From positions 345,238-409,237 of the forward strand of contig JAFDWQ010000003.1 in assembly GCA_018268395.1 (NCBI GenBank): a DNA stretch of 64,000 bases, read 5' to 3'. The DNA is from Armatimonadota bacterium. GTDB taxonomy: Bacteria; Armatimonadota; Fimbriimonadia; Fimbriimonadales; Fimbriimonadaceae. The notes under the pieces are model-generated. The model was given only the letters and a program-made list of their open reading frames with translations. It did no database searches and was not told the origin of the DNA. This document shows, piece after piece, positions 1 to 64,000 of this stretch. How positions within the stretch are numbered: the stretch's first letter is position 1; each line of letters starts with the position of its first letter. The translations under genes were made by a program, and so were the position numbers.

Positions 1-291
1 GACAACGCGAAGAAGTGGAAGGCGATGCTGGCCGATGCAGGCTTCGACACGATGGGCAGCGAAACGCCGATCACTCCCGTCATGTTCGGGGACGAGAAGG
101 CGGCTCAGGATGCGGAGAGGATGCTGTGGGACGAGGGGGTCTACGCGCTGGCGATCGTCTATCCGACGGTCGGTCGCGGCAAGGCCCGAATCCGGACGAT
201 GCCGAGCGCGGCGCACACCGACCAAGACTTGAAGGACGCGTTGGACGCGTTCGTGCGGGTACGGGACCGTTTGGGCGCGGTGACGGCCTAA
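1..291 (+). CDS. kbl: Glycine C-acetyltransferase / 2-amino-3-ketobutyrate CoA ligase-like enzyme, C-terminal part
   Basis: Only the last 96 residues are in the window; the reading frame is open from base 1 to TAA at 289-291. The visible part looks like the small C-terminal domain of PLP-dependent alpha-oxoamine synthases: SETPITPVMFGDEKAA, then YALAIVYPTVGRGKARIRTM and a closing helix with AHTDQDL. In that family the domain closes over the CoA and amino-acid substrate (glycine plus acetyl-CoA giving 2-amino-3-oxobutyrate). The PLP lysine lies upstream, outside the window, so Kbl cannot be separated from serine palmitoyltransferase-like or BioF-like relatives. Kbl is favoured because SxTPIxPV followed by VYPxVxxGxARIR is its usual form. 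Confidence 0.72.
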   Translation, partial: DNAKKWKAMLADAGFDTMGSETPITPVMFGDEKAAQDAERMLWDEGVYALAIVYPTVGRGKARIRTMPSAAHTDQDLKDALDAFVRVRDRLGAVTA

Positions 292-336
292 GGGCACGAT
301 CCGCGCGCCGGATACGTCTGCATTCTTGAGACCGAC

Positions 337-1425
337 GTGCGTCTTCCCCCGATCATCATGTTGACCGCCCTTCTTGCCTGCGTCGCCTGTCAGCCGCCCG
401 TCGTCTTCACGGAACGGGACAAGGAAGAGGCGTCGCGCGTCGTTGTGGTGGTCAACCAGGGGAGCACGGACAGCGAAGAGGTCGCGGGCTACTACCGCAC
501 GAAGCGGGCGGTCCCGGCCGAGAACGTGATCAAGGTCAAAACCGTCACGACGGACAACATCCCTTACGACGATTACTACAAGTCGATCGAGAAACCGGTG
601 AAGGAAGCGATCGGCAAGCTCGGTCGGCGGATCGACTACATCGTGATGACGAAGGGCGTCCCGATCCGGATCAACGACGACGGAGGTGCCGCGACGGACG
701 CGCTGTTAGCGGGGATGAACCTGCCGTTCGGCACGATCAGCCAGTTGACGGAAGAAGGGGTCAAGAAGTCGATGAACCCGTACTTCGGTTCCGAAGAGCC
801 GTTCGAGAGCACGAAGTTCAGGGGGATGTACCTGGTGACGCGGCTTGATGGGCCGACCGTGGCCGACGCGAAGCGGTTGATCGACAACGCCTTGGCCGCC
901 AAGTCGGCGAGGGGTCCCTTCTTCTTCGACCAGGCGGGAAACCGCAACTCGGAAGGCTATTCCGTGTTGAACAAGGCGCTGGAGAAGGCGTGCGAAGACC
1001 TTCGCAGCGGCGGCTGGCAGGCGGCCCTCGAATCGACGAACGCGTTCGTGGCCCCGAGCGAGGCCCTAATGGGCTACTGCAGTTGGGGCAGCAACGACAG
1101 TGGGTTCAGCGAAGTCACGTATCACAAGTTGAAGTTCTTGCCGGGCGCGCTGGCAGAAACGTTCGTGTCGACGAGCGGGCGGTCGTTCGAGCCGGGAAAA
1201 CCAGGTCAGAGCCAGATCACGGATCTGATCAAGCAAGGCGTGACGGGCGTCAAAGGCTACGTCAGCGAGCCGTACACGTTCGCGCTGGCACGACCCGAGA
1301 TCCTGTTCCAGCGCTATACGAAGGGCATGAACCTGGCCGAATCGTTCTACGCGGCCTCACTCGTGGCGAAGTGGAAGGACGTCGTGATCGGTGACCCGTT
1401 GTGCCGTCCGTACCGCAAGGACTAA
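337..1425 (+). CDS. TIGR03790-family lipoprotein of unknown function
   Basis: A 362-residue protein starting at GTG 337. The N-terminus MRLPPIIMLTALLACVAC is a lipoprotein-type signal peptide with a lipobox cysteine at residue 15 or 19, so export and lipid anchoring are expected. The body fits TIGR03790: VVVVNQGSTDSEEVAGYY, TKRAVPAENVI, an IDYIVMTKGVPIRI strand and a later GYCSWGSNDSGF segment. The molecular role of this family, found in Acidobacteria, Planctomycetes and Armatimonadota, is not established. Its stop shares the tetranucleotide CTAA with the stop of the convergent gene at 1422-2420. Confidence 0.75.
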   Translation: MRLPPIIMLTALLACVACQPPVVFTERDKEEASRVVVVVNQGSTDSEEVAGYYRTKRAVPAENVIKVKTVTTDNIPYDDYYKSIEKPVKEAIGKLGRRIDYIVMTKGVPIRINDDGGAATDALLAGMNLPFGTISQLTEEGVKKSMNPYFGSEEPFESTKFRGMYLVTRLDGPTVADAKRLIDNALAAKSARGPFFFDQAGNRNSEGYSVLNKALEKACEDLRSGGWQAALESTNAFVAPSEALMGYCSWGSNDSGFSEVTYHKLKFLPGALAETFVSTSGRSFEPGKPGQSQITDLIKQGVTGVKGYVSEPYTFALARPEILFQRYTKGMNLAESFYAASLVAKWKDVVIGDPLCRPYRKD

Positions 1426-2420
1426 CGGGCGCCGCGCTCCCTTGAGACGGCCCACTCGGGTGGAGGGACGTTCTCAAACGTGTTCGCGTTCAAGTCAGCG
1501 ACGAGGGTCGGTGACCCGTCAGGGAAACCGTCCCAAGCCCACAGACAGCCTTTGTCGCCGAAGATCACCCGTCCTCGGTGGTCGACATCGAGCCACCGCG
1601 ATTCAAAGGTCCGTTCGGCAAGGGACAGCCGCTCACGTCCGTCGCTGTCCAAGGCTTTCCAGACGCCACGGTCGTGCCATGAATGACGCTCGAGACGGCC
1701 GTTCGCAAACGACTTGACCATGAGGCCGGCCGCGTCGGTCCGCCACCTTGGGACGCTGTCTTCGAGCAAGGACGAAACCTGGTCCGGATCCAGGCTCGCT
1801 TGCTTTCGAGGATCGAGGAGGCCTTCCAGCACGTTCAGGAGCTTCTTGGAGACGTCGCTCCATGAGGGGTTAAGGATCTCGACCTTGAGTTTTCGAACGA
1901 CGTCCCATCCGTGCCTCTGTAACCTCGTGGTGAAGACCGGTTCGTCCTCGGACCCGCCGAGCGACATCCGGCGGGCCTTAAGCCACGAGGGGGGAGCCTT
2001 GGCCTCCTTCCAGAGTCCAGGGGGATCGTTGAGCGACAATCTGCCGTCCTCTTGCCACACTCCTCCGCCGTTCCATTCACTGCCTGTGAACCACAGTGCG
2101 ATCGCAGAGAAGTAGGGCGGCCGGCTGACCGCCGTCCATCCACATTCTTCCCATGATTTGCTGACGATCTTGTCCGCCAGTTGCCGGGTCGAGGAGTAGT
2201 TGGTGAACGCGCCGACCATGAGCTGTCCGTCGGGGCTCACGTCGCACCGTTTGGTGTAGACCCGCCCGCGGATCCACTGGCCCGGAGCGACGCTATCGGT
2301 ATCCGTGTCCCAGACAAGGAGCTGGGTGAGTTTGCTCGGGCCGCGGCGGAAGACGACCGCCAGCGGCGACCTGCTCGCAAGGATGCCGTCGATACGGGCC
2401 AGTGGGCTCGGCTTTGCCAT
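1422..2420 (-). CDS. Hypothetical protein, probably cytoplasmic
   Basis: A 332-residue protein with no signal peptide or membrane segment. I do not recognise a family. It is rich in Trp and acidic residues and contains short beta-strand-like segments such as LTQLLVWDTDTDSV, CDVSPDGQLMVGAF and WLDVDHRGRVIFGDKGCLWAWDG, which resemble beta-propeller blades. ATG at 2420 lies two bases inside the stop of the upstream glycosidase-like gene (stop 2422-2424), so the two form one minus-strand transcription unit and are probably translationally coupled. Function unknown. Confidence 0.6.
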   Translation of the reverse strand: MAKPSPLARIDGILASRSPLAVVFRRGPSKLTQLLVWDTDTDSVAPGQWIRGRVYTKRCDVSPDGQLMVGAFTNYSSTRQLADKIVSKSWEECGWTAVSRPPYFSAIALWFTGSEWNGGGVWQEDGRLSLNDPPGLWKEAKAPPSWLKARRMSLGGSEDEPVFTTRLQRHGWDVVRKLKVEILNPSWSDVSKKLLNVLEGLLDPRKQASLDPDQVSSLLEDSVPRWRTDAAGLMVKSFANGRLERHSWHDRGVWKALDSDGRERLSLAERTFESRWLDVDHRGRVIFGDKGCLWAWDGFPDGSPTLVADLNANTFENVPPPEWAVSRERGAR

Positions 2421-2421
2421 A

Positions 2422-3939
2422 TCAGAACCCGGCGCCGGGCGCGCCTTCGAACATCGGGAACGGTTTGTCGTACCGTTTCTCGGCGTCGCGACGCTCGCGA
2501 CGCGCGCGGACGTCCTGGATCAGGCCGTTGACGCTGTGCGGTGCAGCCGCGGGGTGCTTGAAAGCCCGCTTGAATAGAGGCCAATAGGCATCGATCCCGT
2601 GAGACAGGTCGAAGACCATGATCCCTTGGGTCGTGGCAGCGGCGGCTTGAAGCGAGCGCGCGACGAGGTCTTCGTCACCTTTGAAGTCGGCGAGCTGGAT
2701 TCCGGCGTACACCCAACACTGGTCTCGGGCGACGCGGCTGCTCACGACGCCTGCGGCTTCGACCGTCCGACCGATCGGCTGGCCCTGTTCTAAGGCTCTG
2801 AACATCGTCGGAACGCGGTAATAACAGCCCGTGATCAGGACGTCCAGGTTCTTCGCGAAACCGGCTTGCCGGTATTTTCGCGTCAGGAACGGGAACCCGG
2901 CGGCCAAGGCGTCGGAGGCATAGTTCGAACCGTACTTGGCATAGTCGCCGTACCATGAACCGGCGTAGATGCCGAACCGCGTGGCGGGGCTGGCCTCTTT
3001 GAGCGTCTGTCGGACGCGCAGCGTGAAGGACGCCAGTTCGTCGGCGCGCCAGGCGAGCCAATCGTCGAAAAAGGCGCCGGGCTTCATGCCTTTGGTTTCG
3101 CCTGAGAACGTGGTCTGGTACACGTCGTCCGGCCAGACGAGCCTTCGGCCGATTTTCCTCTCGAACTTCGCCCGCGTGTAATCGCTGAAGTCGGCGTCCA
3201 AGCCGTGGAACCGATAGCGGTCGTCGAACAAAAGCCCGTCCGGTCGGTACCGGGACGCGACTTCTTTGACGAACGCCAAGACCCGGGCCTGGACTTCTGG
3301 ATGATGGGGGTTCATCATCAACGGGATTTGGTCTTGACCTTCAGAGGTCGGTGCGAACGTCGCGTTCGATCCGCGCAGACCGGAGCGGAGTTCTTCGGCC
3401 GGCGTGGCCGAATAGACGACGGACTGGAGTTCAGGATGTCGGTAACCCCATCCTGCGTCGCCGAACTGACTGTCGGCCTTACCTTCGTCCCGCTTGGCGT
3501 ACTGGTGGCCCTCGCAGAACGCGTTCAAACTGACGAAGAACGACAGCCCGGCGGCGAGGGTCTCGGCGCGCATCGCCTTGACCGGATCGTAGCCTTCGGG
3601 CATCGTCTGGTCTTTCCACCGCGTCATCTGCCGGGTCAAGGCGCTCGGATAGACGGTGCGGCCGACGATCGGCTTGACGTCGTAGACGACCGTGTTGAAG
3701 CCGACGTCCTTGATCTTGGCGACCAGCGCCCGGATCCGGTGGTCGCTGGACAGGGCGCTCAGGTTCGCGCTTCCGTCGATCCAGAGGACGCGGCCCTGGA
3801 GGCCGTACTTTCTGCAGACTCCGTCCGCGACCATATCGCCGGCGTACCGCTCGTCCACTGTGACGTACGGGAGGGCGGGGAACGGGGCCGCAGCGACGAA
3901 GTGGTTCGTCTGCAGGGCCAAGGCGGCGATAAGGATCAC
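2422..3939 (-). CDS. Secreted GHL10-like putative glycoside hydrolase
   Basis: A 505-residue protein from a GTG start with AAAGGA-like bases upstream. Residues 1-18 form a short signal peptide (MILIAALALQTNHFVAAA). The rest resembles the GHL10 / DUF187-type TIM barrel of family-10-like glycosylhydrolases: IKDVGFNTVVYDVKPIVGR, SLNAFCEGHQYA, MMNPHHPEVQARVLAFVKE, YRPDGLLFDDRYRF and ATRFGIYAGSWYGDY, with conserved Asp in the LLFDDR strand. Members are exported and thought to act on cell-wall or other polysaccharides; the substrate cannot be read from the sequence. It is first in a two-gene unit with the gene ending at 1422. Confidence 0.72.
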   Translation of the reverse strand: MILIAALALQTNHFVAAAPFPALPYVTVDERYAGDMVADGVCRKYGLQGRVLWIDGSANLSALSSDHRIRALVAKIKDVGFNTVVYDVKPIVGRTVYPSALTRQMTRWKDQTMPEGYDPVKAMRAETLAAGLSFFVSLNAFCEGHQYAKRDEGKADSQFGDAGWGYRHPELQSVVYSATPAEELRSGLRGSNATFAPTSEGQDQIPLMMNPHHPEVQARVLAFVKEVASRYRPDGLLFDDRYRFHGLDADFSDYTRAKFERKIGRRLVWPDDVYQTTFSGETKGMKPGAFFDDWLAWRADELASFTLRVRQTLKEASPATRFGIYAGSWYGDYAKYGSNYASDALAAGFPFLTRKYRQAGFAKNLDVLITGCYYRVPTMFRALEQGQPIGRTVEAAGVVSSRVARDQCWVYAGIQLADFKGDEDLVARSLQAAAATTQGIMVFDLSHGIDAYWPLFKRAFKHPAAAPHSVNGLIQDVRARRERRDAEKRYDKPFPMFEGAPGAGF

Positions 3940-3986
3940 TCGATCCTTTTACCTGTCCTGCATGCCCTTGGGCCGTCTGGGACGTC

Positions 3987-4700
3987 ATGTTCCATATGCG
4001 CAGAAACCAGTTCCTAGCACTTTGTGCCGTCACGCTCGTCGGCAGTACGGTGGGCGGTTACCTTGCCCGGACGGGGCCCACGCCCGCGATGGCGCAGTAC
4101 GTCGTGCCCCCGAACAGCCCGAACCAACAGGTCCGGACGGAAAACGTGCTGTTCATCCCTGACGGTGGCCTTCGCATGGTGACGGGCCAAAACCGGACGA
4201 TCGGGTTCATCGGCTCTACGAACGGCGCCGCGTCCATCGCCCTGTTCGACCAGAGGGGGCGACCGGGCGTGTTGCTCTCGGGCGACGGCGGCGGCCAGGT
4301 CTCGCTTCAAGGCCAATCGACGTCGGTCAAGCTCGGTTCCGGTAGCGAAGCCGGCCTCCAACTGACGTTCGACGGCCGGACGTCGACCCTGAAACTGAAG
4401 GACGGTGCGGTCCTGACGTCCTCGAACGACGGGGGCCGGTTCCAGGTCAACGATGCCCGGGGCGAGGCCCGACTGCGGATCGATGGACCGGCCGAGGGCG
4501 GCAGGATTTCAGGTTACGGCAGGAACGGGGTCCAGAAGTTCGAGGTCAAAGGAGCGGCGGAAGACGGACAGATCGACCTCTTCGGAAAGGACGGGGCCGC
4601 GGGATTCCAAGCCAAGGGTAACGGTTCGGCGTCCGTGACGGCCGAGAAAAAATCGCTCTGGAGAGTGCCCGCTTCCGAGGGAGGGGACGGCGGCGGTTAG
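3987..4700 (+). CDS. Exported beta-repeat protein of unknown function
   Basis: Up to 237 residues; a second ATG at 3996 gives MRRNQFLALCAV, which looks more like a true start. The paired arginines followed by NQFL, a hydrophobic core and an AMA-Q cleavage site suggest a signal peptide, possibly Tat-type. The mature part is an array of short beta-forming segments with Gly-Asp turns (GGLRMVTGQNRTIGFIGS, GRPGVLLSGDGGGQVSLQG, GGRISGYGRNGVQKFEV, GQIDLFGKDGAAGFQAKG), like a repetitive beta-helix or solenoid. The C-terminus is a Gly-rich tail. No catalytic motif is visible. Confidence 0.6.
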   Translation: MFHMRRNQFLALCAVTLVGSTVGGYLARTGPTPAMAQYVVPPNSPNQQVRTENVLFIPDGGLRMVTGQNRTIGFIGSTNGAASIALFDQRGRPGVLLSGDGGGQVSLQGQSTSVKLGSGSEAGLQLTFDGRTSTLKLKDGAVLTSSNDGGRFQVNDARGEARLRIDGPAEGGRISGYGRNGVQKFEVKGAAEDGQIDLFGKDGAAGFQAKGNGSASVTAEKKSLWRVPASEGGDGGG

Positions 4701-4762
4701 TCGACAGGTCTGGCAGGCAAAAATCCCATAGGACGGAACGCGCTTGCGCCAAACTCCCGCAG

Positions 4763-5515
4763 ATGACGTCCCGGCTCGAGTTCGCGGTCGAAACCGCCCG
4801 GGAAGCCGGGCGAAGTACGATGGCGTTGTTCCGTGAGGGACGCAGTTTTGGTCTGAAGTCCGATGCGACACCCGTCACCGAAGCGGACACGGGCGCCGAG
4901 CGCCTCGTCCGGCAAAGGATCGCCGAGCGGTATCCGGGAGAAGCCGTGCTCGGGGAGGAAGAAGGGGGCGAGGCTGGATCGGAGGACAGGTGGGTCGTCG
5001 ACCCGATCGACGGGACGAAGTCGTTCGTCGCGGGCGTCCCGTTGTTCGGAACGCTGGTCGCGTACGAAGTCGATCGCCGTCCCGTCATAGGGGCGGCGTA
5101 CTTTCCCGCCCTCGACGAGACCGTCTGGGCCGAAGAGGGGTCCGGGTGTTTCTGGAACGGCGAACGGTGTCGGGTCAAGTCCGAGTCGGACTGGTCGCGG
5201 GCTGTCGTGTGCTGCGGAGGTCTGGCGTCCTTGGCCGACCAGGGGGTCCTGGACAAGCTGGTCGGTCTGTCGCGTCGGGCGCTGGCCGTCCGGACCTGGT
5301 GCGACGCTTACGGGCACGCCCTCGTCGCAACGGGCCGGGCCGACGCCATGGTCGATCCCAAGGTCTCTCGTTGGGACGTCAGTGCCATGTCGGTCATCGT
5401 CAAGGAAGCCGGTGGCCTCTTCCACGACTTTAAGGGAAACGAGGAGCCGGGTGGATCGGCCCTGAGCCGGACGCCCGCCATCGACGGGCCGCTTCGGGAG
5501 GCACTCGGACTATGA
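4763..5515 (+). CDS. hisN: Histidinol-phosphatase, inositol monophosphatase family
   Basis: A 250-residue Mg-dependent phosphatase of the IMPase superfamily. Metal ligands are present: GEE near residue 65, the WVVDPIDGTKSF motif with Asp80 and Asp83, and SRWDVSAM near residue 200. DPIDGTKSFVxGVPLFGTLVA is the form typical of HisN-type histidinol-phosphate phosphatases, which make histidinol in histidine biosynthesis. No other his gene is nearby, so another sugar- or inositol-phosphate substrate remains possible. It is the first gene of the 4763-9786 operon and its stop overlaps the ruvX start by ATGA. Confidence 0.8.
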   Translation: MTSRLEFAVETAREAGRSTMALFREGRSFGLKSDATPVTEADTGAERLVRQRIAERYPGEAVLGEEEGGEAGSEDRWVVDPIDGTKSFVAGVPLFGTLVAYEVDRRPVIGAAYFPALDETVWAEEGSGCFWNGERCRVKSESDWSRAVVCCGGLASLADQGVLDKLVGLSRRALAVRTWCDAYGHALVATGRADAMVDPKVSRWDVSAMSVIVKEAGGLFHDFKGNEEPGGSALSRTPAIDGPLREALGL

Positions 5516-5928
5516 GGATCGTCGGCATCGACTTCGGAGGGGCCCGGATCGGCGTCGCCGTCGGTGAGTCGGGTGTCGGCCTCGTGTCACCCAGGAAACC
5601 TTTGGAGGCTTCCGGCACGTTGAAGACGGATGCGCGGCACATCGTCGAACTTGCGGCCCAAGAAGAGGCTGGGACGGTCGTCGTAGGTTTGCCTTTGGTC
5701 GAGGGCGAAGAGACCAAGATGTCCCGTGTCTGCCGGGCGCTCGGAGCGGAGATCGCGGCCCTAGGTACGACGGTCGCGTTCTGCGACGAGTCGTGGACGA
5801 GCCATGAGGCCGAGACGGCCATGTTCGAAGTAGGGTTGAAGGGTTCGGAACGGCGCAAGAAGAGCGACGGGGAAGCGGCGTGCCGGATCGTGGAACGGTA
5901 TCTGGAGGCCGATGTCCCGAAGGGGTAA
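5512..5928 (+). CDS. ruvX: Putative pre-16S rRNA nuclease / RuvX (YqgF) family
   Basis: A 138-residue RNase H-fold protein of normal family length. The first strand carries the expected acidic residue (MRIVGIDFGGARIGVAVGE), followed by GTVVVGLPL, CDESWTSHEAE and a final helix with KSDGEAACRIVERYL supplying the last acidic ligand. The family (YqgF) processes the 5' end of 16S rRNA in E. coli and was earlier annotated as a Holliday junction resolvase. It overlaps hisN upstream by four bases and mltG downstream by 17 bases. YqgF and MltG are frequent neighbours in bacteria. Confidence 0.88.
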   Translation: MRIVGIDFGGARIGVAVGESGVGLVSPRKPLEASGTLKTDARHIVELAAQEEAGTVVVGLPLVEGEETKMSRVCRALGAEIAALGTTVAFCDESWTSHEAETAMFEVGLKGSERRKKSDGEAACRIVERYLEADVPKG

Positions 5929-6904
5929 GGGCTGTGGCAAGAGTTGCGGCTGTGCCTCTCTGGCCTTGGCCGCATTGATCGGGGCCGGGGCCTGGTTCGC
6001 CATCGGTCTGACGCCGACCCCGGTCGGGAAAGAGCGCTACGTCAAGTTCGCGTCGTCGACACGGTTGCACGACGCACTCGTACGGCTGGAAGGCGAAGGC
6101 ATCGTCAAGAACGCGATGGCGACTGAGGCGGTGGCCCGAGTGACGGGAAGGCCCGCAGAGGTGAAGTCGGGCACCTATCGGCTGAAGCCGGGTCTGACGA
6201 CCGACGGCCTGTTCCAAGCGCTATCGAAGCCCGTCGTCTTGCGCGTCCGGACACCGGAAGGATGGTGGATCGCAAGGACGGCCAAGCGGCTGGAAGACTC
6301 GGGCGTCTGTTCCGCCGAGGAGTACCGGCTCGCCGCGGCCGATACGTCGCTCGCCCAGGAGGCGGGACTGACCGTCGACGGTTCGCTGGAAGGTTTCCTG
6401 TTTCCCGACACCTACGACTTTTCACCTGCGACTCCCGCGGTAGAGGTCGTGAAGACGCAACTTCGGACGTTTAAGCGCAAAGTCGGCGAGGGCGACCTTC
6501 GGAGGACGGTGACGATCGCATCGCTCGTGGAACTGGAAGCAGCCCTGGACGCGGAACGGTCGAAGATTGCCGGCGTCATCGAAAACCGCCTCAAGAAAAA
6601 CATGACGCTCGATTTGGACGCCAGCGTGCTTTACGCCTTGCAGGAGTGGAGACAGTTGCCGCCCGGGTTCGTCCGTACGGTCCGTTCGCCGTACAACACC
6701 TACCTTCACAAGGGTCTGCCGCCTGGCCCGATCGGTTCTCCGAGCGTGAAAAGCATCCTCGCTGCGAAGCGACCCGACACGCACGGGTACCTTTACTACG
6801 TGGCCAGGCCCGACAGGAGCCATCTGTTCGCCAAGACGTACGAGGAGCACCGGGAGAACATCAAGAAGGCCCGTAAAGAGTGGGCCGCCAAGGGGCGGCG
6901 TTGA
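5912..6904 (+). CDS. mltG: Endolytic murein transglycosylase MltG (YceG-like)
   Basis: A 330-residue inner-membrane enzyme that cleaves nascent peptidoglycan glycan strands. One N-terminal membrane segment (about 14-32, CASLALAALIGAGAWFAIGL) precedes a periplasmic part. YceG signatures are EGFLFPDTYDF, ASLVELEAALDAER with the likely catalytic glutamate in ASLVE, VIENRLKKNMTLDLDASVLYAL, SPYNTYLHKGLPPGPIGSPS and a final HLFAKTYEEH. The usual NxR..MxLQxDxT region reads NRLKKNMTLDLDAS here. Its TGA stop overlaps the TTG start of the next gene. Confidence 0.9.
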   Translation: MSRRGKGCGKSCGCASLALAALIGAGAWFAIGLTPTPVGKERYVKFASSTRLHDALVRLEGEGIVKNAMATEAVARVTGRPAEVKSGTYRLKPGLTTDGLFQALSKPVVLRVRTPEGWWIARTAKRLEDSGVCSAEEYRLAAADTSLAQEAGLTVDGSLEGFLFPDTYDFSPATPAVEVVKTQLRTFKRKVGEGDLRRTVTIASLVELEAALDAERSKIAGVIENRLKKNMTLDLDASVLYALQEWRQLPPGFVRTVRSPYNTYLHKGLPPGPIGSPSVKSILAAKRPDTHGYLYYVARPDRSHLFAKTYEEHRENIKKARKEWAAKGRR

Positions 6905-8052
6905 GACATTTCCGACACGGACGATTCGAACGGCACCGTATCCCCTCGTCGCTTCGCGGCTTCTGTCCGACGGAGGCCCTGCGCGCGCTGGAGGACATCG
7001 ACCTGGAAGCCCTTTGGGCCGCAGGCAAACGACTGATCCTTCTCGACGTCGACAACACCCTCTTGCCGTGGAGGAGCCGCGACATCCCGGCTTCGACTCA
7101 CGACTGGATCCGGGCGGCCAAGACGCTCGGGTTCCAGTTCTGCGTCCTCAGCAACACTCGCCATCCGGAGCGGCTTACCGCCCTCTGTTCGGAGATGGGC
7201 GTGGACTATGTGCGGGACAAGTTCAAACCCAGCCGCAAGATGTACTTGATCGCGCTGGAACGCTATGGAGTGCCCGCCGAACAGGCGGTCATGGTCGGAG
7301 ACCAACTGTTGACGGACGTGTTGGGCGCGAACCGGGCCGGGATCGACGCGGTCTGGGTCAAGCCGCTCGGGCCGAAGGAGTTCGTCGGCACGCGCGTCCT
7401 GTCGCGGAACGTCGAGCGGGTCATCGGGAAGTTCCTCTACCGATATTTCCAGGCGACGGAGTCGAACGAGCCGTCCGAGCCGACCAAGACCGGTTTCTTC
7501 GGCCATAACCTGGTCCGTCAATTCGGCAAGTTCGTGATCGTCGGGGGGACGTCGACGGTGATCGACTTCACAGTCCTGTTCGTCCTGATGTTCTGGATCA
7601 AACCGGGCGGTGAAGAGCTGGGGACCATCGTCGGAAGGAACCTGATCGCTCAGTACCCGCACTTGTTCGAGGGCTGGATCACCCGGACGTCCGACGCGGC
7701 CGTCCCGGTGTTCCAGCCCATCGCCTCGACCATCGCCCTTTTGAACAGCTTTGCGTTCAACCGGATGTGGACCTTCCGCATTTCCGGCAACGAGGACAAG
7801 GGCCTCCAGTTCCGCCGCTTCCTCGTCGTCTCGTTGTCGGCGATGTTCCTGAACTGGGTGATCACGACCAAACTGAACAGCGTCGTCCCCGGCCATCCTA
7901 AGGTCAGCCTCGCCGTCGCGAAGGCCGTCGCGACCGTCGTCGTCGCGTTCTGGAACTTCTTCGGTCAGAAGCTCTGGGCCTTCAAGCCCCGCAGCGAAAG
8001 CGATCAGGACGGCTCTCTCCCGCAGGTCCCTCAGGGCGAATCGGGAACGTAA
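6901..8052 (+). CDS. Fusion protein: YqeG-type HAD phosphatase + GtrA-like membrane domain
   Basis: I place the start at TTG 6901, overlapping the mltG stop as TTGA and preceded by AAGGGG; an ATG at 6880 is the alternative. Residues 1-175 are a YqeG-family HAD-IIIA phosphatase: nucleophile motif LLDVDNTLLPW (Asp49, Asp51), CVLSNTRHPER as motif II, KPSRKMY, and VGDQLLTDV as the Mg-binding motif. After a linker with EPSEPTK, residues 205-370 form a four-helix GtrA-like domain (FGKFVIVGGTSTVIDFTVLF, ALLNSFAFNRMWTF, FWNFFGQKLWAF). GtrA proteins are thought to move lipid-linked sugars. A frame break is not needed to join them. aroE follows, as in the Bacillus yqeG region. Confidence 0.82.
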   Translation: MRHFRHGRFERHRIPSSLRGFCPTEALRALEDIDLEALWAAGKRLILLDVDNTLLPWRSRDIPASTHDWIRAAKTLGFQFCVLSNTRHPERLTALCSEMGVDYVRDKFKPSRKMYLIALERYGVPAEQAVMVGDQLLTDVLGANRAGIDAVWVKPLGPKEFVGTRVLSRNVERVIGKFLYRYFQATESNEPSEPTKTGFFGHNLVRQFGKFVIVGGTSTVIDFTVLFVLMFWIKPGGEELGTIVGRNLIAQYPHLFEGWITRTSDAAVPVFQPIASTIALLNSFAFNRMWTFRISGNEDKGLQFRRFLVVSLSAMFLNWVITTKLNSVVPGHPKVSLAVAKAVATVVVAFWNFFGQKLWAFKPRSESDQDGSLPQVPQGESGT

Positions 8053-8068
8053 GGGGAACAACGGGACT

Positions 8069-8863
8069 GTGGACTGGTACGAGTGGTCCGAGACGCCTGA
8101 AGGAGAGTTCGCCGTCATCGGCGATCCGGTCTCCCATTCGTTGTCGCCACGCATGCACTCCGAAGCCTATGCCGCGCTCGGGCTGTCCTACCGTTACCGG
8201 GCCGTCCGAGTCCCGGTGAGCGAGTTCGAAGAGGCCGTCGATAGGCTCCGGTCATTGGGGTACTGGGGATTGAACGTCACCGTCCCGTTGAAGGAAACGG
8301 CCTACCGCTCGTTTCCGGGCGGAGACCCCCGGCAAGGTGCGGTCAACACGATCAATCTGCGCGACGACCGGGCGACCAACACGGACGCTCCCGGCTTTAT
8401 GGGGACCCTCCGCGACTTGGGCGTCGCCCCTTGCAAGAGCCTCGTGCTCGGCGCAGGAGGATCGGCTCGAGCGCTCGTCGTCGCCCTTGCGGACGCCGGA
8501 TTCGAAGTCTTGCTGTTCAACCGTACGTCGGCCAGGGCCACGGCCTTGTGCGAACAGGTCCAAGTTCCGGTCACCGTCCTCGAGAACCCGGATCCGGCAG
8601 GGTGTGCCTTGATCGTCAACGGGACGTCTGCCGGTCTGAGGAAGGAGTGTCCGCCAGTCCTTTGGGGCCGGGCCGAGCCAGGGGCCGTCGCCTACGACCT
8701 GACGTATTCGGGGGAGGAGACTCCCTTCGTCCGTGCGGCCGGCGAGGTCGGTTTGAGGGCCGTTGACGGCCGCAGGATGCTTGTCGACCAGGGCGCCCTG
8801 TCCTTCGAGTGGTGGACGGGCCTGCCCGCCCCTCGAGAAGCTATGCTTCATGCCGTCCTTTGA
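8069..8863 (+). CDS. aroE: Shikimate dehydrogenase (NADP+)
   Basis: A 264-residue enzyme starting at GTG 8069 behind a purine-rich stretch. It reduces 3-dehydroshikimate to shikimate in aromatic amino-acid biosynthesis. The substrate-binding motif GDPVSHSLSPRMH, the catalytic lysine in NVTVPLKE (Lys75), NTDAPGF with the catalytic aspartate, the Rossmann loop GAGGSARAL and the C-terminal DQGALSFEWWTG helix are all present. The NRTSARA segment after the second strand fits NADP preference. It sits between the yqeG-gtrA fusion and the Sua5-like gene, whose TTG start overlaps its stop. Confidence 0.92.
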   Translation: MDWYEWSETPEGEFAVIGDPVSHSLSPRMHSEAYAALGLSYRYRAVRVPVSEFEEAVDRLRSLGYWGLNVTVPLKETAYRSFPGGDPRQGAVNTINLRDDRATNTDAPGFMGTLRDLGVAPCKSLVLGAGGSARALVVALADAGFEVLLFNRTSARATALCEQVQVPVTVLENPDPAGCALIVNGTSAGLRKECPPVLWGRAEPGAVAYDLTYSGEETPFVRAAGEVGLRAVDGRRMLVDQGALSFEWWTGLPAPREAMLHAVL

Positions 8864-9786
8864 ACGTCCTCCGACCGAGTCCTGAGAACATCAAGGCGGC
8901 CGCCCGGATCATCCAGCGGGGTGGGACGGTCGTCATGCCGACCGAAACCGTCTACGGCCTGGCGTGCAACGCCCTGGACGAAGAGGCCGTTGCCAAGGTG
9001 TTCGCCTTGAAGGGCCGGCCGGACGACAATCCGATGATCGTCCATATCGCCGATCTCGACGGCCTGGACCAGATCGCGCGGAACGTGCCTGCGGTCGTCC
9101 GTGTCTTGGCCGAGAGGTTTTGGCCGGGCCCCTTGACGATGGTGCTCGAAAAGGCCGAGCACGTCCCATATCGGACGACGGGTGGGCTGGACACGGTCGC
9201 CGTCCGGATCCCGGACCATCCGGTCGCCTTGGCCTTGATCCGGGAGTGCGGCTTACCGCTCGCTGCCCCCAGCGCGAACGCCTTTACGAAGCTCTCTCCG
9301 ACGAGCGCCAAGGACGTCGCCCCGGAGATCGCGGAAGGGGCCGGGATGGTCTTGGACGGTGGGCAGTGCCAAGTCGGTTTGGAAAGCACGGTCCTCGACC
9401 TGGCCGGCGAACAAGTCCAGATCCTTCGACCGGGAGGCGTGTCCAGGGCGGAAGTCCAGGCTGTCCTGGGTATGCCGTTGGGCATCGTCCCTCCTCCGTC
9501 CGTCAGGAAGTCCCCTGGGCTTTATCGCCGCCACTATGCGCCGCGTGCGACCGTTAAGCTGACGGACCGTATGAGGGCGGGCGAGCCAGGTCTCGTGTTC
9601 GGCGCTTCGGGCGGCCCGTCGCAGGTTTCCATGCCTAGCGAACCGGCCGCCTATGCGGCGAACCTCTACAGCGCTCTGAAGCGGCTAGACGACCAGGGCC
9701 ACGACGAGATCTGGGTCGAGCTTCCTCCCGAAACGCAAGAATGGGAAGCTGTCCGTGACCGGCTCAGGAAGGCGAGTTCGCGCTAG
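8860..9786 (+). CDS. L-threonylcarbamoyladenylate synthase (Sua5/YrdC family)
   Basis: Start chosen at TTG 8860 because TTGA joins it to the aroE stop and the protein then begins directly with the YrdC fold (NVLRPSPENIKAAARIIQRG); an in-frame ATG at 8809 would add an unrelated stretch. The 308-residue protein makes threonylcarbamoyl-AMP for the tRNA t6A modification. Motifs: VVMPTETVYGLACNA, KGRPDDNPMIVHI, RFWPGPLTMVL, APSANAFTKLSPTSA and GLESTVLDL. The C-terminal part (about 215-308) including SPGLYRRHYAPRA is the extra Sua5 domain, so it is the long form. Its TAG stop overlaps the convergent gene through CTAG. Confidence 0.88.
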   Translation: MNVLRPSPENIKAAARIIQRGGTVVMPTETVYGLACNALDEEAVAKVFALKGRPDDNPMIVHIADLDGLDQIARNVPAVVRVLAERFWPGPLTMVLEKAEHVPYRTTGGLDTVAVRIPDHPVALALIRECGLPLAAPSANAFTKLSPTSAKDVAPEIAEGAGMVLDGGQCQVGLESTVLDLAGEQVQILRPGGVSRAEVQAVLGMPLGIVPPPSVRKSPGLYRRHYAPRATVKLTDRMRAGEPGLVFGASGGPSQVSMPSEPAAYAANLYSALKRLDDQGHDEIWVELPPETQEWEAVRDRLRKASSR

Positions 9787-10586
9787 TCGCGTTCGCCGCG
9801 GACGATGACGAGGGGCCGCTTGACTTTGTCGATCACGGCTTTCAAGACTTTCAGGTATGCGTCGTCACCTTTCATGTCGGAAGCCAAGCCGACGATCACG
9901 TGGGCGGCGTCGACCTCGGCCGACACTTCTTGAATGATCGTCGGAATGTCGCGGGTCCGCTCCAACCGGATCTCACAGGCCGTCCCGTGTTCGGACATCC
10001 GTCGACGTCCGTGCTCTAGGGCCGAGGCGGCGAACTCCTCTTCTTTGGGCATCGGAGCCGTGACGGGAAGTTCCCTCGGGATCAGGATCGGGCAGAGTAG
10101 AACGACTTTGGCGGGCACGGCCTCGATCAGCTCTTCCAAAACCTTGAACATGTGCGCGTCGCTGGAGTCGCCGCTGATGACGGCCAAGATGTTCCGGTCG
10201 AACTCCTTGAACGACTCCTTCTTCCGCTTCTTCCCGTGGTCCTCTTCTTTGACGAGCAGGTCGAGCGACCGCCGGGCTTCCTCGACCGTCGCGGCGACGG
10301 GAAGCTGAGACCGGACCTCCGGTACTTCGCGGAAGACCTCCATGACGGCGGGAGGGACGGCCGCCACCACGATCCGCGCTTGCTCGTGCGACTTGACGAA
10401 CCGGATCGCATCGTGGAAGGTCTCCGCGCCTTCGGGTGTGAGGGCCGTGATGCCGCTACAGTCGACGATGACGCCCGTCGGGTGCCTCCTTAGCGTCAAC
10501 GAGATCGCCGTGTGGATGGTGTCCCAAAAATTCGACCTCAAGGGGCCGGACAGGACGACGACGTCATCATACGATTCGACGATCAT
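9783..10586 (-). CDS. STAS domain - universal stress protein (USP) fusion
   Basis: A 267-residue cytoplasmic protein. Residues 1-105 resemble a STAS (anti-sigma antagonist) domain: DDVVVLSGPLRSNFWDTI, GVIVDCSGITALTPEGAETF and ARIVVAAVPPAVMEVF. The position of the usual phosphorylated serine (DSSG) reads TPEG, so an acidic residue replaces it. After a charged linker (KEEDHGKKRKKESFKEFD) residues 130-267 look like a UspA fold: NILAVISGDSSDAHMFKVL and AHVIVGLASDMKG, ending KRPLVIVRGERD. The Gly-x2-Gly-x9-Gly(Ser/Thr) ATP motif is not clear. It overlaps nagA upstream by four bases; the partner is unknown. Confidence 0.68.
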   Translation of the reverse strand: MIVESYDDVVVLSGPLRSNFWDTIHTAISLTLRRHPTGVIVDCSGITALTPEGAETFHDAIRFVKSHEQARIVVAAVPPAVMEVFREVPEVRSQLPVAATVEEARRSLDLLVKEEDHGKKRKKESFKEFDRNILAVISGDSSDAHMFKVLEELIEAVPAKVVLLCPILIPRELPVTAPMPKEEEFAASALEHGRRRMSEHGTACEIRLERTRDIPTIIQEVSAEVDAAHVIVGLASDMKGDDAYLKVLKAVIDKVKRPLVIVRGERD

Positions 10587-11698
10587 GGGTTTGGACGACC
10601 TTGCGGCGGGCCTGACGGTGGCGCCGCGACGGAGTCGGGTGCCGCGCCCTCCGGATTCTGACGCCAGATGTCACAAATGTCCAGGGCCCGGTCTAAGACG
10701 GTCCAGACCATAGGGGCGCCTTTCAGGCCCGCGACGAGCCTCGGGTTGAGACATGCCGCCCGTATGGCCGTTTCCGGTCCGAAGTCCGACCAAAGGTTCC
10801 GAAAGCAGTCCGTCAGCGTGCTCGCGCTGCCCGCTAGCGCCCCGTTCGACTCTAACCTGACGGTTCCGCCCGAGACCCGGCAGTCGTGGCCCCACATGGT
10901 CAGGGCCGAGCCGTCGGACAGGCCCGCCGCCATCGTCGAGTCGCTCACCGCCACCACCTTCTCCACGCCCTTGTTTTTGAACAACAAGGCGGCGGCCTCT
11001 TTCGAAACGTGGTGGCCGTCGTAGATCAGCTCCGCCGTCAGGTCAGGATCGCTCAGGACGAACCCCACGGCCCCTGCTTCCCGATGATGGAACGGCCGCA
11101 TCGCGTTGAACGTGTGGGTCGCGTGTCGGACGCCCCATCCGGCTCCCTTGACCGACTCTTCGAAGGTCGCGTCGGTATGCCCCATGCTGACCGTGACGCC
11201 ATGTGCGGCCAACCGTCGGACGAGCACCTCCGCCCCGGGCCGCTCCGGTGCAAGCGTGATCAGCTTGAGCCGAGGGTCGTCGAGGACGGCGTCCCAGTCC
11301 TGGTCCGCTTGAGCGGGGTCGACGATATCGGCCGGCGGTTGCGCACCTGGATGGAGCGGACTGATGAACGGCCCTTCAAGGTGAAAGCCCGGCACGGCGC
11401 GATGGTCAGGAAGAGCCTCGACGGCCCGCGACACCTGGCCACAGGGCGCCGTGACCGTCGTCGGCAAGAGGGCTTCGTACCCGATCGACTCGAGACAAGC
11501 GACCATCCGTGACACGTCGTCCGGCGAGGACGACATGATGTCGGTCCCGAAGGCGCCGTGGATGTGGACGTCGACGAACCCCGGGATCAAGTAGGCGTCC
11601 GCAGGGCCGTCAAGACGATCCGAGAAGCGGAAGCCGGTGCGGTCGAAACCGTACGTCCCGAATCCGTCCGGCCCCAAAGCCTCGAACCTAGGCGTCAT
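10583..11698 (-). CDS. nagA: N-acetylglucosamine-6-phosphate deacetylase
   Basis: A 371-residue amidohydrolase that turns GlcNAc-6-phosphate into glucosamine-6-phosphate and acetate, in amino-sugar use and cell-wall recycling. Metal and active-site motifs: VDVHIHGAFGTD (HxH), FHLEGPFISPLHPGAQ with the metal glutamate, SMGHTDATFEESV, RHATHTFNAMRPFHHREAG, ELIYDGHHVS and VSDSTMAAG with the catalytic aspartate. The length is normal. It overlaps the dprA stop upstream and the STAS-USP start downstream, each by four bases, so the three genes form one minus-strand operon. Confidence 0.9.
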   Translation of the reverse strand: MTPRFEALGPDGFGTYGFDRTGFRFSDRLDGPADAYLIPGFVDVHIHGAFGTDIMSSSPDDVSRMVACLESIGYEALLPTTVTAPCGQVSRAVEALPDHRAVPGFHLEGPFISPLHPGAQPPADIVDPAQADQDWDAVLDDPRLKLITLAPERPGAEVLVRRLAAHGVTVSMGHTDATFEESVKGAGWGVRHATHTFNAMRPFHHREAGAVGFVLSDPDLTAELIYDGHHVSKEAAALLFKNKGVEKVVAVSDSTMAAGLSDGSALTMWGHDCRVSGGTVRLESNGALAGSASTLTDCFRNLWSDFGPETAIRAACLNPRLVAGLKGAPMVWTVLDRALDICDIWRQNPEGAAPDSVAAPPSGPPQGRPNP

Positions 11699-12717
11699 GC
11701 GCGCCGAGCGTACCCTTCGACCGATCTGTAGACCTCCCCGTCGATCTCCAAGAGAGTCAGGGCATGAAGGACGTCCGGCACGGGCAGACCGGTCTCTTCC
11801 CCGATCGATTCGGCGCTTCTGGGTAGCCCTGTGACAGCCTGGAGCACGCGATCGCCGACCCCGCCGCGGTCGGTGTCCGGTGCCGATCGGATTTGGGAGC
11901 GCATTCCCAGGGCGGCGGCGACCTGTCCAGGTTCGTCGACAAGTGTCGCGCCTTCGCGGATCAAGGCGTGCGAACCCTGAAACCCGTTGCCTGTCACAGG
12001 CCCGGGGACGACGAATACGGGGCGCCCGAGTTCGCGCGCGAACCCGGCCGTCATCAGAGATCCTGAGCGCTCAGGAGCTTCGACCACGATCAGGGCTTGG
12101 CACATGGCCGCGACGGTACGGTTGCGCCAGGGCAGCCAGTGTTCGAGCAGGGTAGCGCCAAGGGGAAAGCGACTGACGGTACACCCGTTTGCGCGGATCC
12201 TGGCGAAGAGGTCGCGGTGCCGGGCGGGATAGTCGACGTCGGCGCCACAGGGGAGGACGGCGACGGTCGGAGCCCCGTCATCGAGCACGGCCGTGTGGAC
12301 GGCTGCGTCGATGCCGATCGCGCCGCCGCTGACGACCGTCGCTCCCGTCCTCGCCAGACCCCGGGCGAACGCTGACGCGACGTCTCGGCCATAGGGGCTC
12401 GCCGAGCGCGTCCCGACGATGCCGACGAGGGGCCGTTCCAGGACGGCGGGATCACCGACGATGAAGACGCCGGGAGGGACCGACCGGGCCGGAAAAAGCT
12501 CCGGGCGTTCTCGGGCGTCGACAATGTGAGTCGGCGCACCGATTTTAGGAGACGGGACCGAGGTCCGGTCCGCATTGTCCCGTTCCCGTCCGGTCAGGTG
12601 GGTGAAGGGGTCTTGCCCACCGTTCCAGAAATCCTCGGCCACGGGCCACGACCTCTCCGGCGGCGCTTCCGATGCCAGAAGCCGCTGCCAGAAGATGAGG
12701 TCGTGTTCCGTGGCCAA
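11695..12717 (-). CDS. dprA: DNA-processing protein DprA (Smf)
   Basis: The frame is open back to 12987 inside the upstream gene, but I choose TTG 12717, 20 bases after the PQQ-gene stop, because the protein-like sequence begins there (ATEHDLIFWQRLLASE). This gives 340 residues. DprA loads RecA on incoming single strands during natural transformation. Rossmann-like motifs: VGIVGTRSASPYGRDVA, TVVSGGAIGIDAAVH, TVAVLPCGADVDYPARH, EAPERSGSLMTAGFA and GRPVFVVPGPV. The last 70 residues are a winged-helix domain ([20 protein letters not shown]). No ATG and no clear Shine-Dalgarno is seen, so coupling to the upstream gene is likely. Confidence 0.85.
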   Translation of the reverse strand: MATEHDLIFWQRLLASEAPPERSWPVAEDFWNGGQDPFTHLTGRERDNADRTSVPSPKIGAPTHIVDARERPELFPARSVPPGVFIVGDPAVLERPLVGIVGTRSASPYGRDVASAFARGLARTGATVVSGGAIGIDAAVHTAVLDDGAPTVAVLPCGADVDYPARHRDLFARIRANGCTVSRFPLGATLLEHWLPWRNRTVAAMCQALIVVEAPERSGSLMTAGFARELGRPVFVVPGPVTGNGFQGSHALIREGATLVDEPGQVAAALGMRSQIRSAPDTDRGGVGDRVLQAVTGLPRSAESIGEETGLPVPDVLHALTLLEIDGEVYRSVEGYARRA

Positions 12718-12736
12718 TTCCGCGTAGGAGGCTGCT

Positions 12737-14398
12737 CTAGCCGCCGCCGAGGCTGCCGCCACCGCCGCCGCGGTTTGGGCCGCCTCCGCCTGAGTTGCCC
12801 TTGTTGGTGGTCTCGCGCCGGGGAGGTCCTCCGATCGGTCGGAGCGTGTTGTCGATCGACAAGGCGAACGGTGCGTCGACCTTGTTGCCGAGCCAGTCGA
12901 CCGCCGAGACGACGATGTTGGCCCTTCCGTCCATGAGCGGAGCGTTGGAGCCGAGCGCCGAGATCTTGATCGATAGGTAACCGTCACGAGTGAACGTCCC
13001 GGCGTACTCCTTCTCGTTGATCTTGACCTTGACGGAGTCCGAATTGATGCCGGAAGCGGCGTCCTCCAAGAGGAAAACGAGCTCGAGTGGGGCCTGGCCA
13101 GAAATCTGGTCGCCCGGGTTCGGCCAAGCCATGCGGACGGACGGTGCGGTCAGGTCGACGCCCATGGATTTGTCGAACGCCAGGAGGCTCCCGTCACGGG
13201 CGAGAACGTACATCGTGTCGCCGCTGAACGACGCCGGCCCGGCCACGTTGACGTACTTGATCTCTTCGCTGTCTTGAGACCCGCCACCGCCGCCACCGAC
13301 GACGCCGCCTCCGCCGCCACGCGCTCCACCGCCGCCGCCCCGGTTGTTGCCGCCCCTGTTGTCGCCGCCGGCGTTACCACCTCCGGCCGGGGTCGCAGAC
13401 GTCCGGGCGCCACGGAAGAGCGGAGGCACGACGTAATTGAAGACCACGTCTCCGGACTTCGGATTGATAACGTTGACCGAGCCGTTGTCGGTCGGCACGA
13501 CGACCGTGCTCCCGATAAAGGCGGGCGACGCGCTCGGGGACGAATTCAGTGCCACGCCCTTTCGGAAGACCAAGTTGCCGGAAGCGGTCAGGACGAACAC
13601 GTTGCCGTTGTTGGAAACGACGGCGACGCCGGAAGGAGAGGCTGCCGGACCGAAGGCCAGGTCTTCGTCGAACCGGACGTCCCATCGTTTGCCGCCCGAG
13701 CTTCCACGGAGGGCCGTCAGATAGTTACCGGTATTGATGAAGACGGTGTCGCCTGAAACCGCGGGGATCGAAGACGAACTGAGCTGTGACGTCGAAATGG
13801 ACCAACGGTCTTTCTTGGCGTTGACGTTGAACCCATGGATGGCCGGAGCGTTCGTCAAGAGGACGACCGTGTCGCCGACGACGGCCATGTTCGGATAGAG
13901 GCCTTCGCCGAGTTCGATCGGCTTGTCCCACTCGGGCGTGCCGTCCGCCGCGCTCAAAGAGACGATGCTTCCCGGCAACATGCCGACGACGACGTGGCCG
14001 CCTTGGATCACAGGCGCACCGCTGATGTTGGCCGGGCACACGTACTGCCACTTCAAGTTGCCCGTCGCCTGATCGATCCCATAGACCGTACGGTTGTCGG
14101 CGGCCGCGACGATGAGTCCGTCGGACATTGTGGCGCCGGTCCTGAAGCTCGCTTCGATCGGCTCGGCCACCGGGAACCGCCAGACCTGGTTGCCCGTCGT
14201 GCGTTCCAAGGCGTAGACGCGTCCGCCGACGGCCGCGTAGACGACGTCTCCGGCCACGAGCGGGGCTCCCGAGGGGGAAGCCGAGGTCGGTTGCGCCCAG
14301 CGCCATGCGACCGGGGCGGGGCCGTCGAATTCGGCGTGTGCCTGTAAAACGGCGGAGGCCGCGATCACAGCGGCGGCAGAGTGCTTCCAAGCGATCAT
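12737..14398 (-). CDS. Secreted PQQ-like beta-propeller protein with Gly-rich linkers
   Basis: Start set at ATG 14398: AGGAA lies just upstream, a TATACT -10 is at 14424-14429, and residues 1-22 then form a clean signal peptide (MIAWKHSAAAVIAASAVLQAHA). The mature protein has WD-like PQQ repeats such as GDVVYAAVGGRVYALERTTG, VAAADNRTVYGIDQATGNLKW and GDTVFINTGNYLTALRG. A Gly/Arg-rich segment at about residue 335-380 splits the propeller, and a second Gly-rich tail closes the protein. Between them is an Ig-like region (VFLLEDAASGINSDSVKVKI). Probably periplasmic or envelope-attached; the ligand is unknown. dprA follows after 20 bases. Confidence 0.78.
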   Translation of the reverse strand: MIAWKHSAAAVIAASAVLQAHAEFDGPAPVAWRWAQPTSASPSGAPLVAGDVVYAAVGGRVYALERTTGNQVWRFPVAEPIEASFRTGATMSDGLIVAAADNRTVYGIDQATGNLKWQYVCPANISGAPVIQGGHVVVGMLPGSIVSLSAADGTPEWDKPIELGEGLYPNMAVVGDTVVLLTNAPAIHGFNVNAKKDRWSISTSQLSSSSIPAVSGDTVFINTGNYLTALRGSSGGKRWDVRFDEDLAFGPAASPSGVAVVSNNGNVFVLTASGNLVFRKGVALNSSPSASPAFIGSTVVVPTDNGSVNVINPKSGDVVFNYVVPPLFRGARTSATPAGGGNAGGDNRGGNNRGGGGGARGGGGGVVGGGGGGSQDSEEIKYVNVAGPASFSGDTMYVLARDGSLLAFDKSMGVDLTAPSVRMAWPNPGDQISGQAPLELVFLLEDAASGINSDSVKVKINEKEYAGTFTRDGYLSIKISALGSNAPLMDGRANIVVSAVDWLGNKVDAPFALSIDNTLRPIGGPPRRETTNKGNSGGGGPNRGGGGGSLGGG

Positions 14399-14423
14399 TT
14401 CTTGGTTCCTGTGGGTCGCAGGA

Positions 14424-14429
14424 AGTATA
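14424..14429 (-). promoter_or_regulatory. -10 element (TATACT) of the PQQ-propeller gene
   Basis: TATACT on the minus strand, 25 bases before ATG 14398. This leaves a leader of about 18 bases holding the AGGAA ribosome-binding site. No clear -35 hexamer is visible. Confidence 0.5.
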
Positions 14430-14595
14430 GCGGGGAACCTGACCCGATTTCCATGCACCCGTACGTTAGACGCGCCTTGAGCCCGGATCGTCACCGCCGG
14501 GCCTTGATGTCCGAGGACGGACGTGCCGATAATGACAAGATGTTTCCGAACGTTGGAAGCCGTTCGAGGCGTCCAACTGAGGACCGAGGGATCCC

Positions 14596-15582
14596 ATGAA
14601 CCGATCTATGACCGAACGGCCCTTGCCGCTGAAGAGGCCTGCCATGATCGCGCTGGGAAGCGCTTGGGTCCTCTGCATGGCGGTCGGCGCCGCTGTCGCG
14701 CTCAGACCGGCTTCGGGGGGCCGGCCGCAATCCGTGACCGACACCCGTCCCTCTGCGCCCTCCTCACCGAGTCTGGGCACCCCGGCCGCTCCGACACAGG
14801 GTTTCACGCCCGCACGGACGGACGCCCCTGTCAACGTCATGGCGCAACCGGTTTCACCGTCAGTGCCCCAGACGGCGTCACCGGCTCCTGCGGCGTCTCC
14901 CGTCTTATCGTCCCCTGCGCCCTACGAGCCGCCGGTCACGCCCGCGAAAGAAACCGCCGTGCCCGTCACGAAGGCGAACGCGCCTGCTCCGGTGCACTTG
15001 ACGCAACACGCCCCGGCAGGAATGCCGCCCGACGTCATGGAGTGGCTTAAGCACTTGGAGCGGACCGAGAACCGTCGACGGGAGCTGGCCCGGTCTCAGA
15101 CCGGGGCCCTCTTGGCCGAGTTTTCGGGCATGATCGCGACCGGTTATTCAGCATTGGCCGACCCGGACGAAGTGCCGTCCGTCACGGCCGAGCAACGGTC
15201 CAGGAACATTCAGCGGCTCAAGAAGAGGGTGCAGGAATACCGCACGGAGTGGGACCGGCTCTCGGTGTCCTTCTGGTCGGTCAAGGCCCCGGACGTCTGT
15301 AGCCGTGCCGCCACCGACTTCGGTCAAACGTTGGGACAGACTTCGCAGATGATGAACGAGGTTTTCGGGTTCGTCACGTCCGGTGAAGACTCTCCGCGGC
15401 AGTCGCTCGAAGGACTCTACAAGATGACTGGAACGAGCGCCGGCCGGGTGGACTCGCCCGCCTTGGCGGCGGACAGGGACGTCCAGGCCGTTTGTGACCG
15501 CTACGACGTGACAAAGTGGTTCTCCATTCAAGGAGACGTCGGCGGTGGAATGGCCGGAATCCTGGGTCGCTTAGGCGGTTGA
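14596..15582 (+). CDS. Membrane-anchored protein of unknown function with Pro/Ala-rich linker
   Basis: A 328-residue protein from ATG 14596. After a short cytoplasmic stretch, one membrane segment (about 15-36, PAMIALGSAWVLCMAVGAAVA) leads into a linker of about 100 residues dominated by Pro, Ala, Ser and Thr. The globular part from about residue 150 is mostly helical (DVMEWLKHLERTENRRRELA, SRNIQRLKKRVQEYRTEWDR). I recognise no family. The layout (anchor, wall-spanning linker, helical domain) fits an envelope protein. The 200 bases before it contain only a GATAAT-like hexamer near 14528. Confidence 0.6.
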   Translation: MNRSMTERPLPLKRPAMIALGSAWVLCMAVGAAVALRPASGGRPQSVTDTRPSAPSSPSLGTPAAPTQGFTPARTDAPVNVMAQPVSPSVPQTASPAPAASPVLSSPAPYEPPVTPAKETAVPVTKANAPAPVHLTQHAPAGMPPDVMEWLKHLERTENRRRELARSQTGALLAEFSGMIATGYSALADPDEVPSVTAEQRSRNIQRLKKRVQEYRTEWDRLSVSFWSVKAPDVCSRAATDFGQTLGQTSQMMNEVFGFVTSGEDSPRQSLEGLYKMTGTSAGRVDSPALAADRDVQAVCDRYDVTKWFSIQGDVGGGMAGILGRLGG

Positions 15583-15589
15583 ACTCCGC

Positions 15590-16366
15590 TTAACGACGGG
15601 TCTCAAGGAAGGCCTCGGCCGCCTTTCGGATCAGTTCCGGCGCCTCGGTGGAACCGGCGATCTCCTTACCGGTCCGTTCGGCCTCGGCCGGCCGGACGTC
15701 GGCATAGAGCCTCATCAGGCCGAGTCGGGACGACCAAGCCAAATCTCGGTCTTTCGACGTCCACAGGGCGCGGAACGCGTCTTCGGCACCCGAACGGTCC
15801 TTTGCGACGAGACAGGCCTCCCCGAGCGCGGCCCGTGCGGCGTCGAGGGCGTCGGAGTCGAGATTGCGGGCCGCTTCGGGCTTGATCCTCGAAAGAAGGG
15901 CTTTGGCCCGGGGCCTGTCCGTCCGAAACGCGAAGGATTCTGCCGCCTCGGCCAGATCCCGGTCGTTGCCGGTCCTCCGCGTCCGGAATTCAAGAGAGTC
16001 GTGCGCCCTCCATAGCCTGACGACCGATTTCGCCGACTTGACGAACAGACCCGGGGTCGTCAAGATTGTGGCGAACCCGCGCACGTCCCCTTCTGCGTCG
16101 AAAAACACGGCATAGGGGCCGGCAGGCGTCCGGAAACCGCCCGGCGATCGGCTGGGGACTTCGGTCACGACGACCTTCGAGAGGGCTTCTTTGACGGAAG
16201 CGTCGGCCAAGACGGTGTCCCCGACCGCGTCCCATGTCGGCCGACCCTTGTCCCGGACCAGGGCCACCACCAAGGTGTCCGCGTCCTTGGCCGACCGTAA
16301 AGCTTCGGCCCACGTCGGCCCGGTCTGTAGGGCGACGGCCAATGCCACGGTCAGGACCATGACCAT
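15590..16366 (-). CDS. Secreted protein of unknown function, thioredoxin-fold-like N-terminus
   Basis: A 258-residue protein; starts at 16366 or 16360 (MVMVLTVALAVALQTG) both give a signal peptide. The next 100 residues alternate strands and helices (DADTLVVALVRDKGRPTWDAV, GPYAVFFDAEGDVRGFATI) in a pattern like a degenerate thioredoxin domain without a CxxC motif. The remainder is helical and Ala/Arg-rich, resembling tetratricopeptide helices. No family is assigned. It is convergent with the gene ending at 15582, seven bases away. Confidence 0.55.
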   Translation of the reverse strand: MVMVLTVALAVALQTGPTWAEALRSAKDADTLVVALVRDKGRPTWDAVGDTVLADASVKEALSKVVVTEVPSRSPGGFRTPAGPYAVFFDAEGDVRGFATILTTPGLFVKSAKSVVRLWRAHDSLEFRTRRTGNDRDLAEAAESFAFRTDRPRAKALLSRIKPEAARNLDSDALDAARAALGEACLVAKDRSGAEDAFRALWTSKDRDLAWSSRLGLMRLYADVRPAEAERTGKEIAGSTEAPELIRKAAEAFLETRR

Positions 16367-16491
16367 TCAGACGCCCGACAGCCGCAGAGGCGTCGCCAGG
16401 TAATTGCACCGGAGTCGCACGATTCTCCGAAACCGGGAACCGAGGACGGTCCGACCGCTGTTGAACCAGCCTGAGAGGTACCATCCGCCGG

Positions 16492-17046
16492 ATGCTCTTC
16501 AAGCGGGCCGACCCCGCTCGGGAGCGCTTCGAGCGGTTGGCCGAGCAAGCCTTCTCCTCGGTCTACGGAACCGCCTTGCGGTTGACGCGCGACCGGGAAG
16601 AGGCGAGCGATCTCGCTCAGGAGGCGCTCGTCCGGGCCTATGAAGCCTTCGACCGTTTCGACGGTCGGAACTTCAAGGCGTGGATGTTGCGGATCCTGAC
16701 GAACCTCTACATCAACAAATATCGGAAACGACAACGCGAAGGGACCAGCGGCTCGCTCGACGAAGAGCAAGCGATGGAGCCCGTCGCACCGGCGGACGAA
16801 GCACCGGACAGGCTGGTCTTCGACGAGATGCTGGGCTCGGAGATCGAAGAGGCGTTGGCCAAGGTTCCGGACGTGTTCCGGATGGCCGTCATCTTGTCCG
16901 ATCTGGAGGGCCTCAGCTACGACGAGATCGCCGCCGCGACCGAAGTGCCTGTCGGAACGGTGAGGTCGAGGATCGCTCGGGGAAGGGCGATCTTACGGCG
17001 AGAGTTAGAGAACTTTGCTTTAGAACGAGGCTATTTGAAACGATGA
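16492..17046 (+). CDS. RNA polymerase ECF-type sigma factor
   Basis: A 184-residue sigma-70 family factor with region 2 and region 4 only. Region 2: AFSSVYGTALRLTRDREEASDLAQEAL and FDRFDGRNFKAWMLRILTNL, the core-binding and -10-reading helices. Region 4: VFRMAVILSDLEGLSYDEIAAATEVPVGTVRSRIARGRAILRREL, the helix-turn-helix for the -35. Its stop overlaps the start of the anti-sigma-like gene as ATGA. A TACCAT hexamer ends seven bases before the ATG, so the transcript may be leaderless. The target promoters are unknown; autoregulation is usual in such pairs. Confidence 0.88.
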   Translation: MLFKRADPARERFERLAEQAFSSVYGTALRLTRDREEASDLAQEALVRAYEAFDRFDGRNFKAWMLRILTNLYINKYRKRQREGTSGSLDEEQAMEPVAPADEAPDRLVFDEMLGSEIEEALAKVPDVFRMAVILSDLEGLSYDEIAAATEVPVGTVRSRIARGRAILRRELENFALERGYLKR

Positions 17047-17774
17047 GCAACTGGGTAGACAAGGTCCATGCACTTGCCGACGGCGAGCTGCAGGGCGAGG
17101 AGCAAGCCGAAGCCCTCGCATTCCTGGACAGCGATCCTCGGGCCAAGGCCGAGCACCAGTGGGCCGTCTATCTCAAACAGACCCTTCAGGACAAGGTCCA
17201 GCCGGTTCGGGACGACGAGGCTTGGAGCGTTTGCCGCGAGCGGATCCGCGCCCTGGACAAGCGGAAGTCGGCCGAAGTCTTCGTCGGCAAGTACGCCTGG
17301 GCGTTCTGTCTGATCTTCCTCGTCGGCATCTTCAGCGCGGCCACTTTGAACCGTACGGGCCGCATGCGGCCCCTTGCGAACGAACACGTCGCGGCCCTGT
17401 TCAACGGCTTGACGCCCTTGAGTTTCCCTGACTCGCAGCAAGCGTTCGACAGCGCGTACAACAGTGTCGGCGCACCGCCCGCGACGGTCGACGGGGACGC
17501 CAAAGTCCGGTCCCTAGAGATCGGATACGTGGACGGCCGCAAAGCTGCGCACATGATCCTCGAAGACCATATCGGTCCGATGGACCTCTTCGTCCTGTCA
17601 GGGACCAGCTCTGTCGAGGGGATCGAGCAGAGGGAAGGCGGTTACCTTTGGGGACAGGTCAACGGGGTTCCCGCGATCAGTTGGACCGAGTCTGGTTGCC
17701 TGTTCCTGGTCGTGACCCACAGAGATCCGGACGGTTTGAGGTCGGCCGCGTCCCAAGTCCGGCGGCGCGGCTAG
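17043..17774 (+). CDS. Putative membrane anti-sigma factor
   Basis: A 243-residue protein from ATG 17043, overlapping the sigma-factor stop by four bases. The N-terminal 80 residues are cytoplasmic and helical with the anti-sigma-domain layout (VHALADGELQGEEQAEAL, LDSDPRAKAEHQWAVYL) but no zinc-binding HxxxCxxC. One membrane helix (about 85-101, AWAFCLIFLVGIFSAATL) leads to an external domain of 140 residues with strands such as VRSLEIGYVDGRKAAHMIL and GGYLWGQVNGVPAISW. It probably holds the sigma factor until an envelope signal is sensed. The assignment rests on context and layout. Its stop shares CTAG with the convergent gene. Confidence 0.7.
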   Translation: MSNWVDKVHALADGELQGEEQAEALAFLDSDPRAKAEHQWAVYLKQTLQDKVQPVRDDEAWSVCRERIRALDKRKSAEVFVGKYAWAFCLIFLVGIFSAATLNRTGRMRPLANEHVAALFNGLTPLSFPDSQQAFDSAYNSVGAPPATVDGDAKVRSLEIGYVDGRKAAHMILEDHIGPMDLFVLSGTSSVEGIEQREGGYLWGQVNGVPAISWTESGCLFLVVTHRDPDGLRSAASQVRRRG

Positions 17775-18649
17775 GCGGCCCGGTCTTCTTCGAGAAGGCT
17801 CCCCTCGGTGAGACGGGTCTCGTCGTCGGCCAACTGCTCTAAGAGGTCGCGTTCGCGGGCCAACATCCGGGCCCGTTCGAGGGCGACTTCACGCTCTTTT
17901 CGTAGCCGGACCGTCATCGCCCACGTCCCCAGAAAGAGCCACGTGACCACCGTCCCCAGGAACAGGAACGGAAGTCGGGCTCGTTCTTGAAGGGTCGTCC
18001 ATTCACCTGCCGGAAAGTCGACGCCTAGGATCGCTTCGACCCTCCCGTCAGGGGCGTGCAAAGCCTCGGTGGCCGTGACCCAGACCCCCCACGGGTCCGC
18101 CTCGGGAGCCCGGGAGAAGCCGGATCCTCTTGCGAACGCTTCGGCAAACTCTGCAGGTCGCTCTTCGTAGTCGGAGCCGGGCGCGATCCTCGCCTCCCGG
18201 TCGCCCTTGATGAACCCGTCATGGTCCAGGTCGGCTTCTGCCGCCACGACGAACGTGTAGCCTCCCGAAGGCCGGCGTCGGACGGTGTAGACGGACTCGG
18301 CGTCCGCGTGGTCTGCCATCCAACGGCGTTCGGCCTCGATCAGCCGCAGAAGGTCGGGATCGTCGGCTCTAGCGCGGGTCGGGACGCGCGCATGGCCCAG
18401 ACGTTCGATCCTTTGGGCGAACAGGGCCGCCACCGATTGCAGTTCCGACTGGAGCGCCCGCCGTTTTTCGGCGGCCGAAGACTCGGCTCCCCACACGGCC
18501 GAAACCATTAGGGCCGACCAACACAGGCCGCACGCGACACATTCGAGCGTCTTCGCGCCCAGCCCCTTGGCTTGGCGACAGATGCAGACGAACGCGATCA
18601 GACCTGGAAGCGCGAGCGTCAGGCACGCGAACAGGATGGGTATCGACAT
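17771..18649 (-). CDS. Membrane protein with extracytoplasmic sensor-like domain and no output domain
   Basis: A 292-residue protein. Two hydrophobic segments near the N-terminus (about 3-23 and 36-56) are followed by an external domain of about 160 residues, then another helix (about 228-248, PFLFLGTVVTWLFLGTWAM) and a charged coiled coil (RLRKEREVALERARMLARER). The external part contains YTVRRRPSGGYTFVVAAEADL, a Ca-loop-like DLDHDGFIKGDREAR and WGVWVTATEALHAPDGRVEAILGVDF, which resembles a single-Cache/PAS sensor domain. Sensor kinases or cyclases would have a catalytic domain after the coiled coil; here the protein ends about 45 residues later. Confidence 0.6.
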   Translation of the reverse strand: MSIPILFACLTLALPGLIAFVCICRQAKGLGAKTLECVACGLCWSALMVSAVWGAESSAAEKRRALQSELQSVAALFAQRIERLGHARVPTRARADDPDLLRLIEAERRWMADHADAESVYTVRRRPSGGYTFVVAAEADLDHDGFIKGDREARIAPGSDYEERPAEFAEAFARGSGFSRAPEADPWGVWVTATEALHAPDGRVEAILGVDFPAGEWTTLQERARLPFLFLGTVVTWLFLGTWAMTVRLRKEREVALERARMLARERDLLEQLADDETRLTEGSLLEEDRAA

Positions 18650-18698
18650 GGCCCTCGACGCTATTCATCATCGGTCGGATCGATGGGAATGTCGAGGC

Positions 18699-18774
18699 TG
18701 GCAGGGGCGACAGGATTCGAACCCGCGACCTACGGTTTTGGAGACCGTCGCTCTACCGACTGAGCTACACCCCT
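18699..18774 (-). tRNA. trnW: tRNA-Trp (anticodon CCA)
   Basis: A complete cloverleaf is readable on the minus strand. The acceptor stem AGGGGTG pairs with CGCCCCT (one G-T pair); the D arm contains TAGCTCAGTCGGTAGAGC; the anticodon stem ACGGT/ACCGT encloses loop CTCCAAA with anticodon CCA; and the T arm contains GGTTCGAATCC. Discriminator G and an encoded CCA end follow, giving 76 bases. CCA reads the Trp codon UGG. Confidence 0.95.
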
Positions 18775-18868
18775 GCGGGAGGCAGGATTTTACCCCTGTC
18801 CTTCAGGCCATGGCGAAGTCCCGAAGGACAGGGTGGTCGTCAAGGACGGAGTTCGAACGACGTGAAGG

Positions 18869-19657
18869 TCAGTCGCAAACCCCGTACCACGTCCCCGACC
18901 AGCTTTGGTCGTTCGGTTCCCCCGACCGGTGCCCGCTCCTATCGACGACATGACTGTCGAAGGTTCCGTTTCCGGTCACGAACTTGGCGTGGCCGTCCGC
19001 GAAGATCACGGTCCCGCCCGTTCCCGACCATTGCCTGTAGTAGTCCGCAGGGCTGCCGCAGTCATAGCCATATCGGGCACACCCCGGATCCTTCTCCGAC
19101 GAGAAGAACGGGAACATCTCCGACCGGAGGATCCTCGACTCGGCCGGGAGGGCCATGGCCGTGGCGTTCACGAGGCGGTCGAAGTCGAGCACGTTGTTGT
19201 TCTGGGACGATTCGCCCTTGACGACCGAGTAAAGACAGGACGTGAACCGGTACGACGTGCCATATGCCTTCCAATAGCTGTCCGCACCGGGGACGTCCCG
19301 TTGCTGGTACGGGCTCCCGTTGTCCCAAGGCGACTTGAAAATGTCCTTGTTCTTCGCATAGGGCAACACCAAGAGCTCGGTGCCCTTGTGCGCGGGGTCG
19401 CCGTTGGGGGGAACGGAGTTGTAGGCATAGAAGATCGGCATCACGTCTTCGTTGTCGCCCAGATACATCATGACGGACATGCCGATCTGGCGGCCGTTGC
19501 TGACGCATGCCGTGTTCTTGGCCGCCGCCTTCGCTTGCGCGAACACGGGGAACAGGATGGCGGCCAGGATCGCGATGATCGCGATGACGACGAGGAGCTC
19601 GATGAGCGTAAAGGCCGCGGCGAGGCCGGTGCCCGGAGGGCGTGTCGTTGTTTTCAC
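18869..19657 (-). CDS. Type IV prepilin-like protein (DUF1559-like, Armatimonadota type)
   Basis: Start chosen at GTG 19657, with AGGA ten bases upstream; 262 residues. A short leader ([13 protein letters not shown]) precedes the class-III prepilin signal [19 protein letters not shown], with Glu at position +5. It normally ends GF but reads AF here. The stretch [20 protein letters not shown] and a [14 protein letters not shown] strand near the C-terminus are hallmarks of the large prepilin-like families of Armatimonadota and Planctomycetes. The protein is processed by prepilin peptidase and inserted in the inner membrane. A TPP riboswitch lies in its leader, an unusual association. Confidence 0.82.
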
Positions 19658-19676
19658 GAGGTCTGGTTCCTGCAAA

Positions 19677-19702
19677 CGCCGTCCCCGCGAATGTGGACGG
19701 CG
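19677..19702 (-). promoter_or_regulatory. Hairpin between TPP riboswitch and prepilin-like start
   Basis: CGCCGTCC and GGACGGCG form a perfect 8-bp stem with a 10-base loop. On the minus strand it ends a few bases (TTTGC) before the AGGA ribosome-binding site of the gene starting at 19657. It could be the expression platform of the riboswitch, hiding the ribosome-binding site or acting as a terminator, although only three T residues follow. Confidence 0.5.
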
Positions 19703-19725
19703 CTCTGTCAAGGGACCTTGCGTCG

Positions 19726-19819
19726 CCGCATTTCCTACGCCGGCATGACCCGGATCAGGTTCTAGGGGACAGTCCCGGCTCTACGGGATCGTCTCAGCCG
19801 CCTTCGGCACCCCCTGCGG
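19726..19819 (-). ncRNA. TPP riboswitch (THI element)
   Basis: On the minus strand the conserved core of the thiamine pyrophosphate aptamer is present in order: GGGGTGCC, GGCTGAGA, then GAACCTGATCCGGGT, ATGCCGGCGTAGGAA. The P1 ends CCGCA (19815-19819) and TGCGG (19726-19730) pair. The helix UCCCG...CGGGA between CTGAGA and GAACCTG fits the P3 arm. It faces the gene at 18869-19657 with a 68-base gap. TPP binding normally turns off thiamine synthesis or transport genes; none is in this window. Confidence 0.92.
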
Positions 19820-19896
19820 ACAGGCAGATTGCCCTTCTATGATATCGCAGGTCCCGCCCGACGGCCTCTTCTTCGGGCCTTGTCGGGCCCTTCGAC

Positions 19897-19902
19897 TATC
19901 AT
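19897..19902 (+). promoter_or_regulatory. -10 element (TATCAT) with leaderless spacing to ATG 19909
   Basis: TATCAT is followed by six bases (CGAACA) and then the ATG of the isomerase-like gene. Transcription starting about seven bases downstream of the -10 would begin at the A of the start codon. No Shine-Dalgarno sequence fits in the gap. Confidence 0.6.
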
Positions 19903-19908
19903 CGAACA

Positions 19909-20643
19909 ATGAAGCTCGCCGTTCAACTGTACACGCTCCGCGAGTCCCTGGCGAAAGATCTGGACGGCACGCTGAAGCGTACGTCGGATTCAGGCTACGA
20001 GCACGTGGAAACGGCCGGGACGTGTGGCTTGTCGCCCAAGGAGTTCCGGAAGAGACTGGACTCGGTAGGACTCCGGGCGGTTTCGTGCCACGTCGGCCTC
20101 GACGACGTCGAGGGCGGGCTCTCAGAGTCCGAAGACATGGCGAAGACGCTCGGTGCGGAGTGGCTCGTCGTGCCTTGGATCTCGGAGGCCGAATACGCAG
20201 GCGGTTGGGACCGCTTCGGCGAAAGGCTCGGCTCCGTCGCGGAGACCGTCCTTTCCAGGGGGCTGAAGTTCGCTTATCACAACCATGACTTCGAGTTCCG
20301 CGAGCAGAACGGTCGTCCCGGTTTCGAGACGTTATGGGAGTCGGCACCTGAGACGGTCGAGGCGGAACTGGACGTCTACTGGGCCCACCGTGCGGGCAGA
20401 GACCCGGCCGAAGTGCTCCGAGCCCTGTCCGGAAGGGTGCCTTTGGTCCACTTCAAGGACGGCAGGGACGGAGCGTTCACGCCTGTCGGTGAGGGCTCTC
20501 TGGAGTGGGAGCCGATCGTCGCGGCGGCGAGGACGGCGGGCGTGGAATGGGCGATCGTCGAGCTTGACGAAAGTCCGTCCGATCCGGTCGATTGCGTCGC
20601 GGCGAGCTACCTGTACTTGACCGGGCTGGGTGTCGAGGATTGA
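19909..20643 (+). CDS. Sugar phosphate isomerase/epimerase (xylose isomerase-like TIM barrel)
   Basis: A 244-residue AP-endonuclease-2-type TIM barrel. It starts KLAVQLYTLRESLAKDL and has family motifs SGYEHVETAG, KFAYHNHDFEF (metal His and Glu), VEAELDVYWAHRAGRDP (metal Asp), RVPLVHFKDGRDG and WAIVELDESPSDP. Members isomerise or epimerise sugars or inositols, or cut sugar phosphates, with divalent metal. The substrate cannot be told. Length is near the short end of the family. The stop overlaps the next gene as TTGA. Confidence 0.82.
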   Translation: MKLAVQLYTLRESLAKDLDGTLKRTSDSGYEHVETAGTCGLSPKEFRKRLDSVGLRAVSCHVGLDDVEGGLSESEDMAKTLGAEWLVVPWISEAEYAGGWDRFGERLGSVAETVLSRGLKFAYHNHDFEFREQNGRPGFETLWESAPETVEAELDVYWAHRAGRDPAEVLRALSGRVPLVHFKDGRDGAFTPVGEGSLEWEPIVAAARTAGVEWAIVELDESPSDPVDCVAASYLYLTGLGVED

Positions 20644-21245
20644 GGTCGCGACCGGTCTGCTTCGACCTTGGCGGCGTCCTCGTCGATATCCGTCACACAT
20701 GGGACGACGCGCTGGTAGGAGCCGGCCTGGAACCGACGGGACGGACCCTTCGCCTTTCGGAATGTCCGCTCTTGACGGCCTATCAGGCGGGCGGTGTCCT
20801 GGAGTCCGACTACTTGGAGGCTCTCGCCGACCTGTTGGAGGTCACGAAAAACGACGCGAGGCGGACGCATACCGCGATCCTCCGCGAAGAGTTCGAAGGG
20901 ATGGACCGGTTGATCGTCGGGCTCCAAGAGCGGGGCTTGGTCACAGGGTGCCTGAGCAACACGAACGCCTTGCACTGGGACGCCCTCGTCTCCATGTCCG
21001 CCATCGGTCGCCTACAGGTCCGGGTCGCCTCTCACCTCTGCGGGGCCAACAAACCTGACGCGGCGTCGTTCGCCGCGTTCGAAACGGCGGCAGGGGTCTC
21101 CCCGGACGAAGTCGTCTTCTTCGACGACGGCGCCGTCAACGTCGAGGCTGCACGCCGGCGAGGTTGGGCAGCCACGCTTGTCACAGCCGGGCTCACTCCC
21201 TTCGACCAGGTGCGTACAGCGCTCCGACTTTTGGACTTATTGTGA
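20640..21245 (+). CDS. HAD superfamily hydrolase, subfamily IA
   Basis: Start chosen at TTG 20640, overlapping the previous stop; 201 residues. Motif I is VCFDLGGVLVDI with the nucleophile Asp and the usual Gly variant at +2. Motif II is GCLSNTNALHW, the motif III lysine is in GANKPDAASF, and motif IV is EVVFFDDGAVNVEAAR. A helical cap lies between motifs I and II. The pattern matches FMN phosphatase/epoxide hydrolase-like HAD-IA proteins acting on small phosphorylated metabolites. Co-expression with the sugar isomerase suggests a sugar-phosphate substrate, which is inference only. Confidence 0.8.
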   Translation: MRSRPVCFDLGGVLVDIRHTWDDALVGAGLEPTGRTLRLSECPLLTAYQAGGVLESDYLEALADLLEVTKNDARRTHTAILREEFEGMDRLIVGLQERGLVTGCLSNTNALHWDALVSMSAIGRLQVRVASHLCGANKPDAASFAAFETAAGVSPDEVVFFDDGAVNVEAARRRGWAATLVTAGLTPFDQVRTALRLLDLL

Positions 21246-21309
21246 TCGGGTCCCAATCCGACCGCAACCCCGCGTTAGAATGAACCGTTCGTAGCACAAA
21301 GGCTGATCC

Positions 21310-21852
21310 ATGGGCGAGCTCCTGAGCCAGGCAGAATGGTATTACGTCGGCCATTACGGTCAGCTTGGTCCATTGACGTACGAACAGATGACCGAGCTGG
21401 CCCGGGACGGCGTCATCGCGGCCGACACGTACGTCTGGCGGCACGGGATCGGTGACTGGCGACAGGCCCGTGACGTCCCCGACCTTGGCTTGAGCGTCCC
21501 CAGTCCCGCCTACGAGATCGTGCCTCCGCCTGCTCCCGGGAGTCCGGCGCGCATGGCGCAACGCCCGCCTTCACCCATGGCCGCGGCCCCGATGCCGGGA
21601 CTCTCGGCAGGACAATGGACGTACCTGGAATCCGGGATCCCTAAGAGCGACAAGAGCCGGGTCGTCGGGGGCCTTCTCAACATTCTCCCGGGGTTCGGAC
21701 GCTTCTATCTGGGATATGCGGCCCACGGCGTCCTCCAGTTGTTCACCGTCGCATTGTGCGGGATCGGGTTCGTTTGGTCGATCATCGACGGGATCTACAT
21801 CCTTTTGGGCGGGGTCAAGTACGACGGGTACGGCCGATTGATCGAGGACTAG
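21310..21852 (+). CDS. GYF_2 and TM2 domain membrane protein
   Basis: A 180-residue protein. Residues 9-60 are a GYF_2 (DUF4339) domain: EWYYVGHYGQLGPLTYEQM, a VIAADTYVWRHGIGDW strand and RQARDVPDL. This small domain is thought to bind Pro-rich peptides. A linker rich in Pro and Ala (60-110) leads to a TM2 domain: SRVVGGLLNILPGFGRFYLG, two membrane helices and IDGIYILLGGVKYDGYG. A TAGAAT -10-like hexamer and AAAGG before the ATG suggest its own leadered transcript. Confidence 0.82.
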   Translation: MGELLSQAEWYYVGHYGQLGPLTYEQMTELARDGVIAADTYVWRHGIGDWRQARDVPDLGLSVPSPAYEIVPPPAPGSPARMAQRPPSPMAAAPMPGLSAGQWTYLESGIPKSDKSRVVGGLLNILPGFGRFYLGYAAHGVLQLFTVALCGIGFVWSIIDGIYILLGGVKYDGYGRLIED

Positions 21853-21884
21853 GTAAGCGGTGCAGGATCGCGCTTTCGGTCGTC

Positions 21885-21890
21885 TAAGCT
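21885..21890 (+). promoter_or_regulatory. -10-like element (TAAGCT) with leaderless spacing to GTG 21897
   Basis: TAAGCT, then six bases (TGTGAA), then the GTG of the cyclophilin gene. The match to TATAAT is modest, but the spacing equals that of four other genes in the window. Confidence 0.4.
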
Positions 21891-21896
21891 TGTGAA

Positions 21897-22484
21897 GTGA
21901 GGACGATGAACGCCCGAGTCCTGTTCCTGCCGCTCCTGTCCAAGGCGGTCGTCGCCGCGATCCTCGCCGTGATCTCGGTGCTCGCGGTCGCGCAGGTCAG
22001 GGCCAAGCCAGGACAGACACTCTGGCTCATCGACGTCAAAGGCCGGGGCCAGATCCAGGTCGAACTGTACACGGCGAAGGCGCAAAAGGCGACCGCGCAG
22101 ATCATCAAGCTCAGCCAGCAAGGGTTTTACAACGGCCAAAAGTTCTTCAAGGTCGTCAAACAGCCACGCCCGTTCCTGATCCAGACGGGCGATCCGGGTT
22201 CGAAGTCCAAGCCGATGGACGATCCGAGCCTCGGCAAAGGCGGGAGCGGGGCCCGGGTGCCTTACGAAGACAGCGGAGTGCCGAACGATACGGGCGCGGT
22301 CGGCCTGTCGACCTTGCCGAACGACCGCGACAGCGGGGACTCGCAGTTCTACATCCTCTTGGGTCCGGCCAAGTTCCTGGACGGTAGTTACACCGTCTTC
22401 GGGAAAGTCGTCGGCGGCATGGACGTCGTCCGAGCCGTCGAACTGGGTGATCAGGTAACGTCCACGTCCATCGTACGTGGTTGA
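21897..22484 (+). CDS. Exported peptidyl-prolyl cis-trans isomerase, cyclophilin type
   Basis: A 195-residue protein; GTG 21897 or ATG 21906 may start it. An N-terminal membrane or signal segment (about 7-32, LLSKAVVAAILAVISVLAVA) precedes a compact bacterial cyclophilin fold: GQIQVELYTAKAQKATAQI, FYNGQKFFKVVKQPRPFLIQTGDP, GAVGLSTLPNDRDSGDSQFY and FLDGSYTVFGKVVGGMDVV. The catalytic Arg of FHRV is displaced (FFKVV), although QTGDP and SQFYI are kept, so activity may be weak. It probably helps folding outside the cytoplasm. The stop overlaps the permease start as TTGATG. Confidence 0.85.
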   Translation: MRTMNARVLFLPLLSKAVVAAILAVISVLAVAQVRAKPGQTLWLIDVKGRGQIQVELYTAKAQKATAQIIKLSQQGFYNGQKFFKVVKQPRPFLIQTGDPGSKSKPMDDPSLGKGGSGARVPYEDSGVPNDTGAVGLSTLPNDRDSGDSQFYILLGPAKFLDGSYTVFGKVVGGMDVVRAVELGDQVTSTSIVRG

Positions 22485-23446
22485 TGGGTACTGCCAGACA
22501 ACTTCTTAAGTCGCTCGCACTCAGGCTCGTCTATGGACTTCTGAGCCTTCTTTTTGTCGCATTCGTGACGTTCGTGGCGGGCGAGTTCGCCCCAGGAGAC
22601 GCGGCTTTGGCCCGTGTCGGCGAGAAGGCGTCCCGAGAGGCGTACCTAGCGACCCGCAAAGAAATGGGTCTCGACCGTCCTTGGCCCGTCCGGTTCGTCG
22701 ACTATGTCGCCAAAGCCTCGCACGGAGACTTCGGCAACAGTTGGCTCGGGACGAAAGAGCCGATCGGAACGATCATCGGCCGAGGACTCAAGATGACGGG
22801 GAAGATCGCGCTGTTGGCGATCTTGCTGGCGACGATCGTCGGCGTCACGCTCGGGACCGTCGCGGCGGTCTACGAAAACCGGTTGACGGACCGCTTTGCT
22901 CTGAGCGTCAGCACGCTTGGCGTCACTGTGCCTAATTTTGTGCTCGGTCCGCTCTTGGTGCTGGTCTTCCATAACCGACTTGGCGTCTTGCCTGACAGCT
23001 ACGACCCTCAGCTCCGGTTCGACGAGTACTGGTACCTGATTATCCCGGTCGTGATCATGGCGGCCCGTCCGATGGCCACTTTGGCGCGCTTGACCCGGGC
23101 GAGCATGGTCGATACGTTGCGCCAAGAGTTCGTCCGTCTGGCCGTCGCCAAAGGCGTGCCGCCGTTCCGGCTCTACGTGGTGCACGCGCTCCGGAACGCC
23201 GTCCTTCCGGTCCTGACGTCGATCGGCACGTCGTTCGGCATTCTCCTTACGGGATCGTTCATTACGGAGAGCTTCTATGCTATGCCAGGTCTCGGCTACT
23301 ACGCGATCAACGCGATCAAGCAGCGCGACACGCCCCTGATCCTGGCCACCGTCCTCGTGACCGGCGCGCTCTTCGTCCTGGTCAACTTGATCGTCGACCT
23401 GCTCCTGCCCCTCGTCGATCCTCGCATACGGGAGTCCCAGGTTTGA
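22484..23446 (+). CDS. Oligopeptide-type ABC transporter permease (DppB/OppB family)
   Basis: Either TTG 22481 or ATG 22484 starts this 320-residue membrane protein. Six helices are visible, beginning LVYGLLSLLFVAFVTFVAGEF. The region before the second helix has the DppB pattern (LGLDRPWPVRFVDYVAK-like, then HGDFGNSWLGTKEPI). The EAA loop that contacts the ATPase is FVRLAVAKGVPPFRLYVVHALRNAVLP. GSFITESFYAMPGLGYYAINAI is the family end motif. It pairs with the next gene. No ATPase or binding protein gene is adjacent, so the rest of the transporter must be encoded elsewhere. Confidence 0.88.
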   Translation: MGTARQLLKSLALRLVYGLLSLLFVAFVTFVAGEFAPGDAALARVGEKASREAYLATRKEMGLDRPWPVRFVDYVAKASHGDFGNSWLGTKEPIGTIIGRGLKMTGKIALLAILLATIVGVTLGTVAAVYENRLTDRFALSVSTLGVTVPNFVLGPLLVLVFHNRLGVLPDSYDPQLRFDEYWYLIIPVVIMAARPMATLARLTRASMVDTLRQEFVRLAVAKGVPPFRLYVVHALRNAVLPVLTSIGTSFGILLTGSFITESFYAMPGLGYYAINAIKQRDTPLILATVLVTGALFVLVNLIVDLLLPLVDPRIRESQV

Positions 23447-24246
23447 AGCGCAAGAACGCCGTGCTCGTCTCGGCGGGCGCTTTCCTCGTCGTTCTTGCCG
23501 TATTCGCCGTGTTCGGGCCGCAAGTCGGTCACGGGTACACGTTAGCCGCCGGTAAACCGTTCTCCCCGCCGTCGTCCGAGTTTTGGCTAGGTACGGACCA
23601 ACAGGGACGCGACATTTTCGCGCGATTGGCCTACGGAGCGAGGCTGTCGTTGTTCGTCGGACTTTCGGTCCAAGTCGTCTCCCTTGCCGTCGGAATCTTT
23701 GTCGGCGTGACCGGGGTCTTCGGTCCGGCGTGGATCCGTGTCCCTTTGATGAGGTTGACCGACGCGATGTTCGCGTTCCCGGACATCTTGCTCGCGATCC
23801 TGATCATCGGGGTTTTCGGAACGGGTTTGGTCCCCGTGATCGTGGCCCTGTCCGTCACGGCCTGGCCCGCCGTCGCACGTTTGGTCCGGACACAGGTCGC
23901 CTCGTTGAAGGACCGTGAGTTCTTCGTCGCCTCGCAGGCGCTCGGCGCGGGGACCGTCCACCTCGTGCTCAAGCACGTGTTGCCTCATCTTTGGGGCGTG
24001 CTGTTGGCGGTCTCGATGGTCGACGTCGCGGGCACGATCCTGGCCGAGAGTTCGCTCAGCTTCCTCGGCATCGGCGTCCAGCCGCCCGAACCGACCTGGG
24101 GCAACATGATCAACGACGCCCGGGTCACGATGAACACGCAACCCGTGATGCTGCTCTGGCCGTGCTTGATCCTCAGCTTGACGGTCTTCGCGCTGAACTT
24201 CCTCGGCGACGAAGTCCGGGCCTTGGTCGACCCCCGAAGCCGCTAG
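23443..24246 (+). CDS. Oligopeptide-type ABC transporter permease (DppC/OppC family)
   Basis: A 267-residue partner of the preceding permease, starting at TTG 23443 (TTGA overlap). DppC features: one N-terminal helix, then FWLGTDQQGRDIFARLAYGARLS, PDILLAILIIGVFGTG, the EAA loop REFFVASQALGAGTVHLVLKHVLPH, ESSLSFLGIGVQPPEPTWGN and a final NFLGDEVRALVDPR. With DppB it forms the channel of a peptide or nickel-type importer. The substrate cannot be inferred. The stop shares CTAG with the convergent protease gene. Confidence 0.9.
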   Translation: MKRKNAVLVSAGAFLVVLAVFAVFGPQVGHGYTLAAGKPFSPPSSEFWLGTDQQGRDIFARLAYGARLSLFVGLSVQVVSLAVGIFVGVTGVFGPAWIRVPLMRLTDAMFAFPDILLAILIIGVFGTGLVPVIVALSVTAWPAVARLVRTQVASLKDREFFVASQALGAGTVHLVLKHVLPHLWGVLLAVSMVDVAGTILAESSLSFLGIGVQPPEPTWGNMINDARVTMNTQPVMLLWPCLILSLTVFALNFLGDEVRALVDPRSR

Positions 24247-25499
24247 CGCTGGACTGCGGGCTTCTTTGCGATCTCGATCGCCTTGCGGAGTTGGGGGTCC
24301 TTGACCTCGTCGCCGAAGACGACCTCGTCGTCGAGGTCGACGGTCACGGCGACGTCCGGCTTGAGGCCGCCGCTCACGTACTCTCCGTCCTCGTCGAGCT
24401 TCCGTCCGATATCGCGGCCCGACGGTAGGTAGTACTTCGCGATCGTGATCTTCGCGACGGACAGGTCGGCCAGGTTTCGCATGTACTGCACCGACGACTT
24501 GCCGTACGTGTGTTCACCGACCAAAGTCGCGAGGTGATAGTCCTGGAGGGCACCCGCGAAGATTTCGGACGCACTGGCCGAATCGGAGTTGACCAGCACG
24601 ACGACCGGGACCTTGATGCCCTTGACTTTTCCGAACGACGTGAAGACGGTTTCGATCGAGCCGCTCCGCTTCTTCGTTCGGACGACCGGTTTGTTCTCCA
24701 TGAACCGACTGAGCATGTCGACGGCCGTATCGAGCAACCCGCCGCCGTTGCCCCTCAGATCGATCACGAGGCCTTTTGGGTTTTGGGCCAGGACGTCGTC
24801 GAGGGCCGATTCGAACTGCTGTCCGGTCGGTCTGGCAAAGTCGGCCACGGACACGTAACCGACCTCGTCATTGGACACCATGCGGCCTTCGACGGTCGGG
24901 ATGACGACCAGGGTCCGTCGGATCTCGAACTCGAGCGGCTGCGGTTCTTTGGCCCGCATGACCCGCACTTTGACCATCGAGCCCTCCGGGCCTTTGATCA
25001 TCGAGACGATTTCGTTGGTGTCCTTTCCGGCCACAGATTCGCCGTTAACGGCGATGACGGTATCGCCCGGCTTGATACCGGCGCGACTTGCAGGTGCGCC
25101 TTTGAAGACGACGACGATCTTGGCGCCTGACGGATCGTTACCGAGCTTGGCCCCGATGCCGACGAAATCGCCCTTCGTGATCTGTTTCCACGTGTCGGCG
25201 TCGTCCGGTTCGAGAAAGCTCGTATGGGGGTCTCCGAGGGCTTGGAACATCCCTTCGAACGCCGCGTACTTGAGCTTCTGGTCTGAAACAGGTACGGACG
25301 AGGAGGCGAGGATCGTGTTGTACTGCTCTTGGAAGATCTCCGTCGCCGACTTCTGTTGACCGAGCTTCGGATTGACGATCGAAGCAAGTCCTTTCAGGTC
25401 GGGTTGACGGTTCGCTGTCACGTCGCGCCAGACGAACCCGCTCGAAAAGAGGACGGCGAAGAGCACGAGGAGCCCGAGTCCCTTGGCCACGCCCTTCAT
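24243..25499 (-). CDS. S41 C-terminal processing protease (CtpA-like)
   Basis: A 418-residue envelope protease. One N-terminal membrane or signal helix (GLGLLVLFAVLFSSGFVW) is followed by a helical segment (FEGMFQALGDPHTSFLEPDD), a PDZ domain (KIVVVFKGAPASRAGIKPGD and VIAVNGESVAGKD), then the core: PKGLVIDLRGNGGGLLDTAV, the serine motif NSDSASASEIFAGAL, and HTYGKSSVQ with the catalytic lysine and glutamine. The Ser/Lys pair is intact. It should cut proteins with exposed non-polar C-termini. ATGA overlap couples it to the upstream paralogue, which lacks these residues. Confidence 0.9.
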   Translation of the reverse strand: MKGVAKGLGLLVLFAVLFSSGFVWRDVTANRQPDLKGLASIVNPKLGQQKSATEIFQEQYNTILASSSVPVSDQKLKYAAFEGMFQALGDPHTSFLEPDDADTWKQITKGDFVGIGAKLGNDPSGAKIVVVFKGAPASRAGIKPGDTVIAVNGESVAGKDTNEIVSMIKGPEGSMVKVRVMRAKEPQPLEFEIRRTLVVIPTVEGRMVSNDEVGYVSVADFARPTGQQFESALDDVLAQNPKGLVIDLRGNGGGLLDTAVDMLSRFMENKPVVRTKKRSGSIETVFTSFGKVKGIKVPVVVLVNSDSASASEIFAGALQDYHLATLVGEHTYGKSSVQYMRNLADLSVAKITIAKYYLPSGRDIGRKLDEDGEYVSGGLKPDVAVTVDLDDEVVFGDEVKDPQLRKAIEIAKKPAVQR

Positions 25500-26749
25500 C
25501 GTGACGCCTCCACGCTTTCGGACTGGTACCTGCCTTCGTTCAATGTATATCCGCTTCCGTCTTCGAGTTCCCGCAGTTCCGTCCAGACCGGCTCTCCGGC
25601 CATGGCGCCTCCTTCTGCGACGGCAAAGTTCTTGACCGTCAACGCTGAGGCCAAGATCTCGGCGGCGCCCCGGGTCGAGCGGTCGACGAGCAAGGTCAAT
25701 TTCTTGGCTACGGGCGCCCCGTTCGTAGTGGTCAGGGTCTTGGACGTTCCTCCCTTTTCTCGGACGATCTCGCCGAACTGGCTCCGGGGGGCGAGTACGG
25801 ACAAGACGGGGAGCACTTCCTTACAGGCTCCGATCGTGCTCTGTCGAAGGTCGATGGTGACGTCCCCGGGTGGCAGTTTGGAACCCAGTTCGTGGGCGGC
25901 GCCTTCGAACATCCTCAAGACGACGGTCTGACCGTCGACTTCGACCGAAGGAAGCTTCAGGACGGCGGTCTCGACGTCGGCTCTTTGGACCTTTCCGCCG
26001 TGCGACCACTCCACCGACAGCGTCGTGCCTGATCCGCTGGTCAGGAGGTCGGCCGCGCGCATGGCGCCTATTCCGGCCTTGGCCCGCTTCTGAAAGTCCG
26101 TACGCAGGGACTTCAGGGCGGCGGCGTCCCCCTTGCCCTTCGAGACCGCGTCCTGCATGTCCCGTAGCGCCTTGATGTCCCGCCAACTCAGCACCGATTT
26201 GCCGTTGACACCGCGGATGACGTCGCCGACCTTCATTCCTGCTCGCTCCGCCGGGCTTCCCGGGAGGACCGTGGCCACGACGATCTCAGGGAACAGCATG
26301 GCGGGGTCGGCCGACCGGATGTTCTTCCGGGCCTTTGAGACCTGCGAAGGGTCGATGCCGGCCCGGATCTCGATCCCGACACCGTGGAACGTCCCCTTGA
26401 GGCGGTCTTTCGCCTCAGCGAGATGGTCGGCCGGGTGGAACTGGCTTAAGGGGTCCCACAAACCCAGGACCATGCCTTTGACGGCCCCGTAGGCGAGCTT
26501 CCGCTCGTCCGCGACGGGTTCGATGTAGTCGCGCTCTAAGATGCGCGTCAACTGATAGAAGTACTCGCCTTCAGGGATGTTGCGGCCACTGTCGGGAGAC
26601 AGTTCGATGCTGGCGACATCGAGAAGGCCGGTCTTTTTCGGAGCGGCGCCCAGTTCTTGGCGCGTCCGCACCTCGCTCCCCCAAATGAACGACCCGATCG
26701 CGGCCAAGGCGGCCACGGCGGGTCCGACGCTCTTCTTCCAGTCCGACAT
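25496..26749 (-). CDS. S41 protease-like paralogue with degenerate active site
   Basis: A 417-residue protein with AAGGAG before its ATG and an N-terminal membrane segment (VGPAVAALAAIGSFIWGSEV). It follows the CtpA plan: VKGMVLGLWDPLSQFHPADH, a PDZ domain (VATVLPGSPAERAGMKVGDVI), GDVTIDLRQSTIGACKEVL in place of DLRGNGGG, and RSTRGAAEILASAL in place of SDSASASEIFAGAL. The serines of the catalytic motif are Thr, Gly and Ala here, and the lysine region reads AEGGAMAGEPV without GK. It is probably not a protease; it may be an adaptor or regulator for the active enzyme encoded just downstream. Confidence 0.8.
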   Translation of the reverse strand: MSDWKKSVGPAVAALAAIGSFIWGSEVRTRQELGAAPKKTGLLDVASIELSPDSGRNIPEGEYFYQLTRILERDYIEPVADERKLAYGAVKGMVLGLWDPLSQFHPADHLAEAKDRLKGTFHGVGIEIRAGIDPSQVSKARKNIRSADPAMLFPEIVVATVLPGSPAERAGMKVGDVIRGVNGKSVLSWRDIKALRDMQDAVSKGKGDAAALKSLRTDFQKRAKAGIGAMRAADLLTSGSGTTLSVEWSHGGKVQRADVETAVLKLPSVEVDGQTVVLRMFEGAAHELGSKLPPGDVTIDLRQSTIGACKEVLPVLSVLAPRSQFGEIVREKGGTSKTLTTTNGAPVAKKLTLLVDRSTRGAAEILASALTVKNFAVAEGGAMAGEPVWTELRELEDGSGYTLNEGRYQSESVEASR

Positions 26750-26775
26750 GCTCTTCTTGTGAGACTCCTTACAAC

Positions 26776-27222
26776 TTACGCGCCGTCTGGGTTCCCGTCC
26801 AATTTTCGGACCCTGCGCTCGTGCCGCTCCTCGTGGTCTTCCGGGGTTTCAAGGAACGCGGTGAGGATTTTTTCCGCCTCAGGCTCCGTGGTCACCCTGG
26901 CACCCAGGCAAAGGACGTTGGCGTGATTGTGCTTCCTTGCCATCTCGGCATGCCCGACCGAGCAACACACCGCTGCCCGGATCCCGGAATGCCTGTTGGC
27001 CCGGATGCTGACACCGATCCCGGTGCCACATATCAGGACGCCGAAGTCGGCAGCGCTGTCGCGGAGAGTCCGGACAACCAGGTCGGAAGCATCGGGATAG
27101 TCGAACGCTTCCAAACCTGGGGCGCCCACTTCGTCGACCTCATGGCCCTTCGACCTGGCGGCCGAGGCTAAGCTCTGTCGCAGGCTGAAACCTGCATGGT
27201 CCGAGCCGAAGACGAGTCTCAT
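26776..27222 (-). CDS. rpiB: Ribose-5-phosphate isomerase B
   Basis: A 148-residue enzyme of the RpiB/LacAB family interconverting ribose-5-phosphate and ribulose-5-phosphate in the pentose phosphate pathway. Motifs: VFGSDHAGFSLRQSL, CGTGIGVSIRANRHSGIRAAVC with the active-site cysteine, and RKHNHANVLCLGARVT. The start overlaps the stop of the HEAT-repeat gene by four bases. The minus-strand order mtnP-like, HEAT gene, rpiB, S41 pair may be one transcription unit. Confidence 0.93.
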   Translation of the reverse strand: MRLVFGSDHAGFSLRQSLASAARSKGHEVDEVGAPGLEAFDYPDASDLVVRTLRDSAADFGVLICGTGIGVSIRANRHSGIRAAVCCSVGHAEMARKHNHANVLCLGARVTTEPEAEKILTAFLETPEDHEERHERRVRKLDGNPDGA

Positions 27223-29756
27223 CCTCCCGTCACCGGGAACCCTTTGGCCTTGGCAAGCTCTTCAAGGGCCTTCTTGACGAGAGGATCAGGATCGGAGAAC
27301 GCGTTTCTGACTTCGTCCGGTTGCACCGGTCCGGGCTGGGTCGCGAAGGCGCGGAGCGCCATGGCCCGGACGCGAGGGTCGGTATCGACCACGGCCGACC
27401 TGAGGGCGGGGCGATACGCTTCCTTCGCCCGTAGGCGCATGACGTCCAGCAGATACGTCCGGACGGTGGGCGAATCGTCCTTGACACCCTTGAGGGCTTC
27501 GGACTGGAGCCCGGGGTCTTTGACGTCGATCAGACGGGCGTACGCACTTGCTCGGACGACCTCGGACGGATCGTTCACGGCCGCGAACAACAGCCTCCTG
27601 GCAACAAGGTCGATGCCGGTGTCGGCCCTCCTGGCGATCTCCGTCTTGACGACCGGATCGGGCTCCGTCATCAACATCGTGGACAGGACGGCTCCCGCTA
27701 AGGGTGATTTCACGAGCGTGAGGGCGCGAACGGATTCGAGCCGTGCTTCCCGGTTGCGGACCGCCAAGAAGTTCAAGGACTTGACCATGGCCGGATCGGC
27801 CAGCGGTGCGATCTGGGCTGCGGCGAACCCTTGGTTATGGTCGAACGGCCCCTTCTCGACCGTGGCCCTCAATTCGGCGAGCGCGTCGGTCGTCCCTTGG
27901 AACGCCAGGGCCCTAGCGGCAAGGAAAGCGACGGGGACGTAGGCCGAACGGACCGCCTCGGCCAAGGCCGGGATCGATCCCACGTCCTTGACACGGGTCA
28001 AAACGGAGAGGGCCGTCAGTTTCTCGGTCGTATCTTGAGAGGACAGACCCGCCTTGAGCGACGCGAGGTCCTCAGCGTCGGGCGTGTCTTGGATCGCGGC
28101 CAGTTCAAGGGCCTTCAGGGACGCCGGTTCGGCCTTGGGGACCTCGACCGGGGCCGGGGCTAACGCGAGGCCGGAGACAGTGAACGTGGCCGTCCCTCGG
28201 GTCGTCCGCTCGCAGGCTCCTGGTTCGGCCGGTCCGAACAGGATCGTGACCGCTTTGTGCCCGGCGATCAGCCCTCCGATCGGGACGCTGACGGCATGGA
28301 ACTGGTCGTCGGCGGGAACGGCCGCGTCGAAGAGCCCCTTACGGCCGGGTTGCTCGACCGGGCCTGCCGAGTCGCCGCCCAAGAGCACCGTGGCGAGCTC
28401 TTGACCTTCCGTGCCCACGAGCCGAAGGGCCACGCTTTCGTCGGCCGAGAGTTTGACGCTGGCGTTCAGATACTTCGCGTCAGGAGGGACAAGACCGGAA
28501 AAGACCCGCGCGAAACCTCGCAAGACGCGCCCCTTGACCTTGATTTCGAACGCGGAAGCCTGCCCGGAGTCCGGGAGTTGCGAGCACTCGAAACTTCCGG
28601 ACCCGAAAGGCACGGCGGGTTGGACGCTCTCGTATTCGACGTTTTCGAACGTCGGGACGTCCTCGGACGGTGCCGACTCGAATTCGGCGTACACGCCGCT
28701 AGGGGAGAAGCTCCATGCGACGGGTTTCGAGCCGGACGGAGTCCGGAACAGAGTATCGGCCAGTTCGATGCGGACAGCCGTCCGGCCGTCCTTCTTGACC
28801 ACAGGTCCCTGGACGTCTTCTAGGGTCCAAGCGGCCGGATCCGTCGGCTCGAGGGCCAGCCGTTCGACCGTCGGGCCCCACCAAGGAACGGGAGTCCGAG
28901 AGAGTTCGATAGGAGTCTGAGCGGAAACGAGACCGCTCGCTTTGACCACGAGCTGGCGCTTCCAGCATTCGTAGAGGACTGCAGGAAAAGCTTCGCGCGT
29001 CGCCTGGTCACCTGTTCGATAGAGCGGCACCACGGAAAGCGGCGTGCTGCCAGACAAGAAAGTGTCGGTCCGGCCTGCGAGACCTCCATGGACGACGAAG
29101 ACTCCGGCATAGGGGCCCCGGTAGACCTTGTCGTCGGTTTCGAACAGGTCGTTGTTGAAGCAAGGTATGGCGTTCTGGTAGACGAACCGGGCTCCGAAGG
29201 ATCCGAGCGGCAGAGACGTCGGATCCGTGCCGATGTCCAGTCTAGCGGCCTGAGGCGGGTCCTCTTTTCCCGCTTCGGTCTCGACCACGAACGGGTCGCC
29301 CTCGGTCTGGAGGTCGAGCTTCACGTCGACTTTTCCGCCGAGCGATCCTTCGAGCATGGCCTCGAACGTCGCCAGTCCGGATCGAAGGTCGGCAAGGTCG
29401 GGGCCATCGATGACCGTCCGTCGTTGGCGGACGACGCCCGCCGGGCTCTTTTGGAGGACCGTCGTGTCGTCGAAGACGATGACTTTCAAGCGATAAGCCG
29501 GCTTGGTGGTGCTTTGGTCGACCTTCGAGTACAGCTCCTTGAAGTCGCCCCAGCCTCCATCGACGAGATACGGTCGGTCGATTCGCCCTGTGCCAGCGAC
29601 GGCGACGCGGCTCGTCCCGATCAGCACGGTCGGCGTGTTCCTGCCGAAGGGTCCGCCCGAAGGGAACGTCACCTCGGGGACTGCCGGCTTGGCGTCCTGC
29701 GTCGTAGGTTGTGCTTGACTCAGGAAGGTCGCGAAGACCAAGGCGCTGACGGTCAT
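27219..29756 (-). CDS. Large secreted protein with C-terminal HEAT repeats
   Basis: An 845-residue protein with a signal peptide (MTVSALVFATFLSQAQ). Residues 30-560 are beta-rich with no family I recognise (VYRGPYAGVFVVHGGLAGR, VWGP-like Trp/Pro segments, FECSQLPDSGQASAFEIKVKG). Residues 570-840 are a run of HEAT/PBS-lyase-type helix pairs (AVRSAYVPVAFLAARALAFQG, VVRASAYARLIDVKDPGLQS, VDTDPRVRAMALRAFATQPG). Such repeats bind proteins. It overlaps mtnP upstream and rpiB downstream by four bases each. Function unknown. Confidence 0.7.
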   Translation of the reverse strand: MTVSALVFATFLSQAQPTTQDAKPAVPEVTFPSGGPFGRNTPTVLIGTSRVAVAGTGRIDRPYLVDGGWGDFKELYSKVDQSTTKPAYRLKVIVFDDTTVLQKSPAGVVRQRRTVIDGPDLADLRSGLATFEAMLEGSLGGKVDVKLDLQTEGDPFVVETEAGKEDPPQAARLDIGTDPTSLPLGSFGARFVYQNAIPCFNNDLFETDDKVYRGPYAGVFVVHGGLAGRTDTFLSGSTPLSVVPLYRTGDQATREAFPAVLYECWKRQLVVKASGLVSAQTPIELSRTPVPWWGPTVERLALEPTDPAAWTLEDVQGPVVKKDGRTAVRIELADTLFRTPSGSKPVAWSFSPSGVYAEFESAPSEDVPTFENVEYESVQPAVPFGSGSFECSQLPDSGQASAFEIKVKGRVLRGFARVFSGLVPPDAKYLNASVKLSADESVALRLVGTEGQELATVLLGGDSAGPVEQPGRKGLFDAAVPADDQFHAVSVPIGGLIAGHKAVTILFGPAEPGACERTTRGTATFTVSGLALAPAPVEVPKAEPASLKALELAAIQDTPDAEDLASLKAGLSSQDTTEKLTALSVLTRVKDVGSIPALAEAVRSAYVPVAFLAARALAFQGTTDALAELRATVEKGPFDHNQGFAAAQIAPLADPAMVKSLNFLAVRNREARLESVRALTLVKSPLAGAVLSTMLMTEPDPVVKTEIARRADTGIDLVARRLLFAAVNDPSEVVRASAYARLIDVKDPGLQSEALKGVKDDSPTVRTYLLDVMRLRAKEAYRPALRSAVVDTDPRVRAMALRAFATQPGPVQPDEVRNAFSDPDPLVKKALEELAKAKGFPVTGG

Positions 29757-30601
29757 GTCACCTCAAAAAGACGCACGTCCATCGGAGACGTCGCATGACC
29801 GTCGCCCCTTGTGAACTGTAGGGCCTCTCGGCCTCCGATGCCGGAAAGGTCGGCAGGAAGACGCTTCACAAGGTCTAGGACGACGCTCCGGGCCTTCTCG
29901 GCGTTGCTCATGAACACTTCGAGCACGTTATGGGCGGTGACCGCTTCGGTGTCGGCCACGATCCCGCTGTCGTAGTCGGTGACGAGCGAGATGTTCACCA
30001 CGCCCATACCGAGTTCGTGACACAGGTAAGCCTCGGGGTACTGCGTCATGTTGACGACGTGCCACCCCATTTGGGTGAACCACGCGCTCTCCGCTTTCGT
30101 CGAAAAGCGCGGGCCCTGGATCACGACGACCGTGCCGCCGTCGTGACAGGTGATGCCGTTGGCTTCGATCGCCTCGCAGGCGAGCCGGCGGAGGGCCTTG
30201 TCGTACATGTCGGCGGGGCTGACGTGCGTCGTGATCGGCCCGTCGTAGAACGTGTCGGGTCTCCCGCTCGTCCGGTCGACGAACTGGTCTGCGACCAAAA
30301 AGTCGCCGGGTGCGATGTGCCGTTGAAGGCTACCGACCGCGCACGGGCTGACGACCGCTTTCACGCCGAGTCGGTGGAAGGCCCAGACGTTCGCCCTGTA
30401 GTTGACCTTCTGGGGCGGGATGGTATGACGCCGGCCGTGACGGGGCATGAACGCGACCTGGCGGCCGTGGACGGTCGCGACGAAGACGCTGTCGCTGGGG
30501 GGGCCGTAAGGCGTATCGACCTTGACCTCCGTGATGTCCTCAAGGAGGCTGTAGAACCCCGAACCTCCGAAAACGCCGATCTCGATGGGGGTGCGGCTCA
30601 C
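29753..30601 (-). CDS. mtnP: S-methyl-5'-thioadenosine phosphorylase (or MTI phosphorylase)
   Basis: A 282-residue purine nucleoside phosphorylase-fold enzyme. It splits 5'-methylthioadenosine, a by-product of polyamine synthesis, into adenine and methylthioribose-1-phosphate. Motifs: IGVFGGSGFYSLLED, FMPRHGRRHTIPPQKVNYRA, VVSPCAVGSLQRHIAPGDFL, VVIQGPRFSTKAESAWF and VNMTQYPEAYLCHELGM. NMTQYPEA, not NMTTYPE, is seen in the subgroup of 6-oxopurine (methylthioinosine) phosphorylases, so the exact base is uncertain. It overlaps the neighbouring genes by four bases each. Confidence 0.87.
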   Translation of the reverse strand: MSRTPIEIGVFGGSGFYSLLEDITEVKVDTPYGPPSDSVFVATVHGRQVAFMPRHGRRHTIPPQKVNYRANVWAFHRLGVKAVVSPCAVGSLQRHIAPGDFLVADQFVDRTSGRPDTFYDGPITTHVSPADMYDKALRRLACEAIEANGITCHDGGTVVVIQGPRFSTKAESAWFTQMGWHVVNMTQYPEAYLCHELGMGVVNISLVTDYDSGIVADTEAVTAHNVLEVFMSNAEKARSVVLDLVKRLPADLSGIGGREALQFTRGDGHATSPMDVRLFEVT

Positions 30602-31482
30602 TTCGACGTCCTTCCTTCAGCGACCCGGGCGACCTGGTTGCTGACGCTGTCGATGAACGCTTCGACACGGGCGCCGGTACGGTAGAGGATGTCGGATCGG
30701 ACTTCGTACACGTGGCGTAGTCTGACAGCCTTGGTCGAGGCCAGTCTCGGGTCTTTCAGGATCTTCTCTCCCTCGCCGAACCCGGTGAAGACGATCTCGG
30801 GATCGCCCGCTACGAGTTGTTCGACCGGGAACGGTGCGAAGAGCCGCGTGTCGGGGCCGATGACGTCGACGCCGCAGGTTTTGAGGACGTCGGCGACGAA
30901 CGAGCCTTTGCCTGCGGTCAGGAACTCTCCCGATCCGGCCATGAGGACACAGCCCTTGACCCTTGGTTCGGGGACTTTCGAGGCGGCCGTTTCGGCAGCG
31001 TTGTGGACTTTGTCGACGAGGTCGGACACGCGCGTGATGGTGCCGGTCATCGATCCGAAGTCGAGGAGCTGGTCCTCGTACTGCGCGATCGTCGTGGGCG
31101 AAACGTCGACGAGGGTCGCGCCTGTCTGGAGGAGTTTCTGCTTGACGTCGTCGCCGAAGAGGGCGCCGTCGAAGATGATGACTTCGGGCCGGATCTGCGC
31201 GATCTTTTCGAAGTCGGGTTTCGTGCCGTCGACGACGACCGGGACTTGCTTGACGCCCGCCGGGAAGTCGCACGACGAACTTCGGCCCTGCATCGAGTTC
31301 GAAAGTCCGATCTGAGACACGATCTCGGTCGTGCTCGGACTGAGGCTCACGATCCTCTTGGGCTTGTCGATCGGCCGTCCTTCGATACCGCGTTGAGGCT
31401 GTTCGCACCCGATGACGAAGGCCAACGTCGTCAGGGCGGCGAGCGCCCAGAACTTCCCGCGCATGGACGGATTGTGACGCAT
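30598..31482 (-). CDS. ABC transporter substrate-binding lipoprotein, BtuF/FhuD type
   Basis: A 294-residue protein starting at ATG 31482 or ATG 31464. The signal peptide ends in a lipobox ([10 protein letters not shown]). The helical-backbone metal-receptor fold is recognised from [55 protein letters not shown] and the long helix followed by [20 protein letters not shown]. Relatives bind cobalamin, haem or siderophores. No riboswitch or permease gene is nearby, so the ligand is open. mreB diverges from it across 122 bases. Confidence 0.82.
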
Positions 31483-31604
31483 CGCGGCACCGTCCGCCCC
31501 TTGTCCGGCTGGGACTCGCGCGGCGCCCGGCTTCGGCCCACGCTAGGTTCGCGCGATGTGTCATCTTTGCCAGGAAAGGGCCGCGGCTCCTTTTCTCCTT
31601 TTTC

Positions 31605-32672
31605 ATGAAGTCCAACGGCCAGCCCGTGCCCCTTTGGAGGTCCATCCTGAAGCGCTTCACCAGCGACATCGGGATCGACCTCGGGACGGCCAACACCCTT
31701 GTCCACGTGGCGGGACGAGGCATCTTGATCCGCGAGCCGAGCGTCGTCGCGATCAACAAGGACACGAAGGAAGTCCTGGAAGTGGGTGAGGAAGCCCGGC
31801 GGATGCTCGGACGGACGCCTGCGAACATCGTCGCCACCCGTCCGCTCCGCGACGGTGTCATCGCCGACTACGAGATGACCCTGAAGATGATCCAGAAATT
31901 CATCAAGAGGGCACGGAGCGGGATCACCTTGCACCAGACCGTCGTGGTCGGTATTCCGAGCGGCGTGACGGAGGTAGAACGCGACGCCGTCCTCGACGCG
32001 TGCAAGAAAGCGGGCGCGCACAAGGCGTACGTCATCGAGGAACCCATGGCCGCCGCGATCGGCGCCGGGCTTCCGATCGTCGAGCCGATCGGAAGCATGA
32101 TCGTCGACATCGGAGGCGGGACGACCGAAGTCGCGGTGATCTCGCTCGCGGGCATCGTCCACTCGCGCTCGATCCGGGTCGCGGGCGACGAGATCGACGA
32201 AGCGATCGGCGCCTATGTCAGGCGGGCCCACAACCTCTTCATCGGAGACCGGACGGCCGAACAGGCGAAGATCGAAATCGGAAGCGCTTACCCGCTGGAA
32301 GAGGTCTTGACCTTAGAGGTCAAGGGACGCGACTTGGTGACGGGCCTGCCCCGCAGCGCCGTCATCTCCAGCGAAGAGATCCGGGTCGCGATCCAAGAGC
32401 CGGTCAATTCGATCGTCGAAGCGGTCAAGCTCACGCTGGAAGCGACGCCTCCAGAACTTGCCGCGGACTGCATGAATCACGGTATCGTCCTCGCTGGAGG
32501 CGGGGCCCTTCTCAGAGGTCTCGACAGGTTGATCAGCGAAGAGACGTCCATGCCCGTCCATATCGCACCGAACCCCCTCGACTGTGTCGCGATCGGCACG
32601 GGCCGCATGCTCGATGCCCTCTATGAAGAGCCGGCGATCCGCCGCATGCTGGAGAAAGCATCGAGGGGTTAG
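31605..32672 (+). CDS. mreB: Rod shape-determining protein MreB
   Basis: A 355-residue bacterial actin that directs lateral-wall synthesis. Actin-fold ATP motifs are all present: [16 protein letters not shown] (phosphate 1), [49 protein letters not shown] (phosphate 2) and [18 protein letters not shown] (adenosine). The protein has about 12 extra N-terminal residues with LWRSILKRF, an amphipathic helix that could bind membrane. It is the first gene of mreBCD. A purine-rich AGGAAAGGG lies about 25 bases upstream; no typical Shine-Dalgarno is nearer. Confidence 0.95.
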
Positions 32673-32713
32673 AAGGTTCCCGGCGTCCGGACTGGATCGC
32701 CTTCGCCGTTTTC

Positions 32714-33469
32714 GTGGCCCTTGCCATCGTGTTCGGGCAGTTCCAGAACCGTGCCCGGGCGACAGGGTCCGTCGATCCGGTCTCTGGTTTCACAAGGACC
32801 GTGACCCTTCCCCTCGCACGCGCGTTCGACGGGATGTCCGCGTGGTTCGGATCGACGGCCGTCAACCTGACCTCCGGCCCGGGCCTGCAGCGCGAGTTGG
32901 CGCGGCTCAAGGATGTGGAGAGTGCGGCCAAGCTTTACGCCGATACGGTGGCCGTGAAGGACCAGACGATCGCGTCCCTCCGGGCCCTGCAAGGGTTCCC
33001 CGACGTCGGCCGGACGCGCGTTCCTGCCAGGACGGTCGCCTACTTCGCCTACCAGAACCAAGTGACGGTCTCGGCCGGCCGCGACCAAGGCGTGACGAAG
33101 GGCTTGCCCGTCGTCAGCGCCCAGGGCCTGCTCGGCGTCGTACAGGCCGTCGAAGCGGACCGGTGCCAGGTGTTGCTGTTGACTTCGCCCGCCGTGAAGA
33201 TCGGCGCGATGGTGTTCCGGGACCCGCCTGTCGCCGGGTTCTTGAAGGGTCAGTCGCCGGTCCGCCTGACCTTGGACGTGCTCGACACGAACAAGGTCGA
33301 GGTCGGCGATCCCGTGGTCACGTCCGGATTCTCGGAAAAGATCCCTCGGGGACTGGCCGTCGGCCGCGTCGTCCAAGTCGTCACCGACGAGAACTACGGC
33401 ATCCGCCGCGTCTACGTGGCCCCGGCCGTGCAGGTCGGCAAGGCCACCGAAGTCTGGGTGCTGAAATGA
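32714..33469 (+). CDS. mreC: Rod shape-determining protein MreC
   Basis: A 251-residue periplasmic scaffold protein linking MreB to wall synthases. It has an N-terminal membrane segment, a helical coiled-coil part (GLQRELARLKDVESAAKLYA) and the double beta-barrel core (ARTVAYFAYQNQVTVSAGRDQGVTKGLPVV, GLLGVVQAVEADRCQVLLLT, VTSGFSEKIPRGLAVGRVV). GTG 32714 is the only standard start codon in this frame after the stop at 32624. It truncates the membrane helix, whose upstream codons (RRPDWIAFAVF) look coding, so a rare start such as ATC 32696 cannot be excluded. It overlaps mreD as ATGA. Confidence 0.85.
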   Translation: MALAIVFGQFQNRARATGSVDPVSGFTRTVTLPLARAFDGMSAWFGSTAVNLTSGPGLQRELARLKDVESAAKLYADTVAVKDQTIASLRALQGFPDVGRTRVPARTVAYFAYQNQVTVSAGRDQGVTKGLPVVSAQGLLGVVQAVEADRCQVLLLTSPAVKIGAMVFRDPPVAGFLKGQSPVRLTLDVLDTNKVEVGDPVVTSGFSEKIPRGLAVGRVVQVVTDENYGIRRVYVAPAVQVGKATEVWVLK

Positions 33470-33945
33470 ACGCGCTCAAAGTCGCGGGAGTGGTCGTCCT
33501 GCTGTGGCTCGCGTCGTGCTGGAACCAGTCCGAAGCCGGCCGGTCGTTACTGTTCGGCCATCGCTTCAATCCCGTCCTGGTCGTGCTCGTCCTTGCCTCC
33601 GTACGCTCCCGACCAGGCGTCTCGGCTTTCTTCGGATTCATGGCCGGCGTCCTGGCCGCAGGGCCGGCAGGTGCGGACATGACGGCCTTGACGCTCTCCC
33701 GGACGGCCGTTTCGTTCTTGACGTCGTTCGTCGTCGGACTCGGCCTCCAGGTGGGAAGCCTGCTCGTCGGACTGGTCGCGATCGTGTTCACTCTTGTCGC
33801 CCAAACCGGCCTCTTGTTCATGGCCCAGCCGCCTGACATCGGTGCGTTCCTAGGGGTTACAATCGGGACAGCGATCTACAACGGTGTCGTCGCGGCGTCC
33901 CTAGACGCTCTCCTGCGGCGATGGCTGGACCCGCCGGTGGATTGA
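33466..33945 (+). CDS. mreD: Rod shape-determining protein MreD-like
   Basis: A 159-residue very hydrophobic protein from ATG 33466, overlapping the mreC stop by four bases. Four to five membrane helices are visible (VAGVVVLLWLASCW, VVLVLASVRSRPGVSAFFGF, VVGLGLQVGSLLVGLVAIVF, FLGVTIGTAIYNGVVAASL). Sequence similarity to MreD is only loose; the name rests on length, hydrophobicity, SAFFGFMAGVLAAGPAG (similar to the MreD helix with G and P) and its place after mreC. It acts with MreC in the elongasome. Confidence 0.78.
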   Translation: MNALKVAGVVVLLWLASCWNQSEAGRSLLFGHRFNPVLVVLVLASVRSRPGVSAFFGFMAGVLAAGPAGADMTALTLSRTAVSFLTSFVVGLGLQVGSLLVGLVAIVFTLVAQTGLLFMAQPPDIGAFLGVTIGTAIYNGVVAASLDALLRRWLDPPVD

Positions 33946-33949
33946 AAGG

Positions 33950-35200
33950 ATGAGCGAAGTCAACGTCTTAGAAATGGCCCGCAAGCAGCTTGCGTCGGCC
34001 GCGAAGTATCTCGACCTCGACGAGGGCCTTCACGCCGTCCTCGCCCAGCCCAAAAGGCAGGTCGTCGTCAACTTTCCCGTCGTGATGGACAACGGTTCCG
34101 TGGAGTGCTTCCAGGGCTATCGCGTCCAACACAACTCGAGCCGCGGCCCGACGAAAGGCGGTCTCCGCTACCACCCCGAAGTCGACCTGGACGAAGCCAC
34201 CGCGCTCGCCATGTGGATGACGTGGAAGTGCGCGGTCGTCAACATCCCCTATGGAGGCGCGAAGGGCGGCGTCAAGGTCAACACGAAGAAGGTCAGTAAG
34301 CGCGAGCTCGAGAAGCTGACCCGCCGCTTCATCTCCGAGCTCAACATCGTCGTCGGCGAACGCAGCGACATCCCCGCCCCGGACGTGGGTACGAACCCGC
34401 AGGTCATGGCCTGGATCATGGACACGCTGTCGATGCAGGTCGGATACACGGCGCCGGGCGTCGTCACGGGCAAACCGATCGAGCTGGGCGGCTCCGAGGG
34501 CCGCGTCGAGGCCACGGGCCGCGGCGTTGTCGTCAGCGCGCACGAAGCTTGCAAAGTCCTGAACATGGATTTCGCGAGCAGCAAGATCGTCGTCCAAGGC
34601 TTCGGGAACGTCGGTTCGGTCGCGGCCGAACTCAGCGAAGAGGCCGGCGCCAAAGTCATCGCGGTCAGTGACGCGACGGGTGCGATCTATAACGAGAACG
34701 GCCTGCCCATCCGCGAGCTCTACGAGCGGTACAGCGGCATCGACGGCGGCATCCGGAACTACAAGGAGTGCGACCAGATCACGAACGCCGAGCTGCTCGC
34801 CCTCAAGTGCGACATCTTGATGCCGAACGCGATCCAGAGCCAGATCACGGGCGAGAACGCGGGCGACGTCAAGGCCCGGCTCATCGTCGAGGGCGCGAAC
34901 GGCCCCACGACTCCGGAGGCGGACGACATCCTGTCCGACAAAGGCGTCATGGTCGTGCCGGACATCCTTGCCAACGCGGGCGGCGTCGTCACGAGCTACT
35001 TCGAATGGGTGCAAGACCTGCAGAACTTCTTCTGGGAAGAAGAGCAGGTCAACGACAGGCTCTCGCGCATCATGCGCAGCGCCTTCGCCGCCGTCCATGC
35101 GACTCAGCTCAAGCACAAGACGGACATGCGCACCGCCGCCATGATCATCGCCGTCGACCGCGTGGCCCACGCTACGACCGTCCGCGGCATCTTCCCGTAA
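33950..35200 (+). CDS. gdhA: Glu/Leu/Phe/Val dehydrogenase (glutamate dehydrogenase)
   Basis: A 416-residue hexameric amino-acid dehydrogenase with GAAAGG before its ATG. Substrate site: GGLRYHPEVDLDEATALAMW and PYGGAKGGVKV with catalytic Lys105, then ERSDIPAPDVGTN. The NAD-binding domain is GFGNVGSVAAELSEEAGAKV. LMPNAIQSQIT, EGANGPTTPEAD and NAGGVVTSYFEWVQDLQ complete the family pattern. The length fits the NAD(P)-dependent GDH class; it converts glutamate to 2-oxoglutarate and ammonia. A 12-bp hairpin follows the stop. Confidence 0.93.
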   Translation: MSEVNVLEMARKQLASAAKYLDLDEGLHAVLAQPKRQVVVNFPVVMDNGSVECFQGYRVQHNSSRGPTKGGLRYHPEVDLDEATALAMWMTWKCAVVNIPYGGAKGGVKVNTKKVSKRELEKLTRRFISELNIVVGERSDIPAPDVGTNPQVMAWIMDTLSMQVGYTAPGVVTGKPIELGGSEGRVEATGRGVVVSAHEACKVLNMDFASSKIVVQGFGNVGSVAAELSEEAGAKVIAVSDATGAIYNENGLPIRELYERYSGIDGGIRNYKECDQITNAELLALKCDILMPNAIQSQITGENAGDVKARLIVEGANGPTTPEADDILSDKGVMVVPDILANAGGVVTSYFEWVQDLQNFFWEEEQVNDRLSRIMRSAFAAVHATQLKHKTDMRTAAMIIAVDRVAHATTVRGIFP

Positions 35201-35211
35201 GCCGGTCTCAA

Positions 35212-35240
35212 AGAGAAGGCCGCTCGGCGCGGCCTTCTCT
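35212..35240 (+). terminator. Hairpin downstream of gdhA
   Basis: AGAGAAGGCCGC and GCGGCCTTCTCT form a perfect 12-bp stem with a 5-base loop (TCGGC), 12 bases after the gdhA stop. No T-tract follows on the plus strand. It may terminate by an unusual mechanism or protect the 3' end. The symmetrical stem could also serve the convergent gene ending at 35465. Confidence 0.6.
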
Positions 35241-35319
35241 GGGCCCGGTCAGGTTCCTGCCGTCAGACGCCTCAGACCGTGCTCTTTCTCCGTGCTCAAG
35301 AGCTTGCAGCGCCCTGTTT

Positions 35320-35372
35320 CCGTATCACGACCGTAATACGTCCGTAATACGTCCGTATCACGCGTGATACGG
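35320..35372. repeat. Four 11-bp tandem repeats ending in a 20-bp palindrome
   Basis: Units CCGTATCACGA (35320-35330), CCGTAATACGT (35331-35341), CCGTAATACGT (35342-35352) and CCGTATCACG (35353-35362) repeat exactly every 11 bases, about one helical turn. The last is followed by its inverse CGTGATACGG, giving a perfect palindrome at 35353-35372. The CGTAATACG core is itself symmetric around its central A. The array sits between two convergent genes, where no promoter is expected. Confidence 0.85.
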
Positions 35373-35464
35373 ACGGACGACGCCGAGGCCCCGGTCGGAG
35401 TGTGGACGCAGGTCGGTATCCCGGACCACACGCGGGAGACGACGGTCGGTCTTTCCACGCGCGA

Positions 35465-36643
35465 CTATCCTGGCGACTGGGGGTTCCTTGTCCAGACGGT
35501 GAACTGGAACTGCGTGTCGGTCAAAGCACCGGCCGAGTCCCAGAACCGGAGGACGAAGCCGCCGTTGCCCGGGTTCACGACTCCGAACGTGCGGGGCGAC
35601 GAGACGACGGGCGTGACTGTGACGACGTGGCTGCTGTTGCTGTACGTCTCGCCGTCGACCGTCACCGTATAGAAGCCCGTGGAGTCCTTGACGACCGAGA
35701 AGTTGCCCGTCCCGCCCGCAATGGTGCCGGCCGCGTTGACCGTCCCATAAGCCATCGGGACGGCGACGCTGGGTGAGTTCAAGGCATAAGTCCGATAATA
35801 GAACCCCGTGTTGTGCACCGCGCCGGCCGACGTTCCCAGTGTGACCGTCTGTCCGTTCCCGAAGAACCGGCCCGCGCCCGCAGCGCTGTTGCCCGCTCGG
35901 CCGACGACACCGAAGCCGTTCGGCCGCCCGGACTGGCCGTACACGCCGTGGCCGTTTTCGACCACTAGGAAGGTGTCCGAAACCCCGATCACACCGCTCC
36001 CGTCTGTGCCTGCCCACCCTTTGACCGCGCTACCGGTCTGATTGAAGACATGGAAGGCGTCGCTGGTACCGTTGAAGCTCTTCAGGAACGGAAGCGTCAC
36101 GCCGTCCGCAAAGGGCACCCACTTCGACCCGTCGAAGTGGAGGACGTTGCCGTCTTCCGGAGGCAAGTTCGAGACCGTGGACGATTGAAGCTTGACGACT
36201 CTCGCCGCGCTGAGAGGGCCGGACAGGTCTCCTCCGACGGACAACCTGGCGTCAGGCACGGTGCCGCTTGCCAGCGCCGAGGCGTTCAGACCCGTCAAGA
36301 GATTGCCGGAGCCTGTGAAGGAGTTGGAGGCGTTGTTGAAGTTGTTGACGCCGCTCCAATTGTTGGTCGCGCCGACCTGCCCGTAGGCGGACGAAGCCTG
36401 GCCGCCGAGTTTGGCGGCGTCGACCCCAGTGACGGCCGAGCCGTCTCCGGACAGGTGCCCTGCGAGCACGGTGCCCGAGACGTTCACATGACCGGCTTGC
36501 GGCGTGCCGGGCGTGGTCGGTTGCAACCGCACCATGAACTCCTTCGCGCTTTGGGCGACGGCGGGGCCGGAGTGGACGAGTCCCCAAGCCGCGAGTCCAC
36601 CTGTGAAACCAAGGACGACCGTCCTGACGTCGTTTGCTCTCAT
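35465..36643 (-). CDS. Secreted repeat protein, LQPTTPGT family, paralogue A
   Basis: A 392-residue protein, one of three related proteins in this window (also 40391-41473 and 48088-49182). The N-terminal membrane or signal segment (VVLGFTGGLAAWGLVHSGPAVAQ) is followed by the shared signature VRLQPTTPGTPQAGHVNVSG. The middle consists of Gly/Asn/Ser-rich beta-forming segments (GHGVYGQSGRPNGFGVVGRA, GAGRFFGNGQTVTLG). The C-terminal part starts with VPMAYGTVNAAGTIAGGTGNF. The pattern resembles trimeric fibre or beta-helix proteins such as tail-fibre-like adhesins. A TACCAT hexamer lies eight bases before the ATG. I recognise no named family. Confidence 0.68.
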   Translation of the reverse strand: MRANDVRTVVLGFTGGLAAWGLVHSGPAVAQSAKEFMVRLQPTTPGTPQAGHVNVSGTVLAGHLSGDGSAVTGVDAAKLGGQASSAYGQVGATNNWSGVNNFNNASNSFTGSGNLLTGLNASALASGTVPDARLSVGGDLSGPLSAARVVKLQSSTVSNLPPEDGNVLHFDGSKWVPFADGVTLPFLKSFNGTSDAFHVFNQTGSAVKGWAGTDGSGVIGVSDTFLVVENGHGVYGQSGRPNGFGVVGRAGNSAAGAGRFFGNGQTVTLGTSAGAVHNTGFYYRTYALNSPSVAVPMAYGTVNAAGTIAGGTGNFSVVKDSTGFYTVTVDGETYSNSSHVVTVTPVVSSPRTFGVVNPGNGGFVLRFWDSAGALTDTQFQFTVWTRNPQSPG

Positions 36644-36651
36644 CGAGGGTC

Positions 36652-36657
36652 ATGGTA
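36652..36657 (-). promoter_or_regulatory. -10-like element (TACCAT) before paralogue A
   Basis: TACCAT on the minus strand ends eight bases before ATG 36643, so the mRNA would have a leader of zero to two bases. No ribosome-binding site fits in GACCCTCG. Confidence 0.4.
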
Positions 36658-36810
36658 GCGCAGGATCGTTGCGAAGGAACACTGACGTTGGTAAGGGCGC
36701 GGAAGCTTGGCCCTGGTTCCGGTCTTCTTACCGGGCTTCCGGGAGAGAACGCACGGCCAGAGTCCGGCGTCTGGGATGGAACCGGGCCAAGCGCCCGTCC
36801 AAGGAAACCC

Positions 36811-37239
36811 ATGCCCGACTTTACAAAATCGATCGATGTGGCCGCGACCGGGGAAGAGGTGATCGCCTTCGTCGCCGACCCGAAGAACATGCCGAAGTAC
36901 CTTCCGACGGTCAAAAGGGCGTCCATGGAGGACGAAGACCACGTCCACATAGCCGTCGAGATCGACGGCGAAGACCATGAGGACGGCGGCTACCTCCGCG
37001 TGGACGGCGATAGGGCCCTTAAGTGGGGCTCAGAGGACCACGACTACCACGGTCGGATCGAGGCGATGGGCGACGGCGACGGATCGACAGTGACGATCCA
37101 TCTTCACATCAACCCCCCGCCAGACCTGGACAAGAAGATGGAAGAGCACAGCGGCGGAAACTGGGAGTCCCGGATCGACCAGGGCTTGGACCAGGCCCTT
37201 TCTTCGATCAAACGCGAAGTCGAAGCACGGGTGGTCTGA
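36811..37239 (+). CDS. SRPBCC-like (START/Bet v1 fold) protein
   Basis: A 142-residue soluble protein from ATG 36811 with AAGGAAA upstream. It begins PDFTKSIDVAATGEEVIAFV, the opening strand and first helices of the polyketide-cyclase/START fold, followed by ADPKNMPKYLPTVKRA and strands rich in acidic residues and His (EDHVHIAVEIDGEDHEDGG, HDYHGRIEAM, STVTIHLHINPPP). The long C-terminal helix contains DQGLDQALSSIKREVEA. Such domains bind small hydrophobic ligands or act in stress responses. The high acidic and His content is uncommon; the ligand is unknown. Confidence 0.7.
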   Translation: MPDFTKSIDVAATGEEVIAFVADPKNMPKYLPTVKRASMEDEDHVHIAVEIDGEDHEDGGYLRVDGDRALKWGSEDHDYHGRIEAMGDGDGSTVTIHLHINPPPDLDKKMEEHSGGNWESRIDQGLDQALSSIKREVEARVV

Positions 37240-37309
37240 CGCATGGCGGCTCCCGTGCGGGAACGTATCGGGTGACGGCCGGCGTAGAGGCCTATGAAGG
37301 TGTAGAACG

Positions 37310-37930
37310 ATGCCGATCATCCCGTTGATCCTGCTGGGAGCGTCCGCCTGGACGCACGGTCCTGACGAGTTCGGATTGAAACCTGGAACCGAGAGGGTCT
37401 ATCAGACCACGACCGGTGCGGAACGTGAGAAGCTCCAAAAGTCGAAAGTGGTCGGACAGACGCGCGCCCAGGGAATGGACGTGTTCGACATCAAGATGGA
37501 GAACGGTCGGCACCAGTTTTTCGGCGTTTCGCCCGAAGGGTTGTTCCAGTTCTACGTGTCCGACATGCAAGGTACGACCTTGGACAAGGACTCGGCTCCC
37601 GTGCCCGTCCTCTTGAAGAACAAGCGTGCGGGACAATCGTGGGAATGGGTCGAACCGTTCCGAGGACAGACGAGCGGCGGACCAGGGGCGAAAGAGCTCG
37701 ACTGGGAGCGGTTGAAGACCCACTGCAAAGCCACTTTGGTCAGCGTTGATGAGAAGGTGACCGTCCCTGCGGGAACGTTCGTGACGTGGCACGTGACCGT
37801 TCAGCGGCACTCTGAAGACCTTGGCGACAGTCGCCAGGAGACGTGGATCGCGCCAGGTACGGGCATCGTCAAGCAGACTTCGGCCCAAGGCGAGTGGAAG
37901 TCGTCCACAGTCCTTGTCAGCCGCGAGTAG
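37310..37930 (+). CDS. Hypothetical exported protein
   Basis: A 206-residue protein with a short, weak signal peptide (MPIIPLILLGASAWT) and GAAGG before the ATG. The mature part has a barrel-like alternation of strands (FGLKPGTERVYQTTTG, VFDIKMENGRHQFFGVSPEG, KVTVPAGTFVTWHVTVQR, RQETWIAPGTGIVKQ). The last two segments resemble the DUF3108 pattern of periplasmic proteins in which a final strand describes an assay-like conversion, but I do not assign that family firmly. No catalytic motif is seen. Confidence 0.6.
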   Translation: MPIIPLILLGASAWTHGPDEFGLKPGTERVYQTTTGAEREKLQKSKVVGQTRAQGMDVFDIKMENGRHQFFGVSPEGLFQFYVSDMQGTTLDKDSAPVPVLLKNKRAGQSWEWVEPFRGQTSGGPGAKELDWERLKTHCKATLVSVDEKVTVPAGTFVTWHVTVQRHSEDLGDSRQETWIAPGTGIVKQTSAQGEWKSSTVLVSRE

Positions 37931-38345
37931 AAGGGGCGAAAGTCGGCGGCTGTCGAAATCGTGCCTGCCCGCCCGCCCCGTCACGCGGCCATGGGCTTGT
38001 CCGGAACGCCGCAGGACGAAGGGACGAACGTCAAGCGACGATCCGGGCGAAGACTCTTCGCCCCCGATGGCGACAGGGTGTGAACAGTCCACGTCATCTT
38101 TGAACCGGAATATTCGTGCGGGGCCGATTTTCCACCGTCTTCTCCACACAATTGGCGATCCGAAGAGGACGTTGCCGAACGCGCGGTCGGGCGCCTGACG
38201 TTAGGCGGCCATGACCGCGAAGGCCCCCTTTCAGAAATCTGCACATATTCGAAGCGGCATCCGGGTTGTCAGTCCCTCTGATTCCAACGTACAGAAGGAA
38301 GGAGGGACGTCCCGGTTGAACAAGCCTGAGTCCGTCCGTTGTCCG
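37931..38345. other. Intergenic region without recognisable gene
   Basis: Some 415 bases between the genes at 37310-37930 and 38346-39407. No convincing coding frame, RNA family or promoter is seen. A small hairpin, GGGCGAA / TTCGCCC with loop GACTC, lies at 38045-38063. The 38100-38290 part is clearly richer in A and T than its surroundings. An in-frame ATG at 38211 extends the downstream gene but its translation is not protein-like. Confidence 0.5.
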
Positions 38346-39407
38346 ATGAAACACCTTCTGCTCTTGGCCGCACTTTTCTCACCGTCAGCGTTCGCAGGAG
38401 TCGTCTATAGCCAACCCCACAACGGCACTGGAGCCCTCTTGCAGTCGTCATGGCTCGATCCGGACGGCTATGACGGCGATTGGTACACGTACGACAGCTT
38501 CGTCCTCGCCTCCGATACGGACGTGACCGAGGTCCGCTGGCGGGGCGGTTACATCTACGGGGCGATGTTCGGCAAGGCCTTCGATTTCAGCGTGTACTTC
38601 TTCGAGTCGGCGGCGTTGGACAGCCAGCCCCTTTGCGGCAACCCGCACGTCGAGGACAACATCTATCTGGCCCGCTACTTCGTGAACGGAAACGCCCAGG
38701 AAACCGCCGCCGGAACGTTCGGTGGCACGACGATGTACGACTACCGTTACACGCTGTCCCGACCCCTTCACTTGAGCGGTGGCGTCAAGTATTGGATCCG
38801 GATGTTGGCCTCCCATCCTTCGGTCCCGGACTGGGGCATCGCAACCGGATCGGGCGGCAACGGTAGCCACTTCTACTTCAATGCAGGCGGCGCACGGTTC
38901 GGCTCCAAGAGCGGAGACACGGCGTTCACCTTGTACGGGTCGCAGAGTCAGACGGTCGTGCCCTCTTCGGTGACCGTCGTGCTCGGACAGCACACGGCAG
39001 GCACGGTGGCCGATCTGGCCGTGGCGGACGGAACCGATTACGCCGTCTGCAAATTCGTCGTTCCGACCCAGCAGTCTCCGATCGTCAACGTGGTCGTCGA
39101 CGGCGCGACGACGCTGTCCGCGGCATCGTCGTACATCTTCAAGGTCCGGGCGCACATGCTCAATTCCGGACAGTTCCAGGCCGCCTTGGAGCCCTACCGG
39201 TTCGTGAACGGGGTCTATGACACCGGCGTCAAGACGGCGGTCGGAACGACCTATACCGACTTCAGTGCCACGGCGACTCCTGCCGGCGACTACGTCGGTG
39301 CTTCGGGTGAAGTCCGGGCCCGGGTGAGGACGTGGAGGGTCGGGCCGAGCGCGTCAGCCGCTCCTTGTCTGGGCCTCGATCAGGCGGTCTGGACATTGAC
39401 CGATTGA
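38346..39407 (+). CDS. Secreted protein of unknown function
   Basis: A 353-residue protein from ATG 38346, chosen because it gives a clean signal peptide (MKHLLLLAALFSPSAFAG). The mature protein is beta-rich with aromatic residues (DWYTYDSFVLASDTDVTEV, FDFSVYFFESAALDSQP, GGVKYWIRMLASHPSVPDWG), a jelly-roll-like pattern seen in planctomycete and armatimonadete secreted proteins. The C-terminal 140 residues contain VRAHMLNSGQFQAALEP. No enzymatic motif is visible. It is probably an extracellular or outer-surface protein. Confidence 0.62.
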   Translation: MKHLLLLAALFSPSAFAGVVYSQPHNGTGALLQSSWLDPDGYDGDWYTYDSFVLASDTDVTEVRWRGGYIYGAMFGKAFDFSVYFFESAALDSQPLCGNPHVEDNIYLARYFVNGNAQETAAGTFGGTTMYDYRYTLSRPLHLSGGVKYWIRMLASHPSVPDWGIATGSGGNGSHFYFNAGGARFGSKSGDTAFTLYGSQSQTVVPSSVTVVLGQHTAGTVADLAVADGTDYAVCKFVVPTQQSPIVNVVVDGATTLSAASSYIFKVRAHMLNSGQFQAALEPYRFVNGVYDTGVKTAVGTTYTDFSATATPAGDYVGASGEVRARVRTWRVGPSASAAPCLGLDQAVWTLTD

Positions 39408-39487
39408 ACGGACCCCGTGAGGGGCCATCGGGCCTGAGGGACTTGCGGCCGACATGACCGGGGGACCAGGGCGGCGTCGTTGAAAGG

Positions 39488-40387
39488 GTGCTCGTCAGCG
39501 ACGCTGTCCGGATGCTCAAGGAGGCGGCGTCGGACTTTCAGTCCCACCGTGGGCCCGCTCTGGCCGCTGCGGTGGCCTACTACGCGTTCTTTTCGCTCGC
39601 CCCTTTGACGGCGCTCGTGTTCACAGTCGCCGGACGGGCGTTCGGGGACGAGCCGTCCCGCCAGAAGCTGGTGTCCCTCATCGGGCCTTGGTTGGGCAGA
39701 GAGGCCGCCGAAAGTGTCCACAAGTTGGCGGTGTCGGCTTCCGAACACGGCACGGGGCCTCTCGCTCCGCTTGTCGGCACGGTCGCTTTGTTGGCCGGTG
39801 CGTCCGGTGTGTTCGCCCATCTCCAGCAAGCGATGGACGCCGTCTGGGAGACCAAGGCTCCGGACGAAGGGTTCTGGGGATTCATCCGCGAGAGCTTCCG
39901 CTCCTTCTTGATGGTGCTCTTGGCGGCGGTCGTCTTGTTGGCGTTGCTAGCCTCGAGCACGGTCTTGGAAGCCGGACTCAGACGATTGTCCGGTTATCCG
40001 GGGTTCAAAGCCGGCATGACGAGGGCGGCCGACCTGACGGTCACGTTCCTGATGTTGGGCCTCCTTTCAGCGTCGCTCTACCGCTACTTGCCGAGGATCC
40101 GCGTCGAATGGCAGGACGTCTGGTTCGGTGCCGGCGTCGCAGCGGCTTTGGCGACGGTGTTGAAGCCTGCGTTCACGCTCTATCTGACGCGGGCCGACGC
40201 TCTCTCCGGCTTCGGTGCGGCCGGCGTGTTGGCGGCGGTCTTGGTCTGGGCGAACGCCATGTCGCAGATCTTCTTGTTCGGAGCCGAAGTCACAAGGCGG
40301 ACGGCTCTGCGGCATGGAGGACCGCCCTCAAATTCCAAAGTCAAGAACATTCGCGACCTTGAAAGACCAATCAGGCCTTATAGTTAA
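39488..40387 (+). CDS. YihY/BrkB-family membrane protein
   Basis: A 299-residue integral membrane protein starting at GTG 39488 after GAAAG. Family features: the N-terminal ALAAAVAYYAFFSLAPLTAL helix, GASGVFAHLQQAMDAVWE, a pair of central helices (FLMVLLAAVVLLALLASSTV), YRYLPRIRVEWQDVWFGAGVAAAL and the last helix GVLAAVLVWANAMSQIFLFGAEV. Six helices are expected. The proteins were once annotated as ribonuclease BN, wrongly; their transport or scaffold role is unknown. Confidence 0.88.
   Translation: MLVSDAVRMLKEAASDFQSHRGPALAAAVAYYAFFSLAPLTALVFTVAGRAFGDEPSRQKLVSLIGPWLGREAAESVHKLAVSASEHGTGPLAPLVGTVALLAGASGVFAHLQQAMDAVWETKAPDEGFWGFIRESFRSFLMVLLAAVVLLALLASSTVLEAGLRRLSGYPGFKAGMTRAADLTVTFLMLGLLSASLYRYLPRIRVEWQDVWFGAGVAAALATVLKPAFTLYLTRADALSGFGAAGVLAAVLVWANAMSQIFLFGAEVTRRTALRHGGPPSNSKVKNIRDLERPIRPYS
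40379..40384 (+). promoter_or_regulatory. -10 element (TATAGT) with leaderless spacing to ATG 40391
   Basis: TATAGT followed by six bases (TAAGGC) and ATG. It overlaps the stop codon of the YihY gene. A TTGAAA lies 14 bases upstream, a short spacer for a -35. Confidence 0.55.
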
Positions 40388-40390
40388 GGC

Positions 40391-41473
40391 ATGTCGCAAT
40401 TTTCGAACATTGCCGTGTCGGCTCTGACTTCTGCGGTCGTCGGAGGCACGTTCGTCTTCGTCAACACGGTCGAACTCCAGGCCACGTCACCGGGGACGGC
40501 ACAGACCGGCCACATCAACGTCACAGGAAACGTCCTCGCCGGATCGGTCAAGGTCGGGAACGGTCCGGCAGGGGGCTCGATCGCCGTCGATAGGGGCACG
40601 ATCGGGAACGCGCTCTATGCCCGATCACAAGGGACCGGCGTGTTCGGTCAGAGCCTTTCACCGACGGGCACGGGTTACGGCGGGTACTTCGTGAGCAACA
40701 GTTCCGGAGGGCGGGCGGTCTTCGGCGACTCGCTGGGGACAGGTGGGAACGCCATCGGAGGCATGTTCCAAGCCGCGAGCACGACGGGTCAGGGCGTCTG
40801 GGGACGGGCGCTTTCGACCTCCGGAAGCGGTGCCCCGATCGGCGTCCGTGGGACGTCGGCCAGTACGGTCGGGACCGGGGTCTTGGGCGAGTCGCCGGGT
40901 ATCGCGGTCGCTGGAAACGCTTCAGGCGCCGGTACGGGAGGAAAGTTCACGGGGGCCGTCGCGGTGGACGCCCAGACCGCAAGCCCGCAGGGGACCGCGG
41001 TCCAAGCCTCGGCCCCTGCTACCGACGGTCGGGCGATCGCCGTCGCCAGCGGCGACGTGATGAAGGACTACGGGGCCGGTTACGCCCGCATGGTGCCGAT
41101 CGCTTATGGGACGGTCGACGGCACGGGGGCCGTGCAGTCCGGTTCGGGGAACTTCACCGTGACCAAGACCGCGACGGGCACGTACCAGGTCCACATCGAC
41201 GGCTTCACTTATGTCGCTCAGACGTTCACGACGGTCGGAAGCGCGCTAGGGAACACCTTCGGCGCCACCAGCCTGAACGGCGACCTTGTCGTCGCCGTCA
41301 CGTTCAACAGCAACCTCGTGAACTCGGATTTCAACTTCGTCTCGTACAAGAGCAGCGGCACCGGTCCTTCCTTTGCACCGAAGCACCGTTTCAAGAACGA
41401 CACGGAGTGGGCCAGGAACCGGCCCGAGGAGTTCCGTCGCTATCTGGCGGCGGGACAGCGACCGACACCCTAG
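40391..41473 (+). CDS. Secreted repeat protein, LQPTTPGT family, paralogue B
   Basis: A 360-residue protein. The N-terminal membrane segment (about 5-26, SNIAVSALTSAVVGGTFVFV) is followed by ELQATSPGTAQTGHINVTG, the family signature with Ala and Ser substitutions. The middle has GTGVFGQSLSPTGTGYGGYF, SGGRAVFGDSLGTGGNAIGG and GQGVWGRALSTSGSG, close to paralogue C in spacing. The C-terminal domain begins MVPIAYGTVDGTGAVQSGSG and ends with a charged tail. Cell-surface fibres or adhesins are a reasonable guess, not a demonstrated role. Confidence 0.68.
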   Translation: MSQFSNIAVSALTSAVVGGTFVFVNTVELQATSPGTAQTGHINVTGNVLAGSVKVGNGPAGGSIAVDRGTIGNALYARSQGTGVFGQSLSPTGTGYGGYFVSNSSGGRAVFGDSLGTGGNAIGGMFQAASTTGQGVWGRALSTSGSGAPIGVRGTSASTVGTGVLGESPGIAVAGNASGAGTGGKFTGAVAVDAQTASPQGTAVQASAPATDGRAIAVASGDVMKDYGAGYARMVPIAYGTVDGTGAVQSGSGNFTVTKTATGTYQVHIDGFTYVAQTFTTVGSALGNTFGATSLNGDLVVAVTFNSNLVNSDFNFVSYKSSGTGPSFAPKHRFKNDTEWARNRPEEFRRYLAAGQRPTP

Positions 41474-41475
41474 GC

Positions 41476-41946
41476 TCAGGCTCCGGGGCGGCCGATCTTG
41501 CGGAGGACATCGACCATTTCGACGCAAGCCCAGGCCGCCTCGCGACCCTTGTTCCCCAGTTTCATGCCGGCCCTTTCCAGGGCCTGTTCTTGCGTTTCGG
41601 GCGTCAAGACCCCCCAGGCGACGGGCACTCCCGTGCGGTTCTGAAGGTCCATCAGGGCCGAACTGACGTCATGGGCGAGCATGGTCGCGTGGGGCGTCGC
41701 GCCTTGAAGGATGCAGCCTAGCGCGACGACACCGTCGACGGCGCCCGATTCGACCAAGGCTGACGCCGCGGGCGGCACTTCCCATGTGCCTGGAACCCAG
41801 ACGACGGTCAGTTCCGGTTCGCCGGACCGCTGCAAGTGGTCGACGGCACCGTCCAATAGCTCTTTCGTCACCAACTCGTTCCAGCGGCTGACGACGATGC
41901 CGATCCGCATCCCTGTCGCCACGTTCGAGCCTACGACGGTCGTCAC
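41476..41946 (-). CDS. ribH: 6,7-dimethyl-8-ribityllumazine synthase
   Basis: Start chosen at GTG 41946, which gives 156 residues, the usual length; the frame is open further upstream into the photolyase gene. The enzyme makes the riboflavin precursor lumazine. Motifs: RIGIVVSRWNELVTKELLDG, ELTVVWVPGTWEVPPAASAL and GVVALGCILQGATPHATMLA (the active-site His; the usual GET or GES reads GAT), then PVAWGVLTPETQEQALERAG. No other riboflavin gene is adjacent. It lies 25 bases after the photolyase stop, so the photolyase may share its promoter. Confidence 0.9.
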   Translation of the reverse strand: MTTVVGSNVATGMRIGIVVSRWNELVTKELLDGAVDHLQRSGEPELTVVWVPGTWEVPPAASALVESGAVDGVVALGCILQGATPHATMLAHDVSSALMDLQNRTGVPVAWGVLTPETQEQALERAGMKLGNKGREAAWACVEMVDVLRKIGRPGA

Positions 41947-41971
41947 AACGGGATTATGCCGCGCAAGCGGC

Positions 41972-43408
41972 TTACGCCTTGGACTTCGCCTTTTCGAACG
42001 CCGCGATGGCGCGAAGTCGACTGGCGCCAAGGTCGACGATCGGCGAAGGGTAGTCGGACTCTTCGAACAACGAAGCGTGCGCCCAAGGTTCGTGGACGTC
42101 GGGCCCATCGAGGTGACGCAGTTCCGGAACCCACTCCTTGACGAACGTCCCGTCGGGATCGAACTTCCGGCCTTGGCTGACGGGATTAAAGATGCGGAAG
42201 TACGGTGCGGCGTCCGTGCCCGTGCTCGCAGACCATTGCCAGCCTCCGTTGTTGCTGGCGAAGGACCCGTCGATCAGGTGTTCCATGAAGAACGTTTCGC
42301 CCCACCGCCAGTCGACCAGCAGGTTCTTGGTCAGGAACATGGCTGTGACCATGCGGAGCCGGTTGTGCATCCAACCGGTCGCCAAGAGTTGCCGCATCGC
42401 TGCGTCGACGATCGGCACGCCCGTCCGGCCTTCGCACCAGGCCCGGAAGGCGGCTTCGTCGTACGACCATTCCACCGCCTCGGAGGCCGCTTGGAACGCC
42501 CGCCCTTTACAGACCCTGGGGAACCCGACCAGGACATGGGTATAGAACTCTCGCCAGACGATCTCCGAAACCCACGTTGCAGCGCCTGGCCCCAGGCCTT
42601 CGAACGGATCGGTCGGATCATAGCCGCCATGGGCGGCCTGGACGCACTGTCGGGGGGACAAGGCGCCGACGGCCAGGTACGGCGAGAGTCCGCTGGTGCC
42701 AGGTTTGGAGGGGACGTCTCGATCGGCCTTGTAGTCCTGAAGCCTCTCTCGGGCGAACGTGTCCAACTTTTCGAGTGCAGCCCTTTCTCCCGCCGGCCAA
42801 AGCTCGGACGGAACTCTTGAGCGGAACCCCTCGACCTCTTCGGGGACAGGGTCAGGGCGGAGACGGAGAGCTTTCTGTCGAGATGGAGCGGGAAGGACGG
42901 GAACACCGCCCTGGGCGGTCCATTCCGTCACCCATGCTTTGCGATAGGGCGTGAACACCGAGTAGAACTTGCCTTCGCCGGTCTTGACACTGTCCGGGGG
43001 CAGGCAGACCTGGTCGTCGTACGACCGGACACCGATCCCCGCTTCTCGGGTCAAACGGACGGTTTCGTCGTCCCGTGCCGCCTCGTCGACTTCGTACTCC
43101 CTGTTGAACGCGACCCTGTCGCACCCGGCTTCTCGGCACGCGTCCAAGACCGTTCGCGGCACGTCGCCGGGGGTCGGTGCCGTGCGGACCAGAAGAGGGA
43201 CGTTCTTGTCGCCGAGGCTTTCGGAAAGGACCTTCAACGTCCTTAGGATGAATTCGACGCGGCAGGCCGCCACGTCGTGGCGTTTCCAGTCGCCCGGTGA
43301 CACCACATAGAGAGCGACGGTTCCGTCATCGGCCGCTTCAGCCGATCGGGCCAGGGCGGTGTTGTCGTGCGTCCTCAGGTCGGAGCGGAACCAGACGAGA
43401 GGGCGCAT
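41972..43408 (-). CDS. phr: Deoxyribodipyrimidine photolyase
   Basis: A 478-residue DNA repair enzyme (class I CPD photolyase/cryptochrome family). N-terminal antenna domain: PLVWFRSDLRTHDNTALARS. FAD-binding helical domain: GTSGLSPYLAVGALSPRQCV, EIVWREFYTHVLVGFPRV, TGVPIVDAAMRQLLATGWMH, NRLRMVTAMFLTKNLLVDWR and SNNGGWQWSASTGTDAAPYF. The final FNPVSQGRKFDPDGTFVKEW is conserved. The Trp triad positions appear kept. It uses light to reverse cyclobutane pyrimidine dimers. Presence suggests an illuminated habitat. Confidence 0.92.
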   Translation of the reverse strand: MRPLVWFRSDLRTHDNTALARSAEAADDGTVALYVVSPGDWKRHDVAACRVEFILRTLKVLSESLGDKNVPLLVRTAPTPGDVPRTVLDACREAGCDRVAFNREYEVDEAARDDETVRLTREAGIGVRSYDDQVCLPPDSVKTGEGKFYSVFTPYRKAWVTEWTAQGGVPVLPAPSRQKALRLRPDPVPEEVEGFRSRVPSELWPAGERAALEKLDTFARERLQDYKADRDVPSKPGTSGLSPYLAVGALSPRQCVQAAHGGYDPTDPFEGLGPGAATWVSEIVWREFYTHVLVGFPRVCKGRAFQAASEAVEWSYDEAAFRAWCEGRTGVPIVDAAMRQLLATGWMHNRLRMVTAMFLTKNLLVDWRWGETFFMEHLIDGSFASNNGGWQWSASTGTDAAPYFRIFNPVSQGRKFDPDGTFVKEWVPELRHLDGPDVHEPWAHASLFEESDYPSPIVDLGASRLRAIAAFEKAKSKA

Positions 43409-43433
43409 GGGGCGTCCTCAGGATACCGGTCGG

Positions 43434-43991
43434 TCACGGGACTCCGAGGACGAACTTCACGGAACCGTCCTCGATGTCCACGTCCTTGAGCACGGCCCTC
43501 GCGACGTTATGGCGCAGGTCGTCGGCGTTGAGCCGGTAGACGGCGACCGAGTCGAGACGGTCGTGGACGAGGCGGCCCGCTATCGGGAGCAAGGGCTTGA
43601 GGACGTCTTCAGGCACGCCTTCGATCTCGAGCCGCGAAAACGAGGCGTCGTCGAAGAACAGGGCGGCTCGGTCCGGTTCGTATCGGACGGTCGTGTCGCC
43701 TTCGAGCCGACCTTTCGCGATGCGGCCCGATAGGAGCGTCGCCGAGGCGGACAGGCCGATCTTGATGCGGTTTCCGACAGGATCAAGGCTCACCTCCGGG
43801 TCGGAATAGACGACGGTCAGCGGGAAAGCGCTCTGTTCGACCGGAAACTTGGCTTTGATCCGGTCTTGGAGCTCGGCCTGGGACATTCGGAGCGTGATTT
43901 CGGGTTTGCGGGCGGAGACCGCCAAGACCGCGACCGCCGTCACGACGATCGGAACCGCGAACAACGCTCTGTTTCGGAAGCCGGACTTCAT
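43434..43991 (-). CDS. DUF1439 (YceB-like) exported protein
   Basis: A 185-residue protein with an N-terminal membrane or signal segment (LFAVPIVVTAVAVLAVSA). Mature pattern of the YceB/DUF1439 family: ITLRMSQAELQDRIKAKFPV, VSLDPVGNRIKIGLSASATLL, AALFFDDASFSRLEIEGVP, LKPLLPIAGRLVHDRLDSVA and LKDVDIEDGSVKFVLGVP. YceB is a tubular lipid-binding-like lipoprotein of unknown role. Here there is no lipobox Cys, so the protein is probably anchored by the N-terminal helix. The upstream rnhB diverges from it. Confidence 0.68.
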   Translation of the reverse strand: MKSGFRNRALFAVPIVVTAVAVLAVSARKPEITLRMSQAELQDRIKAKFPVEQSAFPLTVVYSDPEVSLDPVGNRIKIGLSASATLLSGRIAKGRLEGDTTVRYEPDRAALFFDDASFSRLEIEGVPEDVLKPLLPIAGRLVHDRLDSVAVYRLNADDLRHNVARAVLKDVDIEDGSVKFVLGVP

Positions 43992-44054
43992 GTTGCCACC
44001 CGTAAAGAGAAACGGTCGTGAGGGACCGGCGTTGCAGCGGGCCTCCCTGCAAAC

Positions 44055-44083
44055 TTGACAGTGTCCGACCGATCATTCAGACT
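44055..44083 (+). promoter_or_regulatory. Promoter of rnhB: TTGACA and CAGACT with 17-bp spacer
   Basis: TTGACA at 44055-44060, a 17-base spacer, CAGACT at 44078-44083 and seven bases to ATG 44091. A perfect -35 with correct spacing explains why the TTG inside it should not be taken as the start codon of rnhB. Confidence 0.6.
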
Positions 44084-44090
44084 AACGATC

Positions 44091-44774
44091 ATGGCGGGGC
44101 TCATCCATCTTCCCGACGTGGCGGGTTGCGACGAGGCCGGGCGGGGCCCGCTCGCCGGACCCGTCGTCTGCGCGGCCGTCGTCCTTCCGAAGGGCTTTGA
44201 TACGCGGGGTCTGGACGACTCCAAGCGGTTGACCCCGGACCAGAGGGCGGCGCTCGAAGTCCGGATCAAATCCGGAGCGGACTGGGCCATCGACGTCGTC
44301 GAAGCTTTCGAAATCGACCAAGTCAATATCCTTCACGCCTCCCTGGCAGGCATGGGCCGTGCCTTGGAACGGCTCGCCACGGTTCCGCGCCTTGCTTTGA
44401 TCGACGGCGACAAGCTCCCGGCCCACACCCCGTGCCCTTGTGCGCCGTGCGTCCGGGGCGACGCGGCCTACGCGTGCATCGCGGCGGCTTCGATTCTGGC
44501 CAAGAACGCCCGGGACAGGATCATGACCGATCTGGCGTCCCGCTATCCGGAGTACGGTTTCGAAAAGCACTTCGGCTATCCGACGCCCGACCACATGGTC
44601 GCTTTACGAAAGCACGGGGCGACGCCGGTGCACCGACGCTCTTATGCTCCGGTCGCGGCCGTCCTGAACCAGCCCAGGCTGTTCGGCGATCCTGAGCCCG
44701 AGACCGAAACCGCCGTGCCGGTCATGGCGGTGGTCGATCCGGGAGCGTTCGAGGTTTCCGAAGCGTTGAGTTGA
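44091..44774 (+). CDS. rnhB: Ribonuclease HII
   Basis: Start set at ATG 44091, since the upstream TTG 44055 lies inside a TTGACA -35 box. This gives 227 residues. The enzyme cuts RNA in RNA-DNA hybrids and single ribonucleotides in DNA. Motifs: VAGCDEAGRGPLAGPVVCAA (first Asp and Glu), GLDDSKRLTPDQRAAL, ALIDGDKLP (third acidic), IAAASILAKNARDRIM (fourth Asp) and YGFEKHFGYPTPDHMVAL. Between LIDGDKLP and GDAAYA is AHTPCPCAPCVR with three Cys in CPCAPC where most homologues have a charged non-Cys loop. An approximately 30-residue acidic tail follows. Confidence 0.9.
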   Translation: MAGLIHLPDVAGCDEAGRGPLAGPVVCAAVVLPKGFDTRGLDDSKRLTPDQRAALEVRIKSGADWAIDVVEAFEIDQVNILHASLAGMGRALERLATVPRLALIDGDKLPAHTPCPCAPCVRGDAAYACIAAASILAKNARDRIMTDLASRYPEYGFEKHFGYPTPDHMVALRKHGATPVHRRSYAPVAAVLNQPRLFGDPEPETETAVPVMAVVDPGAFEVSEALS

Positions 44775-44821
44775 CCGGGGTCCGAGGCTCAGTCCCGGCG
44801 ATGCCGTCCGGCGGGGCCCGG

Positions 44822-44827
44822 TATAAT
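44822..44827 (+). promoter_or_regulatory. -10 element (TATAAT) of the ABC export operon
   Basis: Perfect TATAAT 33 bases before TTG 44860, with GGAGG at 44845-44849 between them, so this is a conventional leadered transcript. The GC-rich bases upstream show no evident -35. Confidence 0.6.
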
Positions 44828-44859
44828 CCGCCCCGCACTCATACCGGAGGCCCAATCGT

Positions 44860-45858
44860 TTGAGCCTGGCTATCGAAACCCGAGCACTTGTCAAATCCTA
44901 TAAAAGCCGTAGTGGCACAACGAACGTCGTCAACGACCTGAACCTCCGGGTCGAGCCGGGCGAAATCTTCGGGTTTCTCGGGCCGAACGGGGCCGGAAAG
45001 ACGACGACGATCAAGATCTTGTTAGGCGTCATCTATCAGACGTCCGGCGAAGCCTACGTCCTCGGAAAGGAGGCGGGCGACATCAACGTCCACAGGCAGA
45101 TCAGCTACTTGCCCGAGAAGCCGTACTACTACGAGCACATGACCGGGTTGGAGATCATGAAGTTCTATGCCAGCCTCTTCGGCATCCACGACGAGGCCAA
45201 GTGCAAGCGGCTCCTCGAGCGCGTGAACCTTGGGAACGACATGAACCGGCCGATCAGCCAATACTCCAAGGGTATGCAGCAGCGCGTCGGACTGGCGCAA
45301 AGCCTCATCAACGAGCCGCAACTGCTGTTCCTCGACGAGCCGACGGGCGGTCTCGACCCGATCGCCCACATCGAGATCCGAGACCTCATCCTCCAGTTCC
45401 GGGACGAAGGTAAGACCGTCTTCATCTCCAGTCACGAACTCAGCGACGTCGAGCGGATCTGCGACCAAGTCGCGATCATCAACAAAGGCGAGGTCGTCGC
45501 GGAAGGACGATTGGAAGAGCTCCTGATCGGTGGCCGGATCGAAGTCACCGCCAACAGTTGTCCGGACAGCCTGGCCGCCCAGCTCAAGACGGGCGACACG
45601 ATCGTCTCCGTCAACCACGGCCGGTTGATCGCCGACATTTCCGACGCCCACAGCCCTGACGCCCTGGTCAAAGCGATCCAGTCCGCCGGCGGCGAGATCG
45701 TGAGCGTCATCCCACGCCGAAAAAGGCTGGAAGACCTCTTCCTCGAAGCGGTCAGCGACGACAACAAGTCGAAAGGACGACAGATGCAACGCATGGTGGA
45801 CGAGAAAGCGGAAAGCCCCGAAACGCCCGGACCCGGTAACGGAGAGGGCCAGGCGTGA
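44860..45858 (+). CDS. ABC transporter ATP-binding protein, export type
   Basis: A 332-residue ATPase starting at TTG 44860 behind GGAGG. Walker A is GFLGPNGAGKTTTIKILLG, the Q-loop is in ISYLPEKPYYYEHMTG, the signature is QYSKGMQQRVGLAQSL (SKGMQ in place of SGGQ, as in CcmA/drug-type exporters), Walker B is LLFLDEPTGGLDPIAH and the H-loop is VFISSHELSDVERI. After residue 220 comes a 100-residue regulatory tail ending in a charged stretch. It energises the permease encoded next (ATGA-type overlap). Substrate unknown. Confidence 0.9.
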   Translation: MSLAIETRALVKSYKSRSGTTNVVNDLNLRVEPGEIFGFLGPNGAGKTTTIKILLGVIYQTSGEAYVLGKEAGDINVHRQISYLPEKPYYYEHMTGLEIMKFYASLFGIHDEAKCKRLLERVNLGNDMNRPISQYSKGMQQRVGLAQSLINEPQLLFLDEPTGGLDPIAHIEIRDLILQFRDEGKTVFISSHELSDVERICDQVAIINKGEVVAEGRLEELLIGGRIEVTANSCPDSLAAQLKTGDTIVSVNHGRLIADISDAHSPDALVKAIQSAGGEIVSVIPRRKRLEDLFLEAVSDDNKSKGRQMQRMVDEKAESPETPGPGNGEGQA

Positions 45859-46643
45859 ACGTCATCCTCTCCATCGCACGGACGACGCTCGGTGAAGCGA
45901 TCCGCCGCCGCGTCATCCTCGTCACGCTGTTGATCGGCGTCCTGTTCCTCGCCTTCGCGCCGATGCTCGAGTCACTGTCGCCGAGGCAGAACATGGTCGT
46001 CCTCCGGTCGTTGACACTGGGCGTCATCCAACTTACGAGCGCGGTCATCGCCGTCGTCTTGACGGTCTACATGATCCCGAACGAGATCGAACGTCGTACG
46101 ATCTATACGATCCTGTCCAAACCGGTCCGAAGGTGGCAGTTCCTCGTCGGCAAGTACCTCGGAGCGGTCAGTGCGCTCGGCCTGATGATGGCGTTGATGA
46201 CCGCGATCATGCTCCTCGTCTTCCTCATCATGGGTAAGACCGAAGGGGCGGCCGACCTCGCCGCCGTCGCGAAGGTGCCCGTCGCCTTCTTCATCCAGAT
46301 GTCGCTGCTCGCAGCGGTCTCCGTGTTCTTCTCGACCTTCGCCACACCGATCGTGAACTTCTTCCTTTCGGGAGGCGTGTACATGGTCGGGACGGTCTTC
46401 GACTCGTTCTTCGACGTCAGCAAGAGCAAAGACATGGCCCCGGCGTTCAAGATGCTGGTCCAGGTCGTGCACGGCATCGTCCCGAACTTCCAGTCGTTCA
46501 ACGTCCAGAACGCGGCGATCAACCAAGGTCAAGGGATCCAGAACGAAGGGTTGTACTACCTTCAACTCGGAGCGTACGCGCTGACGTACATTTCGATCCT
46601 GATGATCGCGGGCGTCATGATCTTCGACAACCGGGAGGTGTGA
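45855..46643 (+). CDS. ABC transporter permease (ABC-2 / NatB-like type)
   Basis: A 262-residue protein with about six membrane helices: RRRVILVTLLIGVLFLAFAP, SLTLGVIQLTSAVIAVVLTV, a helix around GAVSALGLMMALMTAIMLLV, VAFFIQMSLLAAVSVFFSTF and a last helix LTYISILMIAGVMIF. The cytoplasmic loop MIPNEIERRTIYTILSKPVR with RRWQFLVGKYLG is the coupling pattern seen in ABC-2-type exporters (PF12679). It works with the ATPase upstream. One base separates its stop from the next GTG start. Confidence 0.85.
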   Translation: MNVILSIARTTLGEAIRRRVILVTLLIGVLFLAFAPMLESLSPRQNMVVLRSLTLGVIQLTSAVIAVVLTVYMIPNEIERRTIYTILSKPVRRWQFLVGKYLGAVSALGLMMALMTAIMLLVFLIMGKTEGAADLAAVAKVPVAFFIQMSLLAAVSVFFSTFATPIVNFFLSGGVYMVGTVFDSFFDVSKSKDMAPAFKMLVQVVHGIVPNFQSFNVQNAAINQGQGIQNEGLYYLQLGAYALTYISILMIAGVMIFDNREV

Positions 46644-46644
46644 C

Positions 46645-48012
46645 GTGAGGCGCGGCGGCTCGAAGCTCTTGGCGGCCCTTTGCGGGCTCGTCGTCCTGCA
46701 AGGCGCGTTCCACCAGGGACTGGTCTTCCCGACTTGGCGCAAGAACTACGCGCCGATCACCAACGGCGAACTGCGCGACCTGACGTCAGACCAGCTCCTG
46801 TTCGTCTTCGCCGGGTTCCGCGAACTCATCGCGGGCATCCTCTGGGTCAAGGCCGACAACTTCTTCGACGAGGGCAACTTCGACGCGATCCTCCCGATCG
46901 TCCGCCTCGTCACCCTTCTCGACCCGCACAACATCGACGTGTTCGACACCGGGATGTGGCACATCGCCTACAACTTCACGGACGAGGGCTCGCGCTCCGA
47001 CCGCCGGTACATCCCGAGCGCCGTCGCCCTCGGCGTCGAAGGCACCAAAGCGAACCCGAACACGTACGAGCTGTTCTATGCGACCGGGTGGCTCTACCAC
47101 CACAAGATCGAGGACGACTACGCCGACGCACAGAAGTGGTTCGAAGAGGCCGTCCAACGGACGGACATCACTCCGGCCCGGCGGAACATCCTCCAACTCG
47201 CCTATCAGCGCAACGGCCGCGTCGACAAGGCCGCGGACTACCTGTTCGAAGTCCTCGACAAGGCCGAGGCCCGCACCAAAGACCTGCGGGACTTCCAAGC
47301 GAAGCAGAACCGCGACGTCATCGAGAACAACCTGGACAGCCTCCTCGTCCGCATGGCCCAGCGCGGCTACTGGGCCAAGGGTCGCGGCGACTACGAACAG
47401 GGCCAATACGACACCAAGCCGCCGTTCGACGTCGGGTTCAGCGCACAGGTCACGGTCATCGAGCCGCAGGTCATCCGGGTCGAAGGCACGTGGAACGTCA
47501 TGCCCGTCGGGACGCGCGTCCGCGTGATCTTACGCGACAAGGACTTCAAGAACGCCGTGCCGGGCGGCATGAAGTGGTACCAAGGCGGCCAGGTCAACCT
47601 CGACCCGCCGAAGGACGAGACGTTCATGCAGGACCTGCTGTTCGTGAAGAACCAGCGGTTCAAGCGCGACATCGACATGTCCCGCGACCCGCTCATGTAC
47701 CCGTTCGTCACGGACAAGTACACCGTCGAGTTCTATTACAACCCGCGCCAGGCCCCGTCCTACATCCAGGACAAGTTCGGCTGGAGCGGCGAAGGGATGA
47801 CCGACAAGAACTACCTCAACACGGAGATCCGTGAAGGCCAGCGCGTCGTGTTCACGTCGATGGAGTTCTCGAAAGACGAACTGTTCCGTCGCGGACGGTG
47901 GAAGACCGAAGTCCCCGTGCGCCGCACGAAGAACTTCGCAGGCTTCGGCGTCAAGCAGCTCGATGACGACGTCATCAAGGTCCCTGGCCTCCTGTCCGAG
48001 CAGGGCGGCTGA
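46645..48012 (+). CDS. Membrane-anchored TPR-like protein of the ABC operon
   Basis: A 455-residue protein starting at GTG 46645 with GGGAGG upstream. One N-terminal membrane segment (about 7-25, KLLAALCGLVVLQGAF) leads to an extracytoplasmic helical region whose repeats resemble TPR units (FFDEGNFDAILPIVRLVTLL, ELFYATGWLYHHKIEDDYAD, AQKWFEEAVQRTDITPARRN). The C-terminal 200 residues are beta-rich (FDVGFSAQVTVIEPQVIRVE, KYTVEFYYNPRQAPSYIQDK). I recognise no named family. Co-transcription with an ABC-2 exporter suggests a partner protein outside the membrane; the substrate is unknown. Confidence 0.68.
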   Translation: MRRGGSKLLAALCGLVVLQGAFHQGLVFPTWRKNYAPITNGELRDLTSDQLLFVFAGFRELIAGILWVKADNFFDEGNFDAILPIVRLVTLLDPHNIDVFDTGMWHIAYNFTDEGSRSDRRYIPSAVALGVEGTKANPNTYELFYATGWLYHHKIEDDYADAQKWFEEAVQRTDITPARRNILQLAYQRNGRVDKAADYLFEVLDKAEARTKDLRDFQAKQNRDVIENNLDSLLVRMAQRGYWAKGRGDYEQGQYDTKPPFDVGFSAQVTVIEPQVIRVEGTWNVMPVGTRVRVILRDKDFKNAVPGGMKWYQGGQVNLDPPKDETFMQDLLFVKNQRFKRDIDMSRDPLMYPFVTDKYTVEFYYNPRQAPSYIQDKFGWSGEGMTDKNYLNTEIREGQRVVFTSMEFSKDELFRRGRWKTEVPVRRTKNFAGFGVKQLDDDVIKVPGLLSEQGG

Positions 48013-48033
48013 CGCCCGTACACCGAAAAGTCG

Positions 48034-48063
48034 ACAGGGACGCCTCGAAAGAGGCGTCCCTGT
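48034..48063 (+). terminator. Strong bidirectional hairpin terminator
   Basis: ACAGGGACGCCTC and GAGGCGTCCCTGT form a perfect 13-bp stem closed by a GAAA tetraloop. It lies 21 bases after the stop at 48012 and 24 bases before the convergent stop at 48088, so it can serve both genes. No long T-tract is present on either side (TGTTCGTC on plus). Confidence 0.75.
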
Positions 48064-48087
48064 GTTCGTCCGAGCGGCGGACGAGCG

Positions 48088-49182
48088 TTATGGCTTGATT
48101 TGGCCCTCGTCCGGAACCGTATAGGGCCGGTTCTTCAGATTCGCACGCTCCCATCTGCGGAGCGCGGCCATCCAAGCTTCGAACCCCACGGGATCCTTCT
48201 TAGCCCAGACCGTCGCTTCCCCGTATCGGTCCAACTCCTTCGGTCGCCTCAGTCCTTCCGGCATCGGCGGCATGGCGATGCCCGTGCTGCGATAGGCGAC
48301 GAACGTCACGTCGCTGTCCTGGACACCGAGGGCCACATCCGTGCAGATGATACGGAAGTCTCCCGTGGCTCCGCTCCTCTGGACCGAAGCGTATTGACTC
48401 CCGTCAGTTTCGACCGCCGAGGCGACGATCGCAAGGTCGAAGCCGTTGCTCGTGTAGTTCAGGATGTCGACGTCGACGACCCCTTGGCTGATGTTCGCGG
48501 CCGTAAAGTTGCCGGAACCCGACAGGATGGACCCAAACGTCGACAGATAACCGTAGGCGACGGGCACCATGGTGGCCGGAGTCCCGGCGGAGTACTCGTG
48601 TCGCGGCAGCTTGCCTTTACTAATCAGGCTGTCGTCCGGAGTGCCGGCGCGCACGCCGTTCCCCCAAGAACCGTTCAACGCGGCGAGTGCCGTGCCCCCC
48701 GGTGCCGCGCTTTCGCCGAAGACGCCCGTTCCGGCGGCACCCGCGCCCAAAACCCGGCCCCAGACGCCGACCGAGTTCGCGTTCGAAGAGTGGTTGTAGA
48801 ACAGCCCGCCGACCGTGTTGCCCGTCGTGCTGAGCGGATCGGCGACGACGGCCCGCCCGCCCGATGACCCGGTCGTGAAATATCCGCCGGCCCCCAGCCC
48901 CGTTGTGGCCGTGCTCTGCCCGTAGACGGAGACTCCGGAGCTCGTGATCGCCCGGACGCCTTGCAGGGGGCCCGTCTCGTTGACCTGTACCCTCGCCAAC
49001 GTCGGAGACGTGCCGGCCCCGAACCGGGCGGCCAGCGAATAGCCGGAAACGTTCGTATGGCCCGTGTCGGCGGTGCCGGGGGTCGTGGGTTGCAGCGTGA
49101 CGAAACTCACCATGGCCGGAACTCCGACGGCGACGACGGCTGCCGAAGCTCCGGCAGATGCGAGGACGGTTTTGAGATCCAT
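48088..49182 (-). CDS. Secreted repeat protein, LQPTTPGT family, paralogue C
   Basis: Start chosen at ATG 49182 because GGGAG lies a suitable distance upstream and a TATAGT -10 spans the alternative GTG at 49203. This gives 364 residues. After an N-terminal hydrophobic segment (VLASAGASAAVVAVGVPAMV) comes VTLQPTTPGTADTGHTNVSG. The middle shows GVSVYGQSTATTGLGAGGYF, SGGRAVVADPLSTTGNTVGG, VGVWGRVLGAGAAGTGVFGE, closely parallel to paralogue B. The C-terminal domain begins MVPVAYGYLSTFGSILSGSG and ends in a Pro- and charge-rich tail (about 100 residues) with EGLRRPKELDRYGEATVWAK, also seen in a shorter form in B. Confidence 0.68.
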   Translation of the reverse strand: MDLKTVLASAGASAAVVAVGVPAMVSFVTLQPTTPGTADTGHTNVSGYSLAARFGAGTSPTLARVQVNETGPLQGVRAITSSGVSVYGQSTATTGLGAGGYFTTGSSGGRAVVADPLSTTGNTVGGLFYNHSSNANSVGVWGRVLGAGAAGTGVFGESAAPGGTALAALNGSWGNGVRAGTPDDSLISKGKLPRHEYSAGTPATMVPVAYGYLSTFGSILSGSGNFTAANISQGVVDVDILNYTSNGFDLAIVASAVETDGSQYASVQRSGATGDFRIICTDVALGVQDSDVTFVAYRSTGIAMPPMPEGLRRPKELDRYGEATVWAKKDPVGFEAWMAALRRWERANLKNRPYTVPDEGQIKP

Positions 49183-49201
49183 GTCGTGTTTCTCCCGGTT
49201 C

Positions 49202-49207
49202 ACTATA
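49202..49207 (-). promoter_or_regulatory. -10 element (TATAGT) of paralogue C
   Basis: TATAGT on the minus strand, 19 bases before ATG 49182. This gives a leader of about 13 bases that contains GGGAG. Confidence 0.5.
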
Positions 49208-49347
49208 GTGCTGAGCCTGGAGGATCCGGACGTTCAGAGGACCATCGTCTCCTTATTCCTCACCCGGTAAGGGGAAGGGTGGCGGAACCAGGTCTCCGTC
49301 TGCATGGAGACGACACGGGTCGGGCTCAATACAAGGGACGGCCGTGC

Positions 49348-49353
49348 TAACCT
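49348..49353 (+). promoter_or_regulatory. -10-like element (TAACCT) with leaderless spacing to GTG 49359
   Basis: TAACCT then five bases (AGGTC) then GTG. The hexamer matches the -10 consensus at four of six positions and the gap is too short for a separate leader. Confidence 0.4.
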
Positions 49354-49358
49354 AGGTC

Positions 49359-50336
49359 GTGCTCGTCCCCTTTCTCGTCATGACCTTGGCTCAGGCTCAA
49401 AATTTAAACCCGGGCCCGCACCTTGATCTAAGCAAAGAAGCAGCGGTCCGTCTTTGGTCCGACGTGGTGGACGAGCGTGCTATGCCACCGTTCCACGCCT
49501 TGCTTGGCATCGACCAAGCCCGTTTTAGAGTGTTACGGAACAAGGTAGGCCGGCGCATGGTGGAGCCGGACCTTGATCATGTTCCTGGATCCACCATTGA
49601 GGCTCTGTCCGCAAAGATCGCCGCTGCGGTTGGAAGCCAACTAGAAGGGGAGCGGGTTGACGTCGGTTCACCGTTAGGAAAGGAACTCATGGCTGAGGGC
49701 CTTGTCGATTGGGTACGGTCACACGTTCCTTACAATTCAATGCTCGAGCCAGGGAAGATAGCAGCCCAAAAAGGAATCTCCGCGAAAGAGGAGAGTGCTC
49801 TTCGCTCTCAGTTTTGGACTCCCAAGACCTTGCTGCAAAAACAAGAGTTGTGTGCTGTTTGTGCTGGTTTTTCGCGATTGGTCTATCAAATGGCGAAAAA
49901 CGTCGGGGTTCCTCTGTACAACGTCCAAGGATTCACACGTGGCGCGCTCCAGGTCAACGGGACTTATACCAAGAATCCCGTGAACCACTCGTGGAACATC
50001 CTCGTTCTCGACTTAGCTGACGGGAAGCAACTCTTGATCCCGTCGGATCCTACTCAGTCCCGAGTGACCCTTCCGGAAGCGAGACGTGCCGGATTCGAGT
50101 GGACTTCACCCTATTCGTTTCCCGATACCGTCGAGCACGCTGCGTTCTTCCATTATTCCCAGTACTTTACGAAAGTCGAAGACTATCAGCAGAAGGTGGA
50201 TCGGTTCCAGCCGCTCGCCTTACCGGAACTGCAATGGCGCGAATGGGGTTCGATCAAGACACTTGACCGATTCCGGAATCAAGTCCTCCAGCCGACGAGG
50301 GCCGCGACGATCGACAGGATGCCTGAGTTCGACTAG
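49359..50336 (+). CDS. Exported transglutaminase-like protein
   Basis: A 325-residue protein from GTG 49359 with a short signal peptide (MLVPFLVMTLAQAQ). A transglutaminase-like catalytic triad is visible: Cys in ELCAVCAGFSRLVYQMAKNV, His in NPVNHSWNILVLDLADG and Asp in LLIPSDPTQSRV. Members of this fold cross-link, cleave or only bind peptides; bacterial cases often act on the cell wall. The DNA is clearly richer in A and T than its neighbours (about 48-50 percent GC in the 49720-49840 stretch), suggesting acquired or relaxed sequence. It is a single-gene unit. Confidence 0.75.
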   Translation: MLVPFLVMTLAQAQNLNPGPHLDLSKEAAVRLWSDVVDERAMPPFHALLGIDQARFRVLRNKVGRRMVEPDLDHVPGSTIEALSAKIAAAVGSQLEGERVDVGSPLGKELMAEGLVDWVRSHVPYNSMLEPGKIAAQKGISAKEESALRSQFWTPKTLLQKQELCAVCAGFSRLVYQMAKNVGVPLYNVQGFTRGALQVNGTYTKNPVNHSWNILVLDLADGKQLLIPSDPTQSRVTLPEARRAGFEWTSPYSFPDTVEHAAFFHYSQYFTKVEDYQQKVDRFQPLALPELQWREWGSIKTLDRFRNQVLQPTRAATIDRMPEFD

Positions 50337-50550
50337 ATTCTGCTGTCTTTACGATCGGCTTCGAGTCTATCCATCGGCCGCCTTCGACTCCGAATGCCAA
50401 CCGACGCCGAATCCTGACAGACCGAGTCTCGAGGCTTGATCCACAACGGGCCCGAGGCACGCCGCCCAAATCGGCGTTTTCGAGACCACCTTTGGTGCGG
50501 CCGTCTTCTCGGCATGGCCCGAAACAAGCTGATGTACACTCCCTCGGACG

Positions 50551-51222
50551 ATGCCTGGGAACGTGTTCTCGGAACAGGAGGTCAGCCAGATCCTGCAGCA
50601 TGCGGTGCGGTTGCAGGAGGAGGCCGATGGTTCCGAATACACGCCGGGGGTGACCTACGAGGAGCTCGTCCGGATCGCCGACGAGGCCGGGATCGACCGC
50701 AGTTGTCTGGAGCGGGCGCTCGCTTCGCCACAAACCGCGGTTCCGAAACATTCGCTGTTCAACCTCATCGAGGAGCAGGACAAAGTACTTGAGGGCGAAC
50801 TCGACGACGACGGCCTCAGCGAGCTGATGGACCAGGTGCGCAGACTCGTGAAACTCAACCGGGCCCAATCGTTCGGCAAATCGATCGAGGCCGAGGCGTT
50901 CGGAGGCGGGGTCTGCGGCACGCTGAAAGTGTCGTCGAAACGCGGTCGGACGCGCATCGGCCTTCGCCAGACCCCCTTCATCGCTTACTTCGCAGGCTTG
51001 CACGTGCCGCTCGTCGCTTCGATCCCGGTCGCACTGGGGCTGGGTTTTCACGGGAACCTTCTCGCCGCCGTGCTCGTGCCGCTGGCGATGTTGACGGCCG
51101 GCGGGTCGGTCTTCTACGCGGTCGCCCAGGCCGGGAAGGGCAAAGCCCGCGAGCTCTTCGCGAAGATCGTCGGCATCGCGGGCTCTGAGTTGGAGCGGTC
51201 CAAAGACAAAGCGGCCGAGTGA
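50551..51222 (+). CDS. Membrane protein of unknown function
   Basis: A 223-residue protein. The N-terminal 120 residues are acidic and helical (VSQILQHAVRLQEEADGSEY, TPGVTYEELVRIADEAGIDR), resembling the soluble N-terminal segment of a two-helix membrane protein type found in Armatimonadota and other phyla. Two adjacent membrane helices follow near residues 148-195 (FAGLHVPLVASIPVALGLGF, LLAAVLVPLAMLTAGGSVFY). The tail is basic. No motif predicts a function. A TACACT hexamer lies ten bases before the ATG. Confidence 0.6.
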   Translation: MPGNVFSEQEVSQILQHAVRLQEEADGSEYTPGVTYEELVRIADEAGIDRSCLERALASPQTAVPKHSLFNLIEEQDKVLEGELDDDGLSELMDQVRRLVKLNRAQSFGKSIEAEAFGGGVCGTLKVSSKRGRTRIGLRQTPFIAYFAGLHVPLVASIPVALGLGFHGNLLAAVLVPLAMLTAGGSVFYAVAQAGKGKARELFAKIVGIAGSELERSKDKAAE

Positions 51223-51301
51223 CTCCCCTTCTCCCTCCCGGCACGATCCATCTGGCAAGGAGAAGGGAGCCCGGAACCCCTACTGCGAGCCTGCCCCGTG
51301 C

Positions 51302-51307
51302 TATCAT
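51302..51307 (+). promoter_or_regulatory. -10 element (TATCAT) of the SRP RNA gene
   Basis: TATCAT ends six bases before the expected 5' end of the SRP RNA stem, a normal -10 to start distance. No strong -35 is visible. Confidence 0.5.
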
Positions 51308-51310
51308 CTG

Positions 51311-51410
51311 GGTGCCGGGAACTGCGCGGCAGACGTGCGGCGAACTCCGCCAGGGCTGGAAGGCAGCAACGGTAAGTCGTTTCGCTGTGCGACGCACCCT
51401 TCCCGGCATT
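51311..51410 (+). ncRNA. ffs: Bacterial small signal recognition particle RNA (4.5S)
   Basis: A single hairpin of about 100 bases. Ends TGCCGGGAA (51313-51321) and TTCCCGGCA (51400-51408) pair perfectly. The apical part carries the SRP domain IV motif: CCAGGGCTGGAAGGCAGCAACGG, comparable to the conserved CAGG...GGAA...AGCA of the Ffh-binding site with a GGAA tetraloop. Exact ends are uncertain by a few bases. Its place just upstream of dnaX matches many bacteria. It targets membrane proteins with Ffh. Confidence 0.88.
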
Positions 51411-51439
51411 CCCGACCGCGCGAGCGTCCGGCCAAGCCG

Positions 51440-53062
51440 ATGTCCCTCTACCGCAAGTACCGAAGCCAGACGTTCAGCGACCTCGTCGGTCAGGGGCACG
51501 TCGTCAAGACGCTGCAGAGCGCCATCGATCGCGGGCGCATCGCCCACGCTTACTTGTTCACCGGTCCGCGAGGCACGGGAAAAACGTCGACCGCGCGCCT
51601 GCTCGCCAAAGCGTTGAACTGCGAAAAGGGCCCCGCCGCGGAGCCGTGCAACGAGTGCCAGTCCTGCAAGGAGATCACGACGAACATCTGCATGGACGTC
51701 GTCGAGATGGACGCGGCGAGCGAGAGCGGGGTCGACGACGTCCGGCAGTCGATCGTAGAGGTCGCGGACTATCAGCCTGCAAGCTGCCGCTACAAGGTCT
51801 TCATCATCGACGAGGTCCACGACCTTTCGCGTCAAGCGTTCGACGCGCTGCTCAAGACGATCGAGGAGCCGCCCGGCCATGTCGTCTTCATCCTCGCGAC
51901 GACCGAGTACTCCAAGGTGCCGCCGACGATCCGCTCGCGCTGCCAGCGGTTCGAGTTCCACCGCGGTTCGATCCAAGACCTCGTCGGCCGATTGAAGTAC
52001 GTCGTCGAATCGGAAGGTTGGGAAGCCGAGCCGGCCGCATTGACGGCGATGGCGCGGGTGTCGGACGGCGGATATCGCGACGCTCTGACGCTCCTGGAGC
52101 AAGCGGCGCTCACGAGTCTGGACGGCAAGGTCACGCTCGACCAGGTCTACGAGCAGCTCGGTCTCGTCAACGACGAGACGATCGACCAGATCCTGACCGC
52201 GATGGCGGGCAAAGACGTGCCGACGTTGATGTCGTCGTTGGAAGAGGTCTATCGGAGGGGCAAAGACCCGCGCTCGTTGCTCGAATCGGTCTTGATCCGG
52301 TTGTCGGACCTGACCCGTGCGGCTTACGGCGTCGACGTCGGAGGTCTTCAGGATTCGGCGCAGGAGGCGGGGCTGAAGGCTTCCGCCGCGAACCTCGGGG
52401 CGCCGACACTTCTCGCTTATCGCGCCGCGCTCGCGGAAGCGCACCGCATGATCCGGGACGTGACGATCCCTCGGGTTTGGCTGGAGGCGGAGCTGATCCG
52501 GATCGCGAACGGGCCAAAAGCGGTTCCGGCCGTCTCCGAAGCGAAGTCTGAGCCTGTCCGAGCGGCCCGTCCTGCTCCTGTAGAGACCGTGCGCCCGGTG
52601 GAGACGGCCCGACAGTCCGCCTCGCCGGCAAAGCCGCAAGACGAGGCTCCGGTCAAAGCTGGCCCTGTCGCGGCCGCACCGGTGGTCGAAGCAACGGACG
52701 ATCCGGACCTCGCGGCGGCGAGGGGCCATTGGTCGGACGTCTTGGCGGAATTGTCCGAAGTCTCGGCCGTCGCCCGCGAGCGGCTCGCGAAGACGAGGGT
52801 CGACCGGGTCGAAGGTCGAGAGGCGATGGTGGAGTTTCCGAGCGCGATGATCCTGGAGATGGTCGTCGGCGGCAAGCTGGAGAAGGCGATCCGGGAGTGT
52901 TGGGCCCGGCGCTCCGGGGAGTCGTTGACCCTCCGTTTTTTCGCCGGGAGTAGGCCGTCGGCCCCGCAGGCCGAGGTCGAGACGGCGGCGGTAGAATGGG
53001 CGGCGGAGGGCGAACGCTTGTCGGAGTTGGTCCAAGAGGTGTTCGGCCCCTCCGGAGCTTGA
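51440..53062 (+). CDS. dnaX: DNA polymerase III subunit gamma/tau
   Basis: A 540-residue clamp-loader ATPase from ATG 51440 (the frame is open earlier but through the SRP RNA). Walker A is FTGPRGTGKTSTARLLAKAL at about residues 41-59. The zinc-binding cysteines are in CEKGPAAEPCNECQSC. Walker B reads VFIIDEVHDLSRQAFDALLK (DEVH, then D in place of M). Sensor 1 is ILATTEYSKVPPTIRSRCQR. The C-terminal region after 390 is rich in Pro, Ala and Glu, then has a domain III-V-like end. Order SRP RNA, dnaX, ybaB, recR is conserved in bacteria. Confidence 0.93.
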   Translation: MSLYRKYRSQTFSDLVGQGHVVKTLQSAIDRGRIAHAYLFTGPRGTGKTSTARLLAKALNCEKGPAAEPCNECQSCKEITTNICMDVVEMDAASESGVDDVRQSIVEVADYQPASCRYKVFIIDEVHDLSRQAFDALLKTIEEPPGHVVFILATTEYSKVPPTIRSRCQRFEFHRGSIQDLVGRLKYVVESEGWEAEPAALTAMARVSDGGYRDALTLLEQAALTSLDGKVTLDQVYEQLGLVNDETIDQILTAMAGKDVPTLMSSLEEVYRRGKDPRSLLESVLIRLSDLTRAAYGVDVGGLQDSAQEAGLKASAANLGAPTLLAYRAALAEAHRMIRDVTIPRVWLEAELIRIANGPKAVPAVSEAKSEPVRAARPAPVETVRPVETARQSASPAKPQDEAPVKAGPVAAAPVVEATDDPDLAAARGHWSDVLAELSEVSAVARERLAKTRVDRVEGREAMVEFPSAMILEMVVGGKLEKAIRECWARRSGESLTLRFFAGSRPSAPQAEVETAAVEWAAEGERLSELVQEVFGPSGA

Positions 53063-53067
53063 AAGGC

Positions 53068-53403
53068 ATGAAACTCCCCAAAGGATTCGGCGGACAAGGG
53101 ATCGGCGGCTATATGCAGCAGGCCAAGTCGGCGATGGCCCGGGCCAAGAACCTGGAAGCCGAGCTTCAGGCCGAACAGATCCCGGTGGACAAGGGTCCGG
53201 TGAAGGCGCTCTTCAACGGTCAAGGCGAGATGCTCTCGGTCAGCATCGACAAGTCGGTCGTCGACCCGGACGACGTCGAGGCGCTCGAAGATTTGATCCT
53301 GGGCTGCATGAAAGACGGTTTCACGAAGTCCGTGGAACTCCGCAACGCCCGGCTGGCGGAGATCATGCCGAACATCCCGGGCATGGGCAGCCTCGGGCTT
53401 TGA
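53068..53403 (+). CDS. ybaB: YbaB/EbfC nucleoid-associated protein
   Basis: A 111-residue DNA-binding protein starting at ATG 53068 with GAAAGG upstream. It begins MKLPKGFGGQGIGGYMQQAK and continues with the central helix and strand of the family (MARAKNLEAELQAEQIPVDK, VKALFNGQGEMLSVSIDKSV, DPDDVEALEDLILGCMKDG), closing with PNIPGMGSLGL. YbaB binds DNA as a dimer and is nearly always placed between dnaX and recR. Confidence 0.93.
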   Translation: MKLPKGFGGQGIGGYMQQAKSAMARAKNLEAELQAEQIPVDKGPVKALFNGQGEMLSVSIDKSVVDPDDVEALEDLILGCMKDGFTKSVELRNARLAEIMPNIPGMGSLGL

Positions 53404-53410
53404 CCCGTCG

Positions 53411-54004
53411 ATGCTCTTCGCGCGGCCGCTTGCCGAACTGATCTCGCAACTCGAGCGATTGCCCGGGGTCGGGCCGAAATCGGCGCAACGCCTCGCGTTC
53501 CACGTCGTCCGGATGCCTCAGGACGATGTCCGTCGGCTCTCCGAAGCGTTGGTCCATGCGCGCGAGTCGCTCAAGTTGTGCTCGGTCTGCCAGAACGTCA
53601 GCGAGAAGGACGTCTGCGAAACGTGCGACGACCCGCGCCGCGACCCGTTGACGATCTGCGTCGTGGCCGAGCCGAAAGACGTGGCCGCGATGGAGCGGAT
53701 CCATGAGTTCAAAGGGAGGTACCACGTCCTCCACGGCCTGCTGAACCCGATGGAAGGCGTCGGGCCCGAACACCTCAAGGTCCGCGAGCTCTTGGAGCGG
53801 CTCCGGGCGGACGTCGCCGAAGTCATCGTCGCGACGAACCCGACGATCGAAGGCGACACGACGGCGCTCTACTTGGCAAAGCTCATCAAGCCGTTGGGGA
53901 TCAAGGTGACGCGGCTCGCACACGGGATGCCCGTCGGCGGAGAACTGGACTATGCCGATTCGGCGACCTTGTTGAGCGCTTTGGAGTACCGGAGGGAACT
54001 ATGA
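53411..54004 (+). CDS. recR: Recombination mediator RecR
   Basis: A 197-residue ring-forming protein of the RecFOR pathway. N-terminal helix-hairpin-helix: LISQLERLPGVGPKSAQRLA. Zinc finger with four cysteines in CSVCQNVSEKDVCETCDDPR. TOPRIM domain: TICVVAEPKDVAAMERIHEF and EVIVATNPTIEGDTTALYLA. The C-terminal VTRLAHGMPVGGELDYADSA is conserved. ATGA overlap with purD. Confidence 0.95.
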   Translation: MLFARPLAELISQLERLPGVGPKSAQRLAFHVVRMPQDDVRRLSEALVHARESLKLCSVCQNVSEKDVCETCDDPRRDPLTICVVAEPKDVAAMERIHEFKGRYHVLHGLLNPMEGVGPEHLKVRELLERLRADVAEVIVATNPTIEGDTTALYLAKLIKPLGIKVTRLAHGMPVGGELDYADSATLLSALEYRREL

Positions 54005-55248
54005 AAAAGGTCTTGGTGGTCGGGTCGGGCGGTCGCGAGCACGCCTTGGTGTGGAAACTGGCCCAAGAAGGCGAGGTGTTCTGCACCCCCGGCAACGCCG
54101 GGATCTCCGACTCCTGTCCGACGTTCAACGTCCCGGCTTCTGACGCTGAGGGCCTGGCGATCCTGGCCCGCGAGGTCGGTGCCGGACTGGTCGTGATCGG
54201 CCCCGAAGACCCGTTGATCGCCGGTGTGGCCGACGACCTCCGGGCCGCTGGCCTGACGGTGTTCGGCCCTCCGGCCAAGTTCGCCCGACACGAGGCGAGC
54301 AAGGCCTGGTCCAAGGAGTTCATGCACGCGGCGGGCATTCCGACCGCCCGATCGGACTCGTTCATGGACTTCGACGAAGCCTTCGAATGGACAAAGTCCC
54401 GTTACGACGCGGGACGGCAGGTCGCGGTCAAGGCGAGCGGCGCCGCCCTTGGCAAGGGCGTGGTCGTCACCTCGACGCTCGAAGAAGCCGAGGACGCGCT
54501 TCGGGCGATGCTGGTCGACGGGTCACTCGGCGCCGCCGGGAACACGGTCGTCGTCGAAGACCGTTTGGACGGGCGCGAATTCTCCTTGTTGACCCTCGTC
54601 GGAGCATCGGGCTTCCGGAGTCTGCCCGTCGTCCAAGACTACAAACGGATCGGCGACGGTGACGTCGGGCCGAACACGGGCGGAATGGGCTCGTACAGTC
54701 CGGTGGGATGGGTGAGCGCCGACATGGTGCGCGAAGTCGAAGAGACCATCGTTGCGCCCGCTGTCCAGGCGATGCGGGACCTCGGCGGGGACTACCGCGG
54801 CGTGCTGTTCAGCGGGGTCATGGTCGTCGACGGCAAGCCGTCTTGTCTTGAATTCAACGTCCGGTTCGGCGACCCCGAGACGCAAAGCGTGGTCCGACGG
54901 CTGGGGGCCGGTTTCCTGGACGCTCTCTGGGCTTGCGCTTCAGGCGGGCCTGTGCCGGAAGTCGAGACGAACGGCGATTCTGTCGTGACGGTCGTCGCCG
55001 CCAGCGCCGGCTATCCGGGGCCTGTCCAGAAGGGGACGCCCGCCACGGTCGGACCGATGCCCGATGGCGTTTTCGTCTTCCATGCGGGTACGTCCCGGTC
55101 GAACGGTACGTTGGTCACGAACGGCGGCCGGGTCTTGGCGGTTTCGGCCGCCGCGCCGGACCTCGCAGCCGCGCGCCGTGCCGCGTACGACGGCGTGGCT
55201 CAGATCCGGTTCGACGGAATGCAGTTCCGAACGGACATCGCCCTATAA
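54001..55248 (+). CDS. purD: Phosphoribosylamine-glycine ligase
   Basis: A 415-residue ATP-grasp enzyme making glycinamide ribonucleotide in purine synthesis. N-terminal motif KKVLVVGSGGREHALVWKLA, then GLVVIGPEDPLIAGVADDLR, FGPPAKFARHEASKAWSKEF, ATP-grasp segments QVAVKASGAALGKGVVVTST and VVVEDRLDGREFSLLTLVGA, FNVRFGDPETQSVVRRL and the C-terminal VFHAGTSRSNG loop. Its TAA stop is embedded in a TATAAT sequence that is the likely -10 box of the next gene. Confidence 0.95.
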   Translation: MKKVLVVGSGGREHALVWKLAQEGEVFCTPGNAGISDSCPTFNVPASDAEGLAILAREVGAGLVVIGPEDPLIAGVADDLRAAGLTVFGPPAKFARHEASKAWSKEFMHAAGIPTARSDSFMDFDEAFEWTKSRYDAGRQVAVKASGAALGKGVVVTSTLEEAEDALRAMLVDGSLGAAGNTVVVEDRLDGREFSLLTLVGASGFRSLPVVQDYKRIGDGDVGPNTGGMGSYSPVGWVSADMVREVEETIVAPAVQAMRDLGGDYRGVLFSGVMVVDGKPSCLEFNVRFGDPETQSVVRRLGAGFLDALWACASGGPVPEVETNGDSVVTVVAASAGYPGPVQKGTPATVGPMPDGVFVFHAGTSRSNGTLVTNGGRVLAVSAAAPDLAAARRAAYDGVAQIRFDGMQFRTDIAL

Positions 55249-55249
55249 T
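55244..55249 (+). promoter_or_regulatory. -10 element (TATAAT) with leaderless spacing to ATG 55256
   Basis: Perfect TATAAT overlapping the purD stop, then six bases (GGGTCC), then ATG. With the usual seven-base distance, transcription would begin at the start codon. Confidence 0.65.
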
Positions 55250-55255
55250 GGGTCC

Positions 55256-56485
55256 ATGCCTTCGTTCGCCGGGCTTACGATCTGTCTCTTAGCGGCGTTC
55301 CCGCAGCAGGAAAAGAGCATCTTCGAGCAGGTTTGCCCCAACCCCACGGGTCGCAACGGCTACGAAGAGTATCTGAAAGCTTGCGACCTCTTCCGTTCCC
55401 AGGTCGGCGATCAGGTTTGGGAGGAATCTCAGATGGTGCGTGCCGGCGATCTGGGTTGGTTGAACACCCATCGGGCCGTCTCGAACAAGGCTTCGCAGGC
55501 GATCGAGACGGTGCGGGCCGGGAACGATAAACCGGTCTCCGACCCGCGCACCGGTTATCGTCTGACGACGACGGTTCCCGAGCTCGTGTACTTCAAGAAC
55601 CTCACGCGCGTCATGGTGGTCCGGGCCACCGTCCAGTTTGCCGACGGCCAACCGAGAGACGCCGTACGGACCTTGGACGGAGCCCTTCGGTTCAGTTCAG
55701 GGGTCCAGGAAACCGGAGTCTTGATCAACTTCCTCGTGGGTATCGCGATGCAATCGATCGTTCTCCGGGGATACAACGACAACCTTTCGCGGCTTCCTTT
55801 GCCCGATTTGGAGCGTTTGGCGCGGTCTCCGATCGGTAAGGACGATTCCACCGCCGCAAGGTCCTGTCTTCAAAGGGAGGCGACGAGCATTCAGACGATG
55901 TTCGACGAACTGGCTCGCGACCGGACAAAGACCGAAGACTTCCTCGCCAATGACCCGGCCGACGACAGCGAGACTTCGAACGGGATCAAACGATTGAAGT
56001 CGTTACCGGACTCTGAGTTCGTAGCCGCGGTCCAAGCGGCAAAGGCGGGGACCTTGGCCCGGATCAAGCGCATCGACGCGATCCTCGGTTCACCAGAGCC
56101 GCGATGGTCGGGCTTGATCTCGCAATTCGAGTCCGGAGAGGCGAACGACAAATCCCCCGTCGGGATTTTGTCCGAGAGCTTCGCTTTAGGGTCTCAAATC
56201 CTTGCGGCCGAACTGAAGCGCAGGATGCAACTCCGTCTGTTCAGAGTCCACGTCTTGGTCAGAAGGCACAGGTTGATGGCGAACAAGCTGCCCGACACCC
56301 TGGACCAGCTTGGAGACCAGAACCTGACGGTCGATCCGTTAACGGGCAAACCCTTTGTCTATGAGGTATCCGGCGACACCTACCAGCTTTATAGCCGCGG
56401 GACGGAGCAGACCGGGCGCATCGACCTTGTCTGGAAGAAGGACGCCAAGTCGGGAAGCGTCGACGACGAGGTCATCAAGCCGTAG
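55256..56485 (+). CDS. Exported protein of unknown function
   Basis: A 409-residue protein from ATG 55256. The short hydrophobic N-terminus (MPSFAGLTICLLAAFPQQ) suggests a signal peptide. The rest is mostly helical, with stretches like AVSNKASQAIETVRAGNDKP, LTRVMVVRATVQFADGQPRD and SFALGSQILAAELKRRMQLR; near the end LPDTLDQLGDQNLTVDPLTG and GKPFVYEVSGDTYQLYSRGT resemble the C-terminal pattern of secreted PVC and Armatimonadota proteins in which a pilin-like domain shows properties of a substrate. I assign no family. GC content is slightly lower than in purD. Confidence 0.6.
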   Translation: MPSFAGLTICLLAAFPQQEKSIFEQVCPNPTGRNGYEEYLKACDLFRSQVGDQVWEESQMVRAGDLGWLNTHRAVSNKASQAIETVRAGNDKPVSDPRTGYRLTTTVPELVYFKNLTRVMVVRATVQFADGQPRDAVRTLDGALRFSSGVQETGVLINFLVGIAMQSIVLRGYNDNLSRLPLPDLERLARSPIGKDDSTAARSCLQREATSIQTMFDELARDRTKTEDFLANDPADDSETSNGIKRLKSLPDSEFVAAVQAAKAGTLARIKRIDAILGSPEPRWSGLISQFESGEANDKSPVGILSESFALGSQILAAELKRRMQLRLFRVHVLVRRHRLMANKLPDTLDQLGDQNLTVDPLTGKPFVYEVSGDTYQLYSRGTEQTGRIDLVWKKDAKSGSVDDEVIKP

Positions 56486-56900
56486 CGAAACGTTTGGGAA
56501 GCTTCCCGCGCCACGCGTCGACAGCTTGCTTGACCGACCAGACCACGTTGAACACTTGAAGGAGCGCGAGCAAGATCCACCCGACCAAGAACCGGACCAG
56601 GAACTCCTGCCAGGAAAAGTCGGCCCAGTTCGTCTGAAAATAGTGAACGACCCGGACGACGGTGTAGCAGAACGACGCCAGCCCGACGATGAACAGGCCC
56701 AAGTTCAGGACGATCGTCTCAAGGAGGGCCTGCTTGGCGTGGGAGGCGACGTAGCGGCTCTTCCTGTGGAAGAGGGCCCAACCAACGAGAGGCCCGATCA
56801 ACGGCCAGGGGATCGAAGCGACGTGGACGGCAGCGGCCCAACCCCGGTCGAACGGCGTCGGCAGATCAGTGGGAGTCGGGGCGTCAGGCACCACAGTCAT
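56475..56900 (-). CDS. DUF4870-type membrane protein
   Basis: A 141-residue protein with three to four membrane helices. It begins with a Pro-rich cytoplasmic stretch and continues AAVHVASIPWPLIGPLVGWA, LFHRKSRYVASHAKQALLET and long helices (LGLFIVGLASFCYTVVRVVH, VGWILLALLQVFNVVWSVKQ). The Tic20/DUF4870 pattern PLIGPLVxW...SxFVxxHAxQAL is clear. The family has no established activity. The end overlaps the convergent gene by eleven bases. Confidence 0.78.
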   Translation of the reverse strand: MTVVPDAPTPTDLPTPFDRGWAAAVHVASIPWPLIGPLVGWALFHRKSRYVASHAKQALLETIVLNLGLFIVGLASFCYTVVRVVHYFQTNWADFSWQEFLVRFLVGWILLALLQVFNVVWSVKQAVDAWRGKLPKRFATA

Positions 56901-57058
56901 TCACGTAGAATGCCCTTTAGCGTTGCAAACGTGCACGGGATGGAACCCGTCGGCCCTACTCGGCGTTACGGGTATCGGATTCGAGGCGAGGAAGTACGGG
57001 GGCCCATCGGGACGGGACTCTAGGCGCCGCTTGCCGTGGACGTGATCGGAGCGAACGA

Positions 57059-57553
57059 TTGGGCAGGCGGAACGACTACGAACGTCTGGTAAAAGCCGAA
57101 CTCCCCGTGCTCTATCGCGTCGCAAGGCGGCTCGGCGCGGATCCGGACGAGGCCGAAGACTTGGTGCAACAGACGGTTGTGAAAGCGTGGAGAAAGTGGC
57201 ACCAGTTCGACGGGCGTTATCTAAGGAGTTGGCTCGTCCGCATCCTACGGAACGAGCGACTGGCCAAGCTTCGGACGTACCGGCCCGAGACCGACACGAT
57301 CGACCTCTTGACCGACGAGCCTGCGACGGAGGACTTCTGGTCGGAAGTCGAGAACGACATTGAAGTGGAGCGGATCTTCGCCGTCGTCGCCGTCCTTCCT
57401 GAACCCTACAGGTTGGCGGTTCAACTGTGCGACGTCGAGCAAATGAGCTACGAGGAAGCGGCCGAAGCGATGGACGTCCCGATCGGCACGGTGCGGTCGA
57501 GGCTGTTCCGGGCCCGGGTCGAAATCCGCAAGCGACTGGAGGCGACGTCGTGA
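57059..57553 (+). CDS. RNA polymerase ECF-type sigma factor (second copy)
   Basis: A 164-residue sigma factor starting at TTG 57059. Region 2: ELPVLYRVARRLGADPDEAEDLVQ, then FDGRYLRSWLVRILRNERLA. Region 4: VAVLPEPYRLAVQLCDVEQM, then SYEEAAEAMDVPIGTVRSRL and RARVEIRKRLE. It overlaps the anti-sigma-like gene by four bases (GTGA). It differs enough from the factor at 16492 that the two are separate groups. Confidence 0.88.
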   Translation: MGRRNDYERLVKAELPVLYRVARRLGADPDEAEDLVQQTVVKAWRKWHQFDGRYLRSWLVRILRNERLAKLRTYRPETDTIDLLTDEPATEDFWSEVENDIEVERIFAVVAVLPEPYRLAVQLCDVEQMSYEEAAEAMDVPIGTVRSRLFRARVEIRKRLEATS

Positions 57554-58227
57554 GGATCGACTGGCAAGCGTACGACGACGGCAGCCTCGGTCCGGCCGAA
57601 AGAGCGGTTGCAGACCAGGCATTGGCGACCGATCCCTCGGCCCAAGCCGAACTCGAAGGACTGCGTCGGCTGAAATCGGCCGTGTCGGCGATGTCGACCG
57701 AACCTGTTCCGATCCGACGCCTCGAATCGGTCTTCTATCGTCCGAAGTCGACCTGGCGGTGGGCCACACTAGCGGCCGTCCTCGTCGTCGCCACTTTCGC
57801 CTGGGCCTGGATCGTGTTCAAGAGGCCGACGGAGATCCGTTTCGACTTGGTCGGCGCCCGCCCTGCCGTTTCGGTCGAAGGGCTGGAATCGGCCCGGTTG
57901 TGGCTGGCGGCCGAAGCGGCGCTCGACGTCCCCGAAGGCTCGCTCCCCGTTTTGCCTGTCAAGCGCGTTTACCGTGGGACGGGCTGGGGATGCATCGAGT
58001 ACGAGGTCGGGCAGCACTCGGTCTCGCTCTACGTCCGGAAGAGCCACGGGACGGTCAAAGGGCTTTCGACCGATTTCAAGTACGGCCACGACGTGGCCGT
58101 CGTCCGGTCGCAAGACCGTCCGGCCCTTCTCTGGGAGGACGCCGGGATCGAATTCCTGGCCGTCGGTCAGGACGTCGAGGACCTCTGGGAGACGGTCCGG
58201 ATGGTGCGCAAGCGCAGCCGAGGCTGA
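57550..58227 (+). CDS. Putative membrane anti-sigma factor (second copy)
   Basis: A 225-residue protein from GTG 57550, overlapping the sigma factor stop. The first 60 residues are cytoplasmic (VRIDWQAYDDGSLGPAERAV, QALATDPSAQAELEGLRRLK), with a helical anti-sigma-domain layout without zinc ligands. One membrane helix (about 73-90, WATLAAVLVVATFAWAWIVF) follows. The external domain of 130 residues includes ARPAVSVEGLESARLWLAAE and VEYEVGQ-like strands. No detectable similarity to the first anti-sigma candidate beyond the general plan. Confidence 0.68.
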   Translation: MRIDWQAYDDGSLGPAERAVADQALATDPSAQAELEGLRRLKSAVSAMSTEPVPIRRLESVFYRPKSTWRWATLAAVLVVATFAWAWIVFKRPTEIRFDLVGARPAVSVEGLESARLWLAAEAALDVPEGSLPVLPVKRVYRGTGWGCIEYEVGQHSVSLYVRKSHGTVKGLSTDFKYGHDVAVVRSQDRPALLWEDAGIEFLAVGQDVEDLWETVRMVRKRSRG

Positions 58228-58244
58228 CGGGTACCCTGCCTGGC

Positions 58245-59561
58245 GTGATCGACCGCTATTGCACGCCCGCCATGACCGCGATCTGGAGCCGCGAGGCCAA
58301 GTACGCGAGGTGGCTGGAAGTCGAGCTGGCGGTCTGTCAGGGTTGGGTCGACGAAGGCGTCATGCCCTCCACGGACATGGACACCGTCCGAAGCGGTGCG
58401 TCGTTCGACATCGCCCGGTGCGACGAGATCGAGAAGGTGACCCGCCACGACCTCATGGCGTTCGTCCGGAACGTCAGCGAGAAGGTCTCCGGTGTCGACA
58501 CACTGTCGGCCGAATCCGAGGCCCTCGAAAACGACCCGTCGCGTTGGATCCACTTCGGCGTGACGTCGTACGACGTCATCGATACCGCGCTCGGCATGAT
58601 GATGCGCGATTCGTGCGACGTCCTCATCGCATCGCTCGACTCGCTCCGAGGGGCGCTGAAGAAGCTCTTCGACGCGTCGGGCCAGGTGCCGTGCATCGGC
58701 CGTACCCACGGGATCCACGCAGAACCCGTCACGTTCGGGCACAAGCTCCAAGGCTGGTACGAAGAGACGGGCCGGAGCATCGACCGCATCCAAGCCTCGA
58801 AAGACGAGATCGCAGTCGGCAAGGTCAGCGGCGCGGTCGGGATCCACGCCCACGTCACGCCGGACATGGAAGCCCGGATCTGTCAAAGCTTGGGGTTGAA
58901 GGCGGACCCGAACAGCACCCAGATCATCGCCCGGGACCGCCATGCCGCGTTGCTTTGCGACCTCGCCGTTCTCGCTGGGAGCCTGGAGCGGATCGCGACC
59001 GAGCTCCGAAACCTCCAGCGCACGGAAATCCTTGAGGTCCAAGAAGAGTTCGCCGCCGGCCAGACCGGGAGCAGCGCGATGCCGCACAAGCGCAATCCCT
59101 GGAACAGCGAGACGGTCTGCGGGCTCGCGAGGATCGTGCGGGGCAACGCCCACGCCATGCTCGAAAGCGTCACGACGTGGCACGAGCGCGATCTGACGAA
59201 CTCCTCCCTGGAGCGGATCGTCTTCCCGGACACGTTCCAACTCGTGGACTTCATGATCTCGCGCTTGACGAGGATCCTCAACGGCCTGGTCGTCATGCCG
59301 GACAACATGGCCCGGAACCTGAGGCAGATGGGCGACCTGGTCTTTAGCGAACACGTGATGGTGTCGCTCATCCGGTCGGGGCTCAGCCGCGAGGGCGCCT
59401 ACAAGACCGCCCAGCGCAACGCGGCGAAGGCCTGGGACGGCGAGGACTTCAAGACGTCGGTGCAGCAAGACGCCACTGTCCGCGACAGGCTCGACGCGAA
59501 AGAGGTGGAAGAGGCGTTCAGCCTCGAACACCACCTGAGGAACGCGCCTCGGACTCTCTAG
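58245..59561 (+). CDS. purB: Adenylosuccinate lyase
   Basis: A 438-residue member of the fumarase/aspartase superfamily, from GTG 58245; the frame stays open upstream but is not coding-like. It works twice in purine synthesis. N-terminal IDRYCTPAMTAIWSREAKYA, RHDLMAFVRNVSEKV, GVTSYDVIDTALGMMMRDSC, GRTHGIHAEPVTFGHKLQGW (catalytic His) and the flexible signature loop TGSSAMPHKRNPWNSE with the catalytic serine. The C-terminal NTFQ-like region FPDTFQLVDFMISRLTRILN is normal. purD is 3 kb upstream in the same direction. Confidence 0.93.
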   Translation: MIDRYCTPAMTAIWSREAKYARWLEVELAVCQGWVDEGVMPSTDMDTVRSGASFDIARCDEIEKVTRHDLMAFVRNVSEKVSGVDTLSAESEALENDPSRWIHFGVTSYDVIDTALGMMMRDSCDVLIASLDSLRGALKKLFDASGQVPCIGRTHGIHAEPVTFGHKLQGWYEETGRSIDRIQASKDEIAVGKVSGAVGIHAHVTPDMEARICQSLGLKADPNSTQIIARDRHAALLCDLAVLAGSLERIATELRNLQRTEILEVQEEFAAGQTGSSAMPHKRNPWNSETVCGLARIVRGNAHAMLESVTTWHERDLTNSSLERIVFPDTFQLVDFMISRLTRILNGLVVMPDNMARNLRQMGDLVFSEHVMVSLIRSGLSREGAYKTAQRNAAKAWDGEDFKTSVQQDATVRDRLDAKEVEEAFSLEHHLRNAPRTL

Positions 59562-59591
59562 CGGCATGAAATGTCCGGGCGGCTCCCACCG

Positions 59592-59597
59592 TATAAT
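59592..59597 (+). promoter_or_regulatory. -10 element (TATAAT) with leaderless spacing to GTG 59604
   Basis: Perfect TATAAT, then six bases (CTGACC), then GTG. The hexamer lies inside the longer reading frame that begins at ATG 59571, which argues for GTG 59604 as the true start. Confidence 0.65.
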
Positions 59598-59603
59598 CTG
59601 ACC

Positions 59604-60458
59604 GTGCGTTGGGAGGATCGCGAGGAAAGCGTCAACATCGAGGACCAGAGGGGCCGCGGGGTCGGGGGCAAGGCCGTCGGCATCAGCGGGCTCGGCCTGG
59701 TCATCGTGATCGTCTACGCCCTAGCGACGAAGCAGAACCCCGTCGACGTCCTGAACCAAGTCTCTGGACCGCAAGGCGACACCGCCGCTTCCGGGGAGTA
59801 CAAGCCGACTCAGCACGAAGAAGAGCTGCGCAAGTTCACCGCCGTCACGCTCAAGGACACCGAAACCGTCTGGTCGGACATTTTCCGGCAGAACGGCCGC
59901 AAGTACGTCTTTCCCAAACTCGTCATGTTCACGGGCCAGGTCCAGAGCGGCTGCGGAACGGCCGACGCGGGCATGGGGCCGTTCTATTGCGGCAACGACG
60001 AGAAGGTCTACATCGACCTCAGCTTCTACGACATGATGAAGACCCGTTTCGGCGCGAAGGGCGACTTCGCCCAGGCCTATGTCATCGCGCACGAAGTCGG
60101 GCACCACGTCCAAAACCAGCTCGGCACGCTCGACAAGGTCCACGCCATGCGCGAGCGGATGTCCGAGCGGCAGTACAACCAGCTTTCCGTCCGGCTCGAA
60201 CTGCAAGCCGACTACTACGCCGGAGTCTGGGCGCACCATGCCAAGCAGATGGCCGAGCTCGACGAGTCCGACATCCGCGAAGCGATGGAAGCCGCGAACG
60301 CGATCGGGGACGACACGCTCCAGAAGCAGGCGCAAGGCTACGTTAAGCCCGACGCGTTCACCCACGGGACGAGCGAACAAAGAACGCGGTGGTTCCTTAA
60401 AGGTTTCCGGTCGGGCGACGTCCGCGAGGGCGACACCTTCGACGCCAACCCGCTCTAA
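59604..60458 (+). CDS. Neutral zinc metallopeptidase (YpfJ family)
   Basis: Start set at GTG 59604, since a TATAAT lies in the 11 codons upstream (ATG 59571 is the alternative); 284 residues. The protein has RWEDREESVNIEDQRG, a membrane segment (about 25-45, ISGLGLVIVIVYALA), QSGCGTADAGMGPFYCGNDE, VYIDLSFYDMM and the zinc site AYVIAHEVGHHVQNQLGTLD with HEVGHH. A downstream LQADYYAGVWAHHAKQM supplies the third ligand region, and TFDANPL is the family end. This is PF04228; the physiological substrate is unknown. It probably acts on the outer face of the membrane. Confidence 0.9.
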   Translation: MRWEDREESVNIEDQRGRGVGGKAVGISGLGLVIVIVYALATKQNPVDVLNQVSGPQGDTAASGEYKPTQHEEELRKFTAVTLKDTETVWSDIFRQNGRKYVFPKLVMFTGQVQSGCGTADAGMGPFYCGNDEKVYIDLSFYDMMKTRFGAKGDFAQAYVIAHEVGHHVQNQLGTLDKVHAMRERMSERQYNQLSVRLELQADYYAGVWAHHAKQMAELDESDIREAMEAANAIGDDTLQKQAQGYVKPDAFTHGTSEQRTRWFLKGFRSGDVREGDTFDANPL

Positions 60459-60496
60459 AGTCCGTGCCCCGGTCGGCAAGGGCCGGCCTGTCGGCC

Positions 60497-60502
60497 CATA
60501 CT
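60497..60502 (+). promoter_or_regulatory. -10-like element (CATACT) before ATG 60510
   Basis: CATACT is followed by seven bases (TCTGCCC) and ATG. Four of six -10 positions match. The gap contains no ribosome-binding site. Confidence 0.4.
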
Positions 60503-60509
60503 TCTGCCC

Positions 60510-61520
60510 ATGCTCTACCTGGGCCTGGCCCTGTTGTTCGTCGTCACCGGCCTCTTGACGGCGGCGGAAATGGCGACCTTCAGCGCCCGGCCCGAACGGA
60601 TGCGTCAAGTCGCCAAAGCCGGAGACCGCCGCGGGACGATGGTGCTCAGCTATCAACGCTCGCCCGTCCCGTTCCTTTCCGCCGGGCAAGTGCTCGCGAC
60701 GGCGGGCTCCTTCGTCACGGGCGCGATCCTTAGCCAGGCCGTCACGCCGGACCTTGTCAAGGCCCTGCGCAGCGCCGTCCCTTGGACGACGGGCCAGATC
60801 GAGGCCGTCGCCTCCACGATCGTCCTCACCGTCTCCACCGTGGTCGCGCTCGTCACCACGAACGTCATTCCCAAGCAGATCGGCTTCGACCACGCCGACG
60901 ACGTCGCCGTCTTCTTCGCCTGGCCCTTCCGATGGCTGATCCGGTTGACAAGGCCCCTCGCGTGGGTCGTCATCGTCGCCGGACAGGTCGCCGAGCGCGT
61001 CGTCAACCGCAACCGCCCCCACGGATCCCGCGTGACCGAGGCCGACCTCTTGACGCTGATGGCCGAGGGCCTTCGCATCGGGGCCCTCGACCGCAAGGAA
61101 GCCGGGTTCGTCGTCAACGCCCTTCACCTCAGCGACCGCAAAGTCGCCGACGTCATGACCCCGGTCGACCGCATAGAAGCCCTCGACGCCCGTTGGGGCC
61201 AAGACCGCATCGACGCCGCCGTCCGCGGTTCTGCCCACTCGTTCCTGCCCGTCTACGACGGCACGATGGACCGCCCCGTCGGCGCTGTCCGGGCCCGCGA
61301 CTGGCTGACCGACGGCCGGGTCAAGGGGCTGGACGCGCTCGTCCTTCCCGTCGCGACCCTTTCGACGGACGACACCGCCGTCCGCCTCTTCGAAGCGCTT
61401 CAGGCCAAGGAAGCCCGGCTCGTCTTCGTCCAGAACGGCGACGGCAACACCGTCGGCATGCTGACCCTCAACGACGCCGTCGCCCTCCTCGCGGGCGACC
61501 TCGCCGCACTGCGTGCCTGA
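60510..61520 (+). CDS. CNNM-domain membrane protein with CBS domains (HlyC/CorC-like)
   Basis: A 336-residue protein. Residues 1-150 are the CNNM/DUF21 membrane domain (LYLGLALLFVVTGLLTAAEM, FLSAGQVLATAGSFVTGAIL, IEAVASTIVLTVSTVVALVT), with the family proline helix NVIPKQIGF. After a coupling region (LTLMAEGLRIGALDRKEAGF, LSDRKVADVMTPVDRIEALD) come two CBS-like modules ending TVGMLTLNDAVALLAGDLAA. The C-terminal CorC/HlyC transporter-associated domain is absent, so this is a short form. Relatives have been linked to Mg and Co efflux. Confidence 0.82.
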   Translation: MLYLGLALLFVVTGLLTAAEMATFSARPERMRQVAKAGDRRGTMVLSYQRSPVPFLSAGQVLATAGSFVTGAILSQAVTPDLVKALRSAVPWTTGQIEAVASTIVLTVSTVVALVTTNVIPKQIGFDHADDVAVFFAWPFRWLIRLTRPLAWVVIVAGQVAERVVNRNRPHGSRVTEADLLTLMAEGLRIGALDRKEAGFVVNALHLSDRKVADVMTPVDRIEALDARWGQDRIDAAVRGSAHSFLPVYDGTMDRPVGAVRARDWLTDGRVKGLDALVLPVATLSTDDTAVRLFEALQAKEARLVFVQNGDGNTVGMLTLNDAVALLAGDLAALRA

Positions 61521-61526
61521 CGTCCG

Positions 61527-63500
61527 CTACGACCCGTTCGCCCGGCGGAACTCCTCGATCGCCTTCTTCGCCGCCTCGCCCTTCTCGGGACGGAACCGGC
61601 CGAGCTCGTAGGTCGTCACGCCCGTCGTCGCACCGTCCGCCCACGTCACCTGGATCGTATAGGCGACGCCGTCGCGAAGACCGATCGACGCGTCCTTCTC
61701 GTCGAACATCGGGGTGCGGTTGCCGGGGCGGGCGGCGTCGTCAATCATGGTGTGCGTCGAACCTTGGAACTTGTCGGTTCGCGTCCTCATCAGCGTCTTG
61801 CGCGCCTTGACCGTGATCTGCCGCACGTCCGGCAGCGGCCGCTCGTCGTGGGGATAGCCGCCCTTGTCGTCGGGGAACATGTTCCCGACGCTCTTCAGGA
61901 GCTTGATCTGGCGCGGAGTGATCCGGGAGAACGTGACGGTCTCGCCACGGGCAAGACGGCCGAGTTCGGCGGGCGACAGGAGCCCGACCATCTCTGCCGT
62001 CGAATCCTCGTACATAGAGATGCCGTGCGGGGTCGACGCTCCTAGCGCTTCATAGGGCGAGAGCAGCGCATACCTCACCGTTTGGTTCACGTCCATGCCG
62101 CGCGTCTTGGCGCAGTACAGCGCCCAATCCGTATAAGGGACAAAGCCTTTCTCTTCGACGACCCGCATGAGCTGGGCCAGCGGCGCCCGGTCCAGGGCGA
62201 TTCGCCGGGAGAGGTCGGGCAAGGCCGGGCGGACCCAAAGGACGCCGTCCTTCTCCTCCATCGTCAGGATCGAACGGACCGACATCGCCTTCCACAGCGA
62301 GCCCCAAGGGATCTTTCCGTCGACCGTCGCCGCCTGGACGCTGGAGAAGAACTCGTCGGGCACGACCGCGACCATTTCGTCGTCGAGCGCGTCGGCCAGC
62401 CCCGTCAGCGCATCGGTGACGTGGAACGAGAGCGGGTCGTGGGTCGACGGGTCGGCGAAGAGCGGGCGGTCTTCGTCCAGGAACCCGTTCTTATCGAAAA
62501 AGGGAACGACGAACTGGGGAGACGTCCCCAGCATCTGCGGAAGATAACGGACGAACCGCACCGAGTCGGGCCGGAGCTTGACGGCCGGCTTCTGGTCGGT
62601 CAACCGCTTGGTGAACCCGACGTGCGGATAGCGCGAGAGCCATTCGCCGACGTCGGAGAACGCCCACGAGACCTGTCGGCCCTGGGGGTCGTTGACGATC
62701 AGGTACGGGGCGACGCGCGTCAACCAGTCCCGCACCGAGAGCTTGAACTCGAGCGGCTGCCGGGCCGGATCGGAGAGGTCGAAGATGTCCTTGAAAAGCG
62801 GGTCTTTGCGGTCGGACTCCTTCAGTCGGTTCGCGACGACGCCTAGGAACTCCTCCTGCTTGGCCAGATAGTCGGTGATCGCCTTGCGGTCGGATTCGGA
62901 GAAGGCCCCCGGGCCGAGCGGGCCGGCGGAGGTCCACTCGATGGAGTCACGGGGCGCGAGCGCGGTCAAGCGGTCGGCGTCGACGTTGGCGAAGAGCCTC
63001 TTCAGCAGCCACTTGAGCGGCGAGGCGAGGCGCGGGCCGTCGAGCGACATGCCGCGTCCGTCCTCTGGCGGGCGGCGGATCTTGTCGACGGCTTTCACGA
63101 GGTCGTCGACCTTGGCGAGGTTCCACGGGTCTTGCCCGTTCTTCGTCCGCATCGCTTCGAGCTGCTCTTGGAGCGAGGCGGTCTGGCGGTCGCGGTCGAG
63201 CTTGACGAGCGCTTGGTCTTGGGCGGCGGTGCGGGCGAGCGTGAAACCGTCCCTGTCCCGGGTCCATTGGGCGTCGGTCGCCTGCGCGATCTTGAGGAGG
63301 ACGTCGGCCGCGGGCTGCTTCTTGAGGTGGACGACGACGGTGAGGTCGCGGACGGTCCCCGTGGCCCGGAGCGTCGTCCCCGTCTTGTCCCCGATCCGCT
63401 TGAGGAGGTTTTCGAGCCGCATGGCGGGCCAATCGGCGGTGACCGGGGTCGCAGGGAGCTTGTCCTGCAGGAGGGCCAGGGCGAGGGCGAGCGACGTCAT
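61527..63500 (-). CDS. Large secreted protein of unknown function
   Basis: A 657-residue protein with a signal peptide (MTSLALALALLQDKLP). Residues 20-85 look like a secretin/STN-type short domain (RLENLLKRIGDKTGTTLRAT, VVVHLKKQPAADVLLKIAQA), common at the N-terminus of armatimonadete and planctomycete exported proteins. The remainder is mixed, with several Trp/Pro and Arg/Asp segments (LIVNDPQGRQVSWAFSDVGE, VPDEFFSSVQAATVDGK). No catalytic motif is recognised. Leader of about 20 bases with AAAAGG and a TACGAT hexamer upstream. Confidence 0.62.
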   Translation of the reverse strand: MTSLALALALLQDKLPATPVTADWPAMRLENLLKRIGDKTGTTLRATGTVRDLTVVVHLKKQPAADVLLKIAQATDAQWTRDRDGFTLARTAAQDQALVKLDRDRQTASLQEQLEAMRTKNGQDPWNLAKVDDLVKAVDKIRRPPEDGRGMSLDGPRLASPLKWLLKRLFANVDADRLTALAPRDSIEWTSAGPLGPGAFSESDRKAITDYLAKQEEFLGVVANRLKESDRKDPLFKDIFDLSDPARQPLEFKLSVRDWLTRVAPYLIVNDPQGRQVSWAFSDVGEWLSRYPHVGFTKRLTDQKPAVKLRPDSVRFVRYLPQMLGTSPQFVVPFFDKNGFLDEDRPLFADPSTHDPLSFHVTDALTGLADALDDEMVAVVPDEFFSSVQAATVDGKIPWGSLWKAMSVRSILTMEEKDGVLWVRPALPDLSRRIALDRAPLAQLMRVVEEKGFVPYTDWALYCAKTRGMDVNQTVRYALLSPYEALGASTPHGISMYEDSTAEMVGLLSPAELGRLARGETVTFSRITPRQIKLLKSVGNMFPDDKGGYPHDERPLPDVRQITVKARKTLMRTRTDKFQGSTHTMIDDAARPGNRTPMFDEKDASIGLRDGVAYTIQVTWADGATTGVTTYELGRFRPEKGEAAKKAIEEFRRANGS

Positions 63501-63588
63501 GAACTTGCCTTTTCCGTGCCCATCGTATCACGGGTCGGGGCGGTTTGGTGGCGGTCCTTCGTCGCCGGCGCACGTTCGGGCACGGTTC
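63501..63588. other. Short promoter-bearing interval before the secreted-protein gene
   Basis: Contains TACGAT on the minus strand and AAAAGG close to ATG 63500. Otherwise no feature is seen. The tandem repeat array begins at its far end. Confidence 0.45.
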
Positions 63589-63840
63589 CTGACAAGAAAG
63601 GGCCACTTTATGGCGCAAAAGGGCCGTTTCATGGCGCAAATGGGCCACTCCATGACAAGAAAGGGCCGTTTCATGGCGCAAATGGGCCACTCCATGACAA
63701 GAAAGGGCCACTCCATGGCGCAAAAGGGCCATTTCATGGCGCAAAAGGGCCGTTTCATGGCGCAAAAGGGCCACTCCATGACAAGAAAGGGCCATTTCAT
63801 GGCGCAAAAGGGCCACTTCATGACAAGAAAGGGCCCGTTC
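63589..63840. repeat. Tandem array of twelve 21-bp units
   Basis: Twelve contiguous 21-base units without spacers. Two variants alternate irregularly: one begins ATGGCGCAAAAGGGCC (or CAAATGGGCC) and one begins ATGACAAGAAAGGGCC; each ends in five bases like GTTTC, ACTCC, ATTTC or ACTTC. All share an A-rich run and a GGGCC core. Both strands stay open across the array since the period is a multiple of three, but its translations are only simple repeats. It lies upstream of the minus-strand gene starting at 63500. Confidence 0.93.
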
Positions 63841-63969
63841 TTACCGTCATCGAGAAAGAGGACGTTTTGATATCGTCAGCTCTTAATCATAAAACTTGTA
63901 CCTCGCGCTTGATCCATGTCGTTTCCGGATTCTGGCGGCAAGAGATGAGGACAAGAAGGACGGTCCACC
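63841..63969. other. A/T-rich intergenic stretch
   Basis: About 130 bases, A/T-rich compared with the rest of the window (around CTTAATCATAAAACTTGTAC). No RNA or gene is recognised. It may hold the promoter of the gene whose start is at 63970. Confidence 0.4.
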
Positions 63970-64000
63970 GTGAAGAGTTCGCCCTTTCCTCAGAAGCGGA
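63970..64000 (+). CDS. Possible start of a gene cut by the window edge
   Basis: GTG 63970 is preceded by AAGGACGG and gives KSSPFPQKR before the edge. Ribosome-binding site, start and basic N-terminus are consistent with an exported or prepilin-like protein, but too little is visible to decide. Confidence 0.35.
   Translation, partial: MKSSPFPQKR

Follow-up and report, generated by a model that had tools for sequence, protein, structure and literature searches.

A TPP riboswitch in front of a conserved prepilin-like gene in probably thiamine-auxotrophic Armatimonadota

The gene thiC is a textbook target of TPP riboswitches. Direct control of a pilin by a riboswitch is also known, as c-di-GMP riboswitches occur upstream of pilin genes; these respond to a different ligand from TPP, one that is a signal of life on surfaces and not of vitamin status. 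A survey of 564 TPP riboswitch sites in 249 bacterial genomes divided their targets into two categories, biosynthesis genes and transporter genes, and the word 'pilin' is absent from its main text (PMC3766115). In the literature that we searched there was no report of a pilin as a TPP riboswitch target, nor one that connected a TPP riboswitch with Armatimonadetes or Fimbriimonas, although subscription papers were thinly covered and the novelty is therefore provisional. According to its abstract, a study of Legionella found that the pilin PilA2 helps the bacterium to acquire iron, and that it does so without depending on piliation (PMC13170364). This resembles the case described here in that a pilin takes part in nutrient acquisition, which was established by experiment there and is proposed here. 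It differs in that the nutrient is iron and not thiamine, and the abstract mentions neither riboswitch control nor a vitamin-gene operon (PMC13170364). In Candida, a TPP riboswitch controls Dur31, a thiamin transporter of the SSF family (PMC5997356). As a TPP-controlled protein of the sodium:solute symporter type, Dur31 is comparable to the third gene of the cluster that we found in relatives of our genome, but it is eukaryotic and comes without a pilin.

The locus that we describe shares several properties with TPP riboswitch (THI element) regulons: its aptamer matches RF00059 above the cut-off, salvage genes follow in relatives, and in one related family (f2) the aptamer stands before thiC. 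Unlike in those regulons, the immediate and often sole regulated gene encodes a prepilin-like protein. With type IV pilins and the other prepilins of the phylum, this protein has in common the motif FTLIELL..., a long N-terminal helix and a pilin-like structural model. The TPP-linked family differs from them in having its own conserved C-terminal domain, in being single copy and TPP-regulated, and in having thiamine genes as neighbours. The riboswitch target is a new kind of thiamine regulon member, and the arrangement is real, conserved and surprising.

The riboswitch and its downstream gene

The DNA analysed here, referred to as the window, is a stretch of 64,000 nucleotides from contig JAFDWQ010000003.1 of an Armatimonadota bacterium (assembly GCA_018268395.1). 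The features that concern us, in the order in which they are read, are the following.

19714..19824, minus strand: TPP riboswitch aptamer (RF00059; cmscan 68.4 bits, cut-off 54.3, E 2.5e-11)
19674..19705, minus strand: hairpin GAGCGCCGTCC/GGACGGCGTTT between aptamer and ribosome-binding site, candidate expression platform
19668..19671, minus strand: ribosome-binding site AGGA, 10 nt 5' of the GTG start, as read from the sequence
18869..19657, minus strand: gene for a 262-aa prepilin-like protein, single-copy member of the TPP-linked pilin family (PF07963; TIGR02532; family profile 441.9 bits)
18778..18830, minus strand: stable hairpin 3' of the pilin gene (-25.6 kcal/mol, z -3.5)
18702..18774, minus strand: tRNA-Trp (anticodon CCA; RF00005, 70.8 bits), not part of the system

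A sequence-only reading of the window had proposed a TPP riboswitch on the minus strand, with a conserved aptamer core and closing stem, immediately preceding a prepilin-like gene that begins at 19657. All of this was borne out. In the Infernal search that had been suggested as a check, run as Rfam cmscan on the window, RF00059 matched over its full model (1-105) and exceeded the gathering score. The conserved core was found as GGCTGAGA, GAACCTGATCCGGGTCATGCCGG and GCGTAGGAA; the RF00059 alignment contains CUGAGA together with ACCUGAUC...GCGUAGGGA, the final motif being GCGUAGGAA, and P1 is closed by CCGCA/UGCGG (CCGCA/TGCGG in the DNA). The originally proposed span, 19677-19819, corresponds to the aptamer plus the hairpin 3' of it. 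The RF00059 score and the conservation across relatives described below rule out a chance or false aptamer. Judged by its sequence, this is an unremarkable RF00059 element, and it is predicted to bind TPP.

The genome (3.72 Mb) contains two TPP riboswitch matches. The second, at 58.9 bits, lies on the minus strand of another contig (locus L053, G000:C9:417074-417176) and has a deviating core, ATGACCGGATCTGG. It precedes a secreted-looking protein of 564-580 aa with a sub-threshold NHL match. Possibly this is a second thiamine-controlled surface protein, or the aptamer is a decaying copy. The window itself also encodes an ordinary bacterial small SRP RNA at 51313-51411 on the plus strand (RF00169, 56.1 bits).

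The pilin gene opens with a GTG codon about 56 nt past the end of the aptamer model, and it ends at 18869. Its product scores above the cut-offs of two prepilin models, PF07963 (24 bits, cut-off 21.2) and TIGR02532 (25.6 bits, cut-off 16.3), and carries the prepilin cleavage-methylation motif with Glu5 and a hydrophobic helix. The equivalog models for ComGC, GspG and myxobacterial PilA scored 28.8, 26.2 and 27.2 bits, below their cut-offs of 75, 88.9 and 400, and these matches are confined to the N-terminal stretch. Beyond the N-terminus, the protein matched no Pfam or NCBIfam family, and a PDB sequence search matched its N-terminal helix and nothing further. The stable hairpin behind the gene (18830-18778) is the probable end of the pilin transcript, and past it the next feature in the same orientation is the tRNA-Trp gene. 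As these two elements come next, the pilin seems to be the sole gene of its transcript and appears to be monocistronic in this genome; no thiamine genes were seen among the ORFs neighbouring it in the window.

The hairpin between the aptamer and the ribosome-binding site had been put forward as a possible expression platform, which our analysis makes plausible. Its stem score was 26.4 versus 16.4 for shuffled sequences, none of 20 shuffles equalled it, and the 45 nt from 19668 to 19712 fold at -22.9 kcal/mol (z -4.3 versus dinucleotide shuffles). We scored the best hairpin downstream of the aptamer and upstream of the start codon in 95 leaders. In 72 of them no more than one of 20 shuffles equalled it, and in 37 leaders at least four of the seven bases past the hairpin were T. 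Textbook terminators, with a GC stem and T7, occur in several families (e.g., GCCGC...GCGGC TTTTTTTA in G092 and G093). The window hairpin is terminator-like, with a U-tract of only UUU. With a strong hairpin and a short U-tract, both termination and an effect on the ribosome-binding site are possible.

We also compared the pairing of the 3' strand of P1 with the hairpin to that in shuffled sequences. The advantage was weak (mean z -0.91; 16 of 72 leaders in the best 5% of shuffles), and cognate pairs paired no better than mixed, non-cognate ones, so that covariation did not provide proof of an antiterminator. An antiterminator of this kind is thus a plausible candidate. In leaders from the family to which the window belongs (e.g., L034, L050 and L028), the sequence GCAATCG is often found in the hairpin loop or 5' arm despite differing stems, and part of it is complementary to GATTGCG in the 3' strand of P1. 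Going by the way in which TPP riboswitches are known to act in bacteria, and by where the hairpin lies, the riboswitch of the window would be of the OFF type.

A single-copy pilin family across the phylum

To place the window among its relatives, we used a set of 61 genomes, consisting of its own genome and the 60 nearest ones. At least one TPP aptamer was present in 51 of them, mostly exactly one. In 41 of the 61, spread over dozens of genera, the aptamer lies directly before a gene coding for a prepilin-like protein of about 250-275 aa, and in nine genomes of family f2, which belongs to the same order as the window, it precedes thiC. A family profile was built from 17 aptamer-linked prepilins that are 51-64% identical to the window protein. 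In the 61 genomes this profile retrieved 42 genes from 41 genomes at 324-449 bits, whereas other prepilins reached at most 140 bits, and the best of these matched the profile in its N-terminal part only. Every genome contains 5 to 44 matching prepilins, among which the family member is single copy (in tandem in G038). The wide separation of the scores indicates one single-copy family that is defined by its C-terminal domain. The bimodal outcome of the search rules out that the window protein is just one of many prepilins.

Searching the phylum with the same profile (E 1e-60) recovered the family from 136 of 291 genomes. We examined 60 further pilin loci, of which 53 come from orders other than that of the window, and RF00059 scored over the cut-off directly upstream in 58. 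The exceptions are G115, where the aptamer reached 52.6 bits (E 3.8e-8), and G079, where there was none. In total, an above-cut-off TPP aptamer lies directly upstream of the pilin in 99 of 101 loci. As the pilin directly follows the aptamer in these 99 loci, a lost thiamine gene between the two is ruled out. Inspection of the same locus in related genomes, which the sequence-only reading had recommended, thus showed the riboswitch-prepilin arrangement recurring among the nearest genomes with no intervening thiamine gene. Of the two explanations which that reading had offered, the phylum-wide conservation supports a surface protein controlled by thiamine status. A scan of contigs yielded N-terminal homologues from Verrucomicrobia and other groups, with no family member among them.

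Additional aptamers were seen elsewhere. At locus L048, two TPP aptamers are located 3.6 kb apart (G027:C29:51556-51665 and 47965-48076); the first of these, at 51556, falls slightly short of the cut-off (53.6 bits) and is followed by a seemingly broken or recombined prepilin remnant, and the other is followed by the intact pilin. At locus L040 (G009:C18:2989-3099), a second TPP aptamer of 56.9 bits is followed by a terminator-like hairpin with T7 and then by a 231-aa protein without a Pfam match.

An AlphaFold model from the window protein and 26 distant prepilins (27 sequences) has a mean pLDDT of 68.6 and a poorly predicted C-terminus, with a helix at residues 18-68, four short strands and a small sheet. 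The best structural match to this low-confidence model is Thermus PilA4 (VIA-align; Z 5.0, rmsd 3.9, 115 residues), and all VIA-align matches are type IV pilins with Z of 5.0 or below. Foldseek returned nothing below E 6, and neither program recognised a ligand-binding fold in this model. Over 99 sequences, conserved residues of the C-terminal domain stand at 90-100%; among them, H90, G92, E94, Y100, D112, Y128, G133, S135, R175, R178, E180, Y196, W210 and D221 reach 96-100%. The domain is unusually constrained across the phylum, which argues for a specific function.

Thiamine genes in pilin-bearing genomes

Homology clustering of all ORFs near the pilins identified the genes that recur beside them. 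The commonest neighbour is thiamine pyrophosphokinase, which lies directly downstream of the pilin in 27 loci and, by coordinates, in two more (G079 and G115), i.e., in 29 genomes. In the 27 loci, the kinase starts about -90 to +91 nt from the pilin stop codon, with a median of -1 nt. Its identity rests on PF04263 and on TIGR01378, which scored 129 and 150 bits in the two proteins tested (cut-off 76.4). The second commonest neighbour, a sodium:solute symporter of the SSF family, directly follows the kinase in 19 loci. These clusters are found in other families of the phylum and have the same orientation as the pilin. The orientation and spacing of the genes suggest co-transcription, and the riboswitch, pilin, kinase and symporter form an apparent TPP-regulated salvage operon. 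A thiamine gene under the control of the RF00059 element is accordingly seen in the relatives, as the kinase behind the leader-pilin unit, and none is seen in the window.

In the window's order the arrangement is different. Here, the kinase and the symporter are located away from the pilin, next to each other in 27 of the 29 genomes that have the symporter, and no riboswitch was detected before the separated kinase. The genome of the window has kept the kinase apart from the pilin (C3:64947-65525; 91.1 bits, over the cut-off); a symporter of the type seen in the operons was not found in it. The explanation that a thiamine gene had been lost and replaced by the prepilin is unsupported, since the same prepilin stands behind the aptamer in 41 of the 61 nearest genomes and the clustered thiamine genes come after it. 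A thiamine gene could be said to have left the operon, yet the pilin was already the first gene there.

Other possible transport genes were seen in individual genomes. At locus L035 (G004:C65), the TPP-controlled pilin is directly followed by an NMT1/THI5-like binding protein (PF09084, 99.7 bits) and then by more genes in the same orientation; this protein is a possible alternative importer of thiamine or of its pyrimidine precursor. The genome of the window has an NMT1-type binding protein with ABC genes at C1:355908, which may or may not import thiamine or a precursor. In a genome of family f4 that has the kinase and thiL and no pilin, a TPP aptamer (L019, G039:C33:2273-2380) precedes a small membrane protein that matches nothing in Pfam and may be another kind of thiamine-regulated transporter.

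The distribution of the thiamine genes shows in which genomes the pilin occurs. In the phylum, thiC was found in 7 of the 136 pilin genomes versus 113 of the 155 without a pilin (Fisher 1e-35), and the kinase, counted at E 1e-15 or better, was present in 130 of the 136 versus 23 of the 155 (Fisher 1e-49); as the genomes are related, these counts are not independent and the figures are descriptive. The 61 nearest genomes display the same pattern. Ten of them have thiC (nine of family f2, and G016), and none of these is among the 41 pilin genomes; thiE scored over the cut-off in the f2 genomes and G016 alone, and thiL in the f2 genomes and G039 alone, in both cases in no pilin genome. The distribution of the kinase is the mirror image of that of thiC. 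Across the phylum, thiC and the pilin occur together in five to seven genomes, clearly in G061, G081, G082, G092 and G105, and as fragments in G093 and G134. We read this as the pilin accompanying thiamine auxotrophy and salvage. As would be expected of a salvage component, it has both same-strand adjacency to salvage genes and occurrence in salvage-dependent genomes. The kinase and symporter as operon partners and the near exclusivity with thiC refute the view that this prepilin has no link to thiamine. Two reduced genomes from the window's family (G031 and G157; 1.5 Mb) were observed in which neither the pilin nor the TPP kinase was found; G031 additionally lacks thiC, thiE and any TPP riboswitch match.

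A proposed role in thiamine acquisition

We propose that high intracellular TPP causes the riboswitch to shut off the prepilin-like protein, presumably by termination or occlusion at the hairpin, and that the protein is made when TPP is low. It would then be exported and processed in the manner of a type IV pilin or pseudopilin, with its specialised C-terminal domain most likely presented on the cell surface or within the periplasm. There it would help the cell to acquire external thiamine, as part of the salvage system of thiamine-auxotrophic bacteria. The vitamin would enter via the symporter or another transporter, and thiamine pyrophosphokinase would convert it to TPP, which would close the feedback loop.

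In our view, the pilin probably serves to acquire thiamine and is controlled by TPP. The genomic context, as read from sequence, strongly supports its regulation and its membership of the pathway; direct capture of thiamine by the pilin is our inference. In the most specific form of this proposal, the pilin itself is a receptor for the vitamin. As a minor pilin or pseudopilin regulated by TPP, it would bind thiamine with its C-terminal domain beyond the inner membrane and pass it on to the cell. We advance this form tentatively, as it may well prove incorrect.

The pilin could also act without contacting thiamine: it might build or modify a pilus with which the cell attaches to, touches or moves towards neighbours or surfaces that produce thiamine, and thiamine shortage would trigger this behaviour. 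Pilin genes are classical adhesion genes, the protein has type IV pilin architecture, and thiamine auxotrophy makes neighbours a source of the vitamin. Nevertheless, the pilin of relatives heads a cluster with the kinase and symporter instead of pilus genes, its family remains single copy beside the many other prepilins of each genome, and the constraint on its C-terminal domain extends over the phylum, which together make this explanation unlikely.

We consider it less likely again that the protein is a pseudopilin-like factor that helps to assemble or energise an export or uptake machinery resembling type II secretion, which might, for example, release an extracellular thiamine scavenger or hydrolase encoded elsewhere. 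The matches of the N-terminal helix to GspG, ComGC and pilin models would fit such a factor, as would the tie between the regulon and thiamine that the salvage cluster provides, but no secreted enzyme recurs at the locus, where the kinase and symporter are the only widespread partners. Finally, the absence of the kinase behind the pilin in the window's order and the unproven termination switching in the window could suggest that the riboswitch belonged to the kinase operon, with the pilin a bystander and the aptamer kept by inertia in this lineage, but this is very improbable, because a neutral leftover would have decayed, whereas the order has retained an above-cut-off aptamer and a 51-64% identical pilin over dozens of genera with the kinase elsewhere and no riboswitch detected before it.

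A role in thiamine acquisition thus remains our preferred explanation for the TPP-linked pilin. Its linkage to the aptamer, its position at the head of salvage clusters and its near confinement to genomes without thiC suggest that vitamin B1 uptake includes a surface component which, according to the searches made, has not been described. This would assign a function to one class of prepilins in genomes where dozens of them are unexplained. It also raises the question of whether type IV pilin-like proteins can capture small nutrients. If the pilin is indeed a thiamine receptor, type IV filament proteins would offer a new way of taking up a vitamin, and one that is conserved throughout the phylum.

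Follow-up and report, generated by a model that had tools for sequence, protein, structure and literature searches.

A phased array of 11-bp repeats between convergent genes of an Armatimonadota genome belongs to a lineage-wide class often found upstream of one undescribed gene family

Introduction

What would a phased, palindrome-ended array of short repeats be doing between the ends of two convergent genes? The question is raised by a locus, here called A1, in a genome of the Fimbriimonadaceae, and concerns one window (the whole stretch of 64,000 nucleotides that was analyzed). A sequence-only reading had described four units of exactly 11 bp ending in a perfect 20-bp palindrome, and had suggested that the phasing serves cooperative protein binding. 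Operators were not expected between two gene ends, and it had named a chromosome-organization site or a sink for a regulator as possibilities.

A1 is an array of four direct units and one inverted unit

The features of the locus were as follows, with the A1 units taken from the sequence and from the alignment of three copies described below.

33950..35200, + strand: gdhA (glutamate dehydrogenase; Pfam PF00208/PF02812, NCBIfam), ending upstream of A1
35212..35240, + strand: hairpin with a 12-bp stem, after gdhA and separate from A1
35319..35329, + strand: A1 direct unit 1, TCCGTATCACG
35330..35340, + strand: A1 direct unit 2, ACCGTAATACG
35341..35351, + strand: A1 direct unit 3, TCCGTAATACG
35352..35362, + strand: A1 direct unit 4, TCCGTATCACG, left half of the palindrome
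35363..35373, - strand: A1 inverted unit, CGTGATACGGA, right half of the palindrome
35375..35382, + strand: tail (GGA, G and CG) common to all three copies, from invariant columns 59-66 of the ungapped alignment
35465..36643, - strand: convergent 392-aa ORF without a family match

Across 35319-35373, A1 reads TCCGTATCACG ACCGTAATACG TCCGTAATACG TCCGTATCACG CGTGATACGGA. The repeat of exact 11-bp units was borne out, with unit spacings of exactly 11 and 11 and a self-match at shift 11 of 27/33 (binomial expectation 2.7e-4 over the whole window and 54 periods). The best self-match in order-2 Markov windows (n = 20, all periods) was 25/33, below that of A1. The perfect 20-bp palindrome at 35353-35372 was also confirmed; it is the sole one in the window, and a further 800,000 bases from elsewhere in the genome contained three. 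The four 11-bp units stood as described, but a better description of the architecture counts a fifth unit, inverted, after the four direct ones; unit 4 and the inverted unit form the palindrome. The convergent setting after the gdhA hairpin was as reported, with the gdhA stop at 35200 (+) facing the stop of the 392-aa ORF (-). Two tandem stretches stronger than A1 lie near 63.6-63.7 kb of the window, with periods of 42 and 21, divisible by three; the surrounding 63269-63750 gave strong tandem self-matches at 21, 30 and 42, again multiples of three.

No promoter-like site was found in 34900-36000 around A1. The pattern of an intrinsic terminator (a G+C-rich hairpin followed by a T run) had its sole match in the same interval at 35468, outside A1, and Rfam gave no match at E ≤ 1 for 35150-35550. 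Integron attC sites have RYYYAAC/GTTRRRY boxes and go with a tyrosine integrase; no such boxes were seen by eye in A1, and this candidate was set aside.

Two sister copies lie elsewhere in the genome

A pattern search of the whole 3.72-Mb genome found two further phased arrays, giving three copies in total, so that the units do not occur at A1 alone.

Contig C10, 166.65 kb: A2, from the pattern search of the own genome
Contig C10, 52.05 kb: A3, from the same search

The three copies aligned without gaps over 75 columns, 43 of them invariant, as four direct units, an inverted unit and a short tail. Their likeness spans about 70 bp, and both the flanks and the intergenic settings are unrelated. 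A profile built from them recovered the three copies in the own genome at E < 1e-19, its remaining matches below 0.01 there being the opposite strands of the same sites, and in 84 other genomes of the family, including three of the same genus, its best match reached only E 0.017. A first pattern search of relatives had matched 51 of 61 genomes, which outside the own genome was about control level and was put down to chance. Exact palindrome scans found 20 stretches in GTDB contigs and 12 in viral contigs, none with tandem units; blastn gave one short match to plasmids (E 0.1) and no match to phages.

About 30 bp separate the end of A3 from the gene downstream of it, which belongs to an undescribed protein family; no gene or remnant of this linked family was found near A1 or A2. 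Because A1 has no such gene, it reads as a stray copy of the gene-linked element of A3. The surprise at an operator-like site beyond a gene end is thus answered in part: a sister copy does stand directly before a gene, and A1 lacks such a gene, so that it may be a stray or decoy site. A1 and A2 both read as stray copies, which may serve as additional targets or as decoys, or may have arisen as copies of a repeat that is mobile. A role in chromosome organization was not supported, with only three copies across 3.72 Mb, placed in intergenic settings that are unrelated.

Arrays with a period of 11 form a lineage-wide class

A tandem self-match scan covered 2,064,000 bases in seven genomes, all from the order, with six belonging to the family and one to another family; roughly one quarter of the own genome entered the counts, and smaller portions of the rest. 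Period 11 was found at 13 places, period 10 at 6 and period 22 at 8. Other periods not divisible by three gave 0-3 places each (mean 1.05 over 21 periods, period 22 being excluded as a multiple of 11), and the Poisson chance of 13 at that mean is 1e-10. The control, 285,013 bases from five unrelated genomes, gave one place at period 11, a perfect simple repeat. Three of the seven genomes, sampled at 100 kb each (G020, G034 and G041), gave zero period-11 arrays. When the threshold was lowered to about 2.4 units, the own-genome count rose from 6 to 7 only.

By our gene calls, which are crude ORF picks, the arrays lie intergenically, in convergent, divergent and codirectional gaps. The unit word differs for nearly every array, and a reverse-complement unit lay at most 30 bp away at p ≤ 0.05 in 8 of the 13 arrays, counted one per family. 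In a loose autocorrelation of intergenic DNA from the own genome, 11 led the periods not divisible by three weakly (z 3.2), with leftover coding DNA dominating the signal; with the same crude gene calling it came second to 10 in G017 and fell outside the top ten in G013. No described class of such arrays was recognized among the papers listed in literature searches.

Many arrays stand just ahead of genes from a single family

The genes beside A3 and beside two further arrays, L179b and L196, are mutually homologous. A profile from these three neighbors found 14 distinct members in all loci examined, and an 11-sequence profile found 14 again. That A3 and many other arrays are placed directly upstream of genes of one undescribed family of about 220 aa is a new finding. 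An upstream array (period 11, self-match of at least 19/26, located between 450 bp ahead of the ORF start and 150 bp inside the ORF) was present for 8 of the 14 members, against a background of 30 of 2,959 ORF starts (1%, a set that contains spurious ORFs) and of 92 among 20,000 random windows. The three seeds had been picked for their arrays, and the stretch with the member L210b had been fetched for its array; without these four, an array was found upstream of 4/10 members (P = 2e-6).

Among the six members outside the 8/14, L210a and L216 have 13-14-bp palindromes upstream without a phased run. Another of the six, L152m of the own genome, forms an ortholog-like pair with L217 of G013 (134/221 residues identical). 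Their upstream array is conserved across genera, with 64/89 identical columns, compared with 53/112 further upstream and 24/41 nearer the start outside it. Conservation between species was therefore seen for this array only, the A copies being absent from same-genus genomes. None of the four KKAA-tailed members has a period-11 array (8/10 vs 0/4, Fisher's exact test p = 0.015).

Pfam gave no convincing match for the linked family, the best being E 0.0013 for one member, to T2SSC; the best E values were 0.38 in PHROGs and 0.18 among PDB sequences, and no transposase match was found in any of the three at the thresholds used. No relative of the members tried was found in phage, plasmid or viral collections. 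A possible relation of the family to DUF6266 was set aside, as no such Pfam match appeared (5 members at E ≤ 5; 11 members at E ≤ 1). Ten array sites that lack a linked gene were searched out to 3 kb, and the sole family match at E < 1 was the already known L179b neighbor, near L179a.

Two members are long for the family, at 388 aa (L196, 4722-5885, -) and 337 aa (L179, 10635-11645, +) vs about 220; their extra middle parts resemble in-frame insertions, that of L196 including repeated HRNPTT words. Also at L179 (8166-10352, -; about 88.2-90.4 kb of the own contig C1), divergent from the L179b array, is a gene for a 729-aa protein with 11 tandem repeats of about 45 aa (FGETKTLxEWxxDPRC...). It matches PHROG 3377 (HNH endonuclease) and unknown PHROGs, and has a modular DNA-binding look.

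Cores are kept, linkers change and units appear to be copied

Variable positions cluster into linkers. Across the 13 arrays, one per family, variable columns were adjacent above chance (26 vs 18.8, p = 0.005). L179b, sought in four same-genus genomes, has a sister copy in the own genome alone; it again has four units, and its core bases had changed at 0/32 positions and its linker bases at 3/9 (p = 0.008), the two copies having most linker letters in common too. The G017 array adjoining gdhA also has a second copy, and array families number only 2-3 copies each. From copy to copy among A1, A2 and A3, the second and third units vary in concert, a pattern that resembles copying of whole units and not selection on individual sites; copying inside the array keeps a repeat-element reading in play. 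The direct run faces the gene in either direction (A3 vs L203 and L210b), as for a DNA site.

Other repeat arrays in the lineage

Thirty groES-groEL loci were surveyed, of which four had no groEL start, one had a false start and G014 had none nearby. In 21 of the 24 readable genomes the groES-groEL gap is ≤ 30 bp. The gaps of G001, G002 and G019 (L277, L279 and L287) are occupied over 142-228 bp by word arrays, both direct and inverted; that of G001 is an 11-bp array of about 20 units, and those of G002 and G019 have GTAAGG/CCTTAC cores with short linkers, not at 11 bp.

Several GGTTCGG word arrays at 8-10-bp spacing were seen at L164 (5058-13297; about 35-43 kb of the own contig C3). A Y1_Tnp (RAYT-like) gene at L161 (16609-17579; about 617 kb of C1) is flanked by pairs of 16-bp palindromes, for example GCGGACTTCAGTCCGC and CCGGGCTTCAGCCCGG. 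Directly after the gdhA stop of G013 (L095, and L226 at 14518) lies a 10-bp GGTTCGGGTT array with inverted copies, and downstream of gdhA in G003 (L093) there are copies of a repeated TTGTCATCCCGACCGAGGAGCGC...GCGGAGGGACC element. The arrays after gdhA in the own genome, in G017 and, at 10-bp spacing, in G013 are suggestive of a hot spot.

Discussion

We observed an array with three copies, a lineage-wide class with a period of 11, a link to one gene family, and one array conserved with its ortholog. The reading that we favor, with confidence just short of even, is that A1 is a gene-less stray copy of an array that sits upstream of the linked family, and that the arrays are sites bound cooperatively by protein on one face of the DNA. 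An array, usually of four 11-bp direct units and often with an inverted unit beside them, would offer one short core per helical turn, on which several monomers of a DNA-binding protein could line up on one DNA face and bind cooperatively. At A3 the bound protein would regulate the adjoining linked-family gene, and A1 and A2 may be extra target or decoy sites for it. Cooperative binding to phased units, as first suggested, is the best-supported mechanism, given the excess of period 11, the clustering into linkers and the kept cores; binding, a binder and regulation are what we infer from these. Against it stand the place of A1 between two gene ends without a promoter-like site in 34900-36000, and its absence from same-genus genomes. 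The groES-groEL gaps, with about 20 units in G001 and with other cores and short linkers in G002 and G019, would also be odd for operators. The concerted change of units 2 and 3 among the A copies and the long palindromes of L216 and L210a, which have no phased run, likewise count against it.

A bolder version, which we think rather unlikely, would provide many of the linked genes with an upstream "address" private to each, in the form of a four-unit helical-turn array whose word is its own, which diversifies together with its paralog and is recognized by that paralog or a partner; stray copies such as A1 would then be additional targets or decoys at other chromosomal sites.

Several known systems resemble these arrays. 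The PHO boxes of the OmpR-type regulator PhoP in Streptomyces have 11-nt direct repeat units and are alike by description, the arrays here differing in location and in the inverted unit. ParR-parC centromeres and plasmid iterons are short tandem direct repeats that are cooperatively bound; unlike them, the arrays are chromosomal, with no partition or replication gene seen beside them. Closer in spacing are the Streptomyces operators of SARP/AfsR-type (BTAD) regulators, which, in the part of the source drawn on here, are direct repeats 11 bp apart bound cooperatively by monomers, with conserved heptamer cores and less conserved 4-bp spacers (PMC5930380). A1 and the lineage arrays have this direct spacing. 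They differ in often having an inverted unit, in a word that varies per array and in lying mainly beside another gene family. There are ten BTAD matches in the own genome, and one of five BTAD genes in the DNA examined has an upstream array (L205, in a relative), so a SARP is a candidate binder, not a finding. The operators of CarH/CarA, MerR-type B12 photoreceptors, are likewise tandem 11-bp repeats, and the excerpt used here gives three to five of them bound on one face by CarH (PMC9304148). However, TnnACA from the CarH core N4-T-N2-ACA-N is absent from both strands of A1, A2 and A3, A1 lacks a promoter-like site, and no carotenoid genes were seen beside the three copies.

The main rival, unlikely in our view though a serious one, is a dispersed REP- or MITE-like repeat, hairpin-capable and without a regulatory role, copied perhaps by the linked gene product or by a RAYT-like transposase. 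REPs and REPINs, in the portions of the sources that we cite, are short intergenic palindromic repeats dispersed in one species (PMC2817692, PMC3733652, PMC3116915), usually at more than 100 copies per genome (PMC2817692). The limited likeness of A1, A2 and A3, about 70 bp between unlike flanks, would suit such an element, as would the linker letters common to both L179b copies, the mixture of gene-linked and gene-less copies in the A family and in G017, the arrays occupying a groES-groEL gap that is otherwise ≤ 30 bp in 21/24 readable genomes, and the four Y1_Tnp genes of the own genome. Yet the arrays are tandem 11-bp units with 2-3 copies per family, three in the case of A1, and one of them is kept with its ortholog across genera. 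Two of the four Y1_Tnp loci were readable: at L161 the palindrome bordering the RAYT-like gene, GCGGACTTCAGTCCGC, differs from that of the arrays, and at L151 no palindrome with arms ≥ 7 bp borders the gene. For the linked protein, the Pfam, PHROGs and PDB searches gave no transposase match at their thresholds.

Growth of a tandem repeat by replication slippage and fold-back copying, with polymerase geometry favoring 11 bp and with no selected function, would account for the paired unit changes within A1, A2 and A3, for the long near-identical runs of G001 and for the word arrays at 7-10-bp spacing in the same lineage. We regard it as improbable in view of the contrast between core and linker, the equal unit number of sister copies and the strong placement upstream of one gene family. 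An RNA element, a hairpin in the 5′ part of a transcript acting in attenuation, stability or translation control, is weak and very improbable. Folding upstream is strong for some members (z = -9.4 for L217, -4.5 for L216 and -4.1 for L210a), and A1 folds with z = -2.7 and -3.8, one per strand. However, z was below -2.4 in only 6/14 upstream regions (A3 -0.9, L210b 0.0, L197 +0.3), the array of A3 itself gave +0.33, A1 had no Rfam match and direct runs point either way relative to the gene. Kept cores with changing linkers, one core per turn and arrays in either direction fit protein binding on one face better than an RNA hairpin.

Cooperative loading of protein by direct repeats at helical-turn spacing is already known. 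What is unusual here is the scale and diversity, with one bacterial family using one geometry with many words, mostly in connection with a single gene family that is without a name in Pfam or PHROGs. Should every array respond to a protein of its own, the lineage would hold a natural series of matched protein-DNA specificities; should the arrays be a repeat element instead, it would be one of low copy number whose fixed number of units is unusual. The stray copies, A1 among them, make both alternatives testable.
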